Source: Leucobacter aridicollis (GTDB lineage: Bacteria; Actinomycetota; Actinomycetes; Actinomycetales; Microbacteriaceae). From it: a DNA stretch of 64,000 bases. Each line of letters starts with the position of its first letter. Position 1 is the first letter of the stretch. Location: assembly GCF_024399335.1 (NCBI RefSeq), contig NZ_CP075339.1, positions 3,540,183 to 3,604,182 of the forward strand. The letters run 5' to 3'. A program made the translations under genes and the position numbers. Positions 1 through 64,000 of this stretch are shown here, piece by piece. The notes under the pieces were generated by a model, which was given only the letters and a program-made list of their open reading frames with translations, ran no database searches and was not told where the DNA came from.

Positions 1-140
1 ATCGACACTGACATAGAGGGAACTCGCTTTCAAAGAGGCTGGGTCAATCCTACGCACCCGCGCGAGCGCCGCCCAGCACAAGCGGTACACCCGCCGAAGC
101 CAATGGACTTCACCACCGGTTCGCTCAGCCGCAGAGCAGC

Positions 141-320
141 AGATCCGCAGATCACATGTCCATCCCCGTCTCACCGGGAATATCTACTGCAGATCACATG
201 GGTATGCGCCTGCAGTCGGGCGGCGGTGCGAGGCGACTTCCGCCCAAAGATCTGTGATCTGCAGTTCGAATGCCCCCCTCCTCGCCGAAGAGGCATATCT
301 GCTGCAGATCACAGATCTAG
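141..320. repeat. Four copies of a GCAGATCACA repeat, two forming a 17-bp inverted repeat
   Basis: The core GCAGATCACA occurs at 147-156, 189-198 and 303-312 on the plus strand and inverted at 253-262. Copies three and four extend to a perfect 17-bp inverted repeat (248-264 and 302-318) with a 37-bp spacer. No convincing gene covers positions 1-375; an open frame reading through it on the plus strand has no family resemblance and runs antisense into the YbhB gene. The repeats could be operator sites for a gene left of the window, a terminator-like palindrome, or a REP/MITE remnant; the sequence does not decide between these. Confidence 0.6.
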
Positions 321-375
321 CGGCCGGAGCCAGGGCAGGCGGACGGCACAGGGCGCAAGGCCAGCACCGAAGTCC

Positions 376-930
376 CTAAGCTGCGCCGCCGAACTCGCCG
401 GTTGCGACGATGATCGCGCGGGCAAGCACCGCGTCACGCATCATGAAGCCGAGCACTGCTGGAGTCGCCTGCGGATCGATGTCAATGTGGTCGACGTCGA
501 GCGCGTGCACGACGAACCAGTAGTGGTGCACGCCGGTACCCTCGGGTGGCCCCGCTCCAACGAATGCGGGCTCGCGCTGCTCGTTCGGCATCGTGATCGC
601 GCCCTCGGGCAAGAGTGCCCCGCCGAGAGCCCCTGCCCCGGCAGGAAGATCTGTGACTGTCGCCGGAATGTTTGCGACCGCCCAGTGCCAGAAACCAGAC
701 CCTGTTGGGGCGTCTGGGTCGAAGCAGGTCACAGCGAAACTCTTTGTCTCGGCTGGGAAACCGGACCAGCTCAGTTGTGGCGAGCGGTTCGATCCACCGG
801 CGCCCTCACCGTAGAGCTCGGCGGGCAACGGCTCGCCGTCTTGAATGTCGGCGCTGACGAGGGTGAACCCTGGCTTCTCCGGCATCCCGGCGTACGGGTT
901 CAACGCGCCGCGACTCGGGTGACTTGTCAT
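376..930 (-). CDS. YbhB/YbcL family (PEBP, Raf kinase inhibitor-like) protein
   Basis: A 184-residue cytosolic protein of the phosphatidylethanolamine-binding fold. Visible family signatures are the ligand-pocket motif CFDPDAPTGSGFWHWAVANIP (given here as DPDAPTG followed by FWHW) and the later PPEGTGVHHYWF segment. Bacterial members are small globular proteins with no firmly known substrate. The ATG at 930 gives the usual family length; the open frame continues upstream but those residues look unlike the family. The start lacks a Shine-Dalgarno but a TAGCGT hexamer ends 7 bases before it, suggesting a leaderless transcript. It is divergent from the GntR gene at 1031 with a 100-bp shared promoter region. 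Confidence 0.85.
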   Translation of the reverse strand: MTSHPSRGALNPYAGMPEKPGFTLVSADIQDGEPLPAELYGEGAGGSNRSPQLSWSGFPAETKSFAVTCFDPDAPTGSGFWHWAVANIPATVTDLPAGAGALGGALLPEGAITMPNEQREPAFVGAGPPEGTGVHHYWFVVHALDVDHIDIDPQATPAVLGFMMRDAVLARAIIVATGEFGGAA

Positions 931-1030
931 GGTCGCTACGCTACCTGGGAACACACGTTCTGGAAAGCCACGAACCGATAGACTGGCCTGAATATCAGCG
1001 ACGCAGCAGCGATGTGGATTGGAGTGCAGC

Positions 1031-1807
1031 ATGGCGGTCACAACCGGTTCGGAGCGTGCCCGTGGCGCGCTCTCGTACCTTCGCCGCAAGATCTCAACGG
1101 GCGAGTGGGCGGTGGGTGAGCGAATCCCCATCGAGCCTGAGCTCGCAGATCAGATGGGCGTGGGCCGTTCAACCGTTCGCGAGGCCGTCCGCTCGCTCGC
1201 AAGCATGGGCATGCTCGAGACGGCCCCCGGCCGCGGCACCTTCGTGCGTTCCGCGTCGCCGACCAGCTCGCTGCTCGACGAGTTCCTCGCGGACTTCTCG
1301 CTTGAGGAGATCCTGAGCTACCGTCGTGCGCTCGAGATCGAGGCTGCGCAGCAGGCTGCACTGCATCGCTCCGACGAAGACCTGGCCGCGCTCGAACAGG
1401 CGACGATTGAAGAGGTCGGCTGCTCACGCTGCCCCGTCCTCAGCCTCACGGACTCGGGGGAGGGCGCGTTTGACAGCCGGTTCCACCGCCTGATCTTTGA
1501 CGCCGCGAAGAACCGGCTACTCGCCGCGCTCTACGCAGGCATCAACGACCAGCTGCGCACGCCCCAGCACCGCGGCCGCCTCGCAAACGTTGCAACCGGG
1601 GCCGAGATGGAGCGAGACCACCAGCGCGTGCTCGAGGCCATCCGCAAGCGTGACTTCATCGACGCGGTGCACGCGATGGTTGATCACGTCGATCACGACG
1701 TCGTCATCGTGAACGAGCAGCAGGAGGTCGTCCCGCCGCTCGCCCGCACACCTGAGCAGCAGCAGCGCATCGACGACGTGCGCGACGGCCGCCCGGCGGT
1801 CGTCTAG
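1031..1807 (+). CDS. GntR family (FadR subfamily) transcriptional regulator
   Basis: A 258-residue regulator with an N-terminal winged helix-turn-helix (roughly residues 5-75, with the GntR signature around GVGRSTVREAVRSLASMGML) and a C-terminal all-helical FCD ligand domain with metal-binding-type histidines (SRFHRLIFD, MVDHVDHD). FadR-type regulators sense small organic acids and usually repress a neighbouring catabolic operon; none is obvious here, so the target is unknown. GGAG sits six bases before the chosen ATG. It converges with the MerR gene: the two stop codons overlap in the palindrome CTAG at 1804-1807. Confidence 0.88.
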   Translation: MAVTTGSERARGALSYLRRKISTGEWAVGERIPIEPELADQMGVGRSTVREAVRSLASMGMLETAPGRGTFVRSASPTSSLLDEFLADFSLEEILSYRRALEIEAAQQAALHRSDEDLAALEQATIEEVGCSRCPVLSLTDSGEGAFDSRFHRLIFDAAKNRLLAALYAGINDQLRTPQHRGRLANVATGAEMERDHQRVLEAIRKRDFIDAVHAMVDHVDHDVVIVNEQQEVVPPLARTPEQQQRIDDVRDGRPAVV

Positions 1808-2625
1808 CCGCCGAGAGTTTCCTCCCCCGCGGCGCCGTCGAGATACGCGTGCAGTGCATCGCGAACGAGTGTCGCACCAGCGGCCCCGCCGTAGTTCGCG
1901 GCGAAGCGCTCGTCTGCAACGTACATCTCACCGAGGCCCCGCACGTAGTGCTCGAACGCCTCTCCCGTCGGCGCTCCTGGCACCCCACGAAGCCACTTGG
2001 CGTGACGCTCAGCGAGCGCCTGCGCACGCTCGGACGTGGGATCCTCACCGTCGTTCATCGCCGTCACCCAGTCGGCGTTCAGCGCCGCGACCTGATCCTG
2101 CCACCCCTGCTGCTGCTCGGCGCTCATGCTGCGCCACCAGCTGTCGCTCTTCGCATAGGCGTTCTCACCCCAGCGTTCAATGACTTCTTCCTTGTGCTTC
2201 GTATGATCGAAGCCGTCAAACATGTTGGCCTCCATGAGCCCGTTCCCTTCGTGTTGTGTGGTGAGCGCGGCAATTGTGCGCCGAACGGCACCGATCTGGC
2301 GGTCGATCCGCGCCCGCTCTTGTTCGAGCAGGCCGAGGTGCGCGTCGAGCACTCGGGCCTCGGCGAACGCGACTGCATCGGCAGTCCCGCCGAGGTCGCT
2401 CCCCGCGTCTTGTGCGGCGAGCACCTCTGCGATTCGGTCGAGCCCTAGCCCGAGCTCGCGCAGCAGCAGCACTCGCTGCAGCCGGACGAGCGACCGGTCG
2501 TCGTAGTACCGGTAGCCGTTGTGGCCGACACGCGTCGGCCGAACAAGCCCGAGCGCGTCGTAGTGCCGCAGCGTGCGTGACGTTGTGCCCGCCGCGCGGG
2601 CGATCTCCTGGATCGAATACTCCAC
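1804..2625 (-). CDS. MerR family regulator with TipAS antibiotic-recognition domain
   Basis: A 273-residue regulator. Residues 1-70 are a MerR winged helix (EYSIQEIARAAGTTSRTLRHYD, quoted in part: TSRTLRHYDALGLV), followed by a coiled coil of about 40 residues and a C-terminal TipAS domain (WWRSMSAEQQQGWQ, FAANYGG, LVRDALHAYL). TipA-type proteins activate transcription when they bind peptide antibiotics or other ligands. I chose the GTG at 2625 rather than an upstream GTG because GGAG lies six bases before it and the protein then begins VEYSIQEIA like other TipA proteins. Upstream lies a promoter with the 19-bp spacer typical of MerR control, so autoregulation is likely. Confidence 0.88.
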   Translation of the reverse strand: MEYSIQEIARAAGTTSRTLRHYDALGLVRPTRVGHNGYRYYDDRSLVRLQRVLLLRELGLGLDRIAEVLAAQDAGSDLGGTADAVAFAEARVLDAHLGLLEQERARIDRQIGAVRRTIAALTTQHEGNGLMEANMFDGFDHTKHKEEVIERWGENAYAKSDSWWRSMSAEQQQGWQDQVAALNADWVTAMNDGEDPTSERAQALAERHAKWLRGVPGAPTGEAFEHYVRGLGEMYVADERFAANYGGAAGATLVRDALHAYLDGAAGEETLGG

Positions 2626-2676
2626 TGCCGTCTCCACTTCGTCGCTCAAGGCGCACACTCCGTGCGCCCGTATCTC

Positions 2677-2707
2677 ACGGTAGAACTTGACGCTACGTCA
2701 AGGTCAA
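2677..2707 (-). promoter_or_regulatory. MerR-type promoter with 19-bp spacer and central dyad
   Basis: Read on the minus strand, a -35 TTGACC (2702-2707) and a -10 TACCGT (2677-2682) are separated by exactly 19 bp. The spacer carries the dyad CTTGACG-TAG-CGTCAAG (2686-2702). Over-long 19-bp spacers with an internal dyad are the hallmark of promoters activated by MerR proteins through DNA untwisting. It drives the TipA-like gene starting at 2625. Assignment as operator is inference from position and architecture. Confidence 0.7.
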
Positions 2708-2773
2708 GCGATATGCCAGAACTCGTTCTCGCGCGCGGGCAGCGCACCGCCCGACCAGGCGTAGGCTAAAGCA

Positions 2774-3532
2774 ATGGCAACCATCCGATTCGTCGCTATT
2801 GGAGACAGCTTTACCGAGGGAGTTGGTGACGAACAGCCCGACGGCAGCGTGCGCGGCTGGGCCGACCTCGTCGCGCAGGGACTCGCCGATGCGACCGGAG
2901 AGCCCATCGAGTACGCCAACCTCGCAATCCGCGGCAGGCTACTCGCCCCGATCCTCGCCGAACAGCTCGAACCGGCGATCGAGCTCGGGCCGACGATCCT
3001 GAGTTTCAATGGCGGCGGTAACGACATGCTCCGCCCAGGCACCGACATGGCCTCGATCATCGCGGCGACCGAGGGCGCTCTCATCCGCATCCAGCAGGCC
3101 GGCATCGAGCCGCTGCTGCTCGCGGGCGCGAACCCGACCGGTGGGCTCCCCTCGGGCGGCAGCGTGAGCAGGAAAGGCAGCGAACTGACCCGTGCGGCCG
3201 GTGATGTCGCACGCCGGCTTGGGGTCAAGTTCTCGAACAACTGGGACGATGCCGAACTCGCGGGAAGTCAGTACTGGTCGATCGACCGCCTCCATCTCGC
3301 GCCCATCGGCCACCACCGCGTCGCCGCAAACGTTCTCCGAACCCTCGGTCACGAACCCCCCGCCGACTGGGTGACAACCGCCGCCCCGAAGGCGGCCCCG
3401 ACGGCCCGCGATCAGCTGCGCTACACCCGTGAACACGTGTTGCCGTGGATTGGCCGCCGTCTCACCGGCCGATCCAGCGGCGACGGCCGGACTGCGAAGT
3501 ACCCGGAGTTTGTGACGATCAATCCTCGGTAA
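2774..3532 (+). CDS. SGNH/GDSL hydrolase family protein (esterase/lipase-like)
   Basis: A 252-residue alpha/beta protein of the SGNH hydrolase superfamily. Block I is IGDSFTEG with the nucleophile serine at residue 12; block III is GGGND at about 80-84; block V is the IDRLHLAPIGHHR segment carrying the Asp and His of the triad. No signal peptide is seen, so it is probably cytosolic. Substrate cannot be predicted. There is no Shine-Dalgarno, but TAGGCT (2762-2767) ends six bases before the ATG, which fits a leaderless transcript. It is followed by a terminator shared with the convergent transporter gene. Confidence 0.88.
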   Translation: MATIRFVAIGDSFTEGVGDEQPDGSVRGWADLVAQGLADATGEPIEYANLAIRGRLLAPILAEQLEPAIELGPTILSFNGGGNDMLRPGTDMASIIAATEGALIRIQQAGIEPLLLAGANPTGGLPSGGSVSRKGSELTRAAGDVARRLGVKFSNNWDDAELAGSQYWSIDRLHLAPIGHHRVAANVLRTLGHEPPADWVTTAAPKAAPTARDQLRYTREHVLPWIGRRLTGRSSGDGRTAKYPEFVTINPR

Positions 3533-3535
3533 GGG

Positions 3536-3576
3536 CTGTGCCCCCTGCCCGAGCAACGCGCGATCAGGGGGCACAG
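3536..3576. terminator. Bidirectional terminator hairpin between convergent genes
   Basis: A perfect 12-bp stem (3536-3547 with 3565-3576; arms CTGTGCCCCCTG and its complement) with a 17-base loop. It begins four bases after the SGNH stop and ends 13 bases before the stop of the POT transporter on the other strand. There is no strong U-tract, as is common in high-GC actinobacteria. Confidence 0.65.
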
Positions 3577-3589
3577 TCGAGGGGTGGCG

Positions 3590-5068
3590 CTACTGTCCGG
3601 ACGACAGCCAGCGACTGAGGGGCCTGCGTGCAACAATCAGCACCGCCCCAAGCACCAGACCGGTTGCCGACACGATCGAGAAGTAGGCGGGTGATTCGAT
3701 CGCGGCGAACAGCTGGCCAAGCAGGCCAGAAAGCGACGAGCCAAGCGCAAGGGTGAGGAAGTTCAGGCCAACCATCTGCGACTTGAACGACTTCGGGCCA
3801 ATCTGCGTCGCGACCGACAGGCCGATCGGGCCAACGAAGACCTCGGACGATCCCGCCATCGCCATGAACAGCAGAATGAGCGCGAGCGGGATGAATGCGT
3901 CGCCGGTCGCCTGCGAAATGATGAGCAGGAACAGGTAGGCGCAGCCAATCTGCACGAGACCGATGCCGAACTTGGTGACCGGCGACGGCTGGCGCGACCC
4001 CATGCTGTTCCAGAGCTTCGCGATGAGCGGCGTGATGAGCACGGCCGCGAGTGGGCTCACCGTCGTGATCCATGCGACGGGGAACGTCCAGTCACCAATC
4101 TGCAGGTTAATCCGCTCGGTGATGAGGATCGAGATCGCAGTGAACTTCTGGAAAAGCAGTCCGAAGTAGATGCCCGAGAAAAGGAACAGCGGAAGGTAGG
4201 CGAGCACACGGCTGCGCTCGTCTCGGGTGACGCTGCGTGACGTGCACATGGTGATGAAGTAGGCTGCCGCGGCGAGCAACGCAAGGACCGTCGTCGTGCT
4301 CGCGAGGTTCTCGGCTCGCAGCATCCCCGACCAGATCGCGCCGCCGAGCGCCAACAAGCCGAGCACGGCTACGCCGGCGAACACCGGGTACTTGCCTCGC
4401 GGCAGGGGGTTGTTCACAGCGGATGCCCGCTCCGGGAGCTTCTTCCACGACACGAGATACTGTACGAGCGCGCCGGCCATGCCGACCGCAGCCAGGCCAA
4501 AGCCCCAGTGGAAGCCGTACTCGTTCTGCACCCAGCCGGTCGTGAGCGGTCCGACAACCGCCCCGATGTTGATCGCCATGTAGAAGTACGAGAAGCTGAC
4601 GTCGCGTTCCTGCTGCGGGCGTCCCTCAACGAGGAAGCCAACGATCGAGGTGATGTTGGTCTTGAGCGCACCGGTGCCAATGACGATGAGCACGAGCCCG
4701 ATGCCGAGTCCGCCGAGCCCCTGGGCGAATGCGAGCACGATGTGGCCCGCCATGATGACGATGGCGCCGAAGAGCACCATGAGCTTTGGCGCCACGAGGC
4801 GGTCGCCGAACCAGGCACCGATCACCTGAGCGAGGTAGACGGCGCCACCGTAAGCCCCGACGATTCCTGCCGCGGCCGCTGGCGCGACCTCAAGGCCGCC
4901 ATCGGCGAGGGAGTAGAGCAGATAGAAGGAGAGAATCCCCTGGAGCCCGTAGAACGAGTAGCGTTCCCACAGCTCCGTGAAGGCCATGCTCCAGACGCCG
5001 CGCGGAAGCTGAGCCTTGCGCGGGGGCGGTACAGTGTCAGCCGTTGGGGTGGTAATCGAGTGGGTCAT
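3590..5068 (-). CDS. Proton-dependent oligopeptide transporter (POT/PTR family, MFS)
   Basis: A 492-residue multi-spanning membrane protein of the POT (PTR2) family, which imports di- and tripeptides with protons. The N-terminal signature FTELWERYSFYGLQ (the ExxER-type proton-coupling motif) and the second PTR2 signature FSYFYMAINIGAVVGPL are both present, with about 14 predicted membrane segments. The ATG at 5068 overlaps the stop of the upstream flavoprotein gene as ATGA, which implies translational coupling. Co-transcription with an amine-oxidase-like enzyme and a PuuR-like regulator suggests uptake of a nitrogenous compound used by that enzyme; some POT members carry substrates other than peptides. 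Confidence 0.9.
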   Translation of the reverse strand: MTHSITTPTADTVPPPRKAQLPRGVWSMAFTELWERYSFYGLQGILSFYLLYSLADGGLEVAPAAAAGIVGAYGGAVYLAQVIGAWFGDRLVAPKLMVLFGAIVIMAGHIVLAFAQGLGGLGIGLVLIVIGTGALKTNITSIVGFLVEGRPQQERDVSFSYFYMAINIGAVVGPLTTGWVQNEYGFHWGFGLAAVGMAGALVQYLVSWKKLPERASAVNNPLPRGKYPVFAGVAVLGLLALGGAIWSGMLRAENLASTTTVLALLAAAAYFITMCTSRSVTRDERSRVLAYLPLFLFSGIYFGLLFQKFTAISILITERINLQIGDWTFPVAWITTVSPLAAVLITPLIAKLWNSMGSRQPSPVTKFGIGLVQIGCAYLFLLIISQATGDAFIPLALILLFMAMAGSSEVFVGPIGLSVATQIGPKSFKSQMVGLNFLTLALGSSLSGLLGQLFAAIESPAYFSIVSATGLVLGAVLIVARRPLSRWLSSGQ

Positions 5069-6507
5069 TCGTGCAGCCCTGCCAATCGTGATCCAAATCG
5101 TGCGATGAGTGAGGTGTTTTCGGAGTTCCGTGCTTCTTCCCACGCGTCAGCCACTCCGAACAGGCTGTACATGGCGTGGACGCCGACCCACCGGATCGGC
5201 TCGGGCTCCCAGATGCCGGAGTTGTGATCGTTCCAGGGCAGTTGGGTCAGCCCGGTCGTCTTCCCCTCAACTCGATCCAGCAGCGTGCGGGCTGCAAGGT
5301 TCGTTGCGGTGACGCCGTGACCCGCGTAGCCACGCGCATTTCCGATACCCGTCGCGGGGTCGAAGTAGATGCCCGCACACCAGTCGCGGGTGACGCCGAT
5401 CGCTCCGCGCCACGCGTGATCGATCTCAATGTTGGCGCTGGGGAAGAAGAAGTCGAGGCGATCCTTCAGCGTCTTGATGGTTCTCGCGTCGACGACGCCC
5501 TCGCCTGGGAGGCCTGAGGCGTAGGCGTACGGCGTCCCGCGCCCACCAATGGCAATCCGATTGTCTGCGGTGCGCTGGGCGTACACGAAGGTGTGCGCGC
5601 CGTCGTTCAGGCACTCGCGACCGTCCCAGCCGATGCGTGACCAGTCTGCGTCGCTGAGGGGCTTGGTGACGATCATGGAGGAGTTCACGGGAATGACCTC
5701 GCGGCGGCCGAAACCTGGGCCCTCGCTCTCGACCGTTCCGGTGAACGCCTCAAGGCAGCTCAGAATGACCCGCCCGCGCACAATTCCGCGCGTCGTTGTC
5801 GCCGCGTGAGGGTCGATGCGCTCGACCTCAGCGTGTTCGCGAATGGTGACTCCCTTCGCCTCAACCACGTCGGCGAGGCCACGTGTGAGCTTTGCCGGGT
5901 CCACACGCGCAGTGTCGCGGTAGTACATTCCGCCCAGCGCCGGAACGATGCCGATGCGTTCCTTGAGCGCGGCGGCGTCGAGTAGCTCGATCGACTCTGG
6001 CTCGTAACCGTTTTCAAGGTTCGCGCGGTATGTCGCCTGCAGCCGCTTCAATGCCGCAGGTGTTGTCGCTGCCTGCAGTTGGCCGCCGCGGTGCTGATCC
6101 GCGCCGATGCCTTCGACGTCGAGCACGCGCAGGGTCTCTGTGATCGCCGCGCTCATCTCGTGCTGAAATGCGCGAACGGCGCTCTTCCCGTCGAGGCCGC
6201 GCTTGTTCATCGCTTTGGCGTACACGGCACGGTTACCGGGGATGAGCGTCGACACCCATCCTCCGTTGCGGCCCGAGCCCCCGTACCCGACCTCGTGAGA
6301 GTCAAGCACCGTGATACGCCACTCCGGGTGCGCGGTCGCCGCGTAGTAGGCAGTCCATAGCCCAGTCATTCCGCCGCCGACGATGACAAGATCCTGTTCT
6401 TCGCTAGGAAGTGCACTGCGCCGGGACGGCGCGGAGGCACGGGCAGGGATGGCTGATTCGGGATTGCGCATCCAATGCGAGATCTCGCCGTTCGTGTAGT
6501 GAGTCAC
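5065..6507 (-). CDS. FAD-dependent amine oxidoreductase (DAO family, gamma-glutamylputrescine oxidase-like)
   Basis: A 480-residue flavoprotein. The dinucleotide-binding motif DLVIVGGGMTGLWTAYY lies near residue 40, followed by SGRNGGW, typical of the DAO family including PuuB (gamma-glutamylputrescine oxidase); the C-terminal GHGVTATNLAAR segment completes the FAD fold. It probably oxidises a secondary or acylated amine, producing aldehyde, ammonia and peroxide. The GTG at 6507 is preferred over an upstream ATG because AAGGA lies about ten bases before it. Its stop overlaps the transporter start (ATGA). A putrescine-type substrate is inference from the neighbouring PuuR-like regulator. Confidence 0.8.
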   Translation of the reverse strand: MTHYTNGEISHWMRNPESAIPARASAPSRRSALPSEEQDLVIVGGGMTGLWTAYYAATAHPEWRITVLDSHEVGYGGSGRNGGWVSTLIPGNRAVYAKAMNKRGLDGKSAVRAFQHEMSAAITETLRVLDVEGIGADQHRGGQLQAATTPAALKRLQATYRANLENGYEPESIELLDAAALKERIGIVPALGGMYYRDTARVDPAKLTRGLADVVEAKGVTIREHAEVERIDPHAATTTRGIVRGRVILSCLEAFTGTVESEGPGFGRREVIPVNSSMIVTKPLSDADWSRIGWDGRECLNDGAHTFVYAQRTADNRIAIGGRGTPYAYASGLPGEGVVDARTIKTLKDRLDFFFPSANIEIDHAWRGAIGVTRDWCAGIYFDPATGIGNARGYAGHGVTATNLAARTLLDRVEGKTTGLTQLPWNDHNSGIWEPEPIRWVGVHAMYSLFGVADAWEEARNSENTSLIARFGSRLAGLHE

Positions 6508-6628
6508 CTTCGTGGTGTCCTTCCCAGTAGTTGTGTCGGTGCAAAATGTGCACGGCAAAGCAGCGCCGTGGCGCGTCGAACAGCGCCGACCTCTGTCAGC
6601 GGTTCATTCAGTTATTGAAAGCGGGGTA

Positions 6629-7237
6629 TCAGTAAGTCGGGGGCGCCATTGTCCAGAGCACACGAGCTTGCGCGGTGCCGCTTGCTTCGACCACTCGGTG
6701 CGGCTCGCTGCTGTTGTAATGCAGGGAATCGAGTTCGCCGAGTTCGTAGGTGTCGTCCCCGACCGTGACGGTGACCCGCCCCGAGAGCACGACGAGCACT
6801 TCCTCTGACGCGCCGTGCGTGTACTGCCCTTCACCCGTCGATCCGCCGGGTTCGAAGAGCCCGATCAGCACCTCCAGGTGGTCGAAGTGCGATGGGGTGA
6901 GCTTCAGTTTTGTCGCTCCGTTGCCGAACGCAAACCCCTGTGCGTCGCGGAACCGCTGCACTCGGCTGCTCGCTTCGGCCTCCGGCGCATCGAACAGGTC
7001 GCCGACGCCGAGCTTCAGTACGGCGCAAATGCTCTGCAGTGCGCGCACGCTCCCGTTGGAGTAGCCTCGCTCGATCTGCGAGATGAACCCCTGCGTGAGG
7101 CCGCTGCCCTCGGCCACGTCTTTGAGGGTGAGGCCGAGCGCGCGCCGACGCCGCTTGAGGCGTGCTCCGACGGTGGAGCCGCCGTGGGCCTCGTTGCGTG
7201 GCTCGTCGGCGAGTTCCACAGGGTCATTCATTGACAT
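6629..7237 (-). CDS. XRE family regulator with C-terminal cupin domain (PuuR-like)
   Basis: A 202-residue regulator with an N-terminal lambda-type helix-turn-helix (about residues 25-85; TLKDVAEGSGLTQGFISQIE is the recognition region) and a C-terminal cupin barrel (about 125-200; HGASEEVLVVLSGRVTVTVG). This architecture is shared by PuuR and related regulators of amine or amino-acid catabolism, where the cupin binds the inducer. It sits 121 bp upstream of the flavoprotein gene on the same strand. TAGATT ends six bases before the ATG at 7237 and there is no Shine-Dalgarno, so a leaderless start is likely. Confidence 0.87.
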   Translation of the reverse strand: MSMNDPVELADEPRNEAHGGSTVGARLKRRRRALGLTLKDVAEGSGLTQGFISQIERGYSNGSVRALQSICAVLKLGVGDLFDAPEAEASSRVQRFRDAQGFAFGNGATKLKLTPSHFDHLEVLIGLFEPGGSTGEGQYTHGASEEVLVVLSGRVTVTVGDDTYELGELDSLHYNSSEPHRVVEASGTAQARVLWTMAPPTY

Positions 7238-7301
7238 GCTGCGAATCTAACACAGCTTTGATATTTGTACAAAAAACTTTACTGGCGCTCCGGCCAGTCG
7301 G

Positions 7302-7700
7302 TCACCGCTCGAGCGCGGAGCACTCAGGGCACAGCCCGAACAGGTCGACGACGTGGCCGATCTCGGTGAATCCGTGCTCTGCGCCGACACGGCCAGCCCA
7401 GTCTTCGACGACTGTCGCAGCGAGCTCGCGAGTCTCTCCACAGCGGCGGCACACGAGGTGATGATGATGCGCCGATGTCTCGCACGACCGAAACAGCGTC
7501 TCGCCCCCTGGCGACTGCAACGAGTCGGCGTCTCCGACCTCCGCGAGGTGCGCGAGTGCGCGGTAGACCGTCGCGAGGCCGACCGTCGAGCCGCCATCCT
7601 TCAGCCGCCTGTGGAGTTCTTGGGCGCTCACGAACCCGGGCGCATCGACGAGTTCGACGCGCACCGCTTCGCGCTGCCAGGTGTTTCGCTTCGGCTGCAT
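7302..7700 (-). CDS. zur: Fur family zinc-uptake regulator (Zur)
   Basis: A 132-residue Fur-family repressor: N-terminal winged helix (GLATVYRALAHLAEVG) and C-terminal dimerisation domain. It has the metal-site cluster SAHHHHLVCRRCGE and the structural CPEC pair near the C-terminus. It is the last gene of the zinc importer operon, so it is identified as Zur rather than Fur. GGAGG lies six bases before the ATG at 7700, and the ATG overlaps the stop of the preceding permease (TGATG). Zinc-bound Zur should repress the operon at the dyads near 11472-11515, making a feedback loop. Confidence 0.88.
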   Translation of the reverse strand: MQPKRNTWQREAVRVELVDAPGFVSAQELHRRLKDGGSTVGLATVYRALAHLAEVGDADSLQSPGGETLFRSCETSAHHHHLVCRRCGETRELAATVVEDWAGRVGAEHGFTEIGHVVDLFGLCPECSALER

Positions 7701-8554
7701 CACTCACCTCCCGTGATCACTGCAGCTGGAGTCTTCCCCTCTAAGCTACCGGAGAGCGGGTTCGAACGCCGCCTGAGCAGCATCGACGCGCCGAGCGCGA
7801 GCACGTACACCGCAGTAGCGGCGAGGCCGATCGCGCCGCCTGCGGCAATATTCCACTCGCGCGACGCCCACAGTCCGAGCAGTCCGCTCACGACTCCGAG
7901 CACGGCAGCGATAGGGGGCACCCAGGCGATTGTCGGCGCGAGCAACCGCGCTGCGGCCGCTGGGGCAATCAGGATCGCGACACCCAGGATCGCCCCCACC
8001 GCTGGCATCGACACCACAACCGATGCGGCGATGATGCCGACGACGACGAACTCCACCGGGCCAGAGCGGAAACCCGCTGCCGTGAACCCCGCTGGGTCGA
8101 ACGTGTGGAAGAGAATCCGCCTGCCGAACACTGCAAGCGCGACGAGCGAGACAACCAGCACTGCCGCTGTCGCCGAAATGTCGACGAAGGTCACGCTGAG
8201 TGGCGATCCAACGAGCAGCGCGTCGACAGGAACGCCGAGGCCGGGGTTCGCGCTCGACAGCAACGCGCCGAGCGCGAAACCGAGCGCGAGCACGATCCCG
8301 CTCGAGACCTGCCCGCCCTGTCGCGGCACGCGAGACAGCACTCCCATGAGCAGCACGAGCAACGCAGCGAAGAGCGCCTGCCCGATCAGCAAGTTCCACC
8401 CCGCGAGCGCGAAGATCACGCCCCCCGGGAACGTCGCGTGACTCAACGCAATCGCAAAGAAGGAACGACCACGAAACACGATCAGGGTGCCGGCGACACC
8501 GGCGAGCAACCCGAGAAGTGCCAGTTCCAGTGCAGCCATAGCAAAGTAGCTCAC
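7700..8554 (-). CDS. Zinc/manganese ABC transporter permease (ZnuB-like, second copy)
   Basis: A 284-residue integral membrane protein of the ABC-3 permease family with about eight membrane segments. The ABC-3 core LSHATFPGGVIFALAGW (start of the family) and the later AVGAILGVAILIAPAAAARLL segment match the family. The chosen GTG at 8554 overlaps the stop of the upstream permease as GTGA and has a GGGGGT Shine-Dalgarno; the open frame extends further upstream but in a region occupied by the other permease gene. Two different permeases next to each other suggest a heterodimeric channel, as in Tro/Mnt systems. Confidence 0.85.
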   Translation of the reverse strand: MSYFAMAALELALLGLLAGVAGTLIVFRGRSFFAIALSHATFPGGVIFALAGWNLLIGQALFAALLVLLMGVLSRVPRQGGQVSSGIVLALGFALGALLSSANPGLGVPVDALLVGSPLSVTFVDISATAAVLVVSLVALAVFGRRILFHTFDPAGFTAAGFRSGPVEFVVVGIIAASVVVSMPAVGAILGVAILIAPAAAARLLAPTIAWVPPIAAVLGVVSGLLGLWASREWNIAAGGAIGLAATAVYVLALGASMLLRRRSNPLSGSLEGKTPAAVITGGE

Positions 8555-9507
8555 GGGCACACCCCCACGTTGGCGTTCGACACGGTGGACTCGGTGGCGG
8601 CTACCCGCCGTGCGCGCGCTCGCTTTGCGCTGTGCACCGCCTGGGAGGCCACCACTGCGACGCCGTAAAGGGCAACGAGGGCGAGCACGATGAGGGCGCC
8701 GGGTGACGCCGAGACCGACCCGCGAAGCGACCATTCGAAGGAACCCCAGAGCCCAGCAACCCCCGAGGCGAACGTCACGACCGCCGCAGCGGGCGCGAGC
8801 AGCGCAAGGCGGCGGGTGAGGAGCCGCGCAACGGCAACAGGGACGACGAGGATCGCGACAACCATGAGCACCCCGAGCGCCTGCACGCCGGCGACGACGA
8901 GCAGCGCGACGGCAACGTTCAACGCAAGGTCTGTACGAAACGCGCTAAAGCCCGCGGCGTCGAACCCTGCGCGGTCGAACGCCCGATACAGCTGCGCGCG
9001 GCGAGTCAGCGCGATGATCACGATCGCGACGACACCGACGACAGCGATCTGGATAAGCTGCGCCGCGGTCACTGTCAGGATCCGCCCGAACAGCAACTCC
9101 TGCAGCTGTGAGACGTAGCTGTCGCCCCGCGAAACAAGCACAATGCCGAGACTGAACAGCCCCGTGAGCACGACTGCGATCCCTGCGTCACGGGCCGCAA
9201 CGCTGCCTGACCCTCGTGCGGTTTCGCGCCCCAGGAGGGTAAACAGTAGCGCCGCGACGAGCGCGGCTCCGAGCGCGCCGGGCAACAGCCCTGCGGTGCC
9301 TCCGACGAGCGAACCAATCACGAGCCCCGGAAAGACTGCGTGCACGAGCCCGTCGCTCACGAATTCGAGCTCACGGAAGTTGATGAATACCCCGACGATC
9401 GCCGCCGCCACCGCGAGCACCGCGATCGCGATGATCGCGCGCTGCATGAACGGCAGCGCAAAGATGGTCGCGAGCCCCGGCGCCGCCTGAGCGAGCCAGC
9501 CGGTCAC
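8551..9507 (-). CDS. znuB: Zinc/manganese ABC transporter permease (ZnuB-like)
   Basis: A 318-residue ABC-3 family permease with about eight or nine membrane segments. The family core is seen at FVSDGLVHAVFPGLVIG and in the C-terminal half at LGVLMVVAILVVPVAVARLL. The GTG start at 9507 overlaps the stop of the ATPase gene (GTGA). It should form the membrane channel with the other permease encoded immediately downstream. The C-terminal tail of about 40 residues after the last membrane segment is basic and not obviously conserved. Confidence 0.87.
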   Translation of the reverse strand: MTGWLAQAAPGLATIFALPFMQRAIIAIAVLAVAAAIVGVFINFRELEFVSDGLVHAVFPGLVIGSLVGGTAGLLPGALGAALVAALLFTLLGRETARGSGSVAARDAGIAVVLTGLFSLGIVLVSRGDSYVSQLQELLFGRILTVTAAQLIQIAVVGVVAIVIIALTRRAQLYRAFDRAGFDAAGFSAFRTDLALNVAVALLVVAGVQALGVLMVVAILVVPVAVARLLTRRLALLAPAAAVVTFASGVAGLWGSFEWSLRGSVSASPGALIVLALVALYGVAVVASQAVHSAKRARARRVAATESTVSNANVGVCP

Positions 9508-10304
9508 GGCGCATCAACCTCTCGGGTTGTCGTGACTGTGTGTGCATCGAGCTCGACAGTGGAGTCGTGGAACGCGTGTTGCACTGCATCAAGCGTGAGG
9601 GCGTCTTCAAGTGTGCCGAACGCCGCCGGGTGACCGGGCTCTCCGGGCTCGTGTCCACTCGCGAGCAACAGCACGTGAGTGCAGGCTGCCTTCGCGATCT
9701 CAAGGTCGTGCGTTGACACGATGACCGTTCGCCCCTCGTCGCGCTGCCGCGCAACGAGGGCGAGCAGCATTTCGCGATTCTCTCGGTCGAGACCGTTGAA
9801 CGGCTCGTCGAGCAGCAGGAGGCGCGGGTTTGAGACGAGCGCGCGAGCCAAGATCGCCCGCTGCTGTTGGCCGCCCGAGAGCTCGCCAAAGATGCGGCCA
9901 GCGAAGGCTTCCAGTCCCACGAGGCGAATCGCGTTCGCGATTGCTTCCCGCCCGGCTTTGCCGATCCGACCGAACGCGCCGACCTCCCGGTACAGCCCCA
10001 TGCTCACCACGGTGCGCACGGTGACGGGAAGGCTCGTGTCGCGCGCGTCGGATTGCGGGAGTGTACCGACGCTGCGGCGAGCAGCTGTCGGTGACTCACC
10101 GAGCACGCGCACCGTCCCACCGGTGAGGTCCGCGAGCCCGAGAATGCCGCGCAACAGCGTGGACTTCCCCGAACCGTTGGGCCCAATGAGCGCGACTGCA
10201 GCGCCTGACGGCACGTCGAGCGTCAGGCTCTGCACCCGAGTCTCGCCGCCGTAGCCGAAGGACGCCCCGGCAAGCGCAAGGGCTACTTCAGCGTTGTCTG
10301 TCAT
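9504..10304 (-). CDS. znuC: Zinc/manganese ABC transporter ATP-binding protein
   Basis: A 266-residue ABC ATPase. Walker A GPNGSGKST is at 41-49, the Q-loop glutamine near 84, the signature LSGGQQQR at 142-149, Walker B LLLLDEP at 162-168 and the switch histidine in STHDLE near 198. It energises import through the two downstream permeases. The ATG overlaps the stop of the substrate-binding protein gene (ATGA at 10301-10304). Confidence 0.92.
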   Translation of the reverse strand: MTDNAEVALALAGASFGYGGETRVQSLTLDVPSGAAVALIGPNGSGKSTLLRGILGLADLTGGTVRVLGESPTAARRSVGTLPQSDARDTSLPVTVRTVVSMGLYREVGAFGRIGKAGREAIANAIRLVGLEAFAGRIFGELSGGQQQRAILARALVSNPRLLLLDEPFNGLDRENREMLLALVARQRDEGRTVIVSTHDLEIAKAACTHVLLLASGHEPGEPGHPAAFGTLEDALTLDAVQHAFHDSTVELDAHTVTTTREVDAP

Positions 10305-11458
10305 GAATGCTCCCCCAGGCCCTTCGGAACGGGGCCAGGCGTCACACCCCAGGCTTCGAGGATAACGCGGGTGTTGTGCACAGTGGCGTCGACATACGTT
10401 TCTGCCCCGCTCCCTGCGGCGCCAAGCGAGTCAGCATACAGCGCATCGCTGTCAACGACGGTGATGCCGGTTTCGCGCGCGATCGTCTGCGCGAGTTTCG
10501 GGCTCATCGACGACTCAACAAAAATCGCCCGCACCCCGCGCTCTCGGATCTTCGCGCTGAGAGCATCAAGCTCAGCGGCGCTCGGCTCGGCGTTGTCTTC
10601 AAAGCTCGGCATGATCGCGCCGGCGTAGGCAATGTCGTAGTCGTGGAGGAAGTAGCGGAGCGAGTCGTGACCGCTGACGAGCACACGATCCGCTGCCGGC
10701 ACGCCCGCAAACTGCTCGCTGACCCACTCATCGAGCGTGGTGAGCTGCTCCTCGAGCTCCGCAGCGCGTTGTGTGTAATCGGCCGCGTGGGCAGGATCCG
10801 CGTGGGCGAGCCCACGCGCGACCTCGGCTGCCATGCCGCTCGCGTACCGCGGAGATGTCCAGAGGTGCGGGTTCACGTCGCCGTGATCGTGCCCGTCATG
10901 CCCAGCTTCTTCATCGCCGTGGTCGTGCCCCTCGTGGCCTGCCTCCTCGTCGGCGTGGTCATGGTCGGCTTCGCCTACAGCCCCATCTGCGGCTTCGTGA
11001 TCGGCGTGGTCGTGGTCGTGATCGTGCTCAGGCGTCTCGCCGGTCTCCGCCTCGCGCTCGCCCTCGGCGGTGATCGCTTTCGCTTCAGCGAGGTCGATGC
11101 CGTCGGAGGCAGTGACAAGCTCACCGCTAAAGCCCGACGCTTCGATTGCCGAATCGATGAAGCCTTCAAGTTCTGCACCGTTCACAATCAGCACGTCTGC
11201 CTGGCTCATGGCAACGAGCTCCTTGGGAGACGGGTCGAAGTGGTGAGCTGACGCACCCGGCTGGAGCAGGCTCGTCAGCGAGATGTCGTCGCCGCCGATC
11301 TGGCTGGCGAAGTCAGCAAGCTGTGTCGTGGTTGCGACGACGGCCAGGGTGTCGCTGTTCGCCCCCTCAGCCGCGGGAGTGCATGCGCTGAGCGCGAGGA
11401 CTGCGGCGAGCGCCGGGACAACGATTACTCCGCGACGGGAGTGTGAGAGCTTGGACAT
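10301..11458 (-). CDS. znuA: Zinc ABC transporter substrate-binding lipoprotein with His-rich loop
   Basis: A 385-residue cluster A-I metal-binding lipoprotein. A signal peptide ends in the lipobox LSAC near residues 23-26. Around residues 145-195 there is a long His/Asp/Glu-rich loop with repeated HDHDHDHAD and GHDHGD units, characteristic of zinc (rather than manganese) binding proteins. Zinc ligands are expected at the histidine in SAHHFDPSP, NPHLWTSP and SGHDSLRYF. AAGG lies a few bases before the ATG. It is the first gene of the five-gene zinc operon and lies directly downstream of Zur-like dyads. Confidence 0.93.
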   Translation of the reverse strand: MSKLSHSRRGVIVVPALAAVLALSACTPAAEGANSDTLAVVATTTQLADFASQIGGDDISLTSLLQPGASAHHFDPSPKELVAMSQADVLIVNGAELEGFIDSAIEASGFSGELVTASDGIDLAEAKAITAEGEREAETGETPEHDHDHDHADHEAADGAVGEADHDHADEEAGHEGHDHGDEEAGHDGHDHGDVNPHLWTSPRYASGMAAEVARGLAHADPAHAADYTQRAAELEEQLTTLDEWVSEQFAGVPAADRVLVSGHDSLRYFLHDYDIAYAGAIMPSFEDNAEPSAAELDALSAKIRERGVRAIFVESSMSPKLAQTIARETGITVVDSDALYADSLGAAGSGAETYVDATVHNTRVILEAWGVTPGPVPKGLGEHS

Positions 11459-11471
11459 ACAACACCTTCTA

Positions 11472-11515
11472 AATGAGAACGAGTCTCATTCTATGTGCGA
11501 ATGAGAACGGTTCGC
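11472..11515 (-). promoter_or_regulatory. Zur-box-like dyads upstream of the zinc operon
   Basis: A dyad AATGAGA-ACGAG-TCTCATT occupies 11472-11490, and a second related element (GCGAA...TTCGC, sharing AATGAGAAC) lies at 11497-11515. Both are close to the known actinobacterial Zur/Fur pattern of AT-rich inverted repeats centred on AATGA...TCATT. They lie 14-57 bases before the start of the zinc-binding lipoprotein gene, where a bound repressor would block the promoter. Confidence 0.72.
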
Positions 11516-11608
11516 AACAAGGTGGCGTGCCGGGGCGCCGGCTCGGTCGCCCAGCTCGGGGTTGTCGGCAAGCATGCAGTCGACTTTTGCGCGCTTGTCG
11601 GGCTTCGC

Positions 11609-12328
11609 TTACTCGGTCACGGGCGGATACTTCTCAAGCGCATCCCACGCAGGGAACGGACGATACACCCCGGGCAGCAGATGCACGAACTTGTCCTCAG
11701 CCGCATCAAACGTGTCACCATGCGCACGCGCCGCATCCTCAGCATCCAAGCGTTCATGGATCGCATCATTTGTCTTCCGGAGCGCCCCCCAGTACACAGG
11801 TGAAAGTACTGAGAGATAGAGTTCCCCGTCGTTGTAGTCACGGATCTCATACCAGTATCCATCAGGGTCAGTGACAGTCAAGCGCGTGTTCTCGGAAGAC
11901 ATGGGCTCTTGCGCGACATCCCAACCACGCTGGGCCCACATCTGCCTGATTTCCTCGAGCGTCACATGCGTCACATCGTCATACGAGTATCGCCGAAAGA
12001 TGCTGTAGTAATAGCTGTTATCCCGCGTATCGCCCACCAATTCACCCCCCAGGGCAAACCCCGACCCCGGGATCACCCCAGAATCGACACTGCTCGCCCG
12101 CCACTCTCCGGCATAGATGTCCTGCTGCATCGCAGTCACCCGCTCATACAGCGCAACGTAGCGTTCGCCAGCAAGCGCATACTGAACCTCAAGCGACCTC
12201 CCAAGGGATTCCTCTTCAGTCATCCCAGCGCCATCTCGCGCACCCTCACCTGCACCACACCCTGCCAAGACCACCGCGGCAAGAAACGCCAGGGCAAGGC
12301 TGAGCCCAGCACGCCTCACTACAGACAC
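11609..12328 (-). CDS. Hypothetical lipoprotein, paralogue of the adjacent upstream gene
   Basis: A 239-residue predicted lipoprotein with signal peptide and lipobox LAGC near residue 23. I do not recognise a named domain. It aligns with the 235-residue product of the preceding gene: shared blocks are RSLExQYAxA, a DNSY motif, W-x-x-RGW, SPxYWG and an almost identical C-terminus LLPGxYRPFPAWDALEKYP. It is rich in aromatic and acidic residues and should be anchored outside the membrane. It is the third gene of the operon headed by the hydrolase at 14942, eight bases after the previous stop. A GTG start is assumed; a second GTG three codons later is possible. Confidence 0.75.
   Translation of the reverse strand: MSVVRRAGLSLALAFLAAVVLAGCGAGEGARDGAGMTEEESLGRSLEVQYALAGERYVALYERVTAMQQDIYAGEWRASSVDSGVIPGSGFALGGELVGDTRDNSYYYSIFRRYSYDDVTHVTLEEIRQMWAQRGWDVAQEPMSSENTRLTVTDPDGYWYEIRDYNDGELYLSVLSPVYWGALRKTNDAIHERLDAEDAARAHGDTFDAAEDKFVHLLPGVYRPFPAWDALEKYPPVTE
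11610..11650. repeat. 41-bp exact direct repeat at the 3' ends of the two lipoprotein genes (second copy 12338-12378)
   Basis: Positions 11610-11650 and 12338-12378 are identical base for base, including synonymous positions, and similarity continues with scattered mismatches for about 25 more bases. The rest of the two genes is strongly diverged. This pattern suggests local gene conversion or a conserved functional tail under unusual constraint. Confidence 0.75.
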
Positions 12329-12336
12329 GACCTCGC

Positions 12337-13044
12337 CTACTCGGTCACGGGCGGATACTTCTCAAGCGCATCCCACGCCGGGAACGGGCGATACGTGCCA
12401 GGCAGCAGCCGGGCAAAACCATCGACACGCGCGTACTTACTCCCATGAACACCAGCGGCAGACTCCGCCTCCCCGCGCTCAATAACCGCCGCAGCGAGAG
12501 CATCAGGGTCGCCCCAATAGGCCGGGGAACTCGCAATAAGTGTCAACATACCGTCGTCTTCTTGGGCTGTTAGCGAGAACCCCCCAGGAGTAACGGTCGC
12601 CACCCGACTGTAGCCAGCAAAGGGACCGGAGACTTTGGTTTCCCATCCGCGCTCACGCCAATCATCCGCAACACGTTGAATCAGTGCTTCAAGGCTGCCC
12701 TCGACGGCATGGTAGCGATGCAACCTGAACACGTAACTATTGTCATTGCTTGCGCCCGACATAAATGGGGCGAATCCCTCTCCTCCCATAGGCACAAAGT
12801 CTGCCCCAACACCACTGTCTTCCCACTCATCAACGAAATAGCCATTCTGCACTTCGGCCAGAAGCTCGCTAACCTCGGAATATCGCCGCGCAGCCGCCGC
12901 ATACTGCTCCTCAAGTGATCGCGCAAAGGCAGCTTCCATCGCCACTCCCCCTCCATCAAGTACAGGTTCTGGTGGCGCCCCACAACCTGACGTCCCCATC
13001 GCGATTGTGAGCACCAACGCGATCAAGATTGGTCTTCGTATCAC
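12337..13044 (-). CDS. Hypothetical lipoprotein, paralogue of the adjacent downstream gene
   Basis: A 235-residue predicted lipoprotein with lipobox TSGC near residues 18-21. Paralogous to the next gene (see the shared blocks there) but clearly diverged except for the C-terminal tail. The GTG start overlaps the stop of the hydrolase gene as GTGA at 13041-13044, so the two are translationally coupled. Outer-surface lipoproteins coupled to a large WXG100-like hydrolase may act as partners, inhibitors or immunity proteins; this is inference only. Confidence 0.77.
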   Translation of the reverse strand: MIRRPILIALVLTIAMGTSGCGAPPEPVLDGGGVAMEAAFARSLEEQYAAAARRYSEVSELLAEVQNGYFVDEWEDSGVGADFVPMGGEGFAPFMSGASNDNSYVFRLHRYHAVEGSLEALIQRVADDWRERGWETKVSGPFAGYSRVATVTPGGFSLTAQEDDGMLTLIASSPAYWGDPDALAAAVIERGEAESAAGVHGSKYARVDGFARLLPGTYRPFPAWDALEKYPPVTE

Positions 13045-14942
13045 TGTTGGATATCGCCTTTCATCACCCTTTTGAGCTGGAAAATGGTACTTGAGTCTGG
13101 ATGAAAGTAGCCGACGTTCGGGGCCAAGGGGTCGAGAGCTTCGCCCTCTGCAAATGTGCCGATGTTGTGCTTTGTGACCGCCAAACCACCGCCGTTGCCA
13201 CCTGACGGAAACTCGACCGCGCCGTCGAGGTCCAATGGGTCTACGCGTCCTGTGAACCTGATCCCTCCAAGCTCATCCGCCGGAGTAAAGACCCGAGCTC
13301 CCGTAGCTTGCCCGATTCCTGCCACAGGGTCCCGCTCGGAGACAGTCGCGTATATCTCACTGACGCCGAGGTCTCTTGCCGAGGTCCCCGGTTTCAACCC
13401 CGCTGAACCGACAGCAACGTAGGCGTGCACATCTGCTTTCGTGGTCTTGAGCGCCTCCGCAGCAACGTTAGTGCCGTAAGAATGCCCAATGACCACAAGC
13501 CGATCAATCGGGTTGTTCGCGCGCTGAGCGGCAATCCCGTCCAAGAAACTCGAGAGGTACGCCCCACCTTTGTCTGCACGTCGTTGGAGCCACTCAGTAG
13601 GCAAACCGGGGGATTGATATCCCATCCAGGTCACCATCGCATAGCCCGGCTCGCGACTCAGTATCTCGTTGAAGCCGCGAAGCGGGTCGCTGATTCCCTG
13701 CACCTCGGAATCCATGCCAGAAGCAAGCACACCGACGTTAGTGGCCGTGTCGAGGTTTCCCATCGATATGCCCGCGGAGACGCCGCCGTCATGCCTGCCA
13801 AACGCCACCAACTGCACGATGGCCCCTGCGGTGCCGCCGCCGAGAAGCCCTTCAGCGCGTGAGAGCCCGGTCTGTATCGCAAGGAGGTCCTTCTCAAACT
13901 CCGCAAGAGAACGCTCCCCCGGTTCGAACCCCATCCGCGCGTACGCCGCGGCGGGGTTTTCAGGGTGTTCCTCGTCGAGCGCCCACTCCAGCGCATGCCG
14001 CCCAGCCTTGTCCATCACCCAAAACGGGATCCCATCCAGACACGCAAGCTCAAACGAGTACCGCTCAATGAGACGCTCAAGGTTGAACCCCTTCGAAGCA
14101 GCAAGAAGCGCCCATATCTGCGCGACCTCGGCGGGCGACAGCTTTGGATCAAACAGCGCATCAGTGAACACGCCAGGGTTGTCAGCGCCAAGCGCGAGCA
14201 TGATGTCGAAGTCGCCAAGTGTCCCGCTCCCCGCGCTCTCGAACGCCGCCGCAATCGACGAGATCCACCGCTCATCCGACACGTTCTCATCAACGAAGCG
14301 AGAGAACCCTGTCAATAGGGTCGCGACCGAAGCCGGCGCCCACGAACACGAGTTCGCATAGGCTGCCACGGCCATCTGCAGCGCAGAAAGCCCGTCGCGC
14401 ATATTCCGGGTGACCAACTGCGACCGCGCGGCAAACCCGCGAAGCGCTACCGGATCAGCAGACGTCGTCCCGCCCGATCCTGCCCCGCCAGCGTACCGAC
14501 CACGCGATCTCGGGCCGAACACGGCAGTGATCGGCGGCGGGCTGACAGGCATCGTGTCGGGTTCAAGCCCCACGAATGTATCAAACGTCGTCACGCCGAG
14601 CGCACCAAGCGCGTCTTGGCTCCGAACAAGTTCCGCGGCCTCCACTTTGGCCCGCCACTCCTCGTGCGCGGCAATCCGCTCCCGCTCCTTCACTGCGGCA
14701 GCAATCGCCCTATCGGTCGCTTCGGCGAGATCCTCGAGCTTCCCCGACAGGCTTCCTCGATCCGCCGACTCAATGCCGCACGCGTCAGTAAACCGCTTCG
14801 CATAACCGCCTTTGAACTCCATGCACGCGTCATTAATGGCGAGTGATCTTTCCCACCCTGCACGATGCAGCATCGTCGACACGTCACGAAACGTACGCGC
14901 GAGTCGGTTGGCGGTCGATTCGTCGAACTGAATATCAGCCAT
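13041..14942 (-). CDS. WXG100-like / DUF1023-type alpha/beta hydrolase
   Basis: A 633-residue protein without a signal peptide. Residues 1-95 are helical and resemble the ESX/WXG100-type N-terminus of actinobacterial type VII-related proteins (FKGGYAKRF). Residues 95-360 are an uncharacterised linker region. The C-terminal 250 residues form an alpha/beta hydrolase of the DUF1023 kind with nucleophile elbow VIGHSYG (Ser near 488), a likely acid in SERDPVAG (near 538) and a likely His in TKHN (near 592) or YFHP (near 614). GGAGG precedes the ATG. First gene of an operon with two lipoproteins. Substrate and secretion are unknown. Confidence 0.8.
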   Translation of the reverse strand: MADIQFDESTANRLARTFRDVSTMLHRAGWERSLAINDACMEFKGGYAKRFTDACGIESADRGSLSGKLEDLAEATDRAIAAAVKERERIAAHEEWRAKVEAAELVRSQDALGALGVTTFDTFVGLEPDTMPVSPPPITAVFGPRSRGRYAGGAGSGGTTSADPVALRGFAARSQLVTRNMRDGLSALQMAVAAYANSCSWAPASVATLLTGFSRFVDENVSDERWISSIAAAFESAGSGTLGDFDIMLALGADNPGVFTDALFDPKLSPAEVAQIWALLAASKGFNLERLIERYSFELACLDGIPFWVMDKAGRHALEWALDEEHPENPAAAYARMGFEPGERSLAEFEKDLLAIQTGLSRAEGLLGGGTAGAIVQLVAFGRHDGGVSAGISMGNLDTATNVGVLASGMDSEVQGISDPLRGFNEILSREPGYAMVTWMGYQSPGLPTEWLQRRADKGGAYLSSFLDGIAAQRANNPIDRLVVIGHSYGTNVAAEALKTTKADVHAYVAVGSAGLKPGTSARDLGVSEIYATVSERDPVAGIGQATGARVFTPADELGGIRFTGRVDPLDLDGAVEFPSGGNGGGLAVTKHNIGTFAEGEALDPLAPNVGYFHPDSSTIFQLKRVMKGDIQQ

Positions 14943-14998
14943 TGCCGCCCTCCGTCACCGCTCATTCGGAGTCGCCAGAGACGACCACCTACGCAAAA

Positions 14999-15026
14999 GG
15001 GGGAAAGCCGTGACCGGCTTTCCCCC
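14999..15026 (-). terminator. Terminator-like hairpin in the leader of the hydrolase operon (possible attenuator)
   Basis: A perfect 12-bp stem (14999-15010 with 15015-15026) and four-base loop. On the minus strand it reads GGGGGAAAGCCG, loop, complement, then TTTT, i.e. a textbook intrinsic terminator. It lies about 57 bases upstream of the start codon at 14942, and no gene ends nearby on that strand. It is therefore either an attenuator in the operon leader or a relic of a lost upstream gene. The 14943-15291 gap otherwise holds the divergent promoters. Confidence 0.7.
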
Positions 15027-15228
15027 AACGATCGCAACTATACGCCCACGCAGACAAATGTTGTCAACTTTCGTCAGGTCATGTTCGCTAATTGCACGCG
15101 CCGAGACAACCCACGACCGCCTGCCACGCAAGAGCTCCTACAGTTGACGTGCGTCCAAGCAGGTTTCTCGGCATCCACAAGTTCCGCCACGCAATTCGCG
15201 CGCCACTCTACTCGAACCTCATACCTTC

Positions 15229-15259
15229 TTGACTCCCCCGTCACCCCCGGGGCTAGCAT
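15229..15259 (+). promoter_or_regulatory. Predicted promoter of the two 154-residue paralogue genes
   Basis: TTGACT (15229-15234) and TAGCAT (15254-15259) with a 19-bp spacer, followed by a GAGGAG Shine-Dalgarno (15281-15286) before the GTG at 15292. The spacer is slightly long, so activation or a weak promoter is possible. Confidence 0.45.
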
Positions 15260-15291
15260 GGCCGTACCCACCATCGTGTAGAGGAGCGGAC

Positions 15292-15756
15292 GTGTCACTA
15301 CCCCAAAGTTCACGGCGCCGGATCGGGCCGGCGGTCGCCATGACTCTCGCCATCCTCGGTTCGCTCGCGCTCCTCGCTGGTTTCGTGTTCCAGGTTGCCA
15401 CCGCGAGCCCCGGTGTCAGCTCAAAGCCGTCAGAGCGGGTGGTCGAGTTCATCAATGAATCGCTGTCGGGTGCCACAATTCAGGCCGAGGCCGGCGAGTT
15501 GCGCCCAGAGACCCTCACCGTGCTTGAGCAGACAGATGAGGGCGTCGTTGCAGTCGCCTTCCTCACCACGAAAGATGCTCTCGGCATCGGCGTGTACCCG
15601 GCGAAGGGAGGCGCCTCAAGCGTCAGCCCTGCAGGGCTCAGGCAAAACAGCCTGCAGGCAATGATCCCTGGCGACGAGTCGACCAGAAACTACGAACTCT
15701 CGGTCCGCCGGGTGGGCACCGGCGACGAGTTCGAGCACACCTTTACCGCGAAGTGA
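15292..15756 (+). CDS. Small membrane-anchored protein, first of a tandem pair
   Basis: A 154-residue protein with a short basic cytoplasmic N-terminus, one membrane segment (about residues 15-40) and an outer domain of about 110 residues. No named family recognised. It shares length and layout with the next gene: VxExxxExL-like helix, an ExLTVLE/DTLEVLE strand, a DxLxIG block and a C-terminal Y-x-L/D-V-R/W-R-x-GTG motif. GAGGAG lies six bases before the GTG start. The second gene follows after 13 bases, so they form a two-gene operon. Confidence 0.7.
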   Translation: MSLPQSSRRRIGPAVAMTLAILGSLALLAGFVFQVATASPGVSSKPSERVVEFINESLSGATIQAEAGELRPETLTVLEQTDEGVVAVAFLTTKDALGIGVYPAKGGASSVSPAGLRQNSLQAMIPGDESTRNYELSVRRVGTGDEFEHTFTAK

Positions 15757-15769
15757 CGGGACAACACCG

Positions 15770-16234
15770 ATGGCAACGACGCGCAGACGCCTCGCCCCAG
15801 CGGCGGCAATGACCGCTGCAGTGCTCGGGTCACTCCTGCTCGGCGGCGGCGCAATAGTTCAGCTGCGCGCTCAGGCCCAAGCGCACGCCGTCGATGTCGC
15901 GCACGCTACCGCAATCGAGAACATTCGCGAGCGCCTGCTCGCGCCCTCCGGCCTCCTCGTCGGTGTGCTTGCCAACGACACTCCACGCATGGATACCCTC
16001 GAGGTTCTGGAGGTCACGCCGGACGGTGTCACTGCCTATGCGCTGATAACTGGCGACGATGTGCTCGTCATTGGGCTCCTGTCGCCAGCCGACGCGGTTG
16101 CAATGTCCTCGAGCCCAGGCATCCAACGGGAGGGGGTCTCGGCAACGCTCGACATCGGCGACGGCCGCCACACCTACGACCTCGATGTCTGGCGCGAGGG
16201 CACCGGTTTCGGGCACGAACTCATCGTGCAGTAA
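15770..16234 (+). CDS. Small membrane-anchored protein, second of a tandem pair
   Basis: Also exactly 154 residues, with one N-terminal membrane segment (about residues 12-35) and an outer domain ending in YDLDVWREGTGFGHE, matching YELSVRRVGTGDEFE in the first copy. Identity outside these blocks is low, so the duplication is old. Function unknown. The start ATG gives the same length as its paralogue. The amidase gene follows after 26 bases. Confidence 0.7.
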   Translation: MATTRRRLAPAAAMTAAVLGSLLLGGGAIVQLRAQAQAHAVDVAHATAIENIRERLLAPSGLLVGVLANDTPRMDTLEVLEVTPDGVTAYALITGDDVLVIGLLSPADAVAMSSSPGIQREGVSATLDIGDGRHTYDLDVWREGTGFGHELIVQ

Positions 16235-16260
16235 TTCCCCGCGCCGCGTACGATCGGAGC

Positions 16261-17685
16261 ATGGAACCCCTCGCGCCGTCGCCTGGACCCTTCGAATCCG
16301 CCGTCGCGCTCCGCGACGCGCTCCGTCGAGGTGAGGTCATCGCGGTCGAGGCCGCCGAGTACTACCTTGGACGGATCAGTGAGCGCGCAGACCTGGGGGC
16401 GTTCATCGCGGTGACGGCCGACGAGGCGCTCCTCGAAGCTCGTGCGGCCGATGTCAGCCTGCACGCTAAGCGGACGGCCGGCGCCGACGAGGGCGCGGCG
16501 GGAAGTACGCGGCAGCCGCTGCTCGGGGTGCCGATCGCACACAAGGACATCGTTGACGTCGCCGGCGCGAAGACATCGTTCGGCACCGCCATCAGGCCGC
16601 CCCAGCTCGCAGCTGCCGATCATCCAGTCGTAGCTGGGCTTCGCGCCGCGGGCACGATCTCACTCGGCAAGACCCAGGTGCCTGAGTTCGGCCTCAACTG
16701 CTACTCCGAGAACCTCATCGCACCTCCAGCTCGCAATCCGCATGACCTCGAGCGCACCCCCGGCGGGTCGAGCGGCGGCAGTGCTGCGGCAGTTGCCGCT
16801 GGTGTGCTGCCCGTCGCGCCTGGAACCGACGGCGGCGGGTCGATCCGGATCCCAGCGCTCGCGTGCGGTCTCATCGGCCTGAAGCCAGGGCTCGGGGCGG
16901 TGCCCGGAGACGTCACGAACGGCTACGAAGATGTCTTTGGCGCCCCCATTCTCACAGTCTCGGGCCCGCTCGCGCGCACCCCGCTTGATGCGGCGATTCT
17001 CATGGACGCAATGGTCGCCGAAGCTGCCAGGGGGAGCTACGAGCTAGCAGTGCTGCGCTCAGACGACGTCAGGGGGCTCACCGTGGCCGCGAGCACATCA
17101 TCCCCGTTTGCGCCAGCGCTCGACATCACAGTCTCGGCCGACGCCCTTCGCGCGTTCGAGGAGGCAGCTGCCCGGCTTCAGGCGCTCGGGCACGGTGTCG
17201 ACCAGGCCGACTTCGTCTACGACCCGGAGTACTTCGACTTCTTTTCGGAGGGTTGGATCGCGAGTCTCTCGCTCATCGACCTGACGCCCGACCAGGTTGA
17301 ACTGCTCGCTCCGATCACGCGCGAAATGCGTGAGCGCGCGCTGTCGCGCTCACTGCCGCAGCACAAGGAGAGCGCTGCGCGACTTCGCGGCTTCGGTCGC
17401 GAGGCTCGCGAGCTCTGGGGTCGGACCGACATTGTCTTGACTCCCGGGCTTGCGATGGCGCCGCCCCGCATCGGCGAGTTCTCCTCGCTCCCGGGCTCCG
17501 AAGACTATAAGCGACAGTGCCAGCTGACGCCGTTCACCTCAATGGTCAACGTAGCGGGCTTGCCAGCCATCGCGGTTCCCATCACCGTCGACAGTACCGG
17601 CCTCCCGGTCGGGGTGCAGCTCATCGGTCGGCAGGGCAGCGAGGCGCAGCTCCTCGCTCTCGCGGAGCAGCTCACCGCGTTCTAG
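16261..17685 (+). CDS. Amidase signature family hydrolase
   Basis: A 474-residue amidase. The Ser-cisSer-Lys triad is visible: Lys in [10 protein letters not shown] (near 85), the cis-Ser and nucleophile in the glycine/serine-rich signature [14 protein letters not shown] (near 160-185, with [11 protein letters not shown]). It lacks the extra domains of GatA, and no gatB or gatC is nearby, so a stand-alone amidase acting on a small amide is more likely than the tRNA amidotransferase. No Shine-Dalgarno; TACGAT (16249-16254) ends six bases before the ATG, suggesting a leaderless start. Confidence 0.9.
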
Positions 17686-17703
17686 GCGCGCTCGGCGCCT
17701 GAG

Positions 17704-18432
17704 TTAGGCGGCCGCGTCACCGAGCGTCGCCCGCAGCATGTCGGTGACCTCGTGAATGTGGGCGCCCATCGTCTCGCCAGCAGCCTGCGCATCTCCCGCG
17801 CGGATCGCCTCAAACACCGCCCGGTGTTGCGCAATGAGCGCGTCGTTCCCCTGCGCGCGCTCGACGACGCGGACAACCCAGACCGCGAGCAGCGACTTGA
17901 TGTTCAGGAGGATCGCTGAGAGAGCGGAGTTCGCAGCCGCCCTCGCAATGGCGAGGTGGAACGCGTTGTCGGCACTCGCGAATGCTTCAGGGTTCTCCGC
18001 GCTCTCCATCCTGACGAGCAGTCCTTCAAGTTCCGTGAGGTCCGCGTCGCTCCGGCGCTCAGCCGCGAGACCGGCAAGCGCAACCTCGGTGTAGTACCGC
18101 GCTTCGATGAGTTCGTCTGCCTCGCGGGTGCCGAGCAGCACGCCCCACGACACCACCTGCGGCAGGATACTGCTCGGGGCGGTCGAGAGATAGGTGCCGT
18201 CGCCGGGGCGGATGTCGATGAAGCCGATGATGTCGAGGCACTTGAGCGCCTCGCGTAGCGGCGACCGGCCAACGCCAAGGAGCTCAACGAGTCTGCGCTC
18301 AGGGGGCAGCTTGTCGCCGGGCTTCATGCCCAGGCTCACGGTGCTCTGCACGACGTGCTGAACGATGTCGGCGACCGAGGTACGGCGAGCATCACCTACC
18401 GCGGGAAAGACAGGATCAGACAGAGCAATCAC
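17704..18432 (-). CDS. GntR family (FadR subfamily) regulator of the sugar-acid operon
   Basis: A 242-residue regulator with winged helix (LGVGRSPLREALKCLDIIGF, about 50-75) and C-terminal FCD domain with the NAFHLAIARAAAN metal/ligand motif. It is the last gene downstream of the aldolase, separated by 136 bp that contain a strong hairpin. FadR-type regulators of this kind usually respond to sugar acids such as uronates or gluconate. The near-perfect palindrome at 22295-22316, before the first gene of the operon, is a good candidate target. Confidence 0.87.
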   Translation of the reverse strand: MIALSDPVFPAVGDARRTSVADIVQHVVQSTVSLGMKPGDKLPPERRLVELLGVGRSPLREALKCLDIIGFIDIRPGDGTYLSTAPSSILPQVVSWGVLLGTREADELIEARYYTEVALAGLAAERRSDADLTELEGLLVRMESAENPEAFASADNAFHLAIARAAANSALSAILLNIKSLLAVWVVRVVERAQGNDALIAQHRAVFEAIRAGDAQAAGETMGAHIHEVTDMLRATLGDAAA

Positions 18433-18486
18433 CCTTCCTCATGCGTGACGCCCCGCGCCGAGCCGCCACTTCGTTCTTGGAGCGAT

Positions 18487-18524
18487 GATACAGGCCGCAC
18501 CCAAGCGGGGGTGCGGCCTGTATC
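18487..18524 (-). terminator. Strong hairpin between aldolase and GntR genes
   Basis: A perfect 16-bp stem (18487-18502 with 18509-18524) and six-base loop, with a GC-rich centre and GATAC/GTATC ends. It lies downstream of the aldolase stop (18569). No U-tract follows on the minus strand, so it may be a partial terminator or an mRNA stabiliser that lowers expression of the regulator gene relative to the operon. Confidence 0.6.
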
Positions 18525-18568
18525 TATCCTGACACCGGAGATCACTCCCGGGTGCGCGAAAGGGGCGG

Positions 18569-19348
18569 CTAGAACCAGCGGTGCCCGACGGTGTCCTTGC
18601 CGAGCTCGCCGGCCATCTGCTTGATCTGGCGGATCATGAGGCCGATGTCTGAGCCGAGCGAGACCATGCCGAATCCCTGGTCTCGGCGCTGGATTGCCTC
18701 GTCTGTGTGACGGGCCACGATGCCTGAGCCAATCCCCCTTTCCTTCGCTCGGCGCAGGATGTCGAGGTTGATTTCGGTGACGCCAGGGCCTTCCCACTCT
18801 CCGACCGCACCGCGGCTCGCCGACATGTCGCCGGGACCGAGGAAGATCGCCTCGATGCCGTCGACGCCGAGAATCTCGTCAAGGTTGTCGTACGATTTCT
18901 GCGTCTCGATCATCGGAATGAAGAGCAGCTCGTCGTTCGCTGTCTTCACGTAGTTCTCGAGATCCAGACCCCATTTCACCGACCGCTCACCACCGATGCC
19001 GCGGCGCCCGATGGGCGGGTAGTAGAAGTGGTCGTATGCGGCCTTCACCTCGTCTGCGCTGTCGACGAGGGGCAGCACGATGCCGTGCGCGCCGACGTCG
19101 AGCGCCCGCTTGATCGGCTCGAGATCTTGCGATGGCGGGCGAACAAGCACGGTCATGTCTGTGCCGCGCGCGGCCTGCAGGTGGCCCTGAATGTCTTTGA
19201 AGTTCAGGTAGCCGTGCTCCATGTCGATGCAGATCCAGTCGATCCCGAGCATCCCAGCAACCTCGGTCACCGCGGACGCCTCGGAGGTCACCCAGAGACC
19301 AAATGCGGTCTCCCCTGCTGCGAGCTTATGGCGGAGCTTCTCGTTCAA
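18569..19348 (-). CDS. HpcH/HpaI family class II aldolase
   Basis: A 259-residue TIM-barrel metal-dependent aldolase. The family motifs WICIDMEHG (with the metal-proximal Glu), RPPSQD, PMIET and FLGPGDMSAS are in order. Members cleave 2-oxo-3-deoxy sugar acids or 4-hydroxy-2-oxoacids to pyruvate or oxaloacetate and an aldehyde. I take the TTG at 19348 as start: it overlaps the permease stop (TTGA) and AAAGG lies seven bases before it; the upstream extension of the open frame lies inside the permease gene. Its place beside a KdgT-like permease supports a 2-keto-3-deoxy acid substrate. Confidence 0.88.
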   Translation of the reverse strand: MNEKLRHKLAAGETAFGLWVTSEASAVTEVAGMLGIDWICIDMEHGYLNFKDIQGHLQAARGTDMTVLVRPPSQDLEPIKRALDVGAHGIVLPLVDSADEVKAAYDHFYYPPIGRRGIGGERSVKWGLDLENYVKTANDELLFIPMIETQKSYDNLDEILGVDGIEAIFLGPGDMSASRGAVGEWEGPGVTEINLDILRRAKERGIGSGIVARHTDEAIQRRDQGFGMVSLGSDIGLMIRQIKQMAGELGKDTVGHRWF

Positions 19349-20439
19349 CTCATTACCTTTCGTTCGTCGGCCGCGGCGTTCGCGCCCGATGTGTGGGTGT
19401 CTTCCGTGTGCCTTCGGAAGTTCCATTCGTCCTCGGCCTGCGGCGACGTGCCGCGCTTCAGCTGCCACTTGGAGACCCAAGCAACAAGGAAGGGGACGAG
19501 GATCGCGGTGGTGATGACGGCGGCGGCGATCTGCGATGTCGCGATCGCCTGGATCGACTCGTAGCTCGGGTCGACGAGCGCAACTGCCGCCGGTGTCGCG
19601 ATCGCATTGCCAGCGGTCGTTGACTCGGCCGCACCGGCGATGACGTTGCGGGCGCGCTTCGGGCGGCCACGCAGCACATGCACGAGGTACAGCAGCCCCA
19701 TGCTCGCGGCGGCGACAATTGTGAGCGAGAAGAGGCCAAGGAGCACGCCCTGCAGGCCCGACTGCGGCAGCGCCGCGAAGTCGATACCGCGGCCGACGAT
19801 GAAACCGAGGAACGGGATGAGGAGCAGCTCGCCTGGCTTCAGGAAGTTGCGGGCGGTGGGGCTCACGTTGCCGACGATGAATCCGATGACGAGCGGGAGC
19901 AGGATCCCGACGAGCATCTCGGCAGGGAACGACGCGAGGCCAGCAGCTCCAAGCGCGATGAGCGTGATGAACGGGCCGTCGTTGATCGACAGCACCGACA
20001 CTGCGCCGCGGTCGCTAAGGTTGCCGAACTGCTTCGTGAGCGCGACGTACAGGGTCGAGTTCGAGTTCGTGATCGCCGCAATGAGCGCGAGCGGAGTGAG
20101 CCCCCAGAGCACGCCGCCGGGGACAAGGAACGCCACGCCGAGGCCGATCGCGATGCCGACGCCGACCTTTGCGGTGAGCACGACGACGCCCTTCTCGAGC
20201 GTCACGGCTCCCTGCCGAAAGTCGAGCTGCGCGCCCATACAGAAGAAGAACAGCCCAAGGAGGGCGCCGACGCCGTCGCGGAAGAGCGCCGTCGTGAAGC
20301 TGCCGATGTCGAGTAGTTCGGGGAAGAAGGTGTTAATAATGGCGCCGAGAAACAGCGGGTAGATCATGAGCGCGCCAGGCACGCTTCCGACGAGCTTCCC
20401 GAGTCGCTTGAGCGGCCCAGTGGTAGTGGTTTCGGTCAA
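19345..20439 (-). CDS. 2-keto-3-deoxygluconate permease family transporter (KdgT-like)
   Basis: A 364-residue membrane protein of the KdgT family with about ten segments. Conserved stretches include GALMIYPLFLGAIINTFFPE, FCMGAQLDF, AITNSNSTLY and TTAGNAIATPAAVA. E. coli KdgT is about 327 residues; the extra length is a hydrophilic C-terminal tail. Start is a TTG with GGAG seven bases before it. The product probably imports a sugar acid degraded by the aldolase and dehydrogenase of the same operon. Confidence 0.87.
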   Translation of the reverse strand: MTETTTTGPLKRLGKLVGSVPGALMIYPLFLGAIINTFFPELLDIGSFTTALFRDGVGALLGLFFFCMGAQLDFRQGAVTLEKGVVVLTAKVGVGIAIGLGVAFLVPGGVLWGLTPLALIAAITNSNSTLYVALTKQFGNLSDRGAVSVLSINDGPFITLIALGAAGLASFPAEMLVGILLPLVIGFIVGNVSPTARNFLKPGELLLIPFLGFIVGRGIDFAALPQSGLQGVLLGLFSLTIVAAASMGLLYLVHVLRGRPKRARNVIAGAAESTTAGNAIATPAAVALVDPSYESIQAIATSQIAAAVITTAILVPFLVAWVSKWQLKRGTSPQAEDEWNFRRHTEDTHTSGANAAADERKVMS

Positions 20440-20471
20440 GACTCACTCCTTCGTGAGATGTGGCTGACGGC

Positions 20472-21833
20472 CTAGGCGGCCGCGGTGGATCGGGCCTCGC
20501 GTGCCCTGGCTTCGAGTTCGCGGCGCACCTCGACCGCGATCGTGTCGGCGGGGAGTTCGACGTCGTCCCAGCTGACTGGCTGGCCCTTCGCGACCGCGCG
20601 AACGACCTTCGCTCCATGCGCGAGCCCCATCGGCAGGCAGCGCCCGTCGAGGGATCGCTCGGCGCTCGTGAGCGCACCGCGCACCGTGTAGCCGCCCTCG
20701 CCGTCGAGCACGTCTCCAGGGGCGAGGTCGCGCTTGGCCACGCTGATGACGTCGCCGATGAACGCCTTCGGAGCGCCAGTCGCCTCTCCGCGCAGCACGG
20801 CGGAGGCGATGCTCACCCCGAGTTCCATGCCGATCATGTGGTACGGCCGATACAGGGATGCGAACTCACCACTCGGGTCGGTGATCACGCCGTACTCGGT
20901 GAAGCACGCTGCCGCATATTCGGTCCGCGCCTTGAACGTGACGTATACGCCCCAGCGCAGGTCGCGCGCAATCTCGCTGCCATCACGCTCGAGGCTCGAG
21001 ACGACCTCAACAGTTCCGCTCTGCCGCAGCACTCCACCGCGATCGGCGGGGATGAGTTCACTCGAGAGGTCGTCGACGCTCACTGGCGGGAACCGCAGCC
21101 CGTCGGCATCGGGGACGAGTCCGGTGGCGTTTGCGACGGCCGCCATCTCGATGGCTGACTTCGTGCCGTCGATGAACGAGTTGAACATCTGTGGGTTCAT
21201 CCCGCCGGCCTGCGCCTGCTCCTCGGTGAGGCCGTAGTAGCCCCATACGGTCTCGGGCGTCGACTCCTCATACTCGGGAAGGTACTTGGTGCCCTTGCCC
21301 GCGGCGACAACCTCGTAGCCGACGGTGCGGCACCAGTCGACCATCTCGGAAATAAGCGCGGGCTGGTCGCCATAGGCCATTGAGTAGACGACGCCAGCGG
21401 CGTCTGCCTTCTCCTTGAGGATCGGGCCGACCATGCAATCCGCTTCGACATTCACCATGATGATGTGCTTGCCGTGCTCGATTGCGGCGAGGGCGTGCTT
21501 CGTGCCGACGAGCGGATTTCCAGTCACTTCGAGGATGACCTCGACGTGCTCGCTCGACACGAGCTCCATCGAGTCGGTGACGACCGCAGTGCGGCCGCTC
21601 TCGCGAGCCTCATCAAGGGTAATTCGGCCGTAGCGCTCGGCGTCCCAGCCGGTGCGCGCGAGGGAGGCCTCCGCCCGGGCCGGGTCGAGCTCGGCGACAC
21701 CGATAACGTGGAACTCGGGTTGCCCGGCGGCCTGGGTAAGAAACATCGAGGCGAACTTCCCTGCGCCGATGACACCGACCCGGATCGGGCCCGCCGCCTG
21801 TGCTCGCTGCTGCATCAGGTCGTAGAGGTTCAT
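20472..21833 (-). CDS. NAD(P)-dependent oxidoreductase with homoserine-dehydrogenase-like fold and SAF domain
   Basis: A 453-residue enzyme. Residues 15-150 are a Rossmann fold (RVGVIGAGKFASMFL), the middle resembles homoserine dehydrogenase-like catalytic domains (GDQPALISEMVDWCRTVGYEVV; KYLPEY), and the C-terminal 110 residues form a SAF domain (VAKRDLAPGDVLDGEGGYTVRG). Such proteins occur in sugar-acid degradation clusters but few are characterised. Its ATG overlaps the stop of the NIPSNAP gene (ATGA). I infer oxidation of a branched or four- to six-carbon sugar acid; the exact reaction cannot be stated. Confidence 0.8.
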   Translation of the reverse strand: MNLYDLMQQRAQAAGPIRVGVIGAGKFASMFLTQAAGQPEFHVIGVAELDPARAEASLARTGWDAERYGRITLDEARESGRTAVVTDSMELVSSEHVEVILEVTGNPLVGTKHALAAIEHGKHIIMVNVEADCMVGPILKEKADAAGVVYSMAYGDQPALISEMVDWCRTVGYEVVAAGKGTKYLPEYEESTPETVWGYYGLTEEQAQAGGMNPQMFNSFIDGTKSAIEMAAVANATGLVPDADGLRFPPVSVDDLSSELIPADRGGVLRQSGTVEVVSSLERDGSEIARDLRWGVYVTFKARTEYAAACFTEYGVITDPSGEFASLYRPYHMIGMELGVSIASAVLRGEATGAPKAFIGDVISVAKRDLAPGDVLDGEGGYTVRGALTSAERSLDGRCLPMGLAHGAKVVRAVAKGQPVSWDDVELPADTIAVEVRRELEARAREARSTAAA

Positions 21834-22222
21834 GCGAGTTCTCCTGCCTGGCCGGCGAGGCCAAAATTGAAGGCGGTCAGCTCGTCAGCCGGGGCGACCG
21901 GCAGCTCACGGATGGGCGAGAACGATGTCGGCGTCATGATTGTGTTGTCCCAGCGGACGATCATCGGTCGAACGACGTCGATGCACGCCTGCCACTCTGG
22001 GTCTGCGGCGAGCGCCGCCCGCCGCGCTGCACGGTCATTCAGGTCGGTGAACGCCCAGAGGTGGCGCACCTGATTCTGCGTGCCGAACTCGGTCGTGAAA
22101 TAGCCGAGGAAACCCTCGAGAATACGCTTCTGCGCTGGTAAACCGAGGCGCTCGTAGTTCGCAAGGAACTCCGCCATCGGTATGCCCGGGTTGATGTCGT
22201 AGGTGCGCATTTCGACGATCAC
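21830..22222 (-). CDS. NIPSNAP family protein
   Basis: A 130-residue dimeric alpha/beta barrel (ferredoxin-like) protein with the NIPSNAP opening VIVEMRTYDINPG and the RHLWAFTDLNDRAARRAAL helix. The GTG at 22222 has an excellent AAGGAGG five bases before it; the open frame extends into the promoter region but those residues are not homologous. First gene of the operon. Members are thought to be small binding proteins or monooxygenase-like isomerases; role here unknown. Confidence 0.85.
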   Translation of the reverse strand: MIVEMRTYDINPGIPMAEFLANYERLGLPAQKRILEGFLGYFTTEFGTQNQVRHLWAFTDLNDRAARRAALAADPEWQACIDVVRPMIVRWDNTIMTPTSFSPIRELPVAPADELTAFNFGLAGQAGELA

Positions 22223-22294
22223 GCACGCCTCCTTTTCGCTTCGTTGCGGGTTCATGTCCGTTGATATTCCGCGGGAGTTGCCTCCACCAGAGCG

Positions 22295-22316
22295 AAACAT
22301 CAACCGGTCGATGTTT
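22295..22316. promoter_or_regulatory. 22-bp near-perfect palindrome, candidate GntR operator
   Basis: The half-site AAACATCAACC is followed by GGTCGATGTTT; 20 of 22 positions are symmetric. It lies 73 bases upstream of the NIPSNAP start and about 85 bases before the divergent TSUP gene. Size and symmetry fit a FadR-subfamily operator. Candidate regulator: the GntR gene at 17704-18432 in the same operon. Confidence 0.6.
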
Positions 22317-22400
22317 AGCATAGAGGTCCAGACTGACTCCGTCAACATCGGCCCACAATCGGGTCGGAGCACGACACACGACAGTCGGTAGAGTGTCGGC

Positions 22401-23165
22401 ATGACCCCGTCGCAGTTCGAGCTCGCCCCCCAGGCGTGGGGCCTGCTGCTCGTCGCAGCGGTGCTCGTTGGCGTCTCGAAGACAGCGCTGCCAGGGATCA
22501 ATACGATCTCCATCGCGATCTTTGCTGCCGTGCTGCCAGCGAAGGCCTCGACGGGGGCGCTGCTCCTGCTCCTCATCGTCGGCGACGTATTCGCGCTCGT
22601 GAGCTACCGGAGGGAGGCCGACTGGCGGGCCCTTCTGCGCCTCATCCCATTCGCCGCGCTCGGACTCGGCCTTGGGGCGCTGTTCCTTGCACTCACGAAC
22701 GACGGGTCGGTGCGTCGGGTCATCGGTGCGATCCTGCTCGTACTCATTGGCGTGACGCTGTGGCAGCGATGGCACCCGCGCGCCGCCGAACCACATCCCG
22801 CCGAGCCCTCTCACGCCGCCGCGCGCGCCGGGTTCGGAACGCTCGGCGGGTTCACGACGATGGTCGCGAACGCCGGCGGCCCGGTCATGTCGCTCTACTT
22901 CCTGTCCGCACGGCTTCCAGTGGCGACCTTCCTCGGCACCGCCGCCTGGTTCTTCGCCGCAATCAACCTCACCAAGCTCCCGATTTCAATCAGCCTCGGC
23001 CTCATTACCCCCGCGACGCTCGAGCTCGACCTATTACTCGTTCCCGGCGTGGTCGCCGGCGCCTTCCTCGGGCGCCTGATCGCCGCGCGCATTCGCCAGC
23101 GCACCTTCGAGTGGGCAGTGATCGCTGGTACCTCCCTCGGCGCGCTCTACCTGCTGCTGAGCTAG
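22401..23165 (+). CDS. TSUP family membrane transporter (TauE/SafE)
   Basis: A 254-residue protein with about eight membrane segments and the two TauE/SafE repeats (VGVSKTALPGINTISIAIFA and GFTTMVANAGGPVMSLYFL). Members export or import sulfite, sulfonates or other sulfur compounds. TAGAGT (22389-22394) ends six bases before the ATG and there is no Shine-Dalgarno, so it is probably leaderless. It is divergent from the sugar-acid operon. Confidence 0.88.
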   Translation: MTPSQFELAPQAWGLLLVAAVLVGVSKTALPGINTISIAIFAAVLPAKASTGALLLLLIVGDVFALVSYRREADWRALLRLIPFAALGLGLGALFLALTNDGSVRRVIGAILLVLIGVTLWQRWHPRAAEPHPAEPSHAAARAGFGTLGGFTTMVANAGGPVMSLYFLSARLPVATFLGTAAWFFAAINLTKLPISISLGLITPATLELDLLLVPGVVAGAFLGRLIAARIRQRTFEWAVIAGTSLGALYLLLS

Positions 23166-23192
23166 GACGCATCACGGCCCACATTGCCGAAG

Positions 23193-23207
23193 TACCCCCT
23201 CGGGGTA
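23193..23207 (+). promoter_or_regulatory. CsoR/copper-type operator palindrome
   Basis: TACCCC-CTC-GGGGTA is a perfect 6+3+6 palindrome of the type bound by CsoR and related copper-sensing repressors. It ends five bases before the GTG of the HMA copper-chaperone gene. No csoR gene lies in the window, so the regulator must act in trans. Confidence 0.65.
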
Positions 23208-23211
23208 TAGC

Positions 23212-23430
23212 GTGAGTGACATGCACACGATCGATTTCTCTGTCACCGGAATGACCTGCGGAAACTGCGAAAACCACGTACGCGAGGAGGTCGGCGAGGT
23301 GCCCGGCGCCCGGGTCCTCGAGGTGAACGCGACGTCGGGCCTGCTGCGCGTCGAGTCCGAGACCCCCCTCGACGTCGCGGCCGTGATCGCGGCGGTCGAC
23401 GAGGCTGGCTACGAGGCAACGGTCGTCTAG
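23212..23430 (+). CDS. Heavy-metal-associated (HMA) domain protein, CopZ-like copper chaperone
   Basis: A 72-residue single HMA domain with the metal site GMTCGNC near residues 13-19 and the usual beta-alpha-beta-beta-alpha-beta layout. It probably carries Cu(I) in the cytosol to a P-type ATPase or repressor; no such ATPase is nearby. A GTG at 23212 is assumed; an ATG three codons later is equally possible, as neither has a clear Shine-Dalgarno. Confidence 0.9.
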   Translation: MSDMHTIDFSVTGMTCGNCENHVREEVGEVPGARVLEVNATSGLLRVESETPLDVAAVIAAVDEAGYEATVV

Positions 23431-23476
23431 CCGGGCGTGGATACGACCCGCGACACGATGAGGGAAGCCAGGTAAC

Positions 23477-24487
23477 ATGCGAAGCATGGATGAGCCGAAT
23501 TGCGACCCCGAGTTTAGCCCCGGCCATCCGTCGGCCCCCGCTGGCGGCGGAGAGAGCCACGCCGGCCATTCGCACGGGCTCGAGGGCGCAGCGACGGCGA
23601 CGGGCAAGCACCGCACACGCCTGATCCTGGTACTTGCGATCACACTCAGCGTGTTTCTGGTGCAGCTTGTTGGCGCCTTCATCTCGAAGTCGCTCTCGCT
23701 CCTTGCCGACTCCGGCCACATGCTGACCGACGCCACCGGCGTCGCGATCGCCCTGCTCGCGAGCATCATTGCGACGCTGCCGGCCAACTCGAAACGGACC
23801 TACGGCTATCTCCGGGTGGAGGTGCTCGCCGCGCTCGCAAACGGCATCGTGCTCGGCGTCATCGCCGTCGTCATCTTCGTGCAGGCGATCTCGCGCTTCG
23901 GTTCCGAGGTCGAAGTGCAGTCGACACCAATGCTCATCGCGGCGGTGATCGGCGCGGCAGCGAACCTCGTGTCCCTGCTTATTTTGCGCTCGGGCCAGAA
24001 GGAGAGCCTCAACGTTCGCGGAGCCTATCTCGAGGTACTCGGCGACCTCCTCGGCTCGCTTGCAGTCATCGTCGCTGGCATCATCATTGCCGTCACGGGC
24101 TGGATGATGGTCGACCAGATTGCGTCGATCGCGATTGCGCTGCTCATCGCACCGCGCGCCTACAGTCTCCTTCGCGACGTTGTTTCCGTACTCCTCGAGG
24201 CGACGCCAAAGGACTTCGATGTCAACGCAGCGCGCGATCATATGCTCGCGGTGCCTGGCGTCGTCGAGGTGCACGACGTGCACGCGTGGACGATCACCTC
24301 GGGCGTCCCGGCGTTTTCGGCCCACGTCACCATTACTGATGACTCGTGGAGCGAACGCGGGTATCACGCGGTACTCGACGAGCTCAAGGCCTGCCTCGTC
24401 GAGCACTTCAACCTTGAACACTCCACGCTGCAGCTCGAACCAGAAAGCCACGACATACCGAGCCTACGGCTGCACACCCACGACTAG
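23477..24487 (+). CDS. Cation diffusion facilitator (CDF) family metal exporter
   Basis: A 336-residue CDF protein. A His-containing N-terminus (HAGHSHG) precedes six membrane segments; the zinc-site motifs SLSLLADSGHMLTDATG (HxxxD in helix 2) and YLEVLGDLLGS (helix 5) are intact, and the C-terminal ferredoxin-like domain contains VEVHDVHAWT. This pattern matches CzcD/ZitB-type Zn2+/H+ antiporters. AGG lies four to five bases before the ATG. It sits next to the copper chaperone, forming a small metal-homeostasis group. Confidence 0.92.
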   Translation: MRSMDEPNCDPEFSPGHPSAPAGGGESHAGHSHGLEGAATATGKHRTRLILVLAITLSVFLVQLVGAFISKSLSLLADSGHMLTDATGVAIALLASIIATLPANSKRTYGYLRVEVLAALANGIVLGVIAVVIFVQAISRFGSEVEVQSTPMLIAAVIGAAANLVSLLILRSGQKESLNVRGAYLEVLGDLLGSLAVIVAGIIIAVTGWMMVDQIASIAIALLIAPRAYSLLRDVVSVLLEATPKDFDVNAARDHMLAVPGVVEVHDVHAWTITSGVPAFSAHVTITDDSWSERGYHAVLDELKACLVEHFNLEHSTLQLEPESHDIPSLRLHTHD

Positions 24488-24500
24488 CGCGCGATGGGGC

Positions 24501-25517
24501 TTACTGGCGCGCGGCTGCTGTGCGAACGACGCGCGCGTAGTGCATGTCGGTCTGGGCGAGCGCTGAGACGCGAGAGACGATCGGCAGATTCTCCCACCCG
24601 CCCGTCCACGAGAGCTTACCGGCGAGCTGCCAAACGGTCAGACCCGGCTCGGCAGACAGACACTCGGCTGCCTGCCGCGTGCGGGCCTCGTGATGCTCGC
24701 GAATCTCGGCACAGCGCGATCCGAGTGGCGCGAACCGGAAGCCGTGCCCGGGCAACGCCTCTGCTCCGGCGTACGGCGCGAGCTTCTCAAGCGACTCGTA
24801 ATACTCACCCAGCGGATCCGCGGTGCGTTTCCCACCAAGCGCGACTCCGGGATTGATCAGCGGTAGCACGTGGTCTCCCGTGAACACCGCATCGGCGTCT
24901 TCGAGCGCGAGGCAGATGTGGCCAGTAGTGTGGCCGGGCGTGTGAATCACGAAGGCGCGGTAACGTCCGAGGTCAAGCGTGTCTCCGTCGGCGAGCTCGT
25001 CGTCAACGACCACCGTCGCACCGAAATCAGCTCGCGAGTTCGCGATGGCGAGGAGCTGCTCCCGCCATTCCTCGGGCACTCCCCACTCCCCAAGCATGTC
25101 GCCAACATCGTGCCCTGCCGAGAACTGGAGCCCCTCTCGGATCGCCGCTGCTTCGTCAGCGTGCATGCGCACCCGGGCGCCCGATGCCTCACGAATCCGG
25201 TTCGCAAGGCCGGTGTGGTCAAAGTGCAGGTGGGTGAGGGTCACCGTCTCGATATCGGCGAGCTCGCGGTCCAGCGACGCGATCGCCTCGCCAAACGCCG
25301 CCCAGTTCGCGTCGGTGTCGAGCCCTGCGTCGACAACGTGCACCGCACGCGAACCATCGCCAGCGAGGATCGCATAGCTGAACGCGTAAGGGGGCTGCAT
25401 GCCAGGCATATCCAGGGCGATGGCGTGGATCCCTGGACGGACCTCCTCGATCGGCGGAATCGTTCCGGCGCGAAGCGCGTTCCGCTGGTTATCGCTTGTC
25501 GTGCGAACGGGATCCAC
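24501..25517 (-). CDS. MBL-fold metallohydrolase
   Basis: A 338-residue metallo-beta-lactamase-fold enzyme with the metal motif THLHFDHTG, the later histidine and aspartate ligands (HTPGHTTGH; FTGDHVLP) and a C-terminal helical extension (EIREHHEARTRQ) seen in glyoxalase II-like and LACTB2-like hydrolases. AGGAGG lies seven bases before the GTG at 25517, so I prefer this to the ATG at 25523, which is only one base from it. Substrate unknown. It converges with the CDF gene 13 bases away. Confidence 0.88.
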   Translation of the reverse strand: MDPVRTTSDNQRNALRAGTIPPIEEVRPGIHAIALDMPGMQPPYAFSYAILAGDGSRAVHVVDAGLDTDANWAAFGEAIASLDRELADIETVTLTHLHFDHTGLANRIREASGARVRMHADEAAAIREGLQFSAGHDVGDMLGEWGVPEEWREQLLAIANSRADFGATVVVDDELADGDTLDLGRYRAFVIHTPGHTTGHICLALEDADAVFTGDHVLPLINPGVALGGKRTADPLGEYYESLEKLAPYAGAEALPGHGFRFAPLGSRCAEIREHHEARTRQAAECLSAEPGLTVWQLAGKLSWTGGWENLPIVSRVSALAQTDMHYARVVRTAAARQ

Positions 25518-25570
25518 TGCCATACCTCCTGATACGGTGCTGCGTTGTGCGCGAGCGCTGCTCGGCAAGG

Positions 25571-27400
25571 TTAGCGGTTGCTGACCTTGCCGAACAGGTT
25601 CGCGATTGGCGCGACGAGCAGCGGTCGCGTGAGGAACCAGGCGATCGCGATGAGCGCGAGACCTGCCGTGAACATCCAGAACCCGAACCAGCCAGCCCCG
25701 TCATTGCCTGCGTACATATGGTTGAGATTCCGCAGCGCACCCGTCGTGAGTACCAGGAACACGTGGACGATCACGAAGAACACAAAGAACAGCATCGTCG
25801 GGTAGTGCAGCGCCCGCGCAAGCGGAGCCGGGAAGACCTTGTCGAGCTTCTCGTTGTTCTTTGGCCACCACTCGCTCATCCGAAGCCCGGTGAGCGCAGC
25901 AACCGGTGCCGCGATGAACACGATGACGAAGTACATGATCTGCTGTAGCGCGTTGTAGTTCACCCAACCGTTCTCGACAGGCCAATCGAGCGTGAGGTAC
26001 TGCAACATCGCCGATGCCGCGTTCGGGAAGACTTCCCAACTCGTCGGCACAATGCGCGCCCAGTGCCCGGTGACGAACAACAGCACAACAAAGATGATGC
26101 CGTTTGCGAGCCAGAGCAGATCGATGCTCGTGTGCAGCCACAGATGGATCGAGATCTTCTTGCCGCCCTTCTTCGGCGTGAAGAAGGCGTCAGGCTTCTG
26201 CTGATGGCGCACCGTGAGGCCCGTGCGGACAATCAGCACCATGAAGAACAGGTTCAGGTAGTGCGTCCAGCGCGCCCATGCGGGGAAACCCTCGTCGGGT
26301 TCGTACGCCGGATGGTACTCGCCCGGGTACCGCTCAAGGAACTCTGGAACTCCGGGAAGCGTGGTCACGCCGCGTGCTGCAAGCACTATGAGGCCAGCGA
26401 ACGCGACAAGCCCGACAAGGCCCAGCGACCCGAGTTTCACCCACTGCGAGAGCGACCGCGACCCGATCATCTTCGGCTCTCGCACCGGCTTGTCTGGCTT
26501 CGCTGCGGGTGCCGGCGCGGCCTGCTGAGCCGCCGGAGCGGGCGCCGGAGCTGCAGCGGCCGGAGCCTGAGTTGCAGGGGCGGGAGCCTGAGTTGCGGGG
26601 GCGGGAACCGGGGCAGCCGTCGCGGGTGTACCGCTCGCTGCGGCAGGCGCCGGAATAGCTGCGGGCTGAGTGGGGACAGGCGTCTCAGCATGTGGCGGGG
26701 TGGCCGCAGGCGCTGCGGTGGGCACCGGCGCCGCCTGCGCGGCGGCAGACTGGGCGGCTGCGCGCTCGGGCGCGAGGCCCTCTGGCGGCCAAGGGTCGCC
26801 GCCGGCGACGCGAGGCAGCCCGCGGCGAAGCGGGGTGGTACCGAACACGACAGGGGCGGCAGGAGCACCGGCGGCAACCGAAGAGCCTGGAGCCTCGGGT
26901 GGCGCGGCGCTCAGCGCACTCGCGGGCACAGCCGCAACAGCCTCAGCGACTGGCGCTGTTGCTGGTGCGGCAGCCGCTGCAGCGGGCACAGCGCCCGCAG
27001 CAGGACCCGCGGAGGCCGGCACCGCCGTGCCAGCTGGCGCGAGCCCCTCGGGCGGCCACGGTTCTCCCCCGGCGACGCGGGGAAGTCCGCGGCGGAGCGG
27101 TACGGAGCTCAGCGCCGTTGCCGTTCCCGTAGCCGCGGAAGCCGCAGCGGGCGCGGGGGTCGCGAGGTCGGCCGGAGCGTCAGCAACTACAGGAGCCACC
27201 GCCTCGGCGGCCTCGACTGGGGTCGAGGCGTCGCCGGGAGTTTGCGTAGGAGCGGGCTGGGTCGGTGCTGGCTGCGCACCAACTGGCTCGTGCGCGAGCG
27301 CGACGGCTGGCGCACCTGCCAGCGCCCCGGTGGGCGGCCAGGGCTCGCCCCCTGGGACGCGGGGCAACCCGCTCCGTATCGTCTGGGAGTAGCTCGCCAT
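25571..27400 (-). CDS. Cytochrome b561/b6-domain membrane protein with Pro/Ala-rich N-terminal tail
   Basis: A 609-residue protein in two parts. Residues 1-310 are a low-complexity Ala/Pro-rich tail containing three copies of a motif GLPRVxGGEPWPP (starting near residues 11, 105 and 194). Residues from about 312 are a cytochrome b561-like membrane domain of four to six segments with candidate heme-ligand histidines ([42 protein letters not shown]). It follows etfB and etfA on the same strand with a five-base gap, so it probably accepts electrons from the ETF and passes them to quinone or another carrier. The tail motif may be a docking peptide; that is inference. Confidence 0.8.
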
Positions 27401-27405
27401 CGCTG

Positions 27406-28374
27406 CTACTGCCTAGCTTCGAGGGCTGCGAGGAGCTGTGGCACGACAGTGAACACGTCGCCGACAACGCCGAAGTCGGCGACGTCGAAGATCGGCGCAT
27501 CGCCGTCTTTGTTGATCGCGACGATGTTTTTTGCTGTCTGCATTCCCGCGCGGTGCTGGATCGCGCCCGAGATGCCGAGGGCGATGTACAACTGAGGGGA
27601 GACCGAGACGCCTGTCTGTCCGACCTGGTACGAGCTGGGAACGAAGCCCGCGTCGACTGCAGCGCGGGAAGCGCCGACAGCTGCGCCGAGGGCGTCAGCG
27701 AGCTGCGCGACGAGCTCGAACTGCTCTTTCGAGCCGAGTCCGCGGCCACCGGAGACCACCCGAGCCGCTCCGCGGAGTTCGGGACGCGAAGAAACCTCGG
27801 TCACGGCTTCGAACGAGTCAATGCGCGCAGCGGGTGCGCCCGAGTCGGTCACTGTGAGTGGCTCGGCTGATGCTGTCTGAGCCTCGGCGCGCGCGTCGAC
27901 GGCGCCCTGCCGGATTGTGACAACGGGTGCGCCGAACGTCGGCGCCGACGTGACGTTGTACGCGCCGCCGTAGACCGAGTGCTGTGCGACGACTCCGAGA
28001 TCGTCTCGCGCGACACCGACAGCGTCGACCGCAAGAGCAGACTTGCTTCGCACAGCGAACCGGGCCGCGGTGTCGCGACCGTTCACGGAGTTCGAGACCA
28101 GCACGGCGTCTGGTTCAACGAGGGCAGCGGCGGCCTGGAGCGCGTCGACGGCAAACGTGCCGAGCGTCGCGGTATCAGTCGGTGTCGCGACGAGCACCCG
28201 CGTTGCACCGAGTGCAGCCGCATCGGCGGCGAGCGCCTCGGGGCCAACCACGAGCGCGACGGGTGTACCCGCCTGCGAAGCAGCACCGAGCAGGCCTGCG
28301 GCGGCGTCCTCAAGGCCGCCAGATGCTTGCGGTTCGAGGACGACAAGGATCGAGTCCTGTGCAAATTCAGCCAT
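27406..28374 (-). CDS. etfA: Electron transfer flavoprotein subunit alpha
   Basis: A 322-residue ETF alpha subunit. The C-terminal FAD domain contains the signature segment around [20 protein letters not shown], then [25 protein letters not shown], close to the PROSITE ETF-alpha pattern. The ATG at 28374 has AGGGA about ten bases upstream; an in-frame ATG farther up lies beyond the start of homology. Forms a heterodimer with the beta subunit encoded upstream and shuttles electrons from acyl-CoA or other dehydrogenases. Confidence 0.93.
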
Positions 28375-28393
28375 GATCTGTTTCCCTTCGTCC

Positions 28394-29170
28394 CTATACC
28401 AGTCGGTTCTCGATGAGATAGTTGGCGAGCTGTGTGCCTGCATCGCCCTCATCAACGATCTTCACGCCCGCGGCTCGGGCAGGCTTCTCGGCTACGGCGG
28501 TCATGATCGAGCGTGCCGCAGCCGGATCTTCGGCGTCGACGCCAAGATCCGCGAGCGAGACAACCTCGAGCGGCTTCTTCTTCGCGGCCATGATGCCCTT
28601 GAAGTTTGCGAAGCGCGCCTCTGGCAGCGCCTCGGTGATCGAGATCACGGCCGGCAAATCGGCGGAAACTTTCTGCAGCCCGCCATCAACAGGGCGTACG
28701 CCCGAAACTGCGGAGGCTGAGATCGCCACCTCGCTCAGGCCAGTGAGGCCCGGCACGCGCAGGTGTTCAGCGAGCATCGCGGGGATAGCGCCGCCCGAGC
28801 CGTCAGTTGAAGCGTTGCCAGCGATGACGAGGTCGAAACCCGCACGAGTGATCGCTTTCGCGAGCACCTCTGCGGTCAAGCCGAGGTCAGCCCCGAGCAA
28901 CGCTTCGTCGACGACGTGCACCGCCGAGTGCGCGCCCATGCCGAGCGCTTTGCGGATCGAGCCGCTCGCCCCTTCGGGTGCGAGCGTCAGCACGACGACC
29001 TCGGTACCTTCGTTCGCGTCGGCGAAAGAGAGTGCCGCCTCAAGCGCGCGCTCGCCGATCTCGTCAAGAACGGTGTCGGAGGCTGCACGGTCTGCGATTC
29101 CGGTTTCAAGGTTCAGTTTGCGATCCCCGTATGTATCGGGAACCTCCTTGACCAGCACGACAATCTTCAT
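28394..29170 (-). CDS. etfB: Electron transfer flavoprotein subunit beta
   Basis: A 258-residue ETF beta subunit starting [13 protein letters not shown]. The AMP-binding region is seen in [23 protein letters not shown] and the recognition loop region in [25 protein letters not shown] lies five to six bases before the ATG. It heads the etfB-etfA-cytochrome operon. Confidence 0.94.
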
Positions 29171-29355
29171 CGATTCTCCTTAACTCGGCCTCGCGGCCTG
29201 AGATCTCGTTCGGGCCGCTGCGCCGCCCAGCGCCCGGGTAGAGCGCGTGATTTCCTCGTAAACGCATCATACGTGAGGGAATGCCTCAAAGTGGAAATTG
29301 TTGCGCGACCCACCTGATTCGCCCCTCGCACAGCCGGTTGGGCTGTGGTGTTCTG

Positions 29356-30552
29356 CTAGCCCCGCTCCTCCGGGCGCTCCGCCGCGGCGAGGGCCTCAGC
29401 GTCGGCGACGTATCCGTCTATGTGGCGCTCGTCGACACCGTTGTAGGCCGACAGTGGGCGGATGAGCGCGTTCGACGCCGTCTGCTCCATGATGTGCGCG
29501 GTCCAGCCAGTCACGCGCGAGGCGATGAACAGCGGCGTGAACGTGAGGGTGTCGAATCCGATGAGGTTGTACGCGGGGCCCGACGGGTAGTCGAGGTTCG
29601 GGTAGATGCCTTTTCGCGACACGAACTCCCCCTCGAGCGCGTCGTAGAGTGCAGCAACGTCAGGCCGGTCGTAGTGCTCAACGAGCGTGTCGAGCGCGGC
29701 CTTCATCGTCGGCACACGCGAGTCGCCACGCTTGTAGACCCTGTGCCCAAAGCCCATGATCTTTCGCTTTTCGGCGAGCGCCTCGTCGAGCCAAGCGGTG
29801 ACCTTCTCGGCCTCGCCGATCTCGTCGAAGATATGCATCACTGCCTCGTTTGCGCCGCCGTGGAGCGGCCCCTTCAACGCTCCGATCGCGCCGACGACCG
29901 CCGAGTAGAGGTCAGACAGCGTCGAGGTAATGACGCGCGCAGTGAAGGTTGAGGCGTTGAACGAGTGCTCGGCGTACAGGGTCATCGAGCGGTTGAACGC
30001 ATCGACGACGACCTCGTCAGCTTCCTCTCCGAAGGTCATCCATAGGAAGTTCGCCGCGTAGTCGAGGTCGTCGCGTGGCTCCACGAGTTCCTCACCCCGT
30101 CGGCGCCGCTGGCCGTAGGCGACGATCGCGGGCAGCGCAGCGTAGAGCCTCACGCTCCTGGCCAGGTTCTCTTCGGGGCTGCCTGCAGCGTCAAGCACAG
30201 ATCCTGACCCCGACACGTCGGATGCGCCGATGACGCTGACCGCCGTACGCACCTCGTCCATCGGGTGCGCCGCAAGCGGCAGCAGATCGATCGCTGCCTT
30301 GACGTTGGCGGCGAGCGCTCGGTGCTTGCGCTCCTCCGCCCGCAACTCGGCAAGCTGAGCATCGCTCGGCAGCTCGCCGTTCCAGAGCAGGTACGCGACG
30401 GCCTCAAATGGCTGCGTAGCCGCGAGCTCCTGCACGGGATAGCCCCGATACAGCAGGCTATTGCTCTCTGGGTTGACCTTCGAAATCGCCGTGAAATCGG
30501 CGACGACCCCGGCGAGGCCCTTCTGAATCTGTGCTGCCTGGTTCTCAGTCAC
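29356..30552 (-). CDS. prpC: 2-methylcitrate synthase / citrate synthase
   Basis: A 398-residue citrate synthase family enzyme. The signature GFGHRVYKRGDSR with the active-site His is present, as are LHGGANEAVM and the N-terminal lid region. Its place after prpD and prpB identifies it as 2-methylcitrate synthase, condensing propionyl-CoA with oxaloacetate; many actinobacterial members also accept acetyl-CoA. GGAG lies six bases before the GTG start. Confidence 0.92.
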   Translation of the reverse strand: MTENQAAQIQKGLAGVVADFTAISKVNPESNSLLYRGYPVQELAATQPFEAVAYLLWNGELPSDAQLAELRAEERKHRALAANVKAAIDLLPLAAHPMDEVRTAVSVIGASDVSGSGSVLDAAGSPEENLARSVRLYAALPAIVAYGQRRRRGEELVEPRDDLDYAANFLWMTFGEEADEVVVDAFNRSMTLYAEHSFNASTFTARVITSTLSDLYSAVVGAIGALKGPLHGGANEAVMHIFDEIGEAEKVTAWLDEALAEKRKIMGFGHRVYKRGDSRVPTMKAALDTLVEHYDRPDVAALYDALEGEFVSRKGIYPNLDYPSGPAYNLIGFDTLTFTPLFIASRVTGWTAHIMEQTASNALIRPLSAYNGVDERHIDGYVADAEALAAAERPEERG

Positions 30553-30596
30553 GGTAAGCTCCTTCGCTTGTGCTGCTGCGGGCGGTGAGAGCGCGG

Positions 30597-31508
30597 CTAG
30601 CGCTCCACCTCGAAATTGAACACGCTGGTGTCGAAGTGGTTGTACCCCTCGTAGTCAACCAGGTCGTAGAGGTCAGCGCGATGCTGCATCTCATCGAGCT
30701 TGGACTTCAGCGAGCCCTCCTCGATGATCGTGTCGAGCGCGCGGCCCGTCGCCCCCATCGAGATGCGGAGCATCGACACTGGCCAAATCACGATGTTCAT
30801 GCCGACGTCGGCGAGCTGCTGCGTTGTGAATAGCTCGCTCTTGCCGAACTCAGTCATGTTCGCGAGCAGCGGCACGTCGACCGCGCCGCGGATCGCTTCG
30901 AACTCCTCGAGCGTGCGCATCGCCTCGGGGAAGATCGCGTCGGCGCCGGCGTCAACGAGCGCCTTCGCGCGATCCTTCGCGAGCTCGAGGCCGTGCGGGC
31001 CGTCGGCGGTCGCGCGAATGTCGGTGCGCGCCATGATGAGGAAGTTCTCGTCGCGCCTCGCGTCGCGCGCCGCGCGGATGCGCTTGGTCGCGGTGCCCTC
31101 GTCAACGACTGCCTTGCCATCGAGATGGCCGCAGCGCTTCGGGTTGATCTGATCCTCGATGTGCGCGCCTGCGAGGCCCGCGTTCTCGAGCTCCTGGATC
31201 GTGCGGGCGACGTTCATCGGCTCGCCGAAGCCGGTGTCTGCGTCGATGATCGCCGGCAGATCCGTCATCCGCGCGATCTGCTCGCCGCGGCCGGCGACCT
31301 CGGTGAGCGTCGTGAGGCCAATGTCGGGCAGGCCAAGATCAGCGGCGAGCACTGCGCCCGAGATGTAGACTCCCTCGAACCCCTTCTGCTCGATCATGCG
31401 GGCTGACAGCGGGTTGAACGCGCCTGGAAAGCGCAGCAGCTCCCCCGTAGCGAGCCGCTCGCGGAACAACCGGCGCTTCTCGGCCGGCGGTGTCTTGGAG
31501 TACAGCAT
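30597..31508 (-). CDS. prpB: 2-methylisocitrate lyase
   Basis: A 303-residue lyase of the isocitrate lyase/PEP mutase superfamily. The active-site motif KRCGHLDGK (Cys as catalytic residue) and IDADTGFGEP and HIEDQ are intact. It splits 2-methylisocitrate into pyruvate and succinate. The ATG at 31508 overlaps the prpD stop by one base (TAATG); the longer upstream reading frame lies within prpD and is not part of the protein. Confidence 0.93.
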   Translation of the reverse strand: MLYSKTPPAEKRRLFRERLATGELLRFPGAFNPLSARMIEQKGFEGVYISGAVLAADLGLPDIGLTTLTEVAGRGEQIARMTDLPAIIDADTGFGEPMNVARTIQELENAGLAGAHIEDQINPKRCGHLDGKAVVDEGTATKRIRAARDARRDENFLIMARTDIRATADGPHGLELAKDRAKALVDAGADAIFPEAMRTLEEFEAIRGAVDVPLLANMTEFGKSELFTTQQLADVGMNIVIWPVSMLRISMGATGRALDTIIEEGSLKSKLDEMQHRADLYDLVDYEGYNHFDTSVFNFEVER

Positions 31509-33031
31509 TAGAAGAGTCCCTTCGGGGCGGAGGCGAGGTCGATGACGCCTGCCTTCGCAACGATGTTCAGCTCGCGCACCTCGTCGGCCGAGAGCTCGGG
31601 CAGGCGCTGCACGAGATCGAGGAATCGCTCGATCTCGGCGGGCTCGAGCACGGGCTCGGCCAGCAGACGGAACTTCGCGATGTAGTTGTCGCGGGCGAAC
31701 GGTCGCGCGCCGAGCGGGTGCGCGTCTGCGACAGCGATCTCGTCGACAATCTTTGTGCCGTCGGCGAGCTCGATCTCGACGCGGCCGCCGAACGCCTTCT
31801 CGTCGGGATCCTCGGAGTGGTAGCGGCGCGTCCACTCGGCGTCCTCGGCCGTAGTGATCTTGTTCCACAGCTCGACGGTGTCGGCGCGGTGTGCGCGCTC
31901 CGGGGTGTACGAGTCGACGTGGTGCCAGCCGCCATCCTGCAGCGCGACCGCGAAGATGTACGGGATCGAGTGGTCGAGTGTTTCACGTGAAGCATTCGGG
32001 TCGTACTTCTGCGGGTCGTTCGCGCCCGAGCCGATGACGTAGTGCGTGTGGTGGCTCGTGTGCAGCACGACGCTCTTCACGTTCGCGACGTCGAGCAGCT
32101 CCGGGTGCTCGCCGTGCAGCTTGCGGGCGAGGTCGATCCAGGCCTGCGCCTGGTACTCGGCCGAGTGCTCCTTTGTATAGCTGTCGAGGATCGCCCGCTT
32201 CGGCTCACCCTTCGCAGGCAGCGGCACGGCGTACTTCGCGTCGGGGCCGTCAAGCATCCAGGCGATAACACCGTCCTCGCCTTCGTAGATCGGGCTCGGC
32301 GAGGTCTGACCGCGCATCGCGCGATCCACCGCCTCAACCGCCATCTTGCCGGCGAACGCGGGAGCGTGCGCCTTCCAGGTCGAAATCTCGCCCTTGCGCG
32401 ACTGACGCGTCGCGGTGGTCGTGTGCAGGCCCTGGGCTACAGCCTGGTAAATCGTCTCGGTGTCGAGGCCGAGCAGCGTGCCGATGCCGGCGGCGGCCGA
32501 CGGGCCGATGTGCGCGACGTGGTCGATCTTATGCTTGTGCAGGCAGATCGCGCGCACGAGGTCCATCTGGATCTCGTAGCCGGTTGCGATCGCACGAACG
32601 AGCGCTCGGCCGTCCTTGCCAACGTGCTGCGCGACAGCGAGGATCGGCGGGATATTGTCGCCTGGGTGCGAGTACTCGGCCGCGAGGAACGTGTCGTGGT
32701 AGTCGAGCTCGCGCACTGCAACGCCATTCGCCCAGGCCGCCCACTCGGGGCTCGTGCGCTCGGCGTCAAGGCCGAACACCGAGGCCCCCTTGCCGCCTGT
32801 GGAGACAGGGTGGCTGAGCGCCTGCGCACGGGAGGCGACGATGGGGCCGCGCGTGAGCGAAGCTGCGGCGACCGAGGCGTTGTCGATGATGCGGTTGATG
32901 ATCATGTCGAGCACGTCGGCGTCGACCTCGACGGGGTCGACGGCGACCTCGGCGATCTTCCAAGCGAGCTGGTCTTCACGCTCAAGCGTCTCTTCGCTCT
33001 TGTATACGCGAACGTTGTGAATGACAGTCAT
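31508..33031 (-). CDS. prpD: 2-methylcitrate dehydratase (MmgE/PrpD family)
   Basis: A 507-residue MmgE/PrpD protein ([16 protein letters not shown] at the N-terminus; [19 protein letters not shown] and [16 protein letters not shown] inside). It dehydrates 2-methylcitrate. AGGGA lies about nine bases before the ATG. The ATG overlaps the stop of the upstream GntR gene (ATGA), coupling regulator and enzymes. A parS-like site lies inside the coding region at 31979-31994. Confidence 0.93.
31979..31994. promoter_or_regulatory. parS-like ParB binding site inside prpD
   Basis: TGTTTCACGTGAAGCA matches the universal parS consensus TGTTTCACGTGAAACA at 15 of 16 positions (mismatch at position 14). It lies about 32 kb from the expected dnaA, within the range where chromosomal parS sites cluster around the origin. 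It is within the prpD coding sequence. Confidence 0.75.
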
Positions 33032-33717
33032 AGTGTTGTCCCTTCAGACGGTGATGCTGTGCTGTGGATGTCGCCACTCACACCGGAGGTACCGAGCGAC
33101 GCAAGAATCGCGGCGAGCGCGTTATGCAGGTGAACGTGTGTGGCGTGGGCCGCGAGCTCGCCGTCGCCGGCTGCGATTGCCCGGGCGATAAGCGTGTGCT
33201 CGGCGACCGAGGCTTGAAGTCTCGCGCGGTTGTCGCGTGCGAGCCGTCGGGCGCGGGCGAGGTGCGTGCGGATCGTGCGGAGCGCACTCGTGAAGTACTG
33301 GTTGTCGACGGCCTCGTCGAGCGCGGCATCGAAGCGGGCGATGAGCTCATAATAGGAATCAGCCGCCACTTCCCCGCTCTCGGGGTGGGCCGCCGCAAAC
33401 GCATCGGCGAGCTCGCCAAACACAGCAGGATCACCCTTCGCGGCCGCAATCCTCGCGGTGTTCTCCTCAAGCGCGCGCCTGACCTCGAACAGTGCCCGGA
33501 TGTCATCGGCTTCAAAGTCGGAGACGACAGTAACGCGCGGCGAGAGCTGGGCGGCGAGCCCATTCGAGATGAGCCTACCAATAGCCTCGCGGGCCGGCGT
33601 ACGGCTCACGCCGAGGCGGGCCGCCTGCTCAACCTCACCGAGAACGGTCCCGGGCGCGAGCGCACCGCGCTGGATCTCCTCAAGGAGGGTCGCATACGCC
33701 CGATCGCTAGCTCGCAC
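33028..33717 (-). CDS. GntR family (FadR subfamily) regulator of the propionate operon
   Basis: A 229-residue regulator: winged helix ([19 protein letters not shown]) and FCD domain. It is the first gene of the prp operon and overlaps prpD (ATGA), so it probably senses a methylcitrate-cycle intermediate. The GTG start has GGAGG about six bases before it. A perfect palindrome at 33807-33828 upstream is the likely autoregulatory operator. Confidence 0.88.
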
Positions 33718-33806
33718 GACTCACCTCCGGTCACGACGCTTCAGTGCCGCCATCAGCTAGCGTATACACTCACGGGAGAAAAAGCGACCCCTGGTTCTCT
33801 TTAGTT

Positions 33807-33828
33807 CCAAGAATGCATACATTCTTGG
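33807..33828. promoter_or_regulatory. Perfect palindrome upstream of the prp operon, candidate GntR operator
   Basis: CCAAGAATG-CATA-CATTCTTGG, a perfect 9-bp inverted repeat with a 4-bp spacer, 90 bases before the GntR start. A second short palindrome GTATAC lies at 33762-33767. In the 232-bp gap between this operon and the solute-binding protein gene nothing else stands out. Confidence 0.6.
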
Positions 33829-33949
33829 CGCGTTGGTTATTGATTGGCAACGGCCCAGCAGCAGCTATCGCTACGGATTGACGTAGTTCAGGCGCCCAAA
33901 CTGCGCCAATCCACAGAGAGCGCGGCGGGGAATGAAGTGTTCGGCCGGG

Positions 33950-34897
33950 TCAGCCGACGAGGCCATTGTCCTTGAGCCAGCCGGCGGCAATCTTCGCGGC
34001 CGGCGCCTGGTCCTGTGCGGACTTCGCTCCGAGCTGCTGCAGGTCCTCTGCGGTCAGCGCCGCGGAGACCTTATCAATGATGGCCGCAGCGTCTGCGTCC
34101 ACCTTGTCGGAGACCACGGGCACCACGTGCGACGCGAGGAACAGCCCCTCCGGATCGGCGAGCACCACGAGGTCGCCGTCCGCGAAAACAGGGTCGGCCG
34201 AGTAGAGATCAACAATCTGCACCTGGCCGTCGCGCAGCGCCTTCACCGTGAGAGGCCCGCCCGAATCTTCAATGGGGGTGAAGGACACATCGACACCGTA
34301 GACGTCCTTGAGTCCTGTCGGACCGTAGGGGCGCTTCTCGAGTTCGGAGTTTCCGCCAAGGGTGAGATTCTCAACGCCAGCGAGGTCACCGATCTCGGTG
34401 AGATCGTGCTGCTTCGCAAACTCACTCGTCACGACATACGAATCCTGGTCGGAGGCCTCGGACTGTGCGAGCAGCCGCAGCCCGTCCGGCAGCGCAGTCT
34501 CGAGGGCGCTGTATACCTCGTCGGCCGAAGTCGCCGTCGCGTCGGCGTCGAGATACTGCAAGAGGTTGCCCGTGTACTCGGGGAACACGTCGATGGACCC
34601 GGCCTCGATCTCGGGCATGTAGACCTCGCGCTGACCGATGCGCAGCTGGCGGTCAACCGTGAACCCGCCGTCTTCGAGTGCTTGCGCGTAGAGTTCGGCG
34701 ACGATCTCGTTGGAGTAGTAGTCCTGCGAGCCGACGACGAGCGTCTGGTTTGCGCCACCGTCGCTCCCGGAGCCCCCGGCCCCCTCCCCCTCGTCGAGCG
34801 GGTCGGCTGCCGCGCACGCGGAAAGCAGTGTCACCCCCGCGAGTGCGAGCGCGGCGAGCGCTCCGATCCGTCGTGGTGTGCGTGATGGTGTGTGCAT
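33950..34897 (-). CDS. OpuB/OpuC-type compatible-solute ABC transporter substrate-binding lipoprotein
   Basis: A 315-residue lipoprotein (lipobox LSAC near residues 25-28) of the OpuAC/ProX fold. Features include VGSQDYYSNEIVAELYAQ, EAGSIDVFPEYTGNLLQY and DLYSADPVFADGDL, typical of OpuCC/OsmF-like glycine betaine or choline binding proteins. It is the last gene of a four-gene operon in the order ATPase, permease, permease, binding protein. Confidence 0.88.
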   Translation of the reverse strand: MHTPSRTPRRIGALAALALAGVTLLSACAAADPLDEGEGAGGSGSDGGANQTLVVGSQDYYSNEIVAELYAQALEDGGFTVDRQLRIGQREVYMPEIEAGSIDVFPEYTGNLLQYLDADATATSADEVYSALETALPDGLRLLAQSEASDQDSYVVTSEFAKQHDLTEIGDLAGVENLTLGGNSELEKRPYGPTGLKDVYGVDVSFTPIEDSGGPLTVKALRDGQVQIVDLYSADPVFADGDLVVLADPEGLFLASHVVPVVSDKVDADAAAIIDKVSAALTAEDLQQLGAKSAQDQAPAAKIAAGWLKDNGLVG

Positions 34898-34949
34898 CTT
34901 CGTCTCCCAATCAGGTTGTTGCAGTTGCGGTGGTGAACTTCGTGGCGGG

Positions 34950-35693
34950 TCAGTCTGTCAGGTGTTGCGCGAGTCGGTCGGCCGTTTCAGGGCCAGTGGG
35001 CGAGCTCCCAGCTGCGCTTTCCATGGCGGTGCCTCGCGCTGTCAGACGTGCGGCTGCGGCGCGCTGCAACGTGGCGAGCAGGATCTCGAGGATGAGCGCG
35101 AGCGCGATGACGAGGAGCGCGGCGCCGAGCATCTGCCCGTAGTCGCGGGTCTTCAGGCCGGTGAAGAGGTACCTGCCAAGACCGACGTCAGCCGTGTACG
35201 CGGCGAGCGTCGCCGTCGCGACGACCTGTAGCACCGCCGCACGTACTCCGCCAATAATGACAGGCAGTGCCAGCGGCACCTCGACCTGCCAAATCACCTG
35301 CGCGGGCCGCATCCCGATTGCACGTGCGGCTTGGGATGTCTCACTTGGAACCGCCTGCACGCCAGAGTAGGCTCCCGCAAGCAGCGATGGGATCGCGAGT
35401 ACAACGAGCGCAATGAGCGGCGCCGAGAGTCCGATCCCAAACCACAGCGCGCACACCGTGAGCACGCCGAGCGTCGGCAGCGCCCTGGCGGCCCCCGTGA
35501 CCGCGCCGATCGCGCCGACGCCGCGTCGAGTATGGCCGATGAGCACCCCAGTTGGAAGCGCGATGAGTGCCGCGATCCCGACGGCGAATACGGACACCCA
35601 GAGGTGTTCGCCGATGCGGGCCGGGATGCCGCTGGCGCCCACCCAGTTCGCACCGTCGGCGAGCCAGGCGAACGCGTCCGCGAAGAGCTTCAT
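34950..35693 (-). CDS. OpuB/OpuC-type compatible-solute ABC transporter permease
   Basis: A 247-residue binding-protein-dependent permease with about five membrane segments and the EAA-type loop GMRPAQVIWQVEVPLALPVI. The ATG at 35693 overlaps the stop of the other permease (ATGA), so the ORF part upstream of it is discarded. It pairs with the next gene to form the channel. Confidence 0.88.
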   Translation of the reverse strand: MKLFADAFAWLADGANWVGASGIPARIGEHLWVSVFAVGIAALIALPTGVLIGHTRRGVGAIGAVTGAARALPTLGVLTVCALWFGIGLSAPLIALVVLAIPSLLAGAYSGVQAVPSETSQAARAIGMRPAQVIWQVEVPLALPVIIGGVRAAVLQVVATATLAAYTADVGLGRYLFTGLKTRDYGQMLGAALLVIALALILEILLATLQRAAAARLTARGTAMESAAGSSPTGPETADRLAQHLTD

Positions 35694-36328
35694 GCCGCCA
35701 CCTTCCGCCAAGGCGTGAGCACGCGGCCGAGCAGCAGCAGCAGCCCGTCAAGGACGAGCGCGAGCACGATCGTCGCGACAATGCCCGTCAGCACCTCGCC
35801 GAATATCCCGCGCTGGAACCCGTCGGTGAGGAGCGTCCCCAGGCTCGAGACGCCGATCAACGCCCCAACAGTGACGAGGCTGATCGTCGACACCGCGACA
35901 ACCCGCACCCCTGCGAGGATGACCGGAAGCGCGAGCGGCAGGTCGACACGCCAGAAAACCGAGATGCGCGAGAACCCGATCGCGAGCGAGGCGTCACGCA
36001 CTGTCGTGTCGACCGATGCAAAGCCGTCAGCTGCGCTCCGGACAAGCAGTGCGACGCCATAGAGGGTGAGGGCGATGATCATGTTCGCGTCAGATCGCAG
36101 GGGAACCCCGACAAGCGCTGGGATGATGATCAGCAGTGGCAAGGCCGGAATCGCGTACAGCAGCGTCGCGACGCTCGAGAGCGCCCCACCGAACTTGCCG
36201 TACCTAAACGCGAGCCGCCCGATCGGGATCGCGATGAGGGTCGCGAGCAGGATCGCTGGGAGGCTCAGCTGCAGGTGGGCCCAGGCGAGGTCAATCACCT
36301 GCGGCCAGTTCTGCATGAGCCACTTCAC
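35690..36328 (-). CDS. OpuB/OpuC-type compatible-solute ABC transporter permease
   Basis: A 212-residue permease with about five to six membrane segments and the EAA loop AIGFSRISVFWRVDLPLALPV. GTG start overlaps the ATPase stop (GTGA at 36325-36328). Typical length for OpuCB/OpuCD proteins. Confidence 0.88.
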   Translation of the reverse strand: MKWLMQNWPQVIDLAWAHLQLSLPAILLATLIAIPIGRLAFRYGKFGGALSSVATLLYAIPALPLLIIIPALVGVPLRSDANMIIALTLYGVALLVRSAADGFASVDTTVRDASLAIGFSRISVFWRVDLPLALPVILAGVRVVAVSTISLVTVGALIGVSSLGTLLTDGFQRGIFGEVLTGIVATIVLALVLDGLLLLLGRVLTPWRKVAA

Positions 36329-37152
36329 TGCTCGATCACTCCGAGTGGTCTCCCGGCCGTGTCAAACACGATCCGTTTGCCATCGATCTCTCTCGTGGTG
36401 AGTTTGCGTGCCTCGGGTTGCCCGTCTGGGGTCTCCGTTCCGATGAAGTTGCGTACGAAATCGTCCGCGGGGCTCGCGAGAATATCTGCCGGTGTACCGC
36501 ACTGGGCGACCTCGCCACCAGCGCGCAGCACAACGACCTCATCTCCGAGCCTGAAGGCTTCATCGATGTCGTGGGTCACGAACAGAATCGTTTTGCCGAG
36601 CTCGCGCTGCAGTCTGCCGAGCTCAGCCTGTAGCTCGCGCCGCACGATCGGGTCGACCGCCCCAAACGGCTCGTCCATCAGCAAGATGTTTGGATCAGGC
36701 ACGAGGGCGCGAGCGACTCCGACGCGTTGCTGCTGCCCGCCCGAGAGCTGCGCCGGAAAACGTCGCCCGAGGTCGGCGCTCAAGCCCACACGTTCGAGCA
36801 TCTCGTTCGCGAGAGCGCGTGCTTTTGCCTTCGGGGTGCCGTTCAAGACAGCGACTGTCGCCACATTGTCGAGCACCGAGCGGTGCGGAAGCAGCCCGCC
36901 CTGCTGCAACACGTAGCCGATCGAGCGCCGCAGTCTGACAGGGTCTGTCGCCGAGACGTCTTGGTCATCGATCCACACAGTTCCGCTCGTCGGGTCGACC
37001 ATGCGGTTCACCATGCGCAGCAGCGTGGTTTTGCCGCTTCCTGAGGAGCCGACAAACACCGTCGTCTGGTGCGACGGAATTGTCAGCGAGAACTCCCCGA
37101 CCGCCCGCGTGCCGTCGGGATACGTCTTGGTGACAGCATCGAATCGAATCAT
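36325..37152 (-). CDS. OpuB/OpuC-type compatible-solute ABC transporter ATP-binding protein
   Basis: A 275-residue ABC ATPase: Walker A GSSGSGKTT near residue 36, signature LSGGQQQRVG, Walker B ILLMDEPFGAVDP, H-loop FVTHDIDEA. It lacks the tandem CBS domains that sense ionic strength in OpuA-type proteins, ending with only a short tail after the nucleotide-binding domain. Osmotic control, if any, is therefore probably transcriptional. Confidence 0.9.
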   Translation of the reverse strand: MIRFDAVTKTYPDGTRAVGEFSLTIPSHQTTVFVGSSGSGKTTLLRMVNRMVDPTSGTVWIDDQDVSATDPVRLRRSIGYVLQQGGLLPHRSVLDNVATVAVLNGTPKAKARALANEMLERVGLSADLGRRFPAQLSGGQQQRVGVARALVPDPNILLMDEPFGAVDPIVRRELQAELGRLQRELGKTILFVTHDIDEAFRLGDEVVVLRAGGEVAQCGTPADILASPADDFVRNFIGTETPDGQPEARKLTTREIDGKRIVFDTAGRPLGVIEQ

Positions 37153-37258
37153 CCGCTACCACCCCCCAAGGTTCGTCGGGTGCTGATGCACCCCGGTTGG
37201 AACTGTGCCCAAACCTAGCACCCGCCCCCGACAAACCGAGCTGAAAATCAGGTAAAAG

Positions 37259-38020
37259 CTACTTCGGTCCCATGCGAAGGGCGCCGTCCATGCGGATGGT
37301 CTCGCCGTTCAGGTAGTCGTGTTCGGCAATCATCACGACAAGCTGCGCGAACTCGTCAGGCCGGGCGAGCCGCGCCGGGAACGGGACCGAAGCCGACAGT
37401 GAGGCGTTGACTTCCGGGCCAAGCGCTTCGAGCAGAGGCGTCGCCACGATGCCCGGAGCGATCGTGTTCACGCGAATGCCGTTGCGGGCAAGGTCGCGCG
37501 CGGCAGTGATGCCCATGCCGACAACTGCGCCCTTCGAAGCGGCGTACGCAATCTGCCCGATCTGTCCCTCGTACGCCGCGACCGATGCCGTGTTCACGAT
37601 GAGGCCACGCTGGCCCGACTCGTCAACCGCGTCCTGCTCAGCCATGATCTCGGCCGCGAGGCGCAGCACGTTGAAGGTGCCAGTGACATTGATATCAAGC
37701 GTGCGCTTGAACGTCTCGAGATCGTGCACACCCTTCGACGAAAGGATACGCTTCGCCGGCGCAATGCCCGCGCAGTTCACGACGAGGCGGATCGGAGGCT
37801 CGCCAGCGTGCAGCTTCAGCGCTGCAGCGACATCCTCCTCGCTCGTCACGTCGGCAGCGACGTAGCGAACTCCAGGCGCGGGCTCCCCCGCCTTTTCAAT
37901 CGAAGCCGCGAGATCGAGGCCGACGACGGTTGCTCCTCGACTTGCGAGGAGCGCGGCAGTCGCCGCCCCCAACCCCGATGCCGCACCGGTAATGACTGCG
38001 GTAGTTTCTTCAAGCTGCAT
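37259..38020 (-). CDS. Short-chain dehydrogenase/reductase, 3-hydroxyacyl-CoA dehydrogenase type
   Basis: A 253-residue classical SDR. The cofactor motif TGAASGLGAA is near residue 12, the NAG-type motif is NCAGIAP, the catalytic Ser is in NTASVAAYEGQIGQ and the YxxxK pair in YAASKGA. The overall sequence resembles HSD17B10-like 3-hydroxyacyl-CoA (or 3-hydroxy-2-methylbutyryl-CoA) dehydrogenases. AGGA lies about seven bases before the ATG at 38020. Its position next to the branched-chain oxoacid dehydrogenase genes fits a role in branched-chain amino-acid breakdown. Confidence 0.85.
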   Translation of the reverse strand: MQLEETTAVITGAASGLGAATAALLASRGATVVGLDLAASIEKAGEPAPGVRYVAADVTSEEDVAAALKLHAGEPPIRLVVNCAGIAPAKRILSSKGVHDLETFKRTLDINVTGTFNVLRLAAEIMAEQDAVDESGQRGLIVNTASVAAYEGQIGQIAYAASKGAVVGMGITAARDLARNGIRVNTIAPGIVATPLLEALGPEVNASLSASVPFPARLARPDEFAQLVVMIAEHDYLNGETIRMDGALRMGPK

Positions 38021-38163
38021 AGTGCTTCCTCGTCTCTCGGCCGCCATGGCCGTCACGATCGGCGCGCTCCACAATTCACTTCGGAGCGGCACAGGTGTTC
38101 ACGCTGTACAGCCGATCCTAGGCGCATCGGGTGCGCCACCGTGCACAGTCTCGCGGCTGAGCA

Positions 38164-39507
38164 CTAGTCAAGCAGCAGCGCAGGCTCCTCGAGCACCGAG
38201 GCGACGTCGGCGACAAAACGAGAAATCACGTCGCCGTCAACAACGCGGTGGTCGAACGATCCACCGACTGTCGTCACCATCCGTGGCCGCACCTGGCCGT
38301 CGACAACCCAAGGCTTTTCCTTGATGGTGCCCATCGCCATGATTGCGACCTCGCCAGGGTTCAAGATTGGCGTGCCGAAATCCATCCCAAATACGCCGAT
38401 GTTCGTCAGGGTGATAGTGCCCTGTTGCATCTCCTCGGGCTTCGTGCGGCCCTCGCGCGCAGTGATTGTGAGCTGCTCGATGGCCTGGGCGAGCTCCCGC
38501 AAGCTGAGCTCCTGGGCCTCCTTGATGTTCGGCACGATGAGCCCGCGCGGGGTCGCAGCGGCGATACCGAGGTTCACGAAGTGGTGGCGGATGATTTCGG
38601 TCTCGGTGAAAGTCGAGTTGATTTCGGGGTTTCGGCGAATCGCCCACAGCATCGCCTTCGCGAAGATGAGAAGCGGCGACACCTTAATTCCGGCGAAGTC
38701 TGTCGAGGTCTTCAGACGCCGCACAAACTCCATCGTGCGCGTCGCGTCGACGTCGGTGAAGACGCCAACGTGGGGCGCCTCGAACGCGCTCGTCACCATT
38801 GCCTTCGCGATCTGCTTGCGCATGCCCTTGAGCGGGATCCGCTCCTCGCGAACTGCAGGCACCTCAGGCGTTGAAAGGTTGCGGAACAGGCTCGCCTGCG
38901 ACCCATGGCGCACCACGTCGTCGCGGAGGATCTCGCCACCAATTCCCGTGCCTGAGACCTCAGTGAGGTCGACGCCGAGATCCTTCGCGAGCTTCCGGAT
39001 CGGGGGCTTCGCGATCACCGGCGACGCAGCGGCGACTGGAATCGGAGGCGTCGACAGCAGCGGCTCGCCCCCACTCCGGCGTCGCGAACGGACCTTGCCG
39101 GCGGTGCCATACCCCACCAGCACCGCACCGCCCTCATCGTCGGCGGCTGCGCCAGGTTCGGCGGGCTTCGCCGACGCGCCTGACGGGGCCGGAGCAGCCG
39201 GCGTCGCGGGAGCAGCCTCGGCGGGCTTCGCCGGCGCGTCCGCACCGGGATCCTGATCCGCTGCGCCCTCGGCCCGCACGCGCATGATCGGCTGACCGAC
39301 CGGGACAGTCTCCCCCACCTCGGCGAGGAGCTCCGTGACGACGCCCGTGAACGGCGACGGCAACTCGACGAGCGACTTGGCGGTCTCGATCTCACAGATC
39401 ACCTGATTGAGCACGACCGTGTCGCCAGGCGCGACCTGCCAGATGACAATCTCTGCCTCGGTGAGGCCTTCACCGACATCGGGAAGGGGGAACGTCATGT
39501 CGCTCAT
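38164..39507 (-). CDS. 2-oxoacid dehydrogenase E2 (dihydrolipoamide acyltransferase)
   Basis: A 447-residue E2 with one lipoyl domain (residues 1-80; lipoylated Lys in [14 protein letters not shown]), a Pro/Ala-rich linker, an E3-binding domain ([21 protein letters not shown]) and a catalytic domain with the active-site [10 protein letters not shown] near the C-terminus. It is transcribed after E1 beta with an 81-base gap. Together with E1 alpha and beta it is most likely a branched-chain 2-oxoacid dehydrogenase core; E3 is not in the window. Confidence 0.92.
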
Positions 39508-39588
39508 CGAAGGCTCCTTTGGGTTGCTTCGTGGTCAGTAATTGTGTTCGTCCCGACGTGCGGGCAGGGGTGCGGCCGCGGCGGACCG

Positions 39589-40617
39589 TCAGTAGTGCAT
39601 CGTGCGGTCGACTGCTTCGAGGATACGGTCTGCGTCGGGCAGGAACATTCCCTCGAGCCTGGCAGGCGGGAACGGCACGTCGTAGCCCGAGACGCGTAGC
39701 ACGGGCGCCTGGAGCGAGTAGAACGCGTGCTCGGCCACGTGCGCGGCGAGTTCGCTGCCCAAGCTGACGTTGCCCGAAGCCTCCTGCGCAACGACGAGGC
39801 GCCCCGTCTTCCGCACTGACTCGAGTAGCGGCGCGTAGTCGACTGGCGAGATGCTGCGGAGGTCGACGACCTCGATGCTCGTGCCCTCGGCACGCGCGAC
39901 CTCGGCGGCCTCAAGCGCGGCGGTGACCATTGCGCCGAACGCGACGATCGTGCAGTCGGTTCCCTCACGGGCGACCCGGCTGTCGTGCAACTGCGCGGTC
40001 GGAGCGGTCGGATCGACCTCACCCTTCATCCAGTACTTTGCCTTCGGCTCGAAGAACAGCACTGGATCCTGCGACTGGATCGCCTGCTGGATCATCCAGT
40101 AGGCGTCGTTTGGCGTTGAGGGAGCGACGACTCGCAGGCCCGGGGTGTGCGCGAAGTACGCTTCGGGGCTCTCCTGGTGGTGCTCGACGGCGCCGATGTG
40201 CCCGCCGTACGGGACGCGAATGACGATCGGCATCGGCACCTTGCCGTCGTGCCGGTTCGTGATCTTCGCGAGCTGCGTCACGATCTGATTGAACGCGGGG
40301 AAGATGAAGCCTTCGAACTGGATCTCGATGACCGGACGGTAGCCGCGCATCGCAAGCCCGATGGCGTTGCCGACGATGCCTGCCTCCGCGAGCGGGGTGT
40401 CGAGCACGCGCGCCGATCCAAAATCGGCCTGAAGCTTGTCGGTGACACGGAAGACGCCGCCCAGGGGGCCGATGTCCTCGCCCATGAGCAAGACCTTCTC
40501 GTCGGCGGCCATCGCGGCCCGCAAGCCCTCGTTGATGGCTCGCGCGATCGGCAGCTCCGTGCGCTCGGTGAGCGTCTGGACGCTGGGCGCCGTGGATGTT
40601 GCTACTGCACCGGTCAT
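39589..40617 (-). CDS. 2-oxoacid dehydrogenase E1 component, beta subunit
   Basis: A 342-residue E1 beta subunit. Landmarks are LPIARAINEGLRAAMAADEKV, MGEDIGPLGGVFRVTDKL and the C-terminal VVAQEASGNVSLGSELAAHV. Forms an alpha2beta2 heterotetramer with the product of the upstream gene and binds TPP at the interface. ATG overlaps the E1 alpha stop (ATGA at 40614-40617). Confidence 0.93.
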   Translation of the reverse strand: MTGAVATSTAPSVQTLTERTELPIARAINEGLRAAMAADEKVLLMGEDIGPLGGVFRVTDKLQADFGSARVLDTPLAEAGIVGNAIGLAMRGYRPVIEIQFEGFIFPAFNQIVTQLAKITNRHDGKVPMPIVIRVPYGGHIGAVEHHQESPEAYFAHTPGLRVVAPSTPNDAYWMIQQAIQSQDPVLFFEPKAKYWMKGEVDPTAPTAQLHDSRVAREGTDCTIVAFGAMVTAALEAAEVARAEGTSIEVVDLRSISPVDYAPLLESVRKTGRLVVAQEASGNVSLGSELAAHVAEHAFYSLQAPVLRVSGYDVPFPPARLEGMFLPDADRILEAVDRTMHY

Positions 40618-41801
40618 GCTGAAATCTCCTCGCCGGCCTCGAATGAAGATTCGTAGCGTTCGAGCCAGGCACGCTGCTCTTCGATGCGCGGGTGCGCCTC
40701 GGTGTACACGTTCGCGAACATCGAGTCGGCGTCAGGCGGCGGCAACTGCAGGATCGCGTCGCGCACGCGCTTCGCCTCTCGATCGGCGACCTCGGCCACC
40801 TCGGCAAAGAATGCGTCGTCGACTCCCTGCTCACGCAGGTAAGCCTCCATGCGCGCGACCGGGTCGCGATCTCGCCACTCCTCGAGTTCCGACTTCTCAC
40901 GGTAGCGCGTCGGGTCGTCACTCGTCGTGTGTGCCCCGATCCGGTAGGTCAGTGCCTCGATGTAGCCCGGGCCTGCCCCCTCGCGCGCGAGGCGCATGAA
41001 CCTGCGGCCGACGGCGTACGCGGCGAGCGGGTCGTTGCCGTCGATCTGCACAGCGCGGATGCCGAAACCGAGTGCGCGGCGGTACAGCGGGGTACGGCTC
41101 TGCCGCTCGAACGGCACCGAGATCGCCCAGCCGTTGTTTTGGACAACGAAGACCGCCGGGGTCTGGTAGCTCGCCGCGAAGATCATAGCTTCGTTCGCGT
41201 CGCCCTGGCTCGATGTGCCATCGCCGTAGAACGCCATTGTCGCTTCGCCTGTCGCGATGCCCCGCTCGCCAGCGTCCATCGCCGCAGTGCCGACCCGGAG
41301 CTTCGCGTCGAGCAGCTGCCCAAGTGCGTATCCGCTCGCGTGCTGCGCCTGCGCGGCAAGCACGAGAGTGTACAGGTGGAAGTTGCCGTTCGCGGGATCC
41401 GTGACATCCCACCCGCCGTGCGTGAAGCCACGGAACAGTTTCAGCAGTTCAACAAAGCTCACGCCGCGCACCTTCGCGACGGTGTGCTCGCGGTATGCGG
41501 GGAAGATGTGATCCTGCGGCTCGGTGGCGTGCGCGAGGCCGACCTGGCAGCCCTCTTGCCCGATGCTTGGAACCCACAGGGCGAGCTGCCCTTGGCGCTG
41601 CAGGTGGGTCGCCTCCGTGTCGAACGCACGGGTTTCGACCATGTCGCGGTACCACTGCTTGAAATCTTCGATACCAACGCCGTCAAGCTCCGCTGCGTAG
41701 TCTGCTGCGGAGCTTGACGGGGAGTACCGACCTTCGGCGTCTAGGAAGCGAATCGGCTCTGGATCCACCATGTTAACGGCGAGCTTTGGGGTCTGGCTCA
41801 T
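40614..41801 (-). CDS. 2-oxoacid dehydrogenase E1 component, alpha subunit
   Basis: A 395-residue E1 alpha subunit. The TPP motif runs from GDGTSSQGDANEAMIFA to VVQNNGWAIS; the phosphorylation-loop region reads YRIGAHTTSDDPTRYR, typical of branched-chain enzymes. I take the ATG at 41801; a TTG nine bases upstream is an alternative. It decarboxylates branched-chain 2-oxoacids from valine, leucine and isoleucine. Confidence 0.92.
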   Translation of the reverse strand: MSQTPKLAVNMVDPEPIRFLDAEGRYSPSSSAADYAAELDGVGIEDFKQWYRDMVETRAFDTEATHLQRQGQLALWVPSIGQEGCQVGLAHATEPQDHIFPAYREHTVAKVRGVSFVELLKLFRGFTHGGWDVTDPANGNFHLYTLVLAAQAQHASGYALGQLLDAKLRVGTAAMDAGERGIATGEATMAFYGDGTSSQGDANEAMIFAASYQTPAVFVVQNNGWAISVPFERQSRTPLYRRALGFGIRAVQIDGNDPLAAYAVGRRFMRLAREGAGPGYIEALTYRIGAHTTSDDPTRYREKSELEEWRDRDPVARMEAYLREQGVDDAFFAEVAEVADREAKRVRDAILQLPPPDADSMFANVYTEAHPRIEEQRAWLERYESSFEAGEEISA

Positions 41802-41896
41802 AGTGCTCAAGTGTAGTGAGAGGGGTCATTCCGACTGGGATATATCAACGTCGGCGCTAGTGGCCGACGCACAGCGATTGCTGCAAGAATTGGTGC

Positions 41897-42304
41897 ATGC
41901 GGTCAATCATGCGAGTACTTGTCAGCACGTTCGCGCTGTGGCTCACGACGCTCATCGTCGGCGGGTCGGGCCCGCGCGGGTTCTGGATCGAGCCGATCAA
42001 TGACGACCCGTACTCCCCCATCATCACGATGCTCCTCGTCGCGCTCGTGTTCGGCCTCGTGAACGGCACGCTCGGCAAGGTCGTGCGCATCGTGTCGATT
42101 CCGCTCTACATCATCACGCTCGGCCTGTTCGGCCTCATCGTGAACGGAATTCTCATCTCGGTCATCGCATGGCTCTCCGGTCTCGCCGGTTTCGGGCTGC
42201 ACGTCGATGGCTTCTGGTGGGGTGTACTCGGCGCGATCGTGATGTCGGTGCTCGCGAGCATCATGAACGGTCTGCTCGGCACGAATCGCAAGCGCAAGCG
42301 CTAA
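41897..42304 (+). CDS. Phage holin family 4-like (DUF350/TMEM-type) small membrane protein
   Basis: A 135-residue protein with three to four membrane segments (about 5-20, 45-65, 70-95, 105-125) and a short basic C-terminus. The pattern LVNGTLGKVVRIVSIPLYIITLGLFGL, given partly as VSIPLYIITLGLF, is diagnostic of the phage holin family 4 found in many bacterial chromosomes. It is not linked to any prophage. Role unknown. Confidence 0.8.
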   Translation: MRSIMRVLVSTFALWLTTLIVGGSGPRGFWIEPINDDPYSPIITMLLVALVFGLVNGTLGKVVRIVSIPLYIITLGLFGLIVNGILISVIAWLSGLAGFGLHVDGFWWGVLGAIVMSVLASIMNGLLGTNRKRKR

Positions 42305-42420
42305 CGACCGCCCCGCTGATGACACGGGGTCATCGGCGACACCTCGAGGCCCGCGATTGAACGTCGCGCGGCGCTGTTCGGCGCGCCCTCCGACACGGAG
42401 TCACACGAAACCGCGCGAAG

Positions 42421-42552
42421 TTTTCCACACCGTATCCACAACCACTCCACAACCTATCCACCGACTTATCAACAGGGTGTTGAACAGCTCGAACCCTTAT
42501 TACACAACGATAATTACACCGTTGTCATTCGATCTGTGCATAGTTATCCACA
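42421..42552 (+). promoter_or_regulatory. Cluster of five DnaA-box-like sequences upstream of purB
   Basis: In the 333-bp gap 42305-42637, all in the same orientation: TTTTCCACA (42421-42429), GTATCCACA (42432-42440), CTATCCACC (42454-42462), TTATCAACA (42466-42474) and a perfect TTATCCACA (42544-42552). A locally AT-rich stretch (about 42490-42530) lies between the last two. Possible functions are DnaA titration, DnaA control of purB, or a secondary origin-like element; the sequence alone does not decide. Confidence 0.6.
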
Positions 42553-42637
42553 TTCGCGATCCCGTGAAATGTGCACAGTTGCCCTCATGGGAGAATGGTC
42601 GGGTACGTTCACCCGCAACTCACACAACGGAGAACCC

Positions 42638-44017
42638 ATGACCAGCCTGCCCCCGCAGCCCATCAGCCCCCTCGACGGACGCTATCGGAAGGCGGTCGAA
42701 GGGCTTGGCGACACCCTCTCCGAGGCCGGGCTGAACAAGGCTCGCGTACACGTCGAGGTCGAATGGCTCGCCTACCTGACCACGCACTCGCTACTCGGTG
42801 GGACACCGATGGGCGACGCGCAGCTCGCAGCATTGCGCGAGTGGGCGCAGAACTTCGGCCAGGCCGAGATCGACGAGCTAGCCGAGACCGAGAAGACCAC
42901 CCAGCACGACGTGAAGGCCGTGGAGTATCTCGTCCGAGCACGTCTCGAGGCGCAGGGACTCGGTCACCTCGCAGAGCTCACCCACGTGTGCTGCACGAGT
43001 GAAGACATCAACAACCTCTCGTACGCGCTTACCGTCAAGCAGGCTGTCGCAGACGTGTGGCGCCCGAAGTTCGTCGCAGTCATCGACGAACTCGAGCGCC
43101 AGGCTCAGAACTACAAAGACCTCGCGATGATGAGCCGCACGCATGGCCAGCCTGCGACCCCCACCACGCTTGGCAAGGAGCTTGCGGTCTTCGTACACAG
43201 GCTCCGCCGCCAGCTGCGCCAGATCGATCAGATCGAGTACCTCGGGAAATTCTCGGGCGCGACGGGCACGTTCGCAGCGCACCTCGCTGCAGACCCGAGT
43301 GCTGACTGGGAAACGATCTCCCGCGAGTTCGTCGAGGGGCTTGGCCTGACCTGGAACCCACTCACGACCCAGATCGAGTCACACGACTGGCAGGCCGAGC
43401 TCTACTCGCGCATGGCGCACGCCAACCGCATCCTGCACAACCTTGCGACAGACGTGTGGAGCTACATCTCGATCGGCTACTTCCGCCAGACCCCCGTCGC
43501 GGGCGCGACGGGCTCCTCGACGATGCCGCACAAGGTCAATCCGATCCGGTTCGAGAACGCCGAGGCCAACCTGGAGCTCTCCAACGCGCTGCTCGACTCG
43601 CTCGCAGAGACGCTCGTCACGAGCCGCTGGCAGCGCGACCTCACCGATTCGTCGGCGCAGCGCAACATTGGCGTCGCGTTCGGGCATTCGGTGCTCGCAC
43701 TCGACAACATCCTCAAGGGGCTCGGACAGATCGACGCGGCCCCCGAGGTACTTGCGGCGGATCTCGACGCGAACTGGGAGGTACTCGGCGAGGCGATTCA
43801 GACAGTGATCCGCGCGGAGGTGACCGCAGGCCGCTCCACGATCAGCGACCCGTACGCCGCGCTCAAGGATCTCACACGGGGCCGCCGCATCGGCCAGGCC
43901 GAGCTCGTCGTGTTCGTTCAGGGCCTCGAAATCGGAGACGAGGCGAAGCAGCGCCTGCTCGCGCTCACGCCCGCAGGCTACGTCGGCAGCGCGGCACAAC
44001 TTCTCAGCTACCTCTGA
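42638..44017 (+). CDS. purB: Adenylosuccinate lyase
   Basis: A 459-residue enzyme of the aspartase/fumarase superfamily. It starts MTSLPPQPISPLDGRYR and has the lyase signature GSSTMPHKVNPIRFENAE. It cleaves SAICAR and adenylosuccinate to release fumarate in purine synthesis. GGAG lies five bases before the ATG at 42638; the upstream part of the open frame crosses the DnaA-box region and is not coding. Confidence 0.94.
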   Translation: MTSLPPQPISPLDGRYRKAVEGLGDTLSEAGLNKARVHVEVEWLAYLTTHSLLGGTPMGDAQLAALREWAQNFGQAEIDELAETEKTTQHDVKAVEYLVRARLEAQGLGHLAELTHVCCTSEDINNLSYALTVKQAVADVWRPKFVAVIDELERQAQNYKDLAMMSRTHGQPATPTTLGKELAVFVHRLRRQLRQIDQIEYLGKFSGATGTFAAHLAADPSADWETISREFVEGLGLTWNPLTTQIESHDWQAELYSRMAHANRILHNLATDVWSYISIGYFRQTPVAGATGSSTMPHKVNPIRFENAEANLELSNALLDSLAETLVTSRWQRDLTDSSAQRNIGVAFGHSVLALDNILKGLGQIDAAPEVLAADLDANWEVLGEAIQTVIRAEVTAGRSTISDPYAALKDLTRGRRIGQAELVVFVQGLEIGDEAKQRLLALTPAGYVGSAAQLLSYL

Positions 44018-44063
44018 CGCGGTGAGGCTTGCCGGTGTCCCGGCTCTGCGCCAGGGTTGAAGT

Positions 44064-44909
44064 ATGAGTCAGCAGGCACGCTTTGAACGCGAACGCACGA
44101 TGTACCGGTTTACCGCACGCGAAGTTACGGTGCAGGCCATCTCGCGGCCAGTACCGGCGATCGCTCGCGTGACGCTCGCCGGGCCCGACCTGTATGACTT
44201 CGAGTCGACGGGGCCCGGCGACCACGCGAAGATCTTCTTCCCGCACCCCTTCACGGGAGAACTCGTCGCACCCGTCGCGGCTGGCCCCGGCGAGGACGGT
44301 ATCGTCCGGCCCGACGGCCAGACGTTCGGCCGCGACTTCACGCCGCTCAACGTTCGGGATGAAGCCGGAGGGCGCGTCTTCGACCTTGACTTCTTCCTGC
44401 ACGACGACCCCGGACCGGCATCCGCGTGGGCGGAGCGCGCAGCGGTCGGAGACCGCATCGTCGTCGTCGGGCCACGCGGCACCCAGAGCGTTCCGACGGG
44501 CATCGCGTCACTGCTCTGCCTCGTTGATCCGACTGCGCTGCCCGCAACCGTACGCTGGATCAACGCGCTGCCCGAGGACACTGAGGTCGAGGTGATCGCC
44601 GACGTCGACTACGACGCCCTCGACTGGGTAGAAGAGTACCTCCGCGAGGGAACCGGACGCGAAATCCTCGTGCGCGAGCCGCTCGGTGGCCTCGATCAGG
44701 CCCTGCTCGACAGCGAGATCACGGACGAGACCTTCGTGTTCGCCGCCGGTGATGCGAACCGCCTCATCCCGCTCCGGCGCGTGATCCGCGACGAGCTCGG
44801 GCTCCCCCGCGCGCAGTACCAGATCAGCGGCTATTGGCGGCGTGGTGAGGCGAACTTCGACCATCACGGGCCGATCGACCCGAGCGATCCGGAGTCGATC
44901 GAGGACTAG
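44064..44909 (+). CDS. Siderophore-interacting protein (FAD-binding ferric-siderophore reductase family)
   Basis: A 281-residue SIP-family protein. The N-terminal FAD-binding barrel is seen in DHAKIFFPHP and GRDFTPLNVR, the middle in HDDPGPASAWAERAAVGDRI, and the C-terminal NAD(P)-like domain ends in YWRRGEANFDHHG. These enzymes release iron from ferric siderophores in the cytosol. AGGG lies seven bases before the first ATG. No siderophore transport gene is in the window. Confidence 0.9.
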   Translation: MSQQARFERERTMYRFTAREVTVQAISRPVPAIARVTLAGPDLYDFESTGPGDHAKIFFPHPFTGELVAPVAAGPGEDGIVRPDGQTFGRDFTPLNVRDEAGGRVFDLDFFLHDDPGPASAWAERAAVGDRIVVVGPRGTQSVPTGIASLLCLVDPTALPATVRWINALPEDTEVEVIADVDYDALDWVEEYLREGTGREILVREPLGGLDQALLDSEITDETFVFAAGDANRLIPLRRVIRDELGLPRAQYQISGYWRRGEANFDHHGPIDPSDPESIED

Positions 44910-44928
44910 CCGCTCCCGCGCAGACAGA

Positions 44929-44964
44929 GGCCCGGGGTGTCCGCAGACGCAGACGCCCCGGGCC
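44929..44964. terminator. Bidirectional terminator hairpin
   Basis: Stem GGCCCGGGG (44929-44937) with CCCCGGGCC (44956-44964), extended by further pairs toward the loop, followed by AATTT on the plus strand. It lies between the convergent SIP gene and the small membrane protein gene. Confidence 0.65.
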
Positions 44965-44985
44965 AATTTCTGCTCAGCGTGTGGC

Positions 44986-45270
44986 CTAGTGCCAGTCGCC
45001 CTCGGGCTTCTTCAGGTCCTTGCGAGCCTCGAGGTCTTCGTCGCTGGGCTTGCCGCCGAGGCCGAGCAGGGCCACGAACAGCAGCGACACGATGAACGCG
45101 ATGGCTGTAAAGATGAGGGCGAGCACGATGGAGCGCGACGCCATGAGGACGATGAGACCCGCGAACACCGCGAGCACTCCCGAGAAGCCCAGTAGTTCGA
45201 GGGGCTTGAGGCGATCACGACGCGACGGGTTCATCGGTTCCTGGGGCGTGTGGTCTGAGGGGTTAGTCAT
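44986..45270 (-). CDS. Small membrane protein of unknown function
   Basis: A 94-residue protein with two membrane segments (about 27-47 and 50-70) and a charged C-terminus (EDLEARKDLKKPEGDW). No family recognised. The ATG has only a weak upstream purine run. It lies 49 bases downstream of the next membrane protein gene on the same strand and may be co-transcribed. Confidence 0.65.
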   Translation of the reverse strand: MTNPSDHTPQEPMNPSRRDRLKPLELLGFSGVLAVFAGLIVLMASRSIVLALIFTAIAFIVSLLFVALLGLGGKPSDEDLEARKDLKKPEGDWH

Positions 45271-45319
45271 CGGTCGCTTTCTACGATTCGGCTAGGACAT
45301 TGGCGGCGTGCAGATCCGC

Positions 45320-45910
45320 CTAGGCATTGACAGTCGACCCCTGGTTCAGCGGGTCGGCGTCGGCTGCGGTTCGCGTGTCGAACGACGCGATCCCGAGGAA
45401 GACTCCGGCAATGATTGCGTACGCGCCGAAGAACCCAATCACGGCGACGAGGTCTCCCCGCGCAAGCAGCACGGTCACGGCGAGCAGAATGCCTGCCGCC
45501 CCAATGAGCGCAGCATCCTGCCGCGTTCCCGGCTGCACGACCATGGCGACAAACTCGAGCAGGGCAGTCACCAGTGCCCAGGCCGCAATCACGACAGCGA
45601 ACGCGAGCTCGGTGCTGAGCACTGTGAGAAAGACCGCCGCGGCAACCGAGATAGTCCCAAGCGCGACCGCGATGGCGCCGCCGCCGCGCGCGCGACGCTG
45701 AAGCGCCTCGACAATGTGCACGATCCCGATCGCGACAAGGGCCGCGACAACGACCGCGAGGTCAAAGGCGAATCGTTCGTGGAAAGTCGCGCTGAAAGTA
45801 ACGACGAGACCAACGGTGAGCAAGAGCACAGCTCGAAGGACGCGTACCCATTTCGGTGGGAGGAGTGCCGTGCCTGACGGTCGCGATACGGTGCCTTCGG
45901 CGATTGACAT
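45320..45910 (-). CDS. Integral membrane protein of unknown function (HdeD/DUF308-like)
   Basis: A 196-residue protein with six predicted membrane segments arranged as three short hairpins, a layout seen in HdeD/DUF308-type proteins. No catalytic motif. GGAGGG lies about five bases before the ATG. Its family assignment is tentative. Confidence 0.65.
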   Translation of the reverse strand: MSIAEGTVSRPSGTALLPPKWVRVLRAVLLLTVGLVVTFSATFHERFAFDLAVVVAALVAIGIVHIVEALQRRARGGGAIAVALGTISVAAAVFLTVLSTELAFAVVIAAWALVTALLEFVAMVVQPGTRQDAALIGAAGILLAVTVLLARGDLVAVIGFFGAYAIIAGVFLGIASFDTRTAADADPLNQGSTVNA

Positions 45911-45976
45911 TGTGCTCCCTCCCTGCCTCGTGGATTGTATCTTGTCTCGCTGCGAAAGATCGTGGGAGCGAGCTCG

Positions 45977-47353
45977 CTACATTCCCTGGGGCATGTCCTG
46001 GAAGCGCGAGTAGTGGCCCTGGAAGGCAACGGTGACAGTGCCGGTGGGCCCGTTACGCTGCTTCGCCAGAATGAAGTCAGCCTCGCCAGCGCGCGGATGG
46101 TCGCGGTCGCTTGCAGCCTCACGGTGAAGCAGGATCACCATGTCGGCGTCTTGCTCGAGCGAGCCCGACTCGCGAAGGTCGCTGATCGCGGGCATCTTGT
46201 CGGCACGCTGCTCAGACGCACGGTTGAGCTGGGACAGCGCGATGACCGGGACGTCAAGCTCTTTCGAGAGCAGCTTCAGCGCACGCGAGAACTCGCTGAC
46301 CTCCTGCTGTCGGCTCTCAACTTTCTTACCGCTTGACAGCAGCTGCAGGTAGTCAATGACGACCATCTTGAGGCCGTGCTGCTGCTTCAGCCGTCGGCAC
46401 TTCGCACGGATCTCAACGAGCGTGAGGTTCGGGCTGTCGTCAATGTACAGCGGCGACTCTGAGATGCGCGCCTGCGTGGCCGCGAGCTTTTGGAAGTCGC
46501 GGCTGTCGAGGGCGCCCTTACGCAGGGTCTGCATCGGGATGGAAGCTTCGGCCGCGAGCAAACGCATCGCGATCTCGGCGCGACCCATCTCGAGCGAGAA
46601 GAAGACCGTCGGAGCCAGGGCGTGCACGGAGGCGTGGCGGGCCACGTCGAGCGCAAGCGTTGACTTACCCATCGCGGGTCGCGCGGCGATGATGATCATC
46701 TGGCCGCCGGCAAAACCATTCGTCATCGCATCGAGCTCGCTGAAGCCGGTTGGCACTCCGAGCATGCCGTCTGGCTGCGAGGTCGCCTTGTGGATCTCCT
46801 CCATCGCGGCATCCACTGCGAGCGAGAGCGGCACGTAGTCTTCGCTCTGCGACTCACCCGTGACGCCATAAATCTCTGACTGGGCGACATTCACAAGGTC
46901 GAGAGCTTCACCCTCGCCCGCGTATCCCATCTGCACGATGCGGGTACCGGCCTCGACGAGGCGGCGAAGGAGCGCCTTCTCGCCCACGATGTCCGCATAG
47001 AAACCCGCGTTGGCGGCGGTCGGAACGATGCTCGTCAGTGTGTGGAGGTACTCGGCGCCACCCGCCCGCTGCAGATCGCCAGACTTTGAAAGCGCGTCGG
47101 TGACGGTGATAACGTCGGTCGGCTCGCCCTGGGAGTAAAGCGACAGCACCGACTCGTAGATAACTTCGTGCTTTGGCACGTAGAAGTCTGAGCCGCGCAG
47201 CACACCAGTGACGTCAGCCACAGCGTCCTTGGACAGCAGCATGCCACCGATCGCGCTCTGCTCCGCGAGCAGGTCGTATGGCGGGGTGCGCTCGTAATCG
47301 CCGCCGCGCTGTTCTTCGTCAGGCGACGCGATACCCAGGTGTGCGATGGACAA
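45977..47353 (-). CDS. dnaB: Replicative DNA helicase DnaB
   Basis: A 458-residue DnaB. The N-terminal helical domain starts PPYDLLAEQSAIGGMLLS; the RecA-like ATPase has Walker A ARPAMGKSTLALD, LIDYLQLLS region (VVIDYLQLLSS) and the C-terminal SLEQDADMVILLHR. Full length, with no intein, which interrupts many actinobacterial dnaB genes. Start is a TTG with GGAG nine bases upstream. It unwinds DNA at the fork and lies downstream of the ribosomal operon on the same strand. Confidence 0.94.
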   Translation of the reverse strand: MSIAHLGIASPDEEQRGGDYERTPPYDLLAEQSAIGGMLLSKDAVADVTGVLRGSDFYVPKHEVIYESVLSLYSQGEPTDVITVTDALSKSGDLQRAGGAEYLHTLTSIVPTAANAGFYADIVGEKALLRRLVEAGTRIVQMGYAGEGEALDLVNVAQSEIYGVTGESQSEDYVPLSLAVDAAMEEIHKATSQPDGMLGVPTGFSELDAMTNGFAGGQMIIIAARPAMGKSTLALDVARHASVHALAPTVFFSLEMGRAEIAMRLLAAEASIPMQTLRKGALDSRDFQKLAATQARISESPLYIDDSPNLTLVEIRAKCRRLKQQHGLKMVVIDYLQLLSSGKKVESRQQEVSEFSRALKLLSKELDVPVIALSQLNRASEQRADKMPAISDLRESGSLEQDADMVILLHREAASDRDHPRAGEADFILAKQRNGPTGTVTVAFQGHYSRFQDMPQGM

Positions 47354-47459
47354 GCTGTATTGCTCCTTCGGTGAGGCCTAACCTCGTTACCTTCTGATGA
47401 CATACCAGACCTCAGACATTCACCGTAGGTGCAGTGTCCGTATGGCTCAAATGCGCGGG

Positions 47460-47662
47460 TTGTCCACCTGTGGATAACCATGTGGAGAAGCGACGAAGAA
47501 TCGCCAGAACTTGTCCACACGAGTGGGGATAACTTGTGGACAGATTCTCGACTTTTCCCGAAACCCGCCGTCTGATCTGGGGTTTATTGTTTCCACACAA
47601 TCAAAGTTATTCAACCTTAAAGTACAACTTGAATGTTGCCGGAACTCCGGGCGTGTGGACAA
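47460..47662. promoter_or_regulatory. DnaA-box-like cluster in the 575-bp gap upstream of dnaB
   Basis: A perfect box TGTGGATAA lies at 47469-47477, and one-mismatch boxes TGTGGAGAA (47481-47489), TGGGGATAA (47524-47532) and TGTGGACAA (47654-47662) share its orientation. There is also an inverted repeat TGTCCACA (47512-47519) / TGTGGACA (47535-47542). The rest of 47354-47928 is AT-richer than its surroundings and holds no convincing gene; it ends with the rplI terminator. Confidence 0.55.
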
Positions 47663-47875
47663 CTCTGTCCGCCAATTGGGAAGGTGCAGCGTGCTGCAGC
47701 TGTGGACCGCAACGCGCGCTGTTCACGAAGCGTTCATCGGCGCCAACGCGCGCCACAAGGCCCGTTCAGCGGCCCAGAAGAGGCCCGCTAGGGCTGACCA
47801 CCAGAAACGCCGCCAGAAGGCGTACAGGGCGCCGTGTACGGACCTCGGCATCTGGGGAACTCACCTCACACAACA

Positions 47876-47912
47876 AAGCGGGGCCGGTTCCAAAATGGAA
47901 CCGGCCCCGCTT
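47876..47912 (-). terminator. Intrinsic terminator of the rpsF-ssb-rpsR-rplI operon
   Basis: A perfect 17-bp stem (47876-47892 with 47896-47912) with a three-base loop, GC-rich (GGGGCCGG core), followed on the minus strand by CTTTGTTGTG. It begins 16 bases after the rplI stop. One of the clearest terminators in the window. Confidence 0.85.
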
Positions 47913-47928
47913 GTGAGCGTGAAAACGC

Positions 47929-48378
47929 TTAGCGCTGCGTGATGACCTGGAGGGTCACCTCTGCGTCGACACCCTCGTGAAGGTGGATCGTCGCCTTGTA
48001 CTCGCCGGTCGACTTGATCGACGGAAGCGAGATCTTGCGCTTGTCGACCTCGCCAATGCCAGCCTCTGACACGGCAGCTGCAACTGCAGCCGGCTTGATT
48101 GCGCCGAAGAGTCGCCCGCCAACCCCAGCCTTGGAGTGGAGACGGATCTTGCCAGCCTCGAGCGACGCCTTGAGTGCCTGCGCGTCCTCAACCGAAGCGA
48201 GAGCGCGTGCCTCGCGAGCAGCCTGCAGCTGTGCAACCTGAGCCGCGCCACCGCGGGTCCAGTGCACTGCGTAGCCCTGCGGTACGAGGTAGTTGCGAGC
48301 GTAGCCAGTCTTGACGTCTACGACGTCACCGGCAGAACCGAGGCCACGGACCTCGTGCGTGAGAATTACTTTCGCCAT
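47929..48378 (-). CDS. rplI: 50S ribosomal protein L9
   Basis: A 149-residue L9 starting [31 protein letters not shown] (quoted in part: [18 protein letters not shown] is the L9 signature), then the long connecting helix and C-terminal domain. Binds 23S rRNA. Last gene of the rpsF-ssb-rpsR-rplI operon, 12 bases after rpsR. Confidence 0.96.
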
Positions 48379-48390
48379 GATGCTCTCTCC

Positions 48391-48651
48391 TTAGCGGCCG
48401 GAACCGGCGTAGGGGAGGAGAGCCATCTCGCGGGCATTCTTCACTGCCTTCGCGATCAAACGCTGCTCCTGAACGGATACGCCGGTGATGCGGCGGGCGC
48501 GGATCTTTCCACGCTCTGAAATGAACTTGCGAAGCGTCTGGACGTCCTTGTAATCAATGACGCCAACGGTCTGCTTCTTTGCGGGTGCTGCCGCCTTCGC
48601 GTTCTTGCCGCGAGCCGGCTTGCGGCTTGCACCGCTTGACTTGCCTGCCAT
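48391..48651 (-). CDS. rpsR: 30S ribosomal protein S18
   Basis: An 86-residue S18 with the core [18 protein letters not shown] followed by [14 protein letters not shown]. The N-terminus is Lys/Ala-rich. No zinc-binding cysteines are present (C-minus type). Lies between ssb and rplI. Confidence 0.96.
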
Positions 48652-48705
48652 GTTGGTCTCTTTTCGTAATGCGTCCCGGTACGCGCCCGGAACAAAATTG
48701 CTGTC

Positions 48706-49248
48706 TTAGAAGGGCTGCTCGTCGTCGAACCCGCCACCGAAATCGGAGGAGTTGTTCGACGCGGATCCGCCCTGGCCCGAATTGGTCCAGGGGTTATCCT
48801 GCTGCTGCTGGGGCTGTGCCCAGCCCGACTGACCCTGGGGCTGACCGCCACCAGCGCCACCGAAGCCGCCAACCTGCCCACGCGCAGCGCCTCGCGTCAC
48901 CTGTGCGGTGGCGAAGCGGAGCGACGGCCCAACCTCTTCGACCTCAAGGTCGAGTGAGGTGCGCTGCTGGCCCTGGTTGTCGGTGTAGCTGCGCTGGGTC
49001 AGGCGACCCTGCACAATGACTCGCATGCCCTTCGTGAGCGAAGCCGCAATATTGTCGGCGTACTCACCGTAAGCGCGGCAGCCAAGCCACAGCGCTTCGC
49101 CGTCCGACCAGTCGCCGGACTGGCGATCGCGCACGCGCGGGGTCGAGGCGATACGGAAGGTCACCCACGACTTGCCGGCCTGACTCACGCGAGGCTCGGG
49201 ATCGGCAACAAGGTTGCCGACGACAGTGATCAGCGGCTCTCCGGCCAT
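48706..49248 (-). CDS. ssb: Single-stranded DNA-binding protein
   Basis: A 180-residue SSB: OB-fold (residues 1-115, LITVVGNLVADPEPRVSQ; GMRVIVQGRLTQRSY), a Gly/Gln-rich linker, and the acidic tip DDEQPF that recruits partner proteins. Starts three bases after the rpsF stop. Confidence 0.95.
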   Translation of the reverse strand: MAGEPLITVVGNLVADPEPRVSQAGKSWVTFRIASTPRVRDRQSGDWSDGEALWLGCRAYGEYADNIAASLTKGMRVIVQGRLTQRSYTDNQGQQRTSLDLEVEEVGPSLRFATAQVTRGAARGQVGGFGGAGGGQPQGQSGWAQPQQQQDNPWTNSGQGGSASNNSSDFGGGFDDEQPF

Positions 49249-49251
49249 GAG

Positions 49252-49614
49252 TTATGCACTCGCCTTCGCAGCAGCGCGAGCTGCCTTAGCCTGGTCACGC
49301 TTCGACTGAGCTGCACGCTGAGCGATGAGCTCGTCTGCGCGGAGCACCTTCGTGCGGAGAACAGCCTCAGAGATACCGAGCTGACGATCGAGCTCAGCGG
49401 TAGCCTCGGGGGTCGCGGTGAAGTTCACCACAACGTAGATGCCCTCGGCCTGCTTGTTGATCTCGTATGCCAGGCGACGCTTGCCCCAGATGTCGACGTT
49501 CTCGATCTCGCCATTCGCGTTCGTAATGACGGAGAGGAACTTCTCCATGCTAGGAGCCACGGTGCGCTCGTCGATACCGGGATCGAGGATCACCATGAGT
49601 TCGTAAGGATGCAT
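49252..49614 (-). CDS. rpsF: 30S ribosomal protein S6
   Basis: A 120-residue S6 starting [19 protein letters not shown] with the [20 protein letters not shown] core. AAGGAGG precedes the ATG at 49614; the upstream reading frame is promoter and leader DNA. First gene of the operon, divergent from mshA. Confidence 0.95.
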
Positions 49615-49757
49615 TACTGACCCACCTCCTTCGGACTTCACGGCCACAGGATTTCTGTGACAGGAGGGTGTTTTTGCATCGTGCCTGAGCCCCAAACCGA
49701 ATGTTCGGCGCACAGACAACCTAAGAAGCCTACCATCTTCAGCCCTAAAGTGGAGCC

Positions 49758-51008
49758 ATGCGGATCGCTCTCATCTCGATGCACACGTCTCCATCGGAAA
49801 TTCCCGGCTCTGGTGACGCTGGTGGGATGAACGTTGTCGTCGCAGAAGCCGCCCGTGCCCTCGGGGCGCGGGGGCACGAGGTCGTCGTCGCGACCCGAGC
49901 GACGGAGGCGCTTGCTGCCGGGGAGTATCAGCTCTTGAGCGATGACTCTCACGGCGCACCTGTGACGCTCGTCGCCCTCACAGCGGGCCCGCCACAGCTG
50001 TCGAAGGCCGAGATGCCGGGCGTGACATCTGAGTTCGCGGTCGAGCTCCGCCGCCTGGGCAGCTTCGATGCCGTGCATGCGCACTACTGGCTCAGCGGTA
50101 TCGCCGCGCGTGAAGCCTGGGCGGCGGGCGGAACAGGAATTGCCGTGACGTTCCACACGATTGCCGCGCAAAAGAACGCCAACCTAGCCGCCGGCGATTC
50201 ACCGGAGCCGGAAGCGCGCCTCGCGGGGGAGCGGCTACTCGCGGAAACGAGCTTCGTCATCGCCGGTAGCCAAAGCGAGCTCAGTGGGGTGATCGACTGG
50301 TACGGGGCGCCACGCGCCGGCGGTTCGGTCGTGCACCCCGGCGTCGATACTCGGCTCTTCAGCCCGCGAGCGCAGGGCGCAGTGGGTCGGGCAAGCGCGG
50401 GGTTCGAACCGCTCCGAGGAGATCGCACGCTGGGCGTTGAGCCGCACCGCATCACAGTGCTTGGCAGAATCCAGCCGCTCAAAGGCCAAGATCTCGCTGT
50501 TCGGGCTGCGGGGGAGCTGGCGAGGCGCGATCCTGAACTCTTCGCCCATACCGAGTGGGTGATTGCGGGCGAGCCCACACCGGGCGCAGAAGGCTACGCG
50601 GCGGATCTGCGCGTGCTCGCCGATCGAGAAGGAGTTCTGGATCGCTTCAGGTTTCTCCCCGCCCAGTCTCGGGCAGACGCCGCGGGATTGCTTGCCTCAA
50701 GCACACTCGTTCTCGTGCCCTCCCACTCGGAAACATTCGGGCTCACCGCGCTTGAGGCCGGCGCCTGCGGTGTACCGGTCGTCGCCGCCGGGCACACTGG
50801 CCTGGTTGAGGCAGTACCCCACGATGTTGCCGGGATCCATCTTGGCGACCGCGATCCAGCTACCTGGGCCGCTGCGATTGCCACTCTGCTACACGACGAC
50901 GCGCGCCGGGCCCGGCTCGGCGCAAGCGCGCGGGCTCACGCAGTCAGTCACGACTGGCGAGCGCACGCCGCGGCGCTTGAGCGCTGCTACTCGCAGCTCG
51001 CGCGCTGA
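49758..51008 (+). CDS. mshA: D-inositol-3-phosphate glycosyltransferase (GT4), mycothiol synthesis
   Basis: A 416-residue GT-B glycosyltransferase. The N-terminus [20 protein letters not shown] then AGGMNV is the MshA acceptor-binding signature; the donor site has [21 protein letters not shown] near the C-terminus. MshA adds GlcNAc to inositol-3-phosphate, the first step of mycothiol synthesis. Nearby ino1 (substrate supply) and mshB (next deacetylase step) support the call. TAAAGT (49746-49751) ends six bases before the ATG, consistent with a leaderless start. Confidence 0.85.
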
Positions 51009-51020
51009 CCCTCGCCCAAC

Positions 51021-51056
51021 GCTCCCAAAGCTCCCAAAGCTCCCAAAGCTCCCAAC
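51021..51056. repeat. Four tandem copies of a 9-bp unit (GCTCCCAAA)
   Basis: Copies at 51021, 51030, 51039 and 51048; the last ends in C instead of A. It lies directly after the mshA stop and before a large hairpin. Such short tandem arrays often vary in copy number between strains. Confidence 0.85.
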
Positions 51057-51060
51057 GAGT

Positions 51061-51111
51061 GTTGGCAGTTGTGGTCGCTTGGCGCAAGCTCAAGCGACCA
51101 CAACTGCCAAC
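51061..51111. repeat. 20-bp perfect inverted repeat (REP-like or terminator hairpin)
   Basis: Arms 51061-51080 and 51092-51111 are perfect complements (GTTGGCAGTTGTGGTCGCTT and its complement) with an 11-base loop. Situated between convergent mshA and ino1, so it can act as a bidirectional terminator, but its length and lack of a U-tract are more like a repetitive extragenic palindrome. The remainder of 51112-51206 is a GC-rich stretch with GGCCGG repeats. Confidence 0.75.
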
Positions 51112-51206
51112 TCTGGAAGCTCGGCCGGACAGGCCGGAAGGCGGGGCGGCCGGGTATGCCGGGTAAGCGGGCGAGCCGGCGTACGCGCCGAGCCTGCCAA
51201 TACTGC

Positions 51207-52274
51207 CTAGGCGCCGGCGATAAATGCCTCGAGCTCGGCTCGGGCCTCCTCGTCAGGCTTCTGCACCGGCGGGGACTTCATAAAGTACGCCGACGCGGCC
51301 TCGACCGGTCCGCCGTGCCCGCGGTCGAGTGCGACCTTCGCGGTGCGGATCGCGTCGATCATCGTGCCTGCCGAGTTGGGGGAGTCCCACACCTCAAGCT
51401 TGTATTCGAGCATCATCGGCACATCGCCGAACCCGCGGCCTTCGAGACGTACGAAAGCGAACTTGCGATCCTCAAGCCACGGCACATGGTCGCTCGGCCC
51501 GACGTGGACGTCCTCTGCCGGAAGATCTGCCGAGATGTTCGAGGTAACTGCCTGCGTCTTCGAGATCTTCTTCGAGTGCAGGCGGCTGCGCTCAAGCATG
51601 TTCTTGAAGTCCATGTTGCCGCCGACATTCAGCTGATAGGTGTGGTCAAGCGCGATGCCACGGCTTTCGAGCAGACGGGCGAGCACACGGTGGGTGATCG
51701 TCGCCCCAACCTGGCTCTTAATATCGTCTCCAACGATTGGCAGCCCTGCCTCGGTGAACTTTGCCGCCCACTCGGGGTCGCTTGCGACGAACACAGGAAT
51801 GGCGTTGACGAACGCAACACCAGCTTCAAGTGCTGCCTGCGCGTAAAACTTCACTGCTTCCTCGCTGCCGACTGGCAGATAGCATGCGAGCACCTCAGCG
51901 CCAGAGTCGCGCAGTGCCTGCGCGACATCGACGGGTGTTGCGGTCGACTCGACAACCTCGTCGCGGTAGTACATGCCAAGGCCGTCGTACGTCGGAGCGC
52001 GGAGCACCTCGAGGCCAATGTGGGGCACATCCGAGAACTTGATCGTGTTGTTGCGCCCGGCCCAAATAGCCTCAGAGAGGTCTTTTCCGACCTTCTCTGC
52101 GTCGACGTCGAATGCCGCAACGAACTCAAGATCAGACACGTGGTACCCGCCGAGGCGAACGTGCATGAGCCCGGGAACCTCGGCGTCATCTGCGGCGTCG
52201 CGGTAGTACTCGACACCCTGCACGAGCGAACTCACGCAGTTTCCAATTCCCGCGAGGGCAACCTTCACACTCAT
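51207..52274 (-). CDS. ino1: Inositol-3-phosphate synthase (actinobacterial type)
   Basis: A 355-residue enzyme with the NAD-binding N-terminus [18 protein letters not shown] and the catalytic-domain segments [28 protein letters not shown] and LNVGGNMDF. It converts glucose-6-phosphate to inositol-3-phosphate for mycothiol and inositol lipids. GGGG lies a few bases before the ATG. Length is normal for the short actinobacterial form. Confidence 0.93.
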
Positions 52275-52374
52275 CGAAACCCCATATTTCTCTCTCCGGC
52301 GGCCAATAGGCCCAACCGTCTAGTGTAATCGCCCAGGCTGGGCGTTCATCCTGCGCCGCGAACGGCGAACATGG

Positions 52375-53163
52375 CTACCCGGGATGTCGGAGCCGGAATG
52401 CTTCAACAGGCGAGATCGCCTGGCGCTGCCCGCCAACATGGACGATCTCGTCGCCTTCGACCGTCAGCTGAGTCGCGTACGCCCGCAGCGCGACGACTTT
52501 TCTCCCAAGCCACGGCGCCACGTCGTGTGCCTCGGTTGTTCCTCCGTCGGTCCCAGTATCGGGCTCGTCGACCGTGTCAATGTCAGTCACGATCTCCCAG
52601 AACGGAAGATCAAGCGCGATCGCGACGGCGCGCGCGATCCGGTGCGCATGGACGTGGTCCGGATGACCGTAGCCACCCCCGTCGTCGTAGCTCACAATCG
52701 CCCCTGCACCGGCCTCGTTCGCCGCGGCGAAGAGGTCGTTCAAAGACTCGACCGCAGGCACAACCGTGAGCGCGTCAACGGTTGCGTCGGCGCTGGGCCC
52801 GGCTTGCCCGGAGGCAAGCCACTCCATCCCTGAATCCTCGTAGATCGTCGGCTGGAGCCCCTCGGCCCGCGCCGGCGCAACTCCAAGAAACGCATGACGT
52901 TCGACCCCGAGCATCGCGAGCGCGGCAGAAAGCTCGGCTTGCCTGTGCGGGGCGAGGCCGTCTGTCCCTGCCAGGTGGGCGAGTGGGCCGTCAACAACTT
53001 CGCCGCGCTCGCCCCTGGTGAGCGTGACAACGAGTGGCTCGCGCCCGGCTTCAGACAGCGCGGCGAGCGTGCCGCCAGTCGTAATCGTCTCGTCGTCGGG
53101 ATGAGCGTGCACGAACATCACGCGTGTCGCGCCCGAAAACCACTGTGCAGGATCTGTAGTCAC
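52375..53163 (-). CDS. mshB: PIG-L family GlcNAc-inositol deacetylase, probable MshB
   Basis: A 262-residue PIG-L/LmbE zinc deacetylase. The zinc motif VHAHPDDETITTGGTLA is near residue 16 and the second zinc histidine in YGHPDHVHAH near residue 145. MshB removes the acetyl group of GlcNAc-inositol in mycothiol synthesis; Mca is a close relative and cannot be excluded, but the length and neighbours favour MshB. The GTG at 53163 starts eight bases after the CCA-adding enzyme stop, so the two genes are co-transcribed; the longer open frame upstream is antisense space within that gene. Confidence 0.8.
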   Translation of the reverse strand: MTTDPAQWFSGATRVMFVHAHPDDETITTGGTLAALSEAGREPLVVTLTRGERGEVVDGPLAHLAGTDGLAPHRQAELSAALAMLGVERHAFLGVAPARAEGLQPTIYEDSGMEWLASGQAGPSADATVDALTVVPAVESLNDLFAAANEAGAGAIVSYDDGGGYGHPDHVHAHRIARAVAIALDLPFWEIVTDIDTVDEPDTGTDGGTTEAHDVAPWLGRKVVALRAYATQLTVEGDEIVHVGGQRQAISPVEAFRLRHPG

Positions 53164-53170
53164 GCTAGCC

Positions 53171-54652
53171 CTAACTCTCTGCGCCCTCGGTCTGTTCCCG
53201 ATACCAAGACAGAAGTCTCTCTGCCGCAGCTTCCTCCCCGATGACCCCCTCGTCGAGGCGGAGTTCAAGGAGGAAAGAGTACGCGCGGCCCACGAGGGGG
53301 CCAGGCGGAATCTCGAGCAGTCGCATGATCGCGGCGCCATCAAGCTCCGGGCGCACGGCGGCGAGCTGCTCCTCTTCGGCAAGCGCCGCGATACGACGTT
53401 CAATGTCGTCGTACGCATGTTCAAGACGCTCGGCCTTGCGCCGGTTACGCGTCGTCACATCCGCGCGGGTGAGGATGTGCAGCTGTTCGAGTTCTCCGCC
53501 CGCGTCCCTGACGTAGCGGCGCACCGCCGAGTCGGTCCACTGCTGATCGCTGTAGCCGAAGAATCGAAGGTGAAGTTCCACGAGCCGCGCCACCCGCTTG
53601 ATCGTCGTGTTATCGAAACGCAGCTCACGCAGGCGTTTGCGTGTCAGCTTCGCGCCGACAATGTCGTGGTGGTGAAAAGTGACACCGCCGTGCTCAAATC
53701 GCCTCGTCGCTGGCTTGCCGATGTCGTGCAACAGCGCTGCGAGACGCACAACGAGGTCAGGCACAAACGGTTGACCTGAGTCACCCGCGTGCCGAGAGTG
53801 CTCGAGCTCAATGGCCTGAGTCAGCACCGTCAAGCTGTGCTCATACACGTCTTTGTGCCTGCCATGGTCGTCCTGCGTCGTGACGAGAGCGACAAGCTCG
53901 GGCAGGAACCGCTCGGCGAGCCCCGTGTCAACAAGGAGCCGGATGCCAGGAACCGGATCGGTGGTGAGCAGGAGCTTCGTGAATTCATCGCGCACCCGCT
54001 CCGCGGAGATGATGTCGAGCCTGTCAGCAAACCGCACCATCGCGGCTTCGGTCTCTTCGGCAACCTCGAACCCAAGCTGCGAGGCAAACCTCGCCGCACG
54101 CAGCATTCGGAGCGGATCGTCGGTGAACGATGCTTCCGCCGAGGCAGGGGTGACGATGCGTCCGGCCACGAGGTCCTCGACACCGCCCGACACATCGACA
54201 AGCCGAAGCTCAGGAAGCATGAGGGCAAGCGCGTTGATTGTAAAGTCGCGTCGAACAAGGTCGCCATCAATGGAGTCGCCGAAGCTCACCTCGGGCTTGC
54301 GCGAGTCGTCGCGGTAGGTCTCGGCACGATAGGTGGTGATCTCCACCTGTTCGCCGAAGATCTGCGCAGCAATCGTGCCAAAGTCTCGGCCGATGTCCCA
54401 GATGTTGTTGGTAAGCGTCTCCAAGATCGCACGCGTCTGCTCCGGTCGCGCCGAAGTCGTGAAGTCGAGGTCTGTAACGCGGCGACCTAACATCGCGTCG
54501 CGCACTGGACCGCCAACCAGCGCGAATTCAAACCCGGCCTCCGCGAACGCCGTCGCAAGGGTGGCAACGGGCCGCGACTCGGCGATTCGGCGAAGTTCGA
54601 TCATTGATTCGGCAAGAGAAAGCACCCACTCAGGGTACCGGTGCCCAGACAT
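53171..54652 (-). CDS. CCA-adding tRNA nucleotidyltransferase
   Basis: A 493-residue class II nucleotidyltransferase. The head domain has LVGGPVRDAMLGRRVTDLDFTTSARP with the DxD metal motif, then RRDFTINALALML; an HD domain follows (LLHDIGKP). It adds or repairs the 3' CCA of tRNAs. I chose the ATG at 54652; another ATG at 54670 would overlap the divergent gene. The two divergent starts are only 16 bases apart. Confidence 0.9.
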   Translation of the reverse strand: MSGHRYPEWVLSLAESMIELRRIAESRPVATLATAFAEAGFEFALVGGPVRDAMLGRRVTDLDFTTSARPEQTRAILETLTNNIWDIGRDFGTIAAQIFGEQVEITTYRAETYRDDSRKPEVSFGDSIDGDLVRRDFTINALALMLPELRLVDVSGGVEDLVAGRIVTPASAEASFTDDPLRMLRAARFASQLGFEVAEETEAAMVRFADRLDIISAERVRDEFTKLLLTTDPVPGIRLLVDTGLAERFLPELVALVTTQDDHGRHKDVYEHSLTVLTQAIELEHSRHAGDSGQPFVPDLVVRLAALLHDIGKPATRRFEHGGVTFHHHDIVGAKLTRKRLRELRFDNTTIKRVARLVELHLRFFGYSDQQWTDSAVRRYVRDAGGELEQLHILTRADVTTRNRRKAERLEHAYDDIERRIAALAEEEQLAAVRPELDGAAIMRLLEIPPGPLVGRAYSFLLELRLDEGVIGEEAAAERLLSWYREQTEGAES

Positions 54653-54668
54653 CTCTACACTTACACTC

Positions 54669-56924
54669 ATGCGACTTCTCCGGCGACCGAGGGCAGTAGC
54701 GGCTGCGTTGATCGTTGCCGCACTGCTCGCTGGCGGCACTCCCGCCGCCCTTGCCGCGGTCGTTGAACGCGCGGCAGAAACCCCGCCCGGGGGCGGGGCT
54801 GTCGACAGTGATGAGGTCGAGCAACCAGAGCTGCGGCTCATCGTCGCACCAGAAACACCGATCGTTGAGAGCACCGCGACCGAGGTCAAGTTCACCGTGC
54901 TGCTGCAAAACTCGGGCGAGCTGAGCGTCCCTGAGGGGTCAGTGGAGTTAGCCATCGGTGACCGCCTGACCGGGAGCTCGGCGATCCCTCGCCCTGAGGA
55001 GCTCGCTGCGACTGCGGATGCGCCGCCGCTCGACTCGGAGGCGAGCGCGGTAGACGGGGCCGGCGACGCAAAGGGGCAAGGCCCCGACGCCGACGCCGAA
55101 CGCGCAGCCCCGCAGCGCACGGTGCTCGCGACCGCCGCGATCGACGCGATCGCCGGCGGAAAGGAGCAGACCGCGACGGTCACAGTTTCGCTCACAGATA
55201 TTCCCTCATTCACTTCAACGGGGCATGGCGTCTATCCCGTCTACGCGACATACCGCGCGAGCGATTCGGGGTCGGCTGCGAGCCTGTCTGCATTTTCCCC
55301 GATTGTGTGGAGCGGCCCGCACCAGGCAGACGCCGCGGTCGACCTGACGTCGGTTGTTCCACTCACTCTGTCCACGAAAGTGCAGTCACTGCCGACGCGG
55401 GCCCAGCTCGCCAGCGAAACGCCTCGCCTCGATGCGCTCGTCGATTTCGCGACGCGCACGCAGGCCGTGCTCGCGATCGACCCGCGGTACGTCGCCGCAG
55501 TCCGCGCTTACGGAACTGAGGCACCGCAGCCTGCTCGAGATCTTGTCGCGCGGCTCGAGTCGACCTCGCTGTCGACATTCATGCTGCAATTCGGCGATGC
55601 GGATCCTGCTGCGCAGTCGGCCCTTGGTGCCACTGAGCTGCTCCAGCCCGAAGGCTTCGAGTTCGTCACGCGCTTCGGCGCGTGGGAGCCCACTGTCGAT
55701 GCAGCGAACCCTGATGGCGCGCCCGATGTAACGAACAGCGACGCAGCTGCGAATCCTGCGGCGACACCGAGCGTAGAGGACGCGGAGGGCGAGGGAGAGC
55801 CAGACAGCCCCGACGAGAGCGCCGAGGCTCCGTCTGACGAGGCGCTTGCCGAATGGTCGACTGGTCTCGCAGGTGCTTGGCCAGGCCCGGGCCAGGTCGG
55901 CTCCGGCACCTTGAATCTGCTGCGCAGCTCAGGGATCGATTTCACAGTTCTGCGCTCAGATAACGTCGCTCTGACTGGCGGACCACGGGCTGGCCTCGGG
56001 GAAGGTGGGAGTGCGCTCGTCACCGACGCCGAGCTTGACGCCGGTGTTCAGCTCGCGCTTGCGGGTGCGACCGATGCCGAGCGGGCGCTTGGCGCGGCCC
56101 AGGCAGCTGCGCGCCTGACGCTCGCAGCTGATTCAGAGGTGAAGGGGATTGTCCTCGGTGTCGACCGGGGCGGCTCTGCGGCACACGAACACCCCGAACG
56201 TGTGCTCGCAGACCTCACGACCCAGCGGTGGGTCAAGTCAATCGCGCACACCGCTCAGAGCGAGGGCACCGCAACGCTGAGGGCTCAGGCTCCAACCGAA
56301 GAGAGGGTGGAGCTGCTTGCCGAGGCTGTCGACAACGAGGCCAGCGTGCTCGAAGCGCGCGCCACTCTCGTGAATCCCGAGTATCTCGACAGTTACCAGA
56401 GAATGCGTCTCCTCACGTTGTTCTCAACAGGCTATTCGGCCCCTGAAGCTGACTTCCCGGAGGTCGCCAGGCAGTTCGCGAAGCGCGACGCAGAACTCCA
56501 CGATGGTGTCAGGCTCGTCGGGACGAAGCGGGCGCAGCTCGTCGGCGGGTCAACCAAGATCCCGATCCAGCTTCGCAACTCCCTCCCGTTCGACGCCGTT
56601 GTCACTCTCGAGGTCTCACCCACTTCCGCTGCGCTCAGCCTTCCCGAACGCACCTTTCGCGACATTCAGCTGCCCGAGGACTCGAGCGAACGGGTGCTCG
56701 TTCCGGCAACAAGTCGGGTCTCATCCGGCGACTCCGCGCTGCTGCTCTCGGTAACGAGCACCGATGGCGAATACACCGCGTCAACCGGGCGGCTCGAGGT
56801 GACAATCAGCAGTGCCGTTGAGACTGTCGCGATCGCGCTACTCGGCTCCGCGGCTGCACTGCTGTTCGGGTTCGGGATCTGGCGAAGCATCCGCAGACGA
56901 CGCACACTCAGCGCGGGGGAATAG
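54669..56924 (+). CDS. DUF6049 family large membrane-anchored protein
   Basis: A 751-residue protein with an N-terminal signal peptide (residues 1-30), a long extracytoplasmic region containing acidic low-complexity stretches (near 250 and 370-400) and one C-terminal membrane segment (about 718-738) with a basic tail RRRRTL-like. Position between the CCA enzyme and trxB matches the conserved actinobacterial DUF6049 gene (the Rv3909 position in Mycobacterium). That neighbour is usually followed by murJ, which is missing here. TACACT (54656-54661) ends seven bases before the ATG; no Shine-Dalgarno. Confidence 0.82.
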   Translation: MRLLRRPRAVAAALIVAALLAGGTPAALAAVVERAAETPPGGGAVDSDEVEQPELRLIVAPETPIVESTATEVKFTVLLQNSGELSVPEGSVELAIGDRLTGSSAIPRPEELAATADAPPLDSEASAVDGAGDAKGQGPDADAERAAPQRTVLATAAIDAIAGGKEQTATVTVSLTDIPSFTSTGHGVYPVYATYRASDSGSAASLSAFSPIVWSGPHQADAAVDLTSVVPLTLSTKVQSLPTRAQLASETPRLDALVDFATRTQAVLAIDPRYVAAVRAYGTEAPQPARDLVARLESTSLSTFMLQFGDADPAAQSALGATELLQPEGFEFVTRFGAWEPTVDAANPDGAPDVTNSDAAANPAATPSVEDAEGEGEPDSPDESAEAPSDEALAEWSTGLAGAWPGPGQVGSGTLNLLRSSGIDFTVLRSDNVALTGGPRAGLGEGGSALVTDAELDAGVQLALAGATDAERALGAAQAAARLTLAADSEVKGIVLGVDRGGSAAHEHPERVLADLTTQRWVKSIAHTAQSEGTATLRAQAPTEERVELLAEAVDNEASVLEARATLVNPEYLDSYQRMRLLTLFSTGYSAPEADFPEVARQFAKRDAELHDGVRLVGTKRAQLVGGSTKIPIQLRNSLPFDAVVTLEVSPTSAALSLPERTFRDIQLPEDSSERVLVPATSRVSSGDSALLLSVTSTDGEYTASTGRLEVTISSAVETVAIALLGSAAALLFGFGIWRSIRRRRTLSAGE

Positions 56925-56983
56925 TGCGCCTTTAGGATGGGTTGTACCGCCTATCAGCCACACGGCACAGCATAAGGAGAATC

Positions 56984-57937
56984 ATGCGCGAGGTCATCAT
57001 TATCGGCTCGGGCCCTGCCGGGTTTACTGCAGCAATCTACGCTGCGCGAGCTGAACTCTCGCCGCAGCTTTTCGCGAGCCAGGTGAGCATGGGCGGCGAG
57101 CTCATGAACACGACTGAGGTCGAGAACTTCCCCGGCTTCCCGGAGGGGATCCAGGGCCCCGATCTCATGCAGAAGATGCAGGAGCAGGCCGAGCGTTTTG
57201 GCACGGAGGTCGTCTACGACGATATTGCGGAGGTCGACTTCTCCGGCGAGATCAAGCGCGTGACCGATACAACCGGTACCGTGCATGAAGCCCGCTCCAT
57301 CATCTTCGCGACGGGTTCTGCCTACCGCAAGCTTGGCGTTGAGGGCGAGGAGCGTCTCTCCGGTCACGGGGTCTCCTGGTGCGCAACCTGCGACGGATTC
57401 TTCTTCCGCGACAAGACAATCGCGGTTGTCGGCGGCGGCGACTCAGCGATGGAGGAGGCAACCTTCCTCACTCGATTCGCGAAGAAGGTCTACGTCATTC
57501 ACCGCCGCGATTCGCTCAAGGCGTCGAAGATCATGCAGCAGCGCGCATTCGACAACGAGAAGATCGAGTTCATCTGGAACTCCGAGGTCACCGAAATCCA
57601 CGGCGAGGGTTCGGCAGACCGACTCAGCCTGCGCAACACAGTAGACGGCTCAGTCAGCGAGCTTCCCATCGAGGGACTGTTCATCGCGGTCGGAAACGAT
57701 CCACGTACACACCTTGTGCACGGCAAGCTCGACCTCACCGACGAAGGCACCATTGCCGTCGAGGGGCGGACATCGCTCACTTCGGTCCCTGGCGTTTTCG
57801 CTGCGGGTGACGTCATCGATCCGAGCTACCGCCAGGCAATCACGGCTGCAGCATCTGGCACCGTCGCGGCGCTTGACGCCGAGCGGTACCTCGCTGCAGT
57901 CGAAGACGCCAGCGTCGCCGTACCAGTCGCAGGCTAA
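56984..57937 (+). CDS. trxB: Thioredoxin-disulfide reductase
   Basis: A 317-residue FAD/NADPH enzyme: GSGPAGFTAAIYAARA (FAD motif), redox-active WCATCDG (the CATC pair), VVGGGDSAMEEA (NADPH motif) and the C-terminal GVFAAGDVIDPSYRQAI. It reduces thioredoxin. AAGGAG lies four to five bases before the ATG at 56984. Confidence 0.95.
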   Translation: MREVIIIGSGPAGFTAAIYAARAELSPQLFASQVSMGGELMNTTEVENFPGFPEGIQGPDLMQKMQEQAERFGTEVVYDDIAEVDFSGEIKRVTDTTGTVHEARSIIFATGSAYRKLGVEGEERLSGHGVSWCATCDGFFFRDKTIAVVGGGDSAMEEATFLTRFAKKVYVIHRRDSLKASKIMQQRAFDNEKIEFIWNSEVTEIHGEGSADRLSLRNTVDGSVSELPIEGLFIAVGNDPRTHLVHGKLDLTDEGTIAVEGRTSLTSVPGVFAAGDVIDPSYRQAITAAASGTVAALDAERYLAAVEDASVAVPVAG

Positions 57938-57966
57938 CCAGCAGTCAGAGCAGAAGGAGTTTCACT

Positions 57967-58290
57967 ATGAACGAGCCAATCAACGTTGACGAGCAGACCT
58001 TCGAGAAGGTCGTGCTGCAGAGCGAGATCCCAGTTCTCGTCGATTTCTGGGCCGCGTGGTGCGGGCCCTGCCGGGCTGTGGCACCCGTACTCGCTGAGAT
58101 CGCTCAGGAGCAGGAGGGCAAGATCCTCATCGCCAAGCTCAATGTCGACGAGAACCCAGCACTCGCCGCGCAGTACCGCATCACCTCCATCCCCGCGATG
58201 AAGGTCTTCAAAGGCGGCAGCGAGGTCCACGAGATCATCGGCGCAATGCCCAAGCAGATGATCGAGAACGAGCTCACCGGCATCATCTGA
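57967..58290 (+). CDS. trxA: Thioredoxin
   Basis: A 107-residue thioredoxin with the active site WAAWCGPCRAVAPV and the cis-proline region SIPAMKVF. It is reduced by the TrxB encoded 29 bases upstream. AAGGAG precedes the ATG. A terminator follows. Confidence 0.96.
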   Translation: MNEPINVDEQTFEKVVLQSEIPVLVDFWAAWCGPCRAVAPVLAEIAQEQEGKILIAKLNVDENPALAAQYRITSIPAMKVFKGGSEVHEIIGAMPKQMIENELTGII

Positions 58291-58307
58291 GCACGGTGAC
58301 AACGGGG

Positions 58308-58343
58308 GAGGCCCCGGACAGCTTAACGGCTGTCCGGGGCCTC
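58308..58343 (+). terminator. Intrinsic terminator after trxB-trxA
   Basis: A perfect 15-bp stem (58308-58322 with 58329-58343) with a six-base loop, GC-rich, followed by CTTTGTTGTTG. Begins 18 bases after the trxA stop. Confidence 0.85.
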
Positions 58344-58374
58344 CTTTGTTGTTGCCTGCGGGAGTAGTTTCGAC

Positions 58375-58836
58375 CTAGTCGTGGGCAGCTGCCGTGTCCT
58401 CGGCGAGTTCAGCGAGTCTGTCGATCGAAGCACGAAGCGTCTCCGGCGTGTTCGCGCGCGCTCGTTCGAATCTGGCCGGATCAGTGAGCTCTGACCAGTC
58501 GTAACTGTGGCGCACCAGGGTTCCACCAGTTGTCGGCTCGAGTTCCCACCGCCAGAGATGTCCTGGCGCCGATTCACCGACGGGGGAGGGCCGCCACGCG
58601 ATGAGTCGTCCCTCGGTGAATTCTACGACGTGGTTTTCTCGCACGCGATCACCGATATTCGTCATCACAAACACGTCGCCGACCGCACGGACACGTTGGC
58701 CGGGGGCAGCGCTCGAGAGGTTGTTGTTCCCGTCCCATCTGGGCTGCGCTGCGGGGTCGGCGATGAGCTCAAAGAGCGCCTCGGGCGACGCAGCAATGAA
58801 CCGTGTCGCTGAAATCTGTCGTTCTGAGTCTTCCAT
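58375..58836 (-). CDS. SRPBCC family (polyketide cyclase/START-like) protein
   Basis: A 153-residue helix-grip protein with the START-like opening ISATRFIAASPEALFELIADPAAQPRWDG (quoted in part: FELIADPAAQPRWDG) and closing helix. Such proteins bind hydrophobic ligands in a cavity. Start ATG at 58836 assumed; a TTG four codons upstream is possible. Lies between the trx and par genes and converges with trxA. Confidence 0.85.
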   Translation of the reverse strand: MEDSERQISATRFIAASPEALFELIADPAAQPRWDGNNNLSSAAPGQRVRAVGDVFVMTNIGDRVRENHVVEFTEGRLIAWRPSPVGESAPGHLWRWELEPTTGGTLVRHSYDWSELTDPARFERARANTPETLRASIDRLAELAEDTAAAHD

Positions 58837-58898
58837 CGCCCCAGTCAAACACCTTCACCTGCGTGAGTTTTCAGGAGAACCCTCGCCGGCGAAACCTG

Positions 58899-59882
58899 TT
58901 AGTTAAAGCCCGGATCTCCGAGTTCGTCAAGAATGCGCTTGAGGTCAGCGATCGTCGCGAATTCGATCGCGATCTGCCCCTTCTTGGCGCCAAGTTTGAC
59001 TGACACTCTTGTGTCAAACCGATCGCCAAGCCTGTCGGCGATCTCGCTCAACTGCGCCTGCACGGCGCCTGGACGCGCCTTCGGCGTCTTTTGCTTGGGC
59101 GTCTCGCTTGCGATGGCTTCGGCTGCGCGCACCGAGAGCCCCTCATTCACGATGCGATCCGACAGCGACTGCATCGCGTGAACGTTTCCGTCGAGGGCGA
59201 GGATCGCGCGGGCGTGCCCGGCAGTCAACACGCCAGCAGCGACTCGGGTCTGCACGGGTTCTGGCAGCTTCAAGAGTCGGATCGTATTTGAGATCTGGGG
59301 GCGGGACCGGCCGATACGCTCGGCAAGCTGCTCTTGGGTGATGCCAAAGTCGGCCAACAGTTGCTGGTACGCAGAGGCTTCCTCAAGTGGGTTCAGTTGA
59401 GCGCGGTGCAGGTTCTCAAGGAGCGCGTCCCGCAGCATGTGTTCGTCAGCTGTCGACCGAACGATTGCGGGAATAGTGTCGCGGCCGGCACGCTTTGACG
59501 CGCGAAGACGGCGCTCGCCCATGATGAGCTCATACTTCGCGCCCGAGCGCGGCTTCGGCGAAATCTCGCGGACAACGATGGGCTGGAACACGCCGAATTC
59601 ACGCACAGAGTGAGTGAGTTCCTCGAGTGCCTCTTCGTCGAACTCGGTGCGCGGCTGAAGCTTGTTCGGAACGATATCTGTGACGCTCAGCGAACGCAGC
59701 TCCGCTCCGGGAACTTCGAGGAGCTCCGCCTCCTGCTCAGCTGCCTCAGCGTTTGCCGCGGCCGCCGCCGCTGCACCGGCGGCTGGGAAGAACACGTCGA
59801 CCGGACGCTCGCCCTCGCTGGGGGACTGCGGAATCAGAGCGCCAATGCCGCGGCCAAGACCACTCCGCTTCTTCGCTGTCAT
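58899..59882 (-). CDS. parB: Chromosome partitioning protein ParB
   Basis: A 327-residue ParB. The CTP-binding and N-domain motifs are PRTEFDEEALEELTHSVREFG and IMGERRLRASKRAG (GERR); the helix-turn-helix follows (GITQEQLAERIGRSRPQISNTIRLL in part: RIGRSRPQISN). It binds parS and slides along DNA as a clamp. The ATG overlaps the parA stop (ATGA). Confidence 0.95.
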   Translation of the reverse strand: MTAKKRSGLGRGIGALIPQSPSEGERPVDVFFPAAGAAAAAAANAEAAEQEAELLEVPGAELRSLSVTDIVPNKLQPRTEFDEEALEELTHSVREFGVFQPIVVREISPKPRSGAKYELIMGERRLRASKRAGRDTIPAIVRSTADEHMLRDALLENLHRAQLNPLEEASAYQQLLADFGITQEQLAERIGRSRPQISNTIRLLKLPEPVQTRVAAGVLTAGHARAILALDGNVHAMQSLSDRIVNEGLSVRAAEAIASETPKQKTPKARPGAVQAQLSEIADRLGDRFDTRVSVKLGAKKGQIAIEFATIADLKRILDELGDPGFN

Positions 59883-60781
59883 CCCTGGTCTCCCTTGTCA
59901 GTATTCGTCGTGGGCGCGCCGCGTTCGGCGACCTCGGCAGCTGCTTCGAGATACGCGAGGGCTCCGATGGAGCCGCTGTCGTACTCGTGGACAGTCTGGC
60001 CGTAGCTTGGTGCCTCCGAGATCCGCACTGATCTGGGAATTACTGCATCGAGCACTTCCTCGGGGAAGTGCTGACGTACCTCGTTCGCCACTTCCTGAGC
60101 AAGATTCGTGCGGGCGTCGTACATCGTGAGCAGGATCGTGGAGACCCGAAGTTCAGGGTTCAGGTGTTTCTGGATCAGCTGAATGTTTCCGAGGAGCTGG
60201 CTGAGGCCCTCAAGTGCGTAGTATTCGCACTGGATCGGGATCAACACTTCTCCACCTGCGACGAAGGCGTTCACTGTCAAGAGCCCCAGCGAGGGAGGGC
60301 AGTCAATGAAGACATAGTGGTACTCGCGTGTTGAGCCCTTCAAAAAAGCGTCGAGTGCCGTGCGCAGGCGCTGCTCCCGAGCGACAAGGGAGACGAGCTC
60401 GATCTCAGCCCCGGCAAGATTGATTGTCGATGGGACACACATCAGGTTGTCGTGATCGCTCGAGACTTGAATTGCCTCTTCAATCGACGCTTCGCCGAGA
60501 AGAACCTCATACACGCTCGTAATCTCGGGGCGGTGAGGGACGCCGAGGGCCGTCGACGCGTTTCCTTGCGGGTCAAGATCAATGACGAGCACGTTCGCGC
60601 CGCGCCGCGCGAGGGCAGAGGCGAGATTCACGGTTGTTGTCGTCTTGCCGACGCCACCCTTTTGGTTTGAGACCGTAATGATTCGAGTCTCAGAGGGCAG
60701 GGGAGACGGCGTGCTCGCAAGTCGCTTGCGGCGCTTGATCTTGTCTTCCAGATGGTCGGCGACGAGTGGTTTCTCAGCCAT
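59879..60781 (-). CDS. parA: Chromosome partitioning ATPase ParA
   Basis: A 300-residue ParA with deviant Walker A KGGVGKTTTTVNLASALA, Walker A' VFIDCPPSLG and Walker B region. It forms a gradient that segregates ParB-parS complexes. Its start overlaps the 3' end of rsmG by eight bases. Membership in the oriC-proximal operon is typical. Confidence 0.95.
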   Translation of the reverse strand: MAEKPLVADHLEDKIKRRKRLASTPSPLPSETRIITVSNQKGGVGKTTTTVNLASALARRGANVLVIDLDPQGNASTALGVPHRPEITSVYEVLLGEASIEEAIQVSSDHDNLMCVPSTINLAGAEIELVSLVAREQRLRTALDAFLKGSTREYHYVFIDCPPSLGLLTVNAFVAGGEVLIPIQCEYYALEGLSQLLGNIQLIQKHLNPELRVSTILLTMYDARTNLAQEVANEVRQHFPEEVLDAVIPRSVRISEAPSYGQTVHEYDSGSIGALAYLEAAAEVAERGAPTTNTDKGDQG

Positions 60782-61438
60782 GAGTACCTACTTTAGCGCG
60801 GAAGACCCGGGTGCTCTCAGCGAGTTGCTCTGCGCCAAGTTCGAGCACCTCAATATCGCGTACCTTGTGCCGCCGCAACACCTTTTGGGCTGCTTCAATC
60901 TCGTCATGGATCGCAGCACCCTTGAGGAATAGCAGTTCTCCCCCTTCCCGGAGGAGTGGGACTGTCAGTGGCACGAGCTTCTTGAGCGCCGTCACTGCCC
61001 GTGCTGTGATCTGGTCGGCTTCAAACGCGCCGTGGAACTCTTCTGCCCGTCCGCGCTTCACATGGGTGTTCGCAAGCTCGAGGCGCTCGATCTGTTCATT
61101 CAGCCACACACACACCTACGTTCCATCGGTTCAACAAGAAACACTTCGACGTCCGGCCGAATGATGCCAAGGACAAGGCCAGGCATGCCGCCGCCCGTTC
61201 CGATGTCGGCGACGCGACCGCCCTCGCGCAGGAGGGGTGCGAGAACCGCACTGTTGAGAATGTGGCGCGTCCACAATCGGGGCAGCTCGAGTGGACCGAT
61301 GAGTCCAAGCTCCTCGCCTCGAGCGGCGAGATCGGTAGCGAATGCGCGCAGCGTTTCGATCTGCTTGCCAGCCATTTCAGCGGCGGCTGCAGGCTCGGTC
61401 TCAAGCAGAGCGCTCTGGCCCCCGTCGTCCTGTTTCAC
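60774..61438 (-). pseudogene. rsmG: 16S rRNA (guanine-N7) methyltransferase RsmG, frameshifted
   Basis: Homology to RsmG (GidB) is split over two frames. From the GTG at 61438 one frame encodes the N-terminus and SAM motif VADIGTGGGMPGLVLG up to VFLVEPMERRCVCG and then stops at 61100; the second frame resumes as CVWLNEQIERLELANTHVKRG and ends normally at 60774. Removing one TG from the (TG)5 tract (minus strand, 61105-61115) restores a continuous RsmG reading MERRCVWLNEQIERL. Either the gene is truly inactivated or phase-variable, or it is a sequencing error. Loss of RsmG removes m7G527 of 16S rRNA and is known to give low-level streptomycin resistance. Confidence 0.85.
61105..61115 (-). repeat. 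(TG)5 dinucleotide tract at the rsmG frameshift
   Basis: On the plus strand CACACACACAC; on the minus coding strand five TG units. Four units would keep rsmG in frame. Dinucleotide tracts are prone to slipped-strand changes. Confidence 0.85.
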
Positions 61439-61446
61439 GTGAAACC
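61431..61446. promoter_or_regulatory. parS-like ParB binding site overlapping the rsmG start
   Basis: TGTTTCACGTGAAACC matches the parS consensus TGTTTCACGTGAAACA at 15 of 16 positions. The rsmG GTG start codon lies inside it. It is 1.5 kb from parB and about 2.5 kb from the expected dnaA, the usual position of the main parS in actinobacteria. Confidence 0.88.
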
Positions 61447-61449
61447 TAT

Positions 61450-61959
61450 CTAGGCTGCGCGGATAACGAGACGCCGGCCTTTGCCTTCGCCCTGCGACTC
61501 TGAGTGGTATCCGCGCTCAGCGACCTGGTCGTGCACGAGCTTACGCTCGTAGGAGGACATCGGTTCAAGACGCACCTCATCGCGGCCAGCCGCAATCTGC
61601 GCAATCGCCGCGTCGACCATGCCCGTCAGCTGCTCTTCGCGAGCAACCCGCGATCCGGCCACGTCGATGATGAGGCGTGAGAATCGACCTGTCTTCGCCT
61701 GAACCGCGAGTCGGGTCAGGTCTTGCAGGGCCTGAACGGTGTCAGGCGCGGCAATGCGATCGATGCTCACACCACCGCCAGTGACCGAAACGTAGGCGCG
61801 GCCGTTCTCCACGGTGATGTCGAGATCTCCGTCAAGGTCTGCGATATCAAGCAGACCTTCGAGGTAGTCGGCGGCGAGATCGCCGTCGGCCTCGAGGGTT
61901 TCGAGGCTCAGCTCCTCGGTCTCCACGACTTCGCGCTCTTCAGTCACGGCCGTCCTCAC
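61450..61959 (-). CDS. jag: Jag/KhpB family KH-R3H RNA-binding protein
   Basis: A 169-residue protein: acidic N-terminus, KH domain (about 50-100) and R3H domain (LEPMSSYERKLVHDQVAERG, with GKGRRLVI at the end). It probably binds small RNAs or mRNAs. The GTG at 61959 overlaps the yidC stop (GTGA). Confidence 0.9.
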   Translation of the reverse strand: MRTAVTEEREVVETEELSLETLEADGDLAADYLEGLLDIADLDGDLDITVENGRAYVSVTGGGVSIDRIAAPDTVQALQDLTRLAVQAKTGRFSRLIIDVAGSRVAREEQLTGMVDAAIAQIAAGRDEVRLEPMSSYERKLVHDQVAERGYHSESQGEGKGRRLVIRAA

Positions 61960-62897
61960 TTCTTCTTCTTGGCGCGCTTTGCGCTGATGGGCTGCTGACG
62001 CTGGCCTTGTTGCTGCGGCGATGCCTCATTGCTTGCCTCAGGTGCGTCCTCAGTCAGCTTACCCTTTGCCTTGAGTCGAGCCTGGCGTGCACGCCACGCC
62101 TCGGAGCCGGGGTTCGGCATGGTGTTGATAACGATGCCCTGCTGTGCCATCGTCCAGATGTTCGAGGTCATCCAGTAGATGTTGAGTGCGAGCGGGAATG
62201 TGACGCCCGAGAACAGGAACGCGAACGGGATGATGTAGAGCAGGATCTTCTGCTGGCGGTACATCGGCGAGTTCTTGGTCTCATCAGAGACGTTCTTCGA
62301 CATGATCTGCAGTTGTGTGAAGAACTGCGACGCGATCATAAGGACGACGATGGAGCCAAGCAGGCCAACGACAACCCAGTTTTGAGATTCCCAGCCCTGG
62401 GTAAAGTTCATCTTCAGGGGAGCGCCGAAGATCGAAGCCTGGTTAAAGCTGTCAGTGAGCTCGCGGTCCATCAGGCCGATGCCGACAGTGTTTTCTGATG
62501 CCTTACGGAGCACGTAGAAGAGCGAGAAGAAGACTGGCATCTGGATCAGGATCGGGAGGCACGACGAGAACGGATTGGTGCCGTGCTTCTTGTAGAGCGC
62601 CATGGTCTCGCGACTCATCGCCTCGCGCGAGAACTGGTCGTTCTTGCCCTTGTACTTTGCCTGGATCTTCTTCATCTCAGGCTGGATGTCCATCATCCTG
62701 CGCTGCGACTTGATCTGGCGCACGGTAACTGGGATGAGCGCAGAGCGGACGACGACCACGAGGCCGATGATCGAAAGCACCCACGTCAGGCCGCTCTCGG
62801 CACTCATGCCAAGAGTGGTGAAGAGTTGATGCCAGAGTACGAGGACGACCTCAACAAGCCACCTCAGTGGCCAGAGAATTGTCTCAAAGAAGTTCAC
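61956..62897 (-). CDS. yidC: Membrane protein insertase YidC
   Basis: A 313-residue YidC/Oxa1 insertase with five membrane segments, starting MNFFETILWPLRWLVEV; the conserved hydrophilic-groove Arg is in VVVRSALIPVTVRQ and a Lys-rich cytoplasmic loop (KIQAKYKGK) follows. The C-terminus is a basic tail (SAKRAKKKK). It inserts membrane proteins alone or with SecYEG. Four bases separate it from yidD. Confidence 0.93.
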   Translation of the reverse strand: MNFFETILWPLRWLVEVVLVLWHQLFTTLGMSAESGLTWVLSIIGLVVVVRSALIPVTVRQIKSQRRMMDIQPEMKKIQAKYKGKNDQFSREAMSRETMALYKKHGTNPFSSCLPILIQMPVFFSLFYVLRKASENTVGIGLMDRELTDSFNQASIFGAPLKMNFTQGWESQNWVVVGLLGSIVVLMIASQFFTQLQIMSKNVSDETKNSPMYRQQKILLYIIPFAFLFSGVTFPLALNIYWMTSNIWTMAQQGIVINTMPNPGSEAWRARQARLKAKGKLTEDAPEASNEASPQQQGQRQQPISAKRAKKKK

Positions 62898-62901
62898 TGG
62901 A

Positions 62902-63210
62902 TCAGGCCTTTCGGATGCGGGGGCGGACGAATCCGCTTGAATTTATGTCAAAGTACATGGCCCTGCGCTGAGGTACATCATCGATACCACCAGCGCTGAA
63001 CGGGTTGCAGCGGAGTAACCGCCAGATCGTCAACGCGAGTCCGGTGAGGAATCCGCGCTGCTGATACGCCTCCATAGAGTACCGGGAACACGATGGATAA
63101 TACCTGCAGACTTCACCATAGAGTGGCGAAATCACGCGTCGGTACAGCTTCATGATGGCTATCGCGCCATTCCGAGGCAGTAGCCAGAGTTCGAGCAAGA
63201 GACGCTTCAT
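62902..63210 (-). CDS. yidD: Membrane protein insertion efficiency factor YidD
   Basis: A 102-residue YidD with the signature YRRVISPLYGEVCRYYPSCSRYSMEAYQQRG (quoted in part: RYYPSCSRYSMEAY). Peripheral membrane protein aiding YidC-dependent insertion. The ATG at 63210 overlaps the rnpA stop (TGATG). Confidence 0.92.
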   Translation of the reverse strand: MKRLLLELWLLPRNGAIAIMKLYRRVISPLYGEVCRYYPSCSRYSMEAYQQRGFLTGLALTIWRLLRCNPFSAGGIDDVPQRRAMYFDINSSGFVRPRIRKA

Positions 63211-63563
63211 CACTCGGACTGGATCCTGCGGACCGATCGTCGCATCTCGTGTCTCAGCTCATCAAACGAGGCTGAAGCAGATTTCGGCAGTGCTCTGAAG
63301 ACGATGTCGACACCGCTAACCCCGTCACGGATGAACTCTTCTGTGACTGACTTCATCCTTCGCCGAAGGAGGTTGCGCGTCACAGCGTTTCCCACTGCTT
63401 TCGAGATGATGAAGCCGAATCTAGCGGAGGTATCCGTTGGATTGTCGCCGATAGAACGAGGAACCGCGTAGGTAATGCACAATGCACCACCTACGCGGTT
63501 CCCTGTTCTGACAATTCGGCGATAGTCCTCGCCACGAGTCACTCGATTATGCCTAGCAGGCAT
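63210..63563 (-). CDS. rnpA: Ribonuclease P protein component
   Basis: A 117-residue RnpA with the RNR motif region AVGNAVTRNLLRRRMKSV. Together with the RNA subunit (not in the window) it matures the 5' ends of tRNAs. Lies 20 bases downstream of rpmH. Confidence 0.93.
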   Translation of the reverse strand: MPARHNRVTRGEDYRRIVRTGNRVGGALCITYAVPRSIGDNPTDTSARFGFIISKAVGNAVTRNLLRRRMKSVTEEFIRDGVSGVDIVFRALPKSASASFDELRHEMRRSVRRIQSE

Positions 63564-63583
63564 GATGACTCAGCGGCCAGAAA

Positions 63584-63721
63584 CTACGCGGAAAGCTTCG
63601 CGCGGCCCTTGCCACGGCGCGCAGTGATGATCGCACGGCCTGCACGGGTGCGCATGCGTGCACGGAAACCGTGGACCTTTGCGCGACGGCGGTTGTTGGG
63701 CTGGAAGGTACGCTTGCTCAT
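63584..63721 (-). CDS. rpmH: 50S ribosomal protein L34
   Basis: A 45-residue L34 read from the minus strand: [19 protein letters not shown], then [21 protein letters not shown] and a short end KLSA. Very basic, as usual. First gene of the rpmH-rnpA-yidD-yidC-jag-rsmG-parA-parB run; it marks the left side of the rpmH-dnaA intergenic region. Confidence 0.95.
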
Positions 63722-63896
63722 AGTTCAGGACTCCGTGACTTTATGGTATGAATCCCCAGGGTTACGACCCAGGGAAAGTCGGTTTTGGGCAAGCGAGAAA
63801 CGAGCTGCTGCCCATACAAGGTACTTACCTTACGCCCATATTCGTGACTCGTCAAAGTCTGGCATCTCGGAAGTTACTTACAGGCCAATCCTTGCC

Positions 63897-63959
63897 TGTG
63901 GATAATGTGCGGTTGAGCGCGTAGATTTCGCGCCAATGGGTACACTTAGCTGTGGATAA
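63897..63959 (-). promoter_or_regulatory. Two DnaA boxes in the rpmH-dnaA intergenic region
   Basis: Perfect DnaA boxes TGTGGATAA at 63897-63905 and 63951-63959, in the interval between rpmH and the presumed dnaA beyond the window. TACACT (63941-63946) could be a -10 for dnaA. A short palindrome AAGGTA-CT-TACCTT lies at 63818-63831. The main origin in actinobacteria is usually between dnaA and dnaN, to the right. Confidence 0.75.
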
Positions 63960-64000
63960 CCTCACCCCTGCCGTACCCGTGAATCACCAAGAAGAAGTAG

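Follow-up and report, generated by a model that had tools for sequence, protein, structure and literature searches.

The rsmG gene of the one-contig Leucobacter aridicollis genome (3,604,182 bases) is broken into two open frames at a (TG)5 tract, probably (we would put it at roughly 0.6) because replication slippage lengthened a lineage-peculiar tract by one TG unit, giving a real and recent loss-of-function allele. The window, by which we mean the whole 64,000-nucleotide stretch analysed, is the end of this contig, and the gene lies on its minus strand. The N-terminal half (61438-61100, 112 aa, with a GTG start) closes at a premature TGA (61102-61100), two bases past the tract, which occupies 61105-61114 on the same strand (3601287-3601296 of the genome) and was located in the sequence and by a pattern search. 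The C-terminal half, also on the minus strand, occupies 61115-60774, and would be of 113 aa with the GTG whose first base immediately precedes the tract as its start codon.

Both halves score above the Pfam cut-off for PF02527 (GidB/RsmG) and jointly span that family once, the N-terminal half covering positions 1-85 (E 1.8e-21) and the C-terminal half positions 85-179 (E 3.4e-16). TIGR00138 is divided at the same place (3-81 and 82-174), each half by itself falling under the cut-off of that model (59.5 and 57.8 bits, against 99.5). It is the two halves taken together that match RsmG across both models; the window's genome has no single continuous rsmG reading frame, the gene being split at the tract, and that split is confirmed. 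An earlier, sequence-only reading of this DNA had given exactly these coordinates and had proposed that the halves join as RsmG at the TG tract, which is borne out by the coverage of PF02527 and TIGR00138 and by the 100% matches to an intact protein considered next. Its interpretation stands as regards the identity of the gene, the split at the tract and a likely origin by slippage, while the reversible phase-variable switch that it went on to propose finds no support (see below); its warning of a possible sequencing error was justified.

A protein search with the RsmG of Leucobacter genome G003 yielded two continuous 220-aa proteins that are nearly or entirely the same as the interrupted one. 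P0002 is identical to the N-terminal half at 110/110 residues and to the C-terminal half at 112/112, and P0003 at 110/110 and 110/112, respectively. P0003 is on one contig and P0002 on two, the longest of 171,115 bases, so P0002 does not come from the present one-contig assembly, although its record might represent a second assembly of this strain. The 100% match of the intact P0002 to both halves shows that there is an in-frame allele and makes the rsmG break a strain-level event; the 'one extra TG unit' is deduced from this protein match and from the DNA of relatives, rather than from the DNA encoding P0002. Searches with each half alone found no protein above 81% identity to the N-terminal half (among the best 120 of 243 proteins) and none above 87% to the C-terminal half (10 proteins), and since the window's own halves were missing from the same results, the failure to find further truncated copies carries little weight.

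Across Leucobacter, an rsmG match is present in 52 of 54 genomes, and in 49 of the 51 other than the window's own the gene forms one frame with neither stop nor insert, so that, with P0002 and P0003, close relatives hold the intact allele from which a spontaneous null allele would be derived. At the site of the tract all 51 have at most two TG units, and the surrounding stretch is 45 bases long in the window and 43 in all but one of 52 rows compared (the 51 other genomes, with G028 appearing twice), the exception being G026; it follows that the tract arose in the window's lineage. G026 and G028 are also the two genomes whose rsmG has a stop or an insert. In G028 the gene has an in-frame TAA (L114, 3150-3300) where relatives read ATC GAG or ATT GAA, and as its ATC TAA is only one or two base changes away, this stop is the easier to accept as a genuine nonsense mutation. 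In G026 there is an inserted in-frame direct repeat, its 185-nt copies 89% alike, spaced 201 apart and separated by a stretch that codes for proline (L113, 3010-3395), which looks like a misassembly. In a wider set from the family, rsmG was matched in 392 of 397 genomes, the window's own included, and we set aside the idea of recurrent breakage, as among the matches listed only three of the 392 (this genome, G026 and G383) had a best E-value worse than 1e-30, in a scan that reads through stops and so can let breaks escape.

Within the 3.6-Mb genome TGTGTGTGTG occurs five times. Three copies place (TG)5 in the same sequence setting, 12 bases ahead of each of three 16S rRNA matches, and one is at the 3' end of an open reading frame that by eye resembles a regulator; these four sites outside rsmG were viewed as lists of open reading frames. 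The shorter (TG)4 is not rare, with 72 overlapping 8-mers across the genome, and the three observed in the window were reached by 15 of 100 window shuffles.

Might the break instead be an error of sequencing or assembly, the tract being in frame and RsmG functional in the strain itself? We consider slippage by +2 the better explanation and an error, which is its main rival, unlikely, even though an error would fit nearly as well. When the window was compared with 80 kb of G003 (open reading frames of at least 100 aa at 60% identity or more, giving 60 non-overlapping matched frames in each direction, some of them antisense), no real gene other than rsmG had its frame broken, so that an error would have to be the sole frame error in this comparison, in a genome of 99.68% completeness. 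Five other frames flagged there, split three to two between the directions, were rejected as lying on the strand opposite to, or in a different frame from, conserved genes that are in a single frame, three of the five having been rechecked. Moreover, current sequencing methods seldom miscount a 10-base dinucleotide tract by two bases. On the other side, an error would account readily for the identity of P0002 at the protein level (the more so if it or P0003 is from the same strain), for the finding of the truncated form in no second record among the matches listed, and for the apparent constraint on both halves. Against G003, dN/dS is 0.059 for the N-terminal and 0.021 for the C-terminal half and 0.007-0.026 for four neighbouring genes, values to be read with the N-terminal half standing above all four neighbours, with dS near 1 (close to saturation), and as a two-species comparison that is blind to very recent change. 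Relaxed selection on the halves is not clearly seen in this comparison, and the lack of any long decay implies that the break is either recent or not real. Were it an error, it would matter only as a correction of one genome record.

The repair genes found also favour slippage. No MutS_V match came up in the genome with a search that gave one in 11 of the 14 genomes used as controls, and there is one match to NucS. MutS-MutL is reported to be missing from almost all Actinobacteria (PMC5290159), and short indels are described as not being corrected by NucS in the species studied (PMC8228993); the same account suggests that almost no short indels may escape the proofreading of the polymerase in actinobacteria, which makes easy slippage less likely (PMC8228993).

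These considerations bear on the suggestion that rsmG is phase variable, that is, that frequent back-and-forth slippage maintains a population mixed for the presence and absence of RsmG. Slippage is reversible in principle, and the lack of a MutS match together with the failure of NucS to correct indels would favour such behaviour, but the tract has only five units, and the other 51 Leucobacter genomes, with two units at most, do not share the repeat at this site as would be expected of a contingency locus. With a tract so short and so peculiar to one lineage, the switch lacks support, one broken record beside intact ones being what any ordinary mutation would leave, and we regard it as very improbable. 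The output of Tandem Repeats Finder was uninformative either way, (TG)5 being below its lowest threshold, and among the titles listed in literature searches that paired rsmG or gidB with phase variation, none describes a switch of this kind. Equally improbable, in our view, is a bridging of the break during translation, whether through a two-base slip of ribosomes on the TG repeat or through reinitiation at the GTG of the tract, that would yield some working RsmG. The GTG of the C-terminal frame does begin 13 bases ahead of the stop of the N-terminal half, and the repeat would, as we reason from its sequence, permit slipped tRNA re-pairing; yet in both P0002 and P0003 the 220 residues form one unbroken protein and relatives are without such a repeat, so there is no hint of an evolved function. 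The most likely explanation of the split is the ordinary one, a natural null allele arising by slippage, an event of a known kind.

The neighbours of rsmG are in unbroken frames, in the minus-strand order yidC, jag, rsmG, parA, parB. Upstream on that strand are a jag-like gene with an R3H domain (61450-61959; PF01424) and yidC (60KD_IMP; 61956-62897; PF02096), whose product comes closest, in named records, to that of Leucobacter sp. G161 (94%) and that of L. komagatae (93%, over a cut contig), with that of G003 closer still (98%). Downstream, also on the minus strand, are the gene for a ParA-type ATPase (59879-60781; PF13614) and parB (58899-59882; PF02195, PF17762 and PF23552). The first 8 bases of parA are shared with the 3' end of rsmG, within the last rsmG codons, and to judge from this overlap an early stop in rsmG might also reduce the translation of parA.

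If the allele is real, translation of RsmG would end two bases past the tract, ahead of the second half of the methyltransferase, and G527 of 16S rRNA would then be expected to remain unmethylated. The expected outcome of the absence of m7G527 would be a low-level tolerance of streptomycin, since loss of rsmG in other bacteria is reported to give mild streptomycin resistance (PMC13390409; PMC10521367). Past exposure to streptomycin may have been the selecting agent, as is suggested by an integron piece with aadA in the same genome. Ribosomal protein S12 retains TPKKPNSA and RGGRVKDLPG, the motifs taken as wild type for the regions of positions 43 and 88, and the 530-loop sequence is the usual one in all three 16S genes found; with both looking wild type, nothing points to a further step giving high-level resistance. 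We found no literature joining gidB, streptomycin and slippage, and none with both Leucobacter and rsmG among the matches listed; another Leucobacter, HNU-1 (3,375,033 bases), is reported to be streptomycin-resistant (PMC12027743).

The genome has two matches to AadA_C. One is in a piece of a class 1 integron in the window's own chromosome, at about 3,250,500-3,255,500 (L151, 7500-12500), which contains an IS6-family transposase, the start of an integron integrase (a fragment, the first 70 residues, under the cut-off of its model), an AadA-type ANT(3''), a DfrA1-like protein and QacE. Further genes of the region resemble, by eye, sul1 and those for an Erm-type methylase, a relaxase and an efflux protein. 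At least 5000 plasmid records match the 5-kb piece, and at least 361 of these cover 80% or more of it; the best of the matches listed, about 98% identical, are in several genera. The second AadA_C gene adjoins an acetyltransferase-like (GNAT) gene and is under all the NCBIfam cut-offs shown. The same pairing of an acetyltransferase-like gene with one for an AadA-like nucleotidyltransferase is found in G028 (L150, 533-1830, and L152, 3160-4673, in the two genomes), the acetyltransferase-like products being 54% and the AadA-like ones 44% identical, so that the resemblance of the G028 gene is to this second, GNAT-linked gene and not to the integron aadA; both are at most putative streptomycin modifiers. 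In G047 an apparent class 1 integron with aadA can be seen by eye between two IS6-type transposase genes (L153, 2116-7669), in a genome with an uninterrupted rsmG.

In all, AadA_C is matched in four of the 54 Leucobacter genomes, one of the matches (in G042, 48 of 103 positions) being partial and barely above the cut-off, and both of the genomes with an interrupted rsmG, by frameshift here and by a stop in G028, are strong carriers, of which there are three. For two of two interrupted genomes to fall among three strong carriers, in the 52 genomes with rsmG, the hypergeometric P is 0.0023, a post hoc value that ignores relatedness. This strict test leaves out G026 as an apparent misassembly, and the association weakens to a post hoc P of 0.0067 with G026 counted as broken and of 0.013 when the G042 match is added as well. 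One could suppose that AadA-type nucleotidyltransferases, acquired or resident, prepare Leucobacter lineages for the natural loss of rsmG, enzyme and ribosome change acting together in the manner of strB and rsmG in Agrobacterium fabrum; we think this rather doubtful, and treat the link between rsmG and aadA as a lead, coming as it does from two genomes, in one of which the gene is only a putative streptomycin modifier. If the frameshift is real, an rsmG null allele has arisen naturally in an actinobacterium that has no MutS match and whose chromosome also has a class 1 integron piece with aadA, and it becomes testable whether loss of rsmG outside the laboratory tends to follow the gain of a streptomycin-modifying enzyme.

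Among known systems, genes that are phase variable through simple repeats have in common with the present case the formal mechanism, in which repeat number turns the gene on or off, but their tracts are usually longer and common to strains, while that in rsmG is short and lineage-peculiar. Another likeness is to the W150fs allele of Escherichia coli, also a frameshift in rsmG, which arose under exposure to streptomycin and is reported to co-occur with mutations in rpsL and rpsE (PMC13390409), in contrast to the S12 motifs kept here. A third is to Agrobacterium fabrum, in which rsmG was mutated in six of six resequenced streptomycin-resistant isolates, two of them sharing one +1 frameshift in a homopolymeric run of the gene, and in which a chromosomal strB gives a moderate resistance that loss of rsmG raises (PMC10521367). 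The change there is of +1 in a homopolymer, with resistance measured and with strB, encoding an APH(6), as the enzyme gene (PMC10521367), whereas here it is of +2 in a TG repeat and known from sequence alone, the enzyme is an AadA-type ANT(3'') in an integron piece, and no match to the APH(6) family (PF04655) was found in the genome. What the two cases share is a frameshift in a short repeat inside rsmG, the presence alongside it of a gene for a streptomycin-modifying enzyme and, going by the account given of the resequenced isolates, an rpsL without change (PMC10521367).
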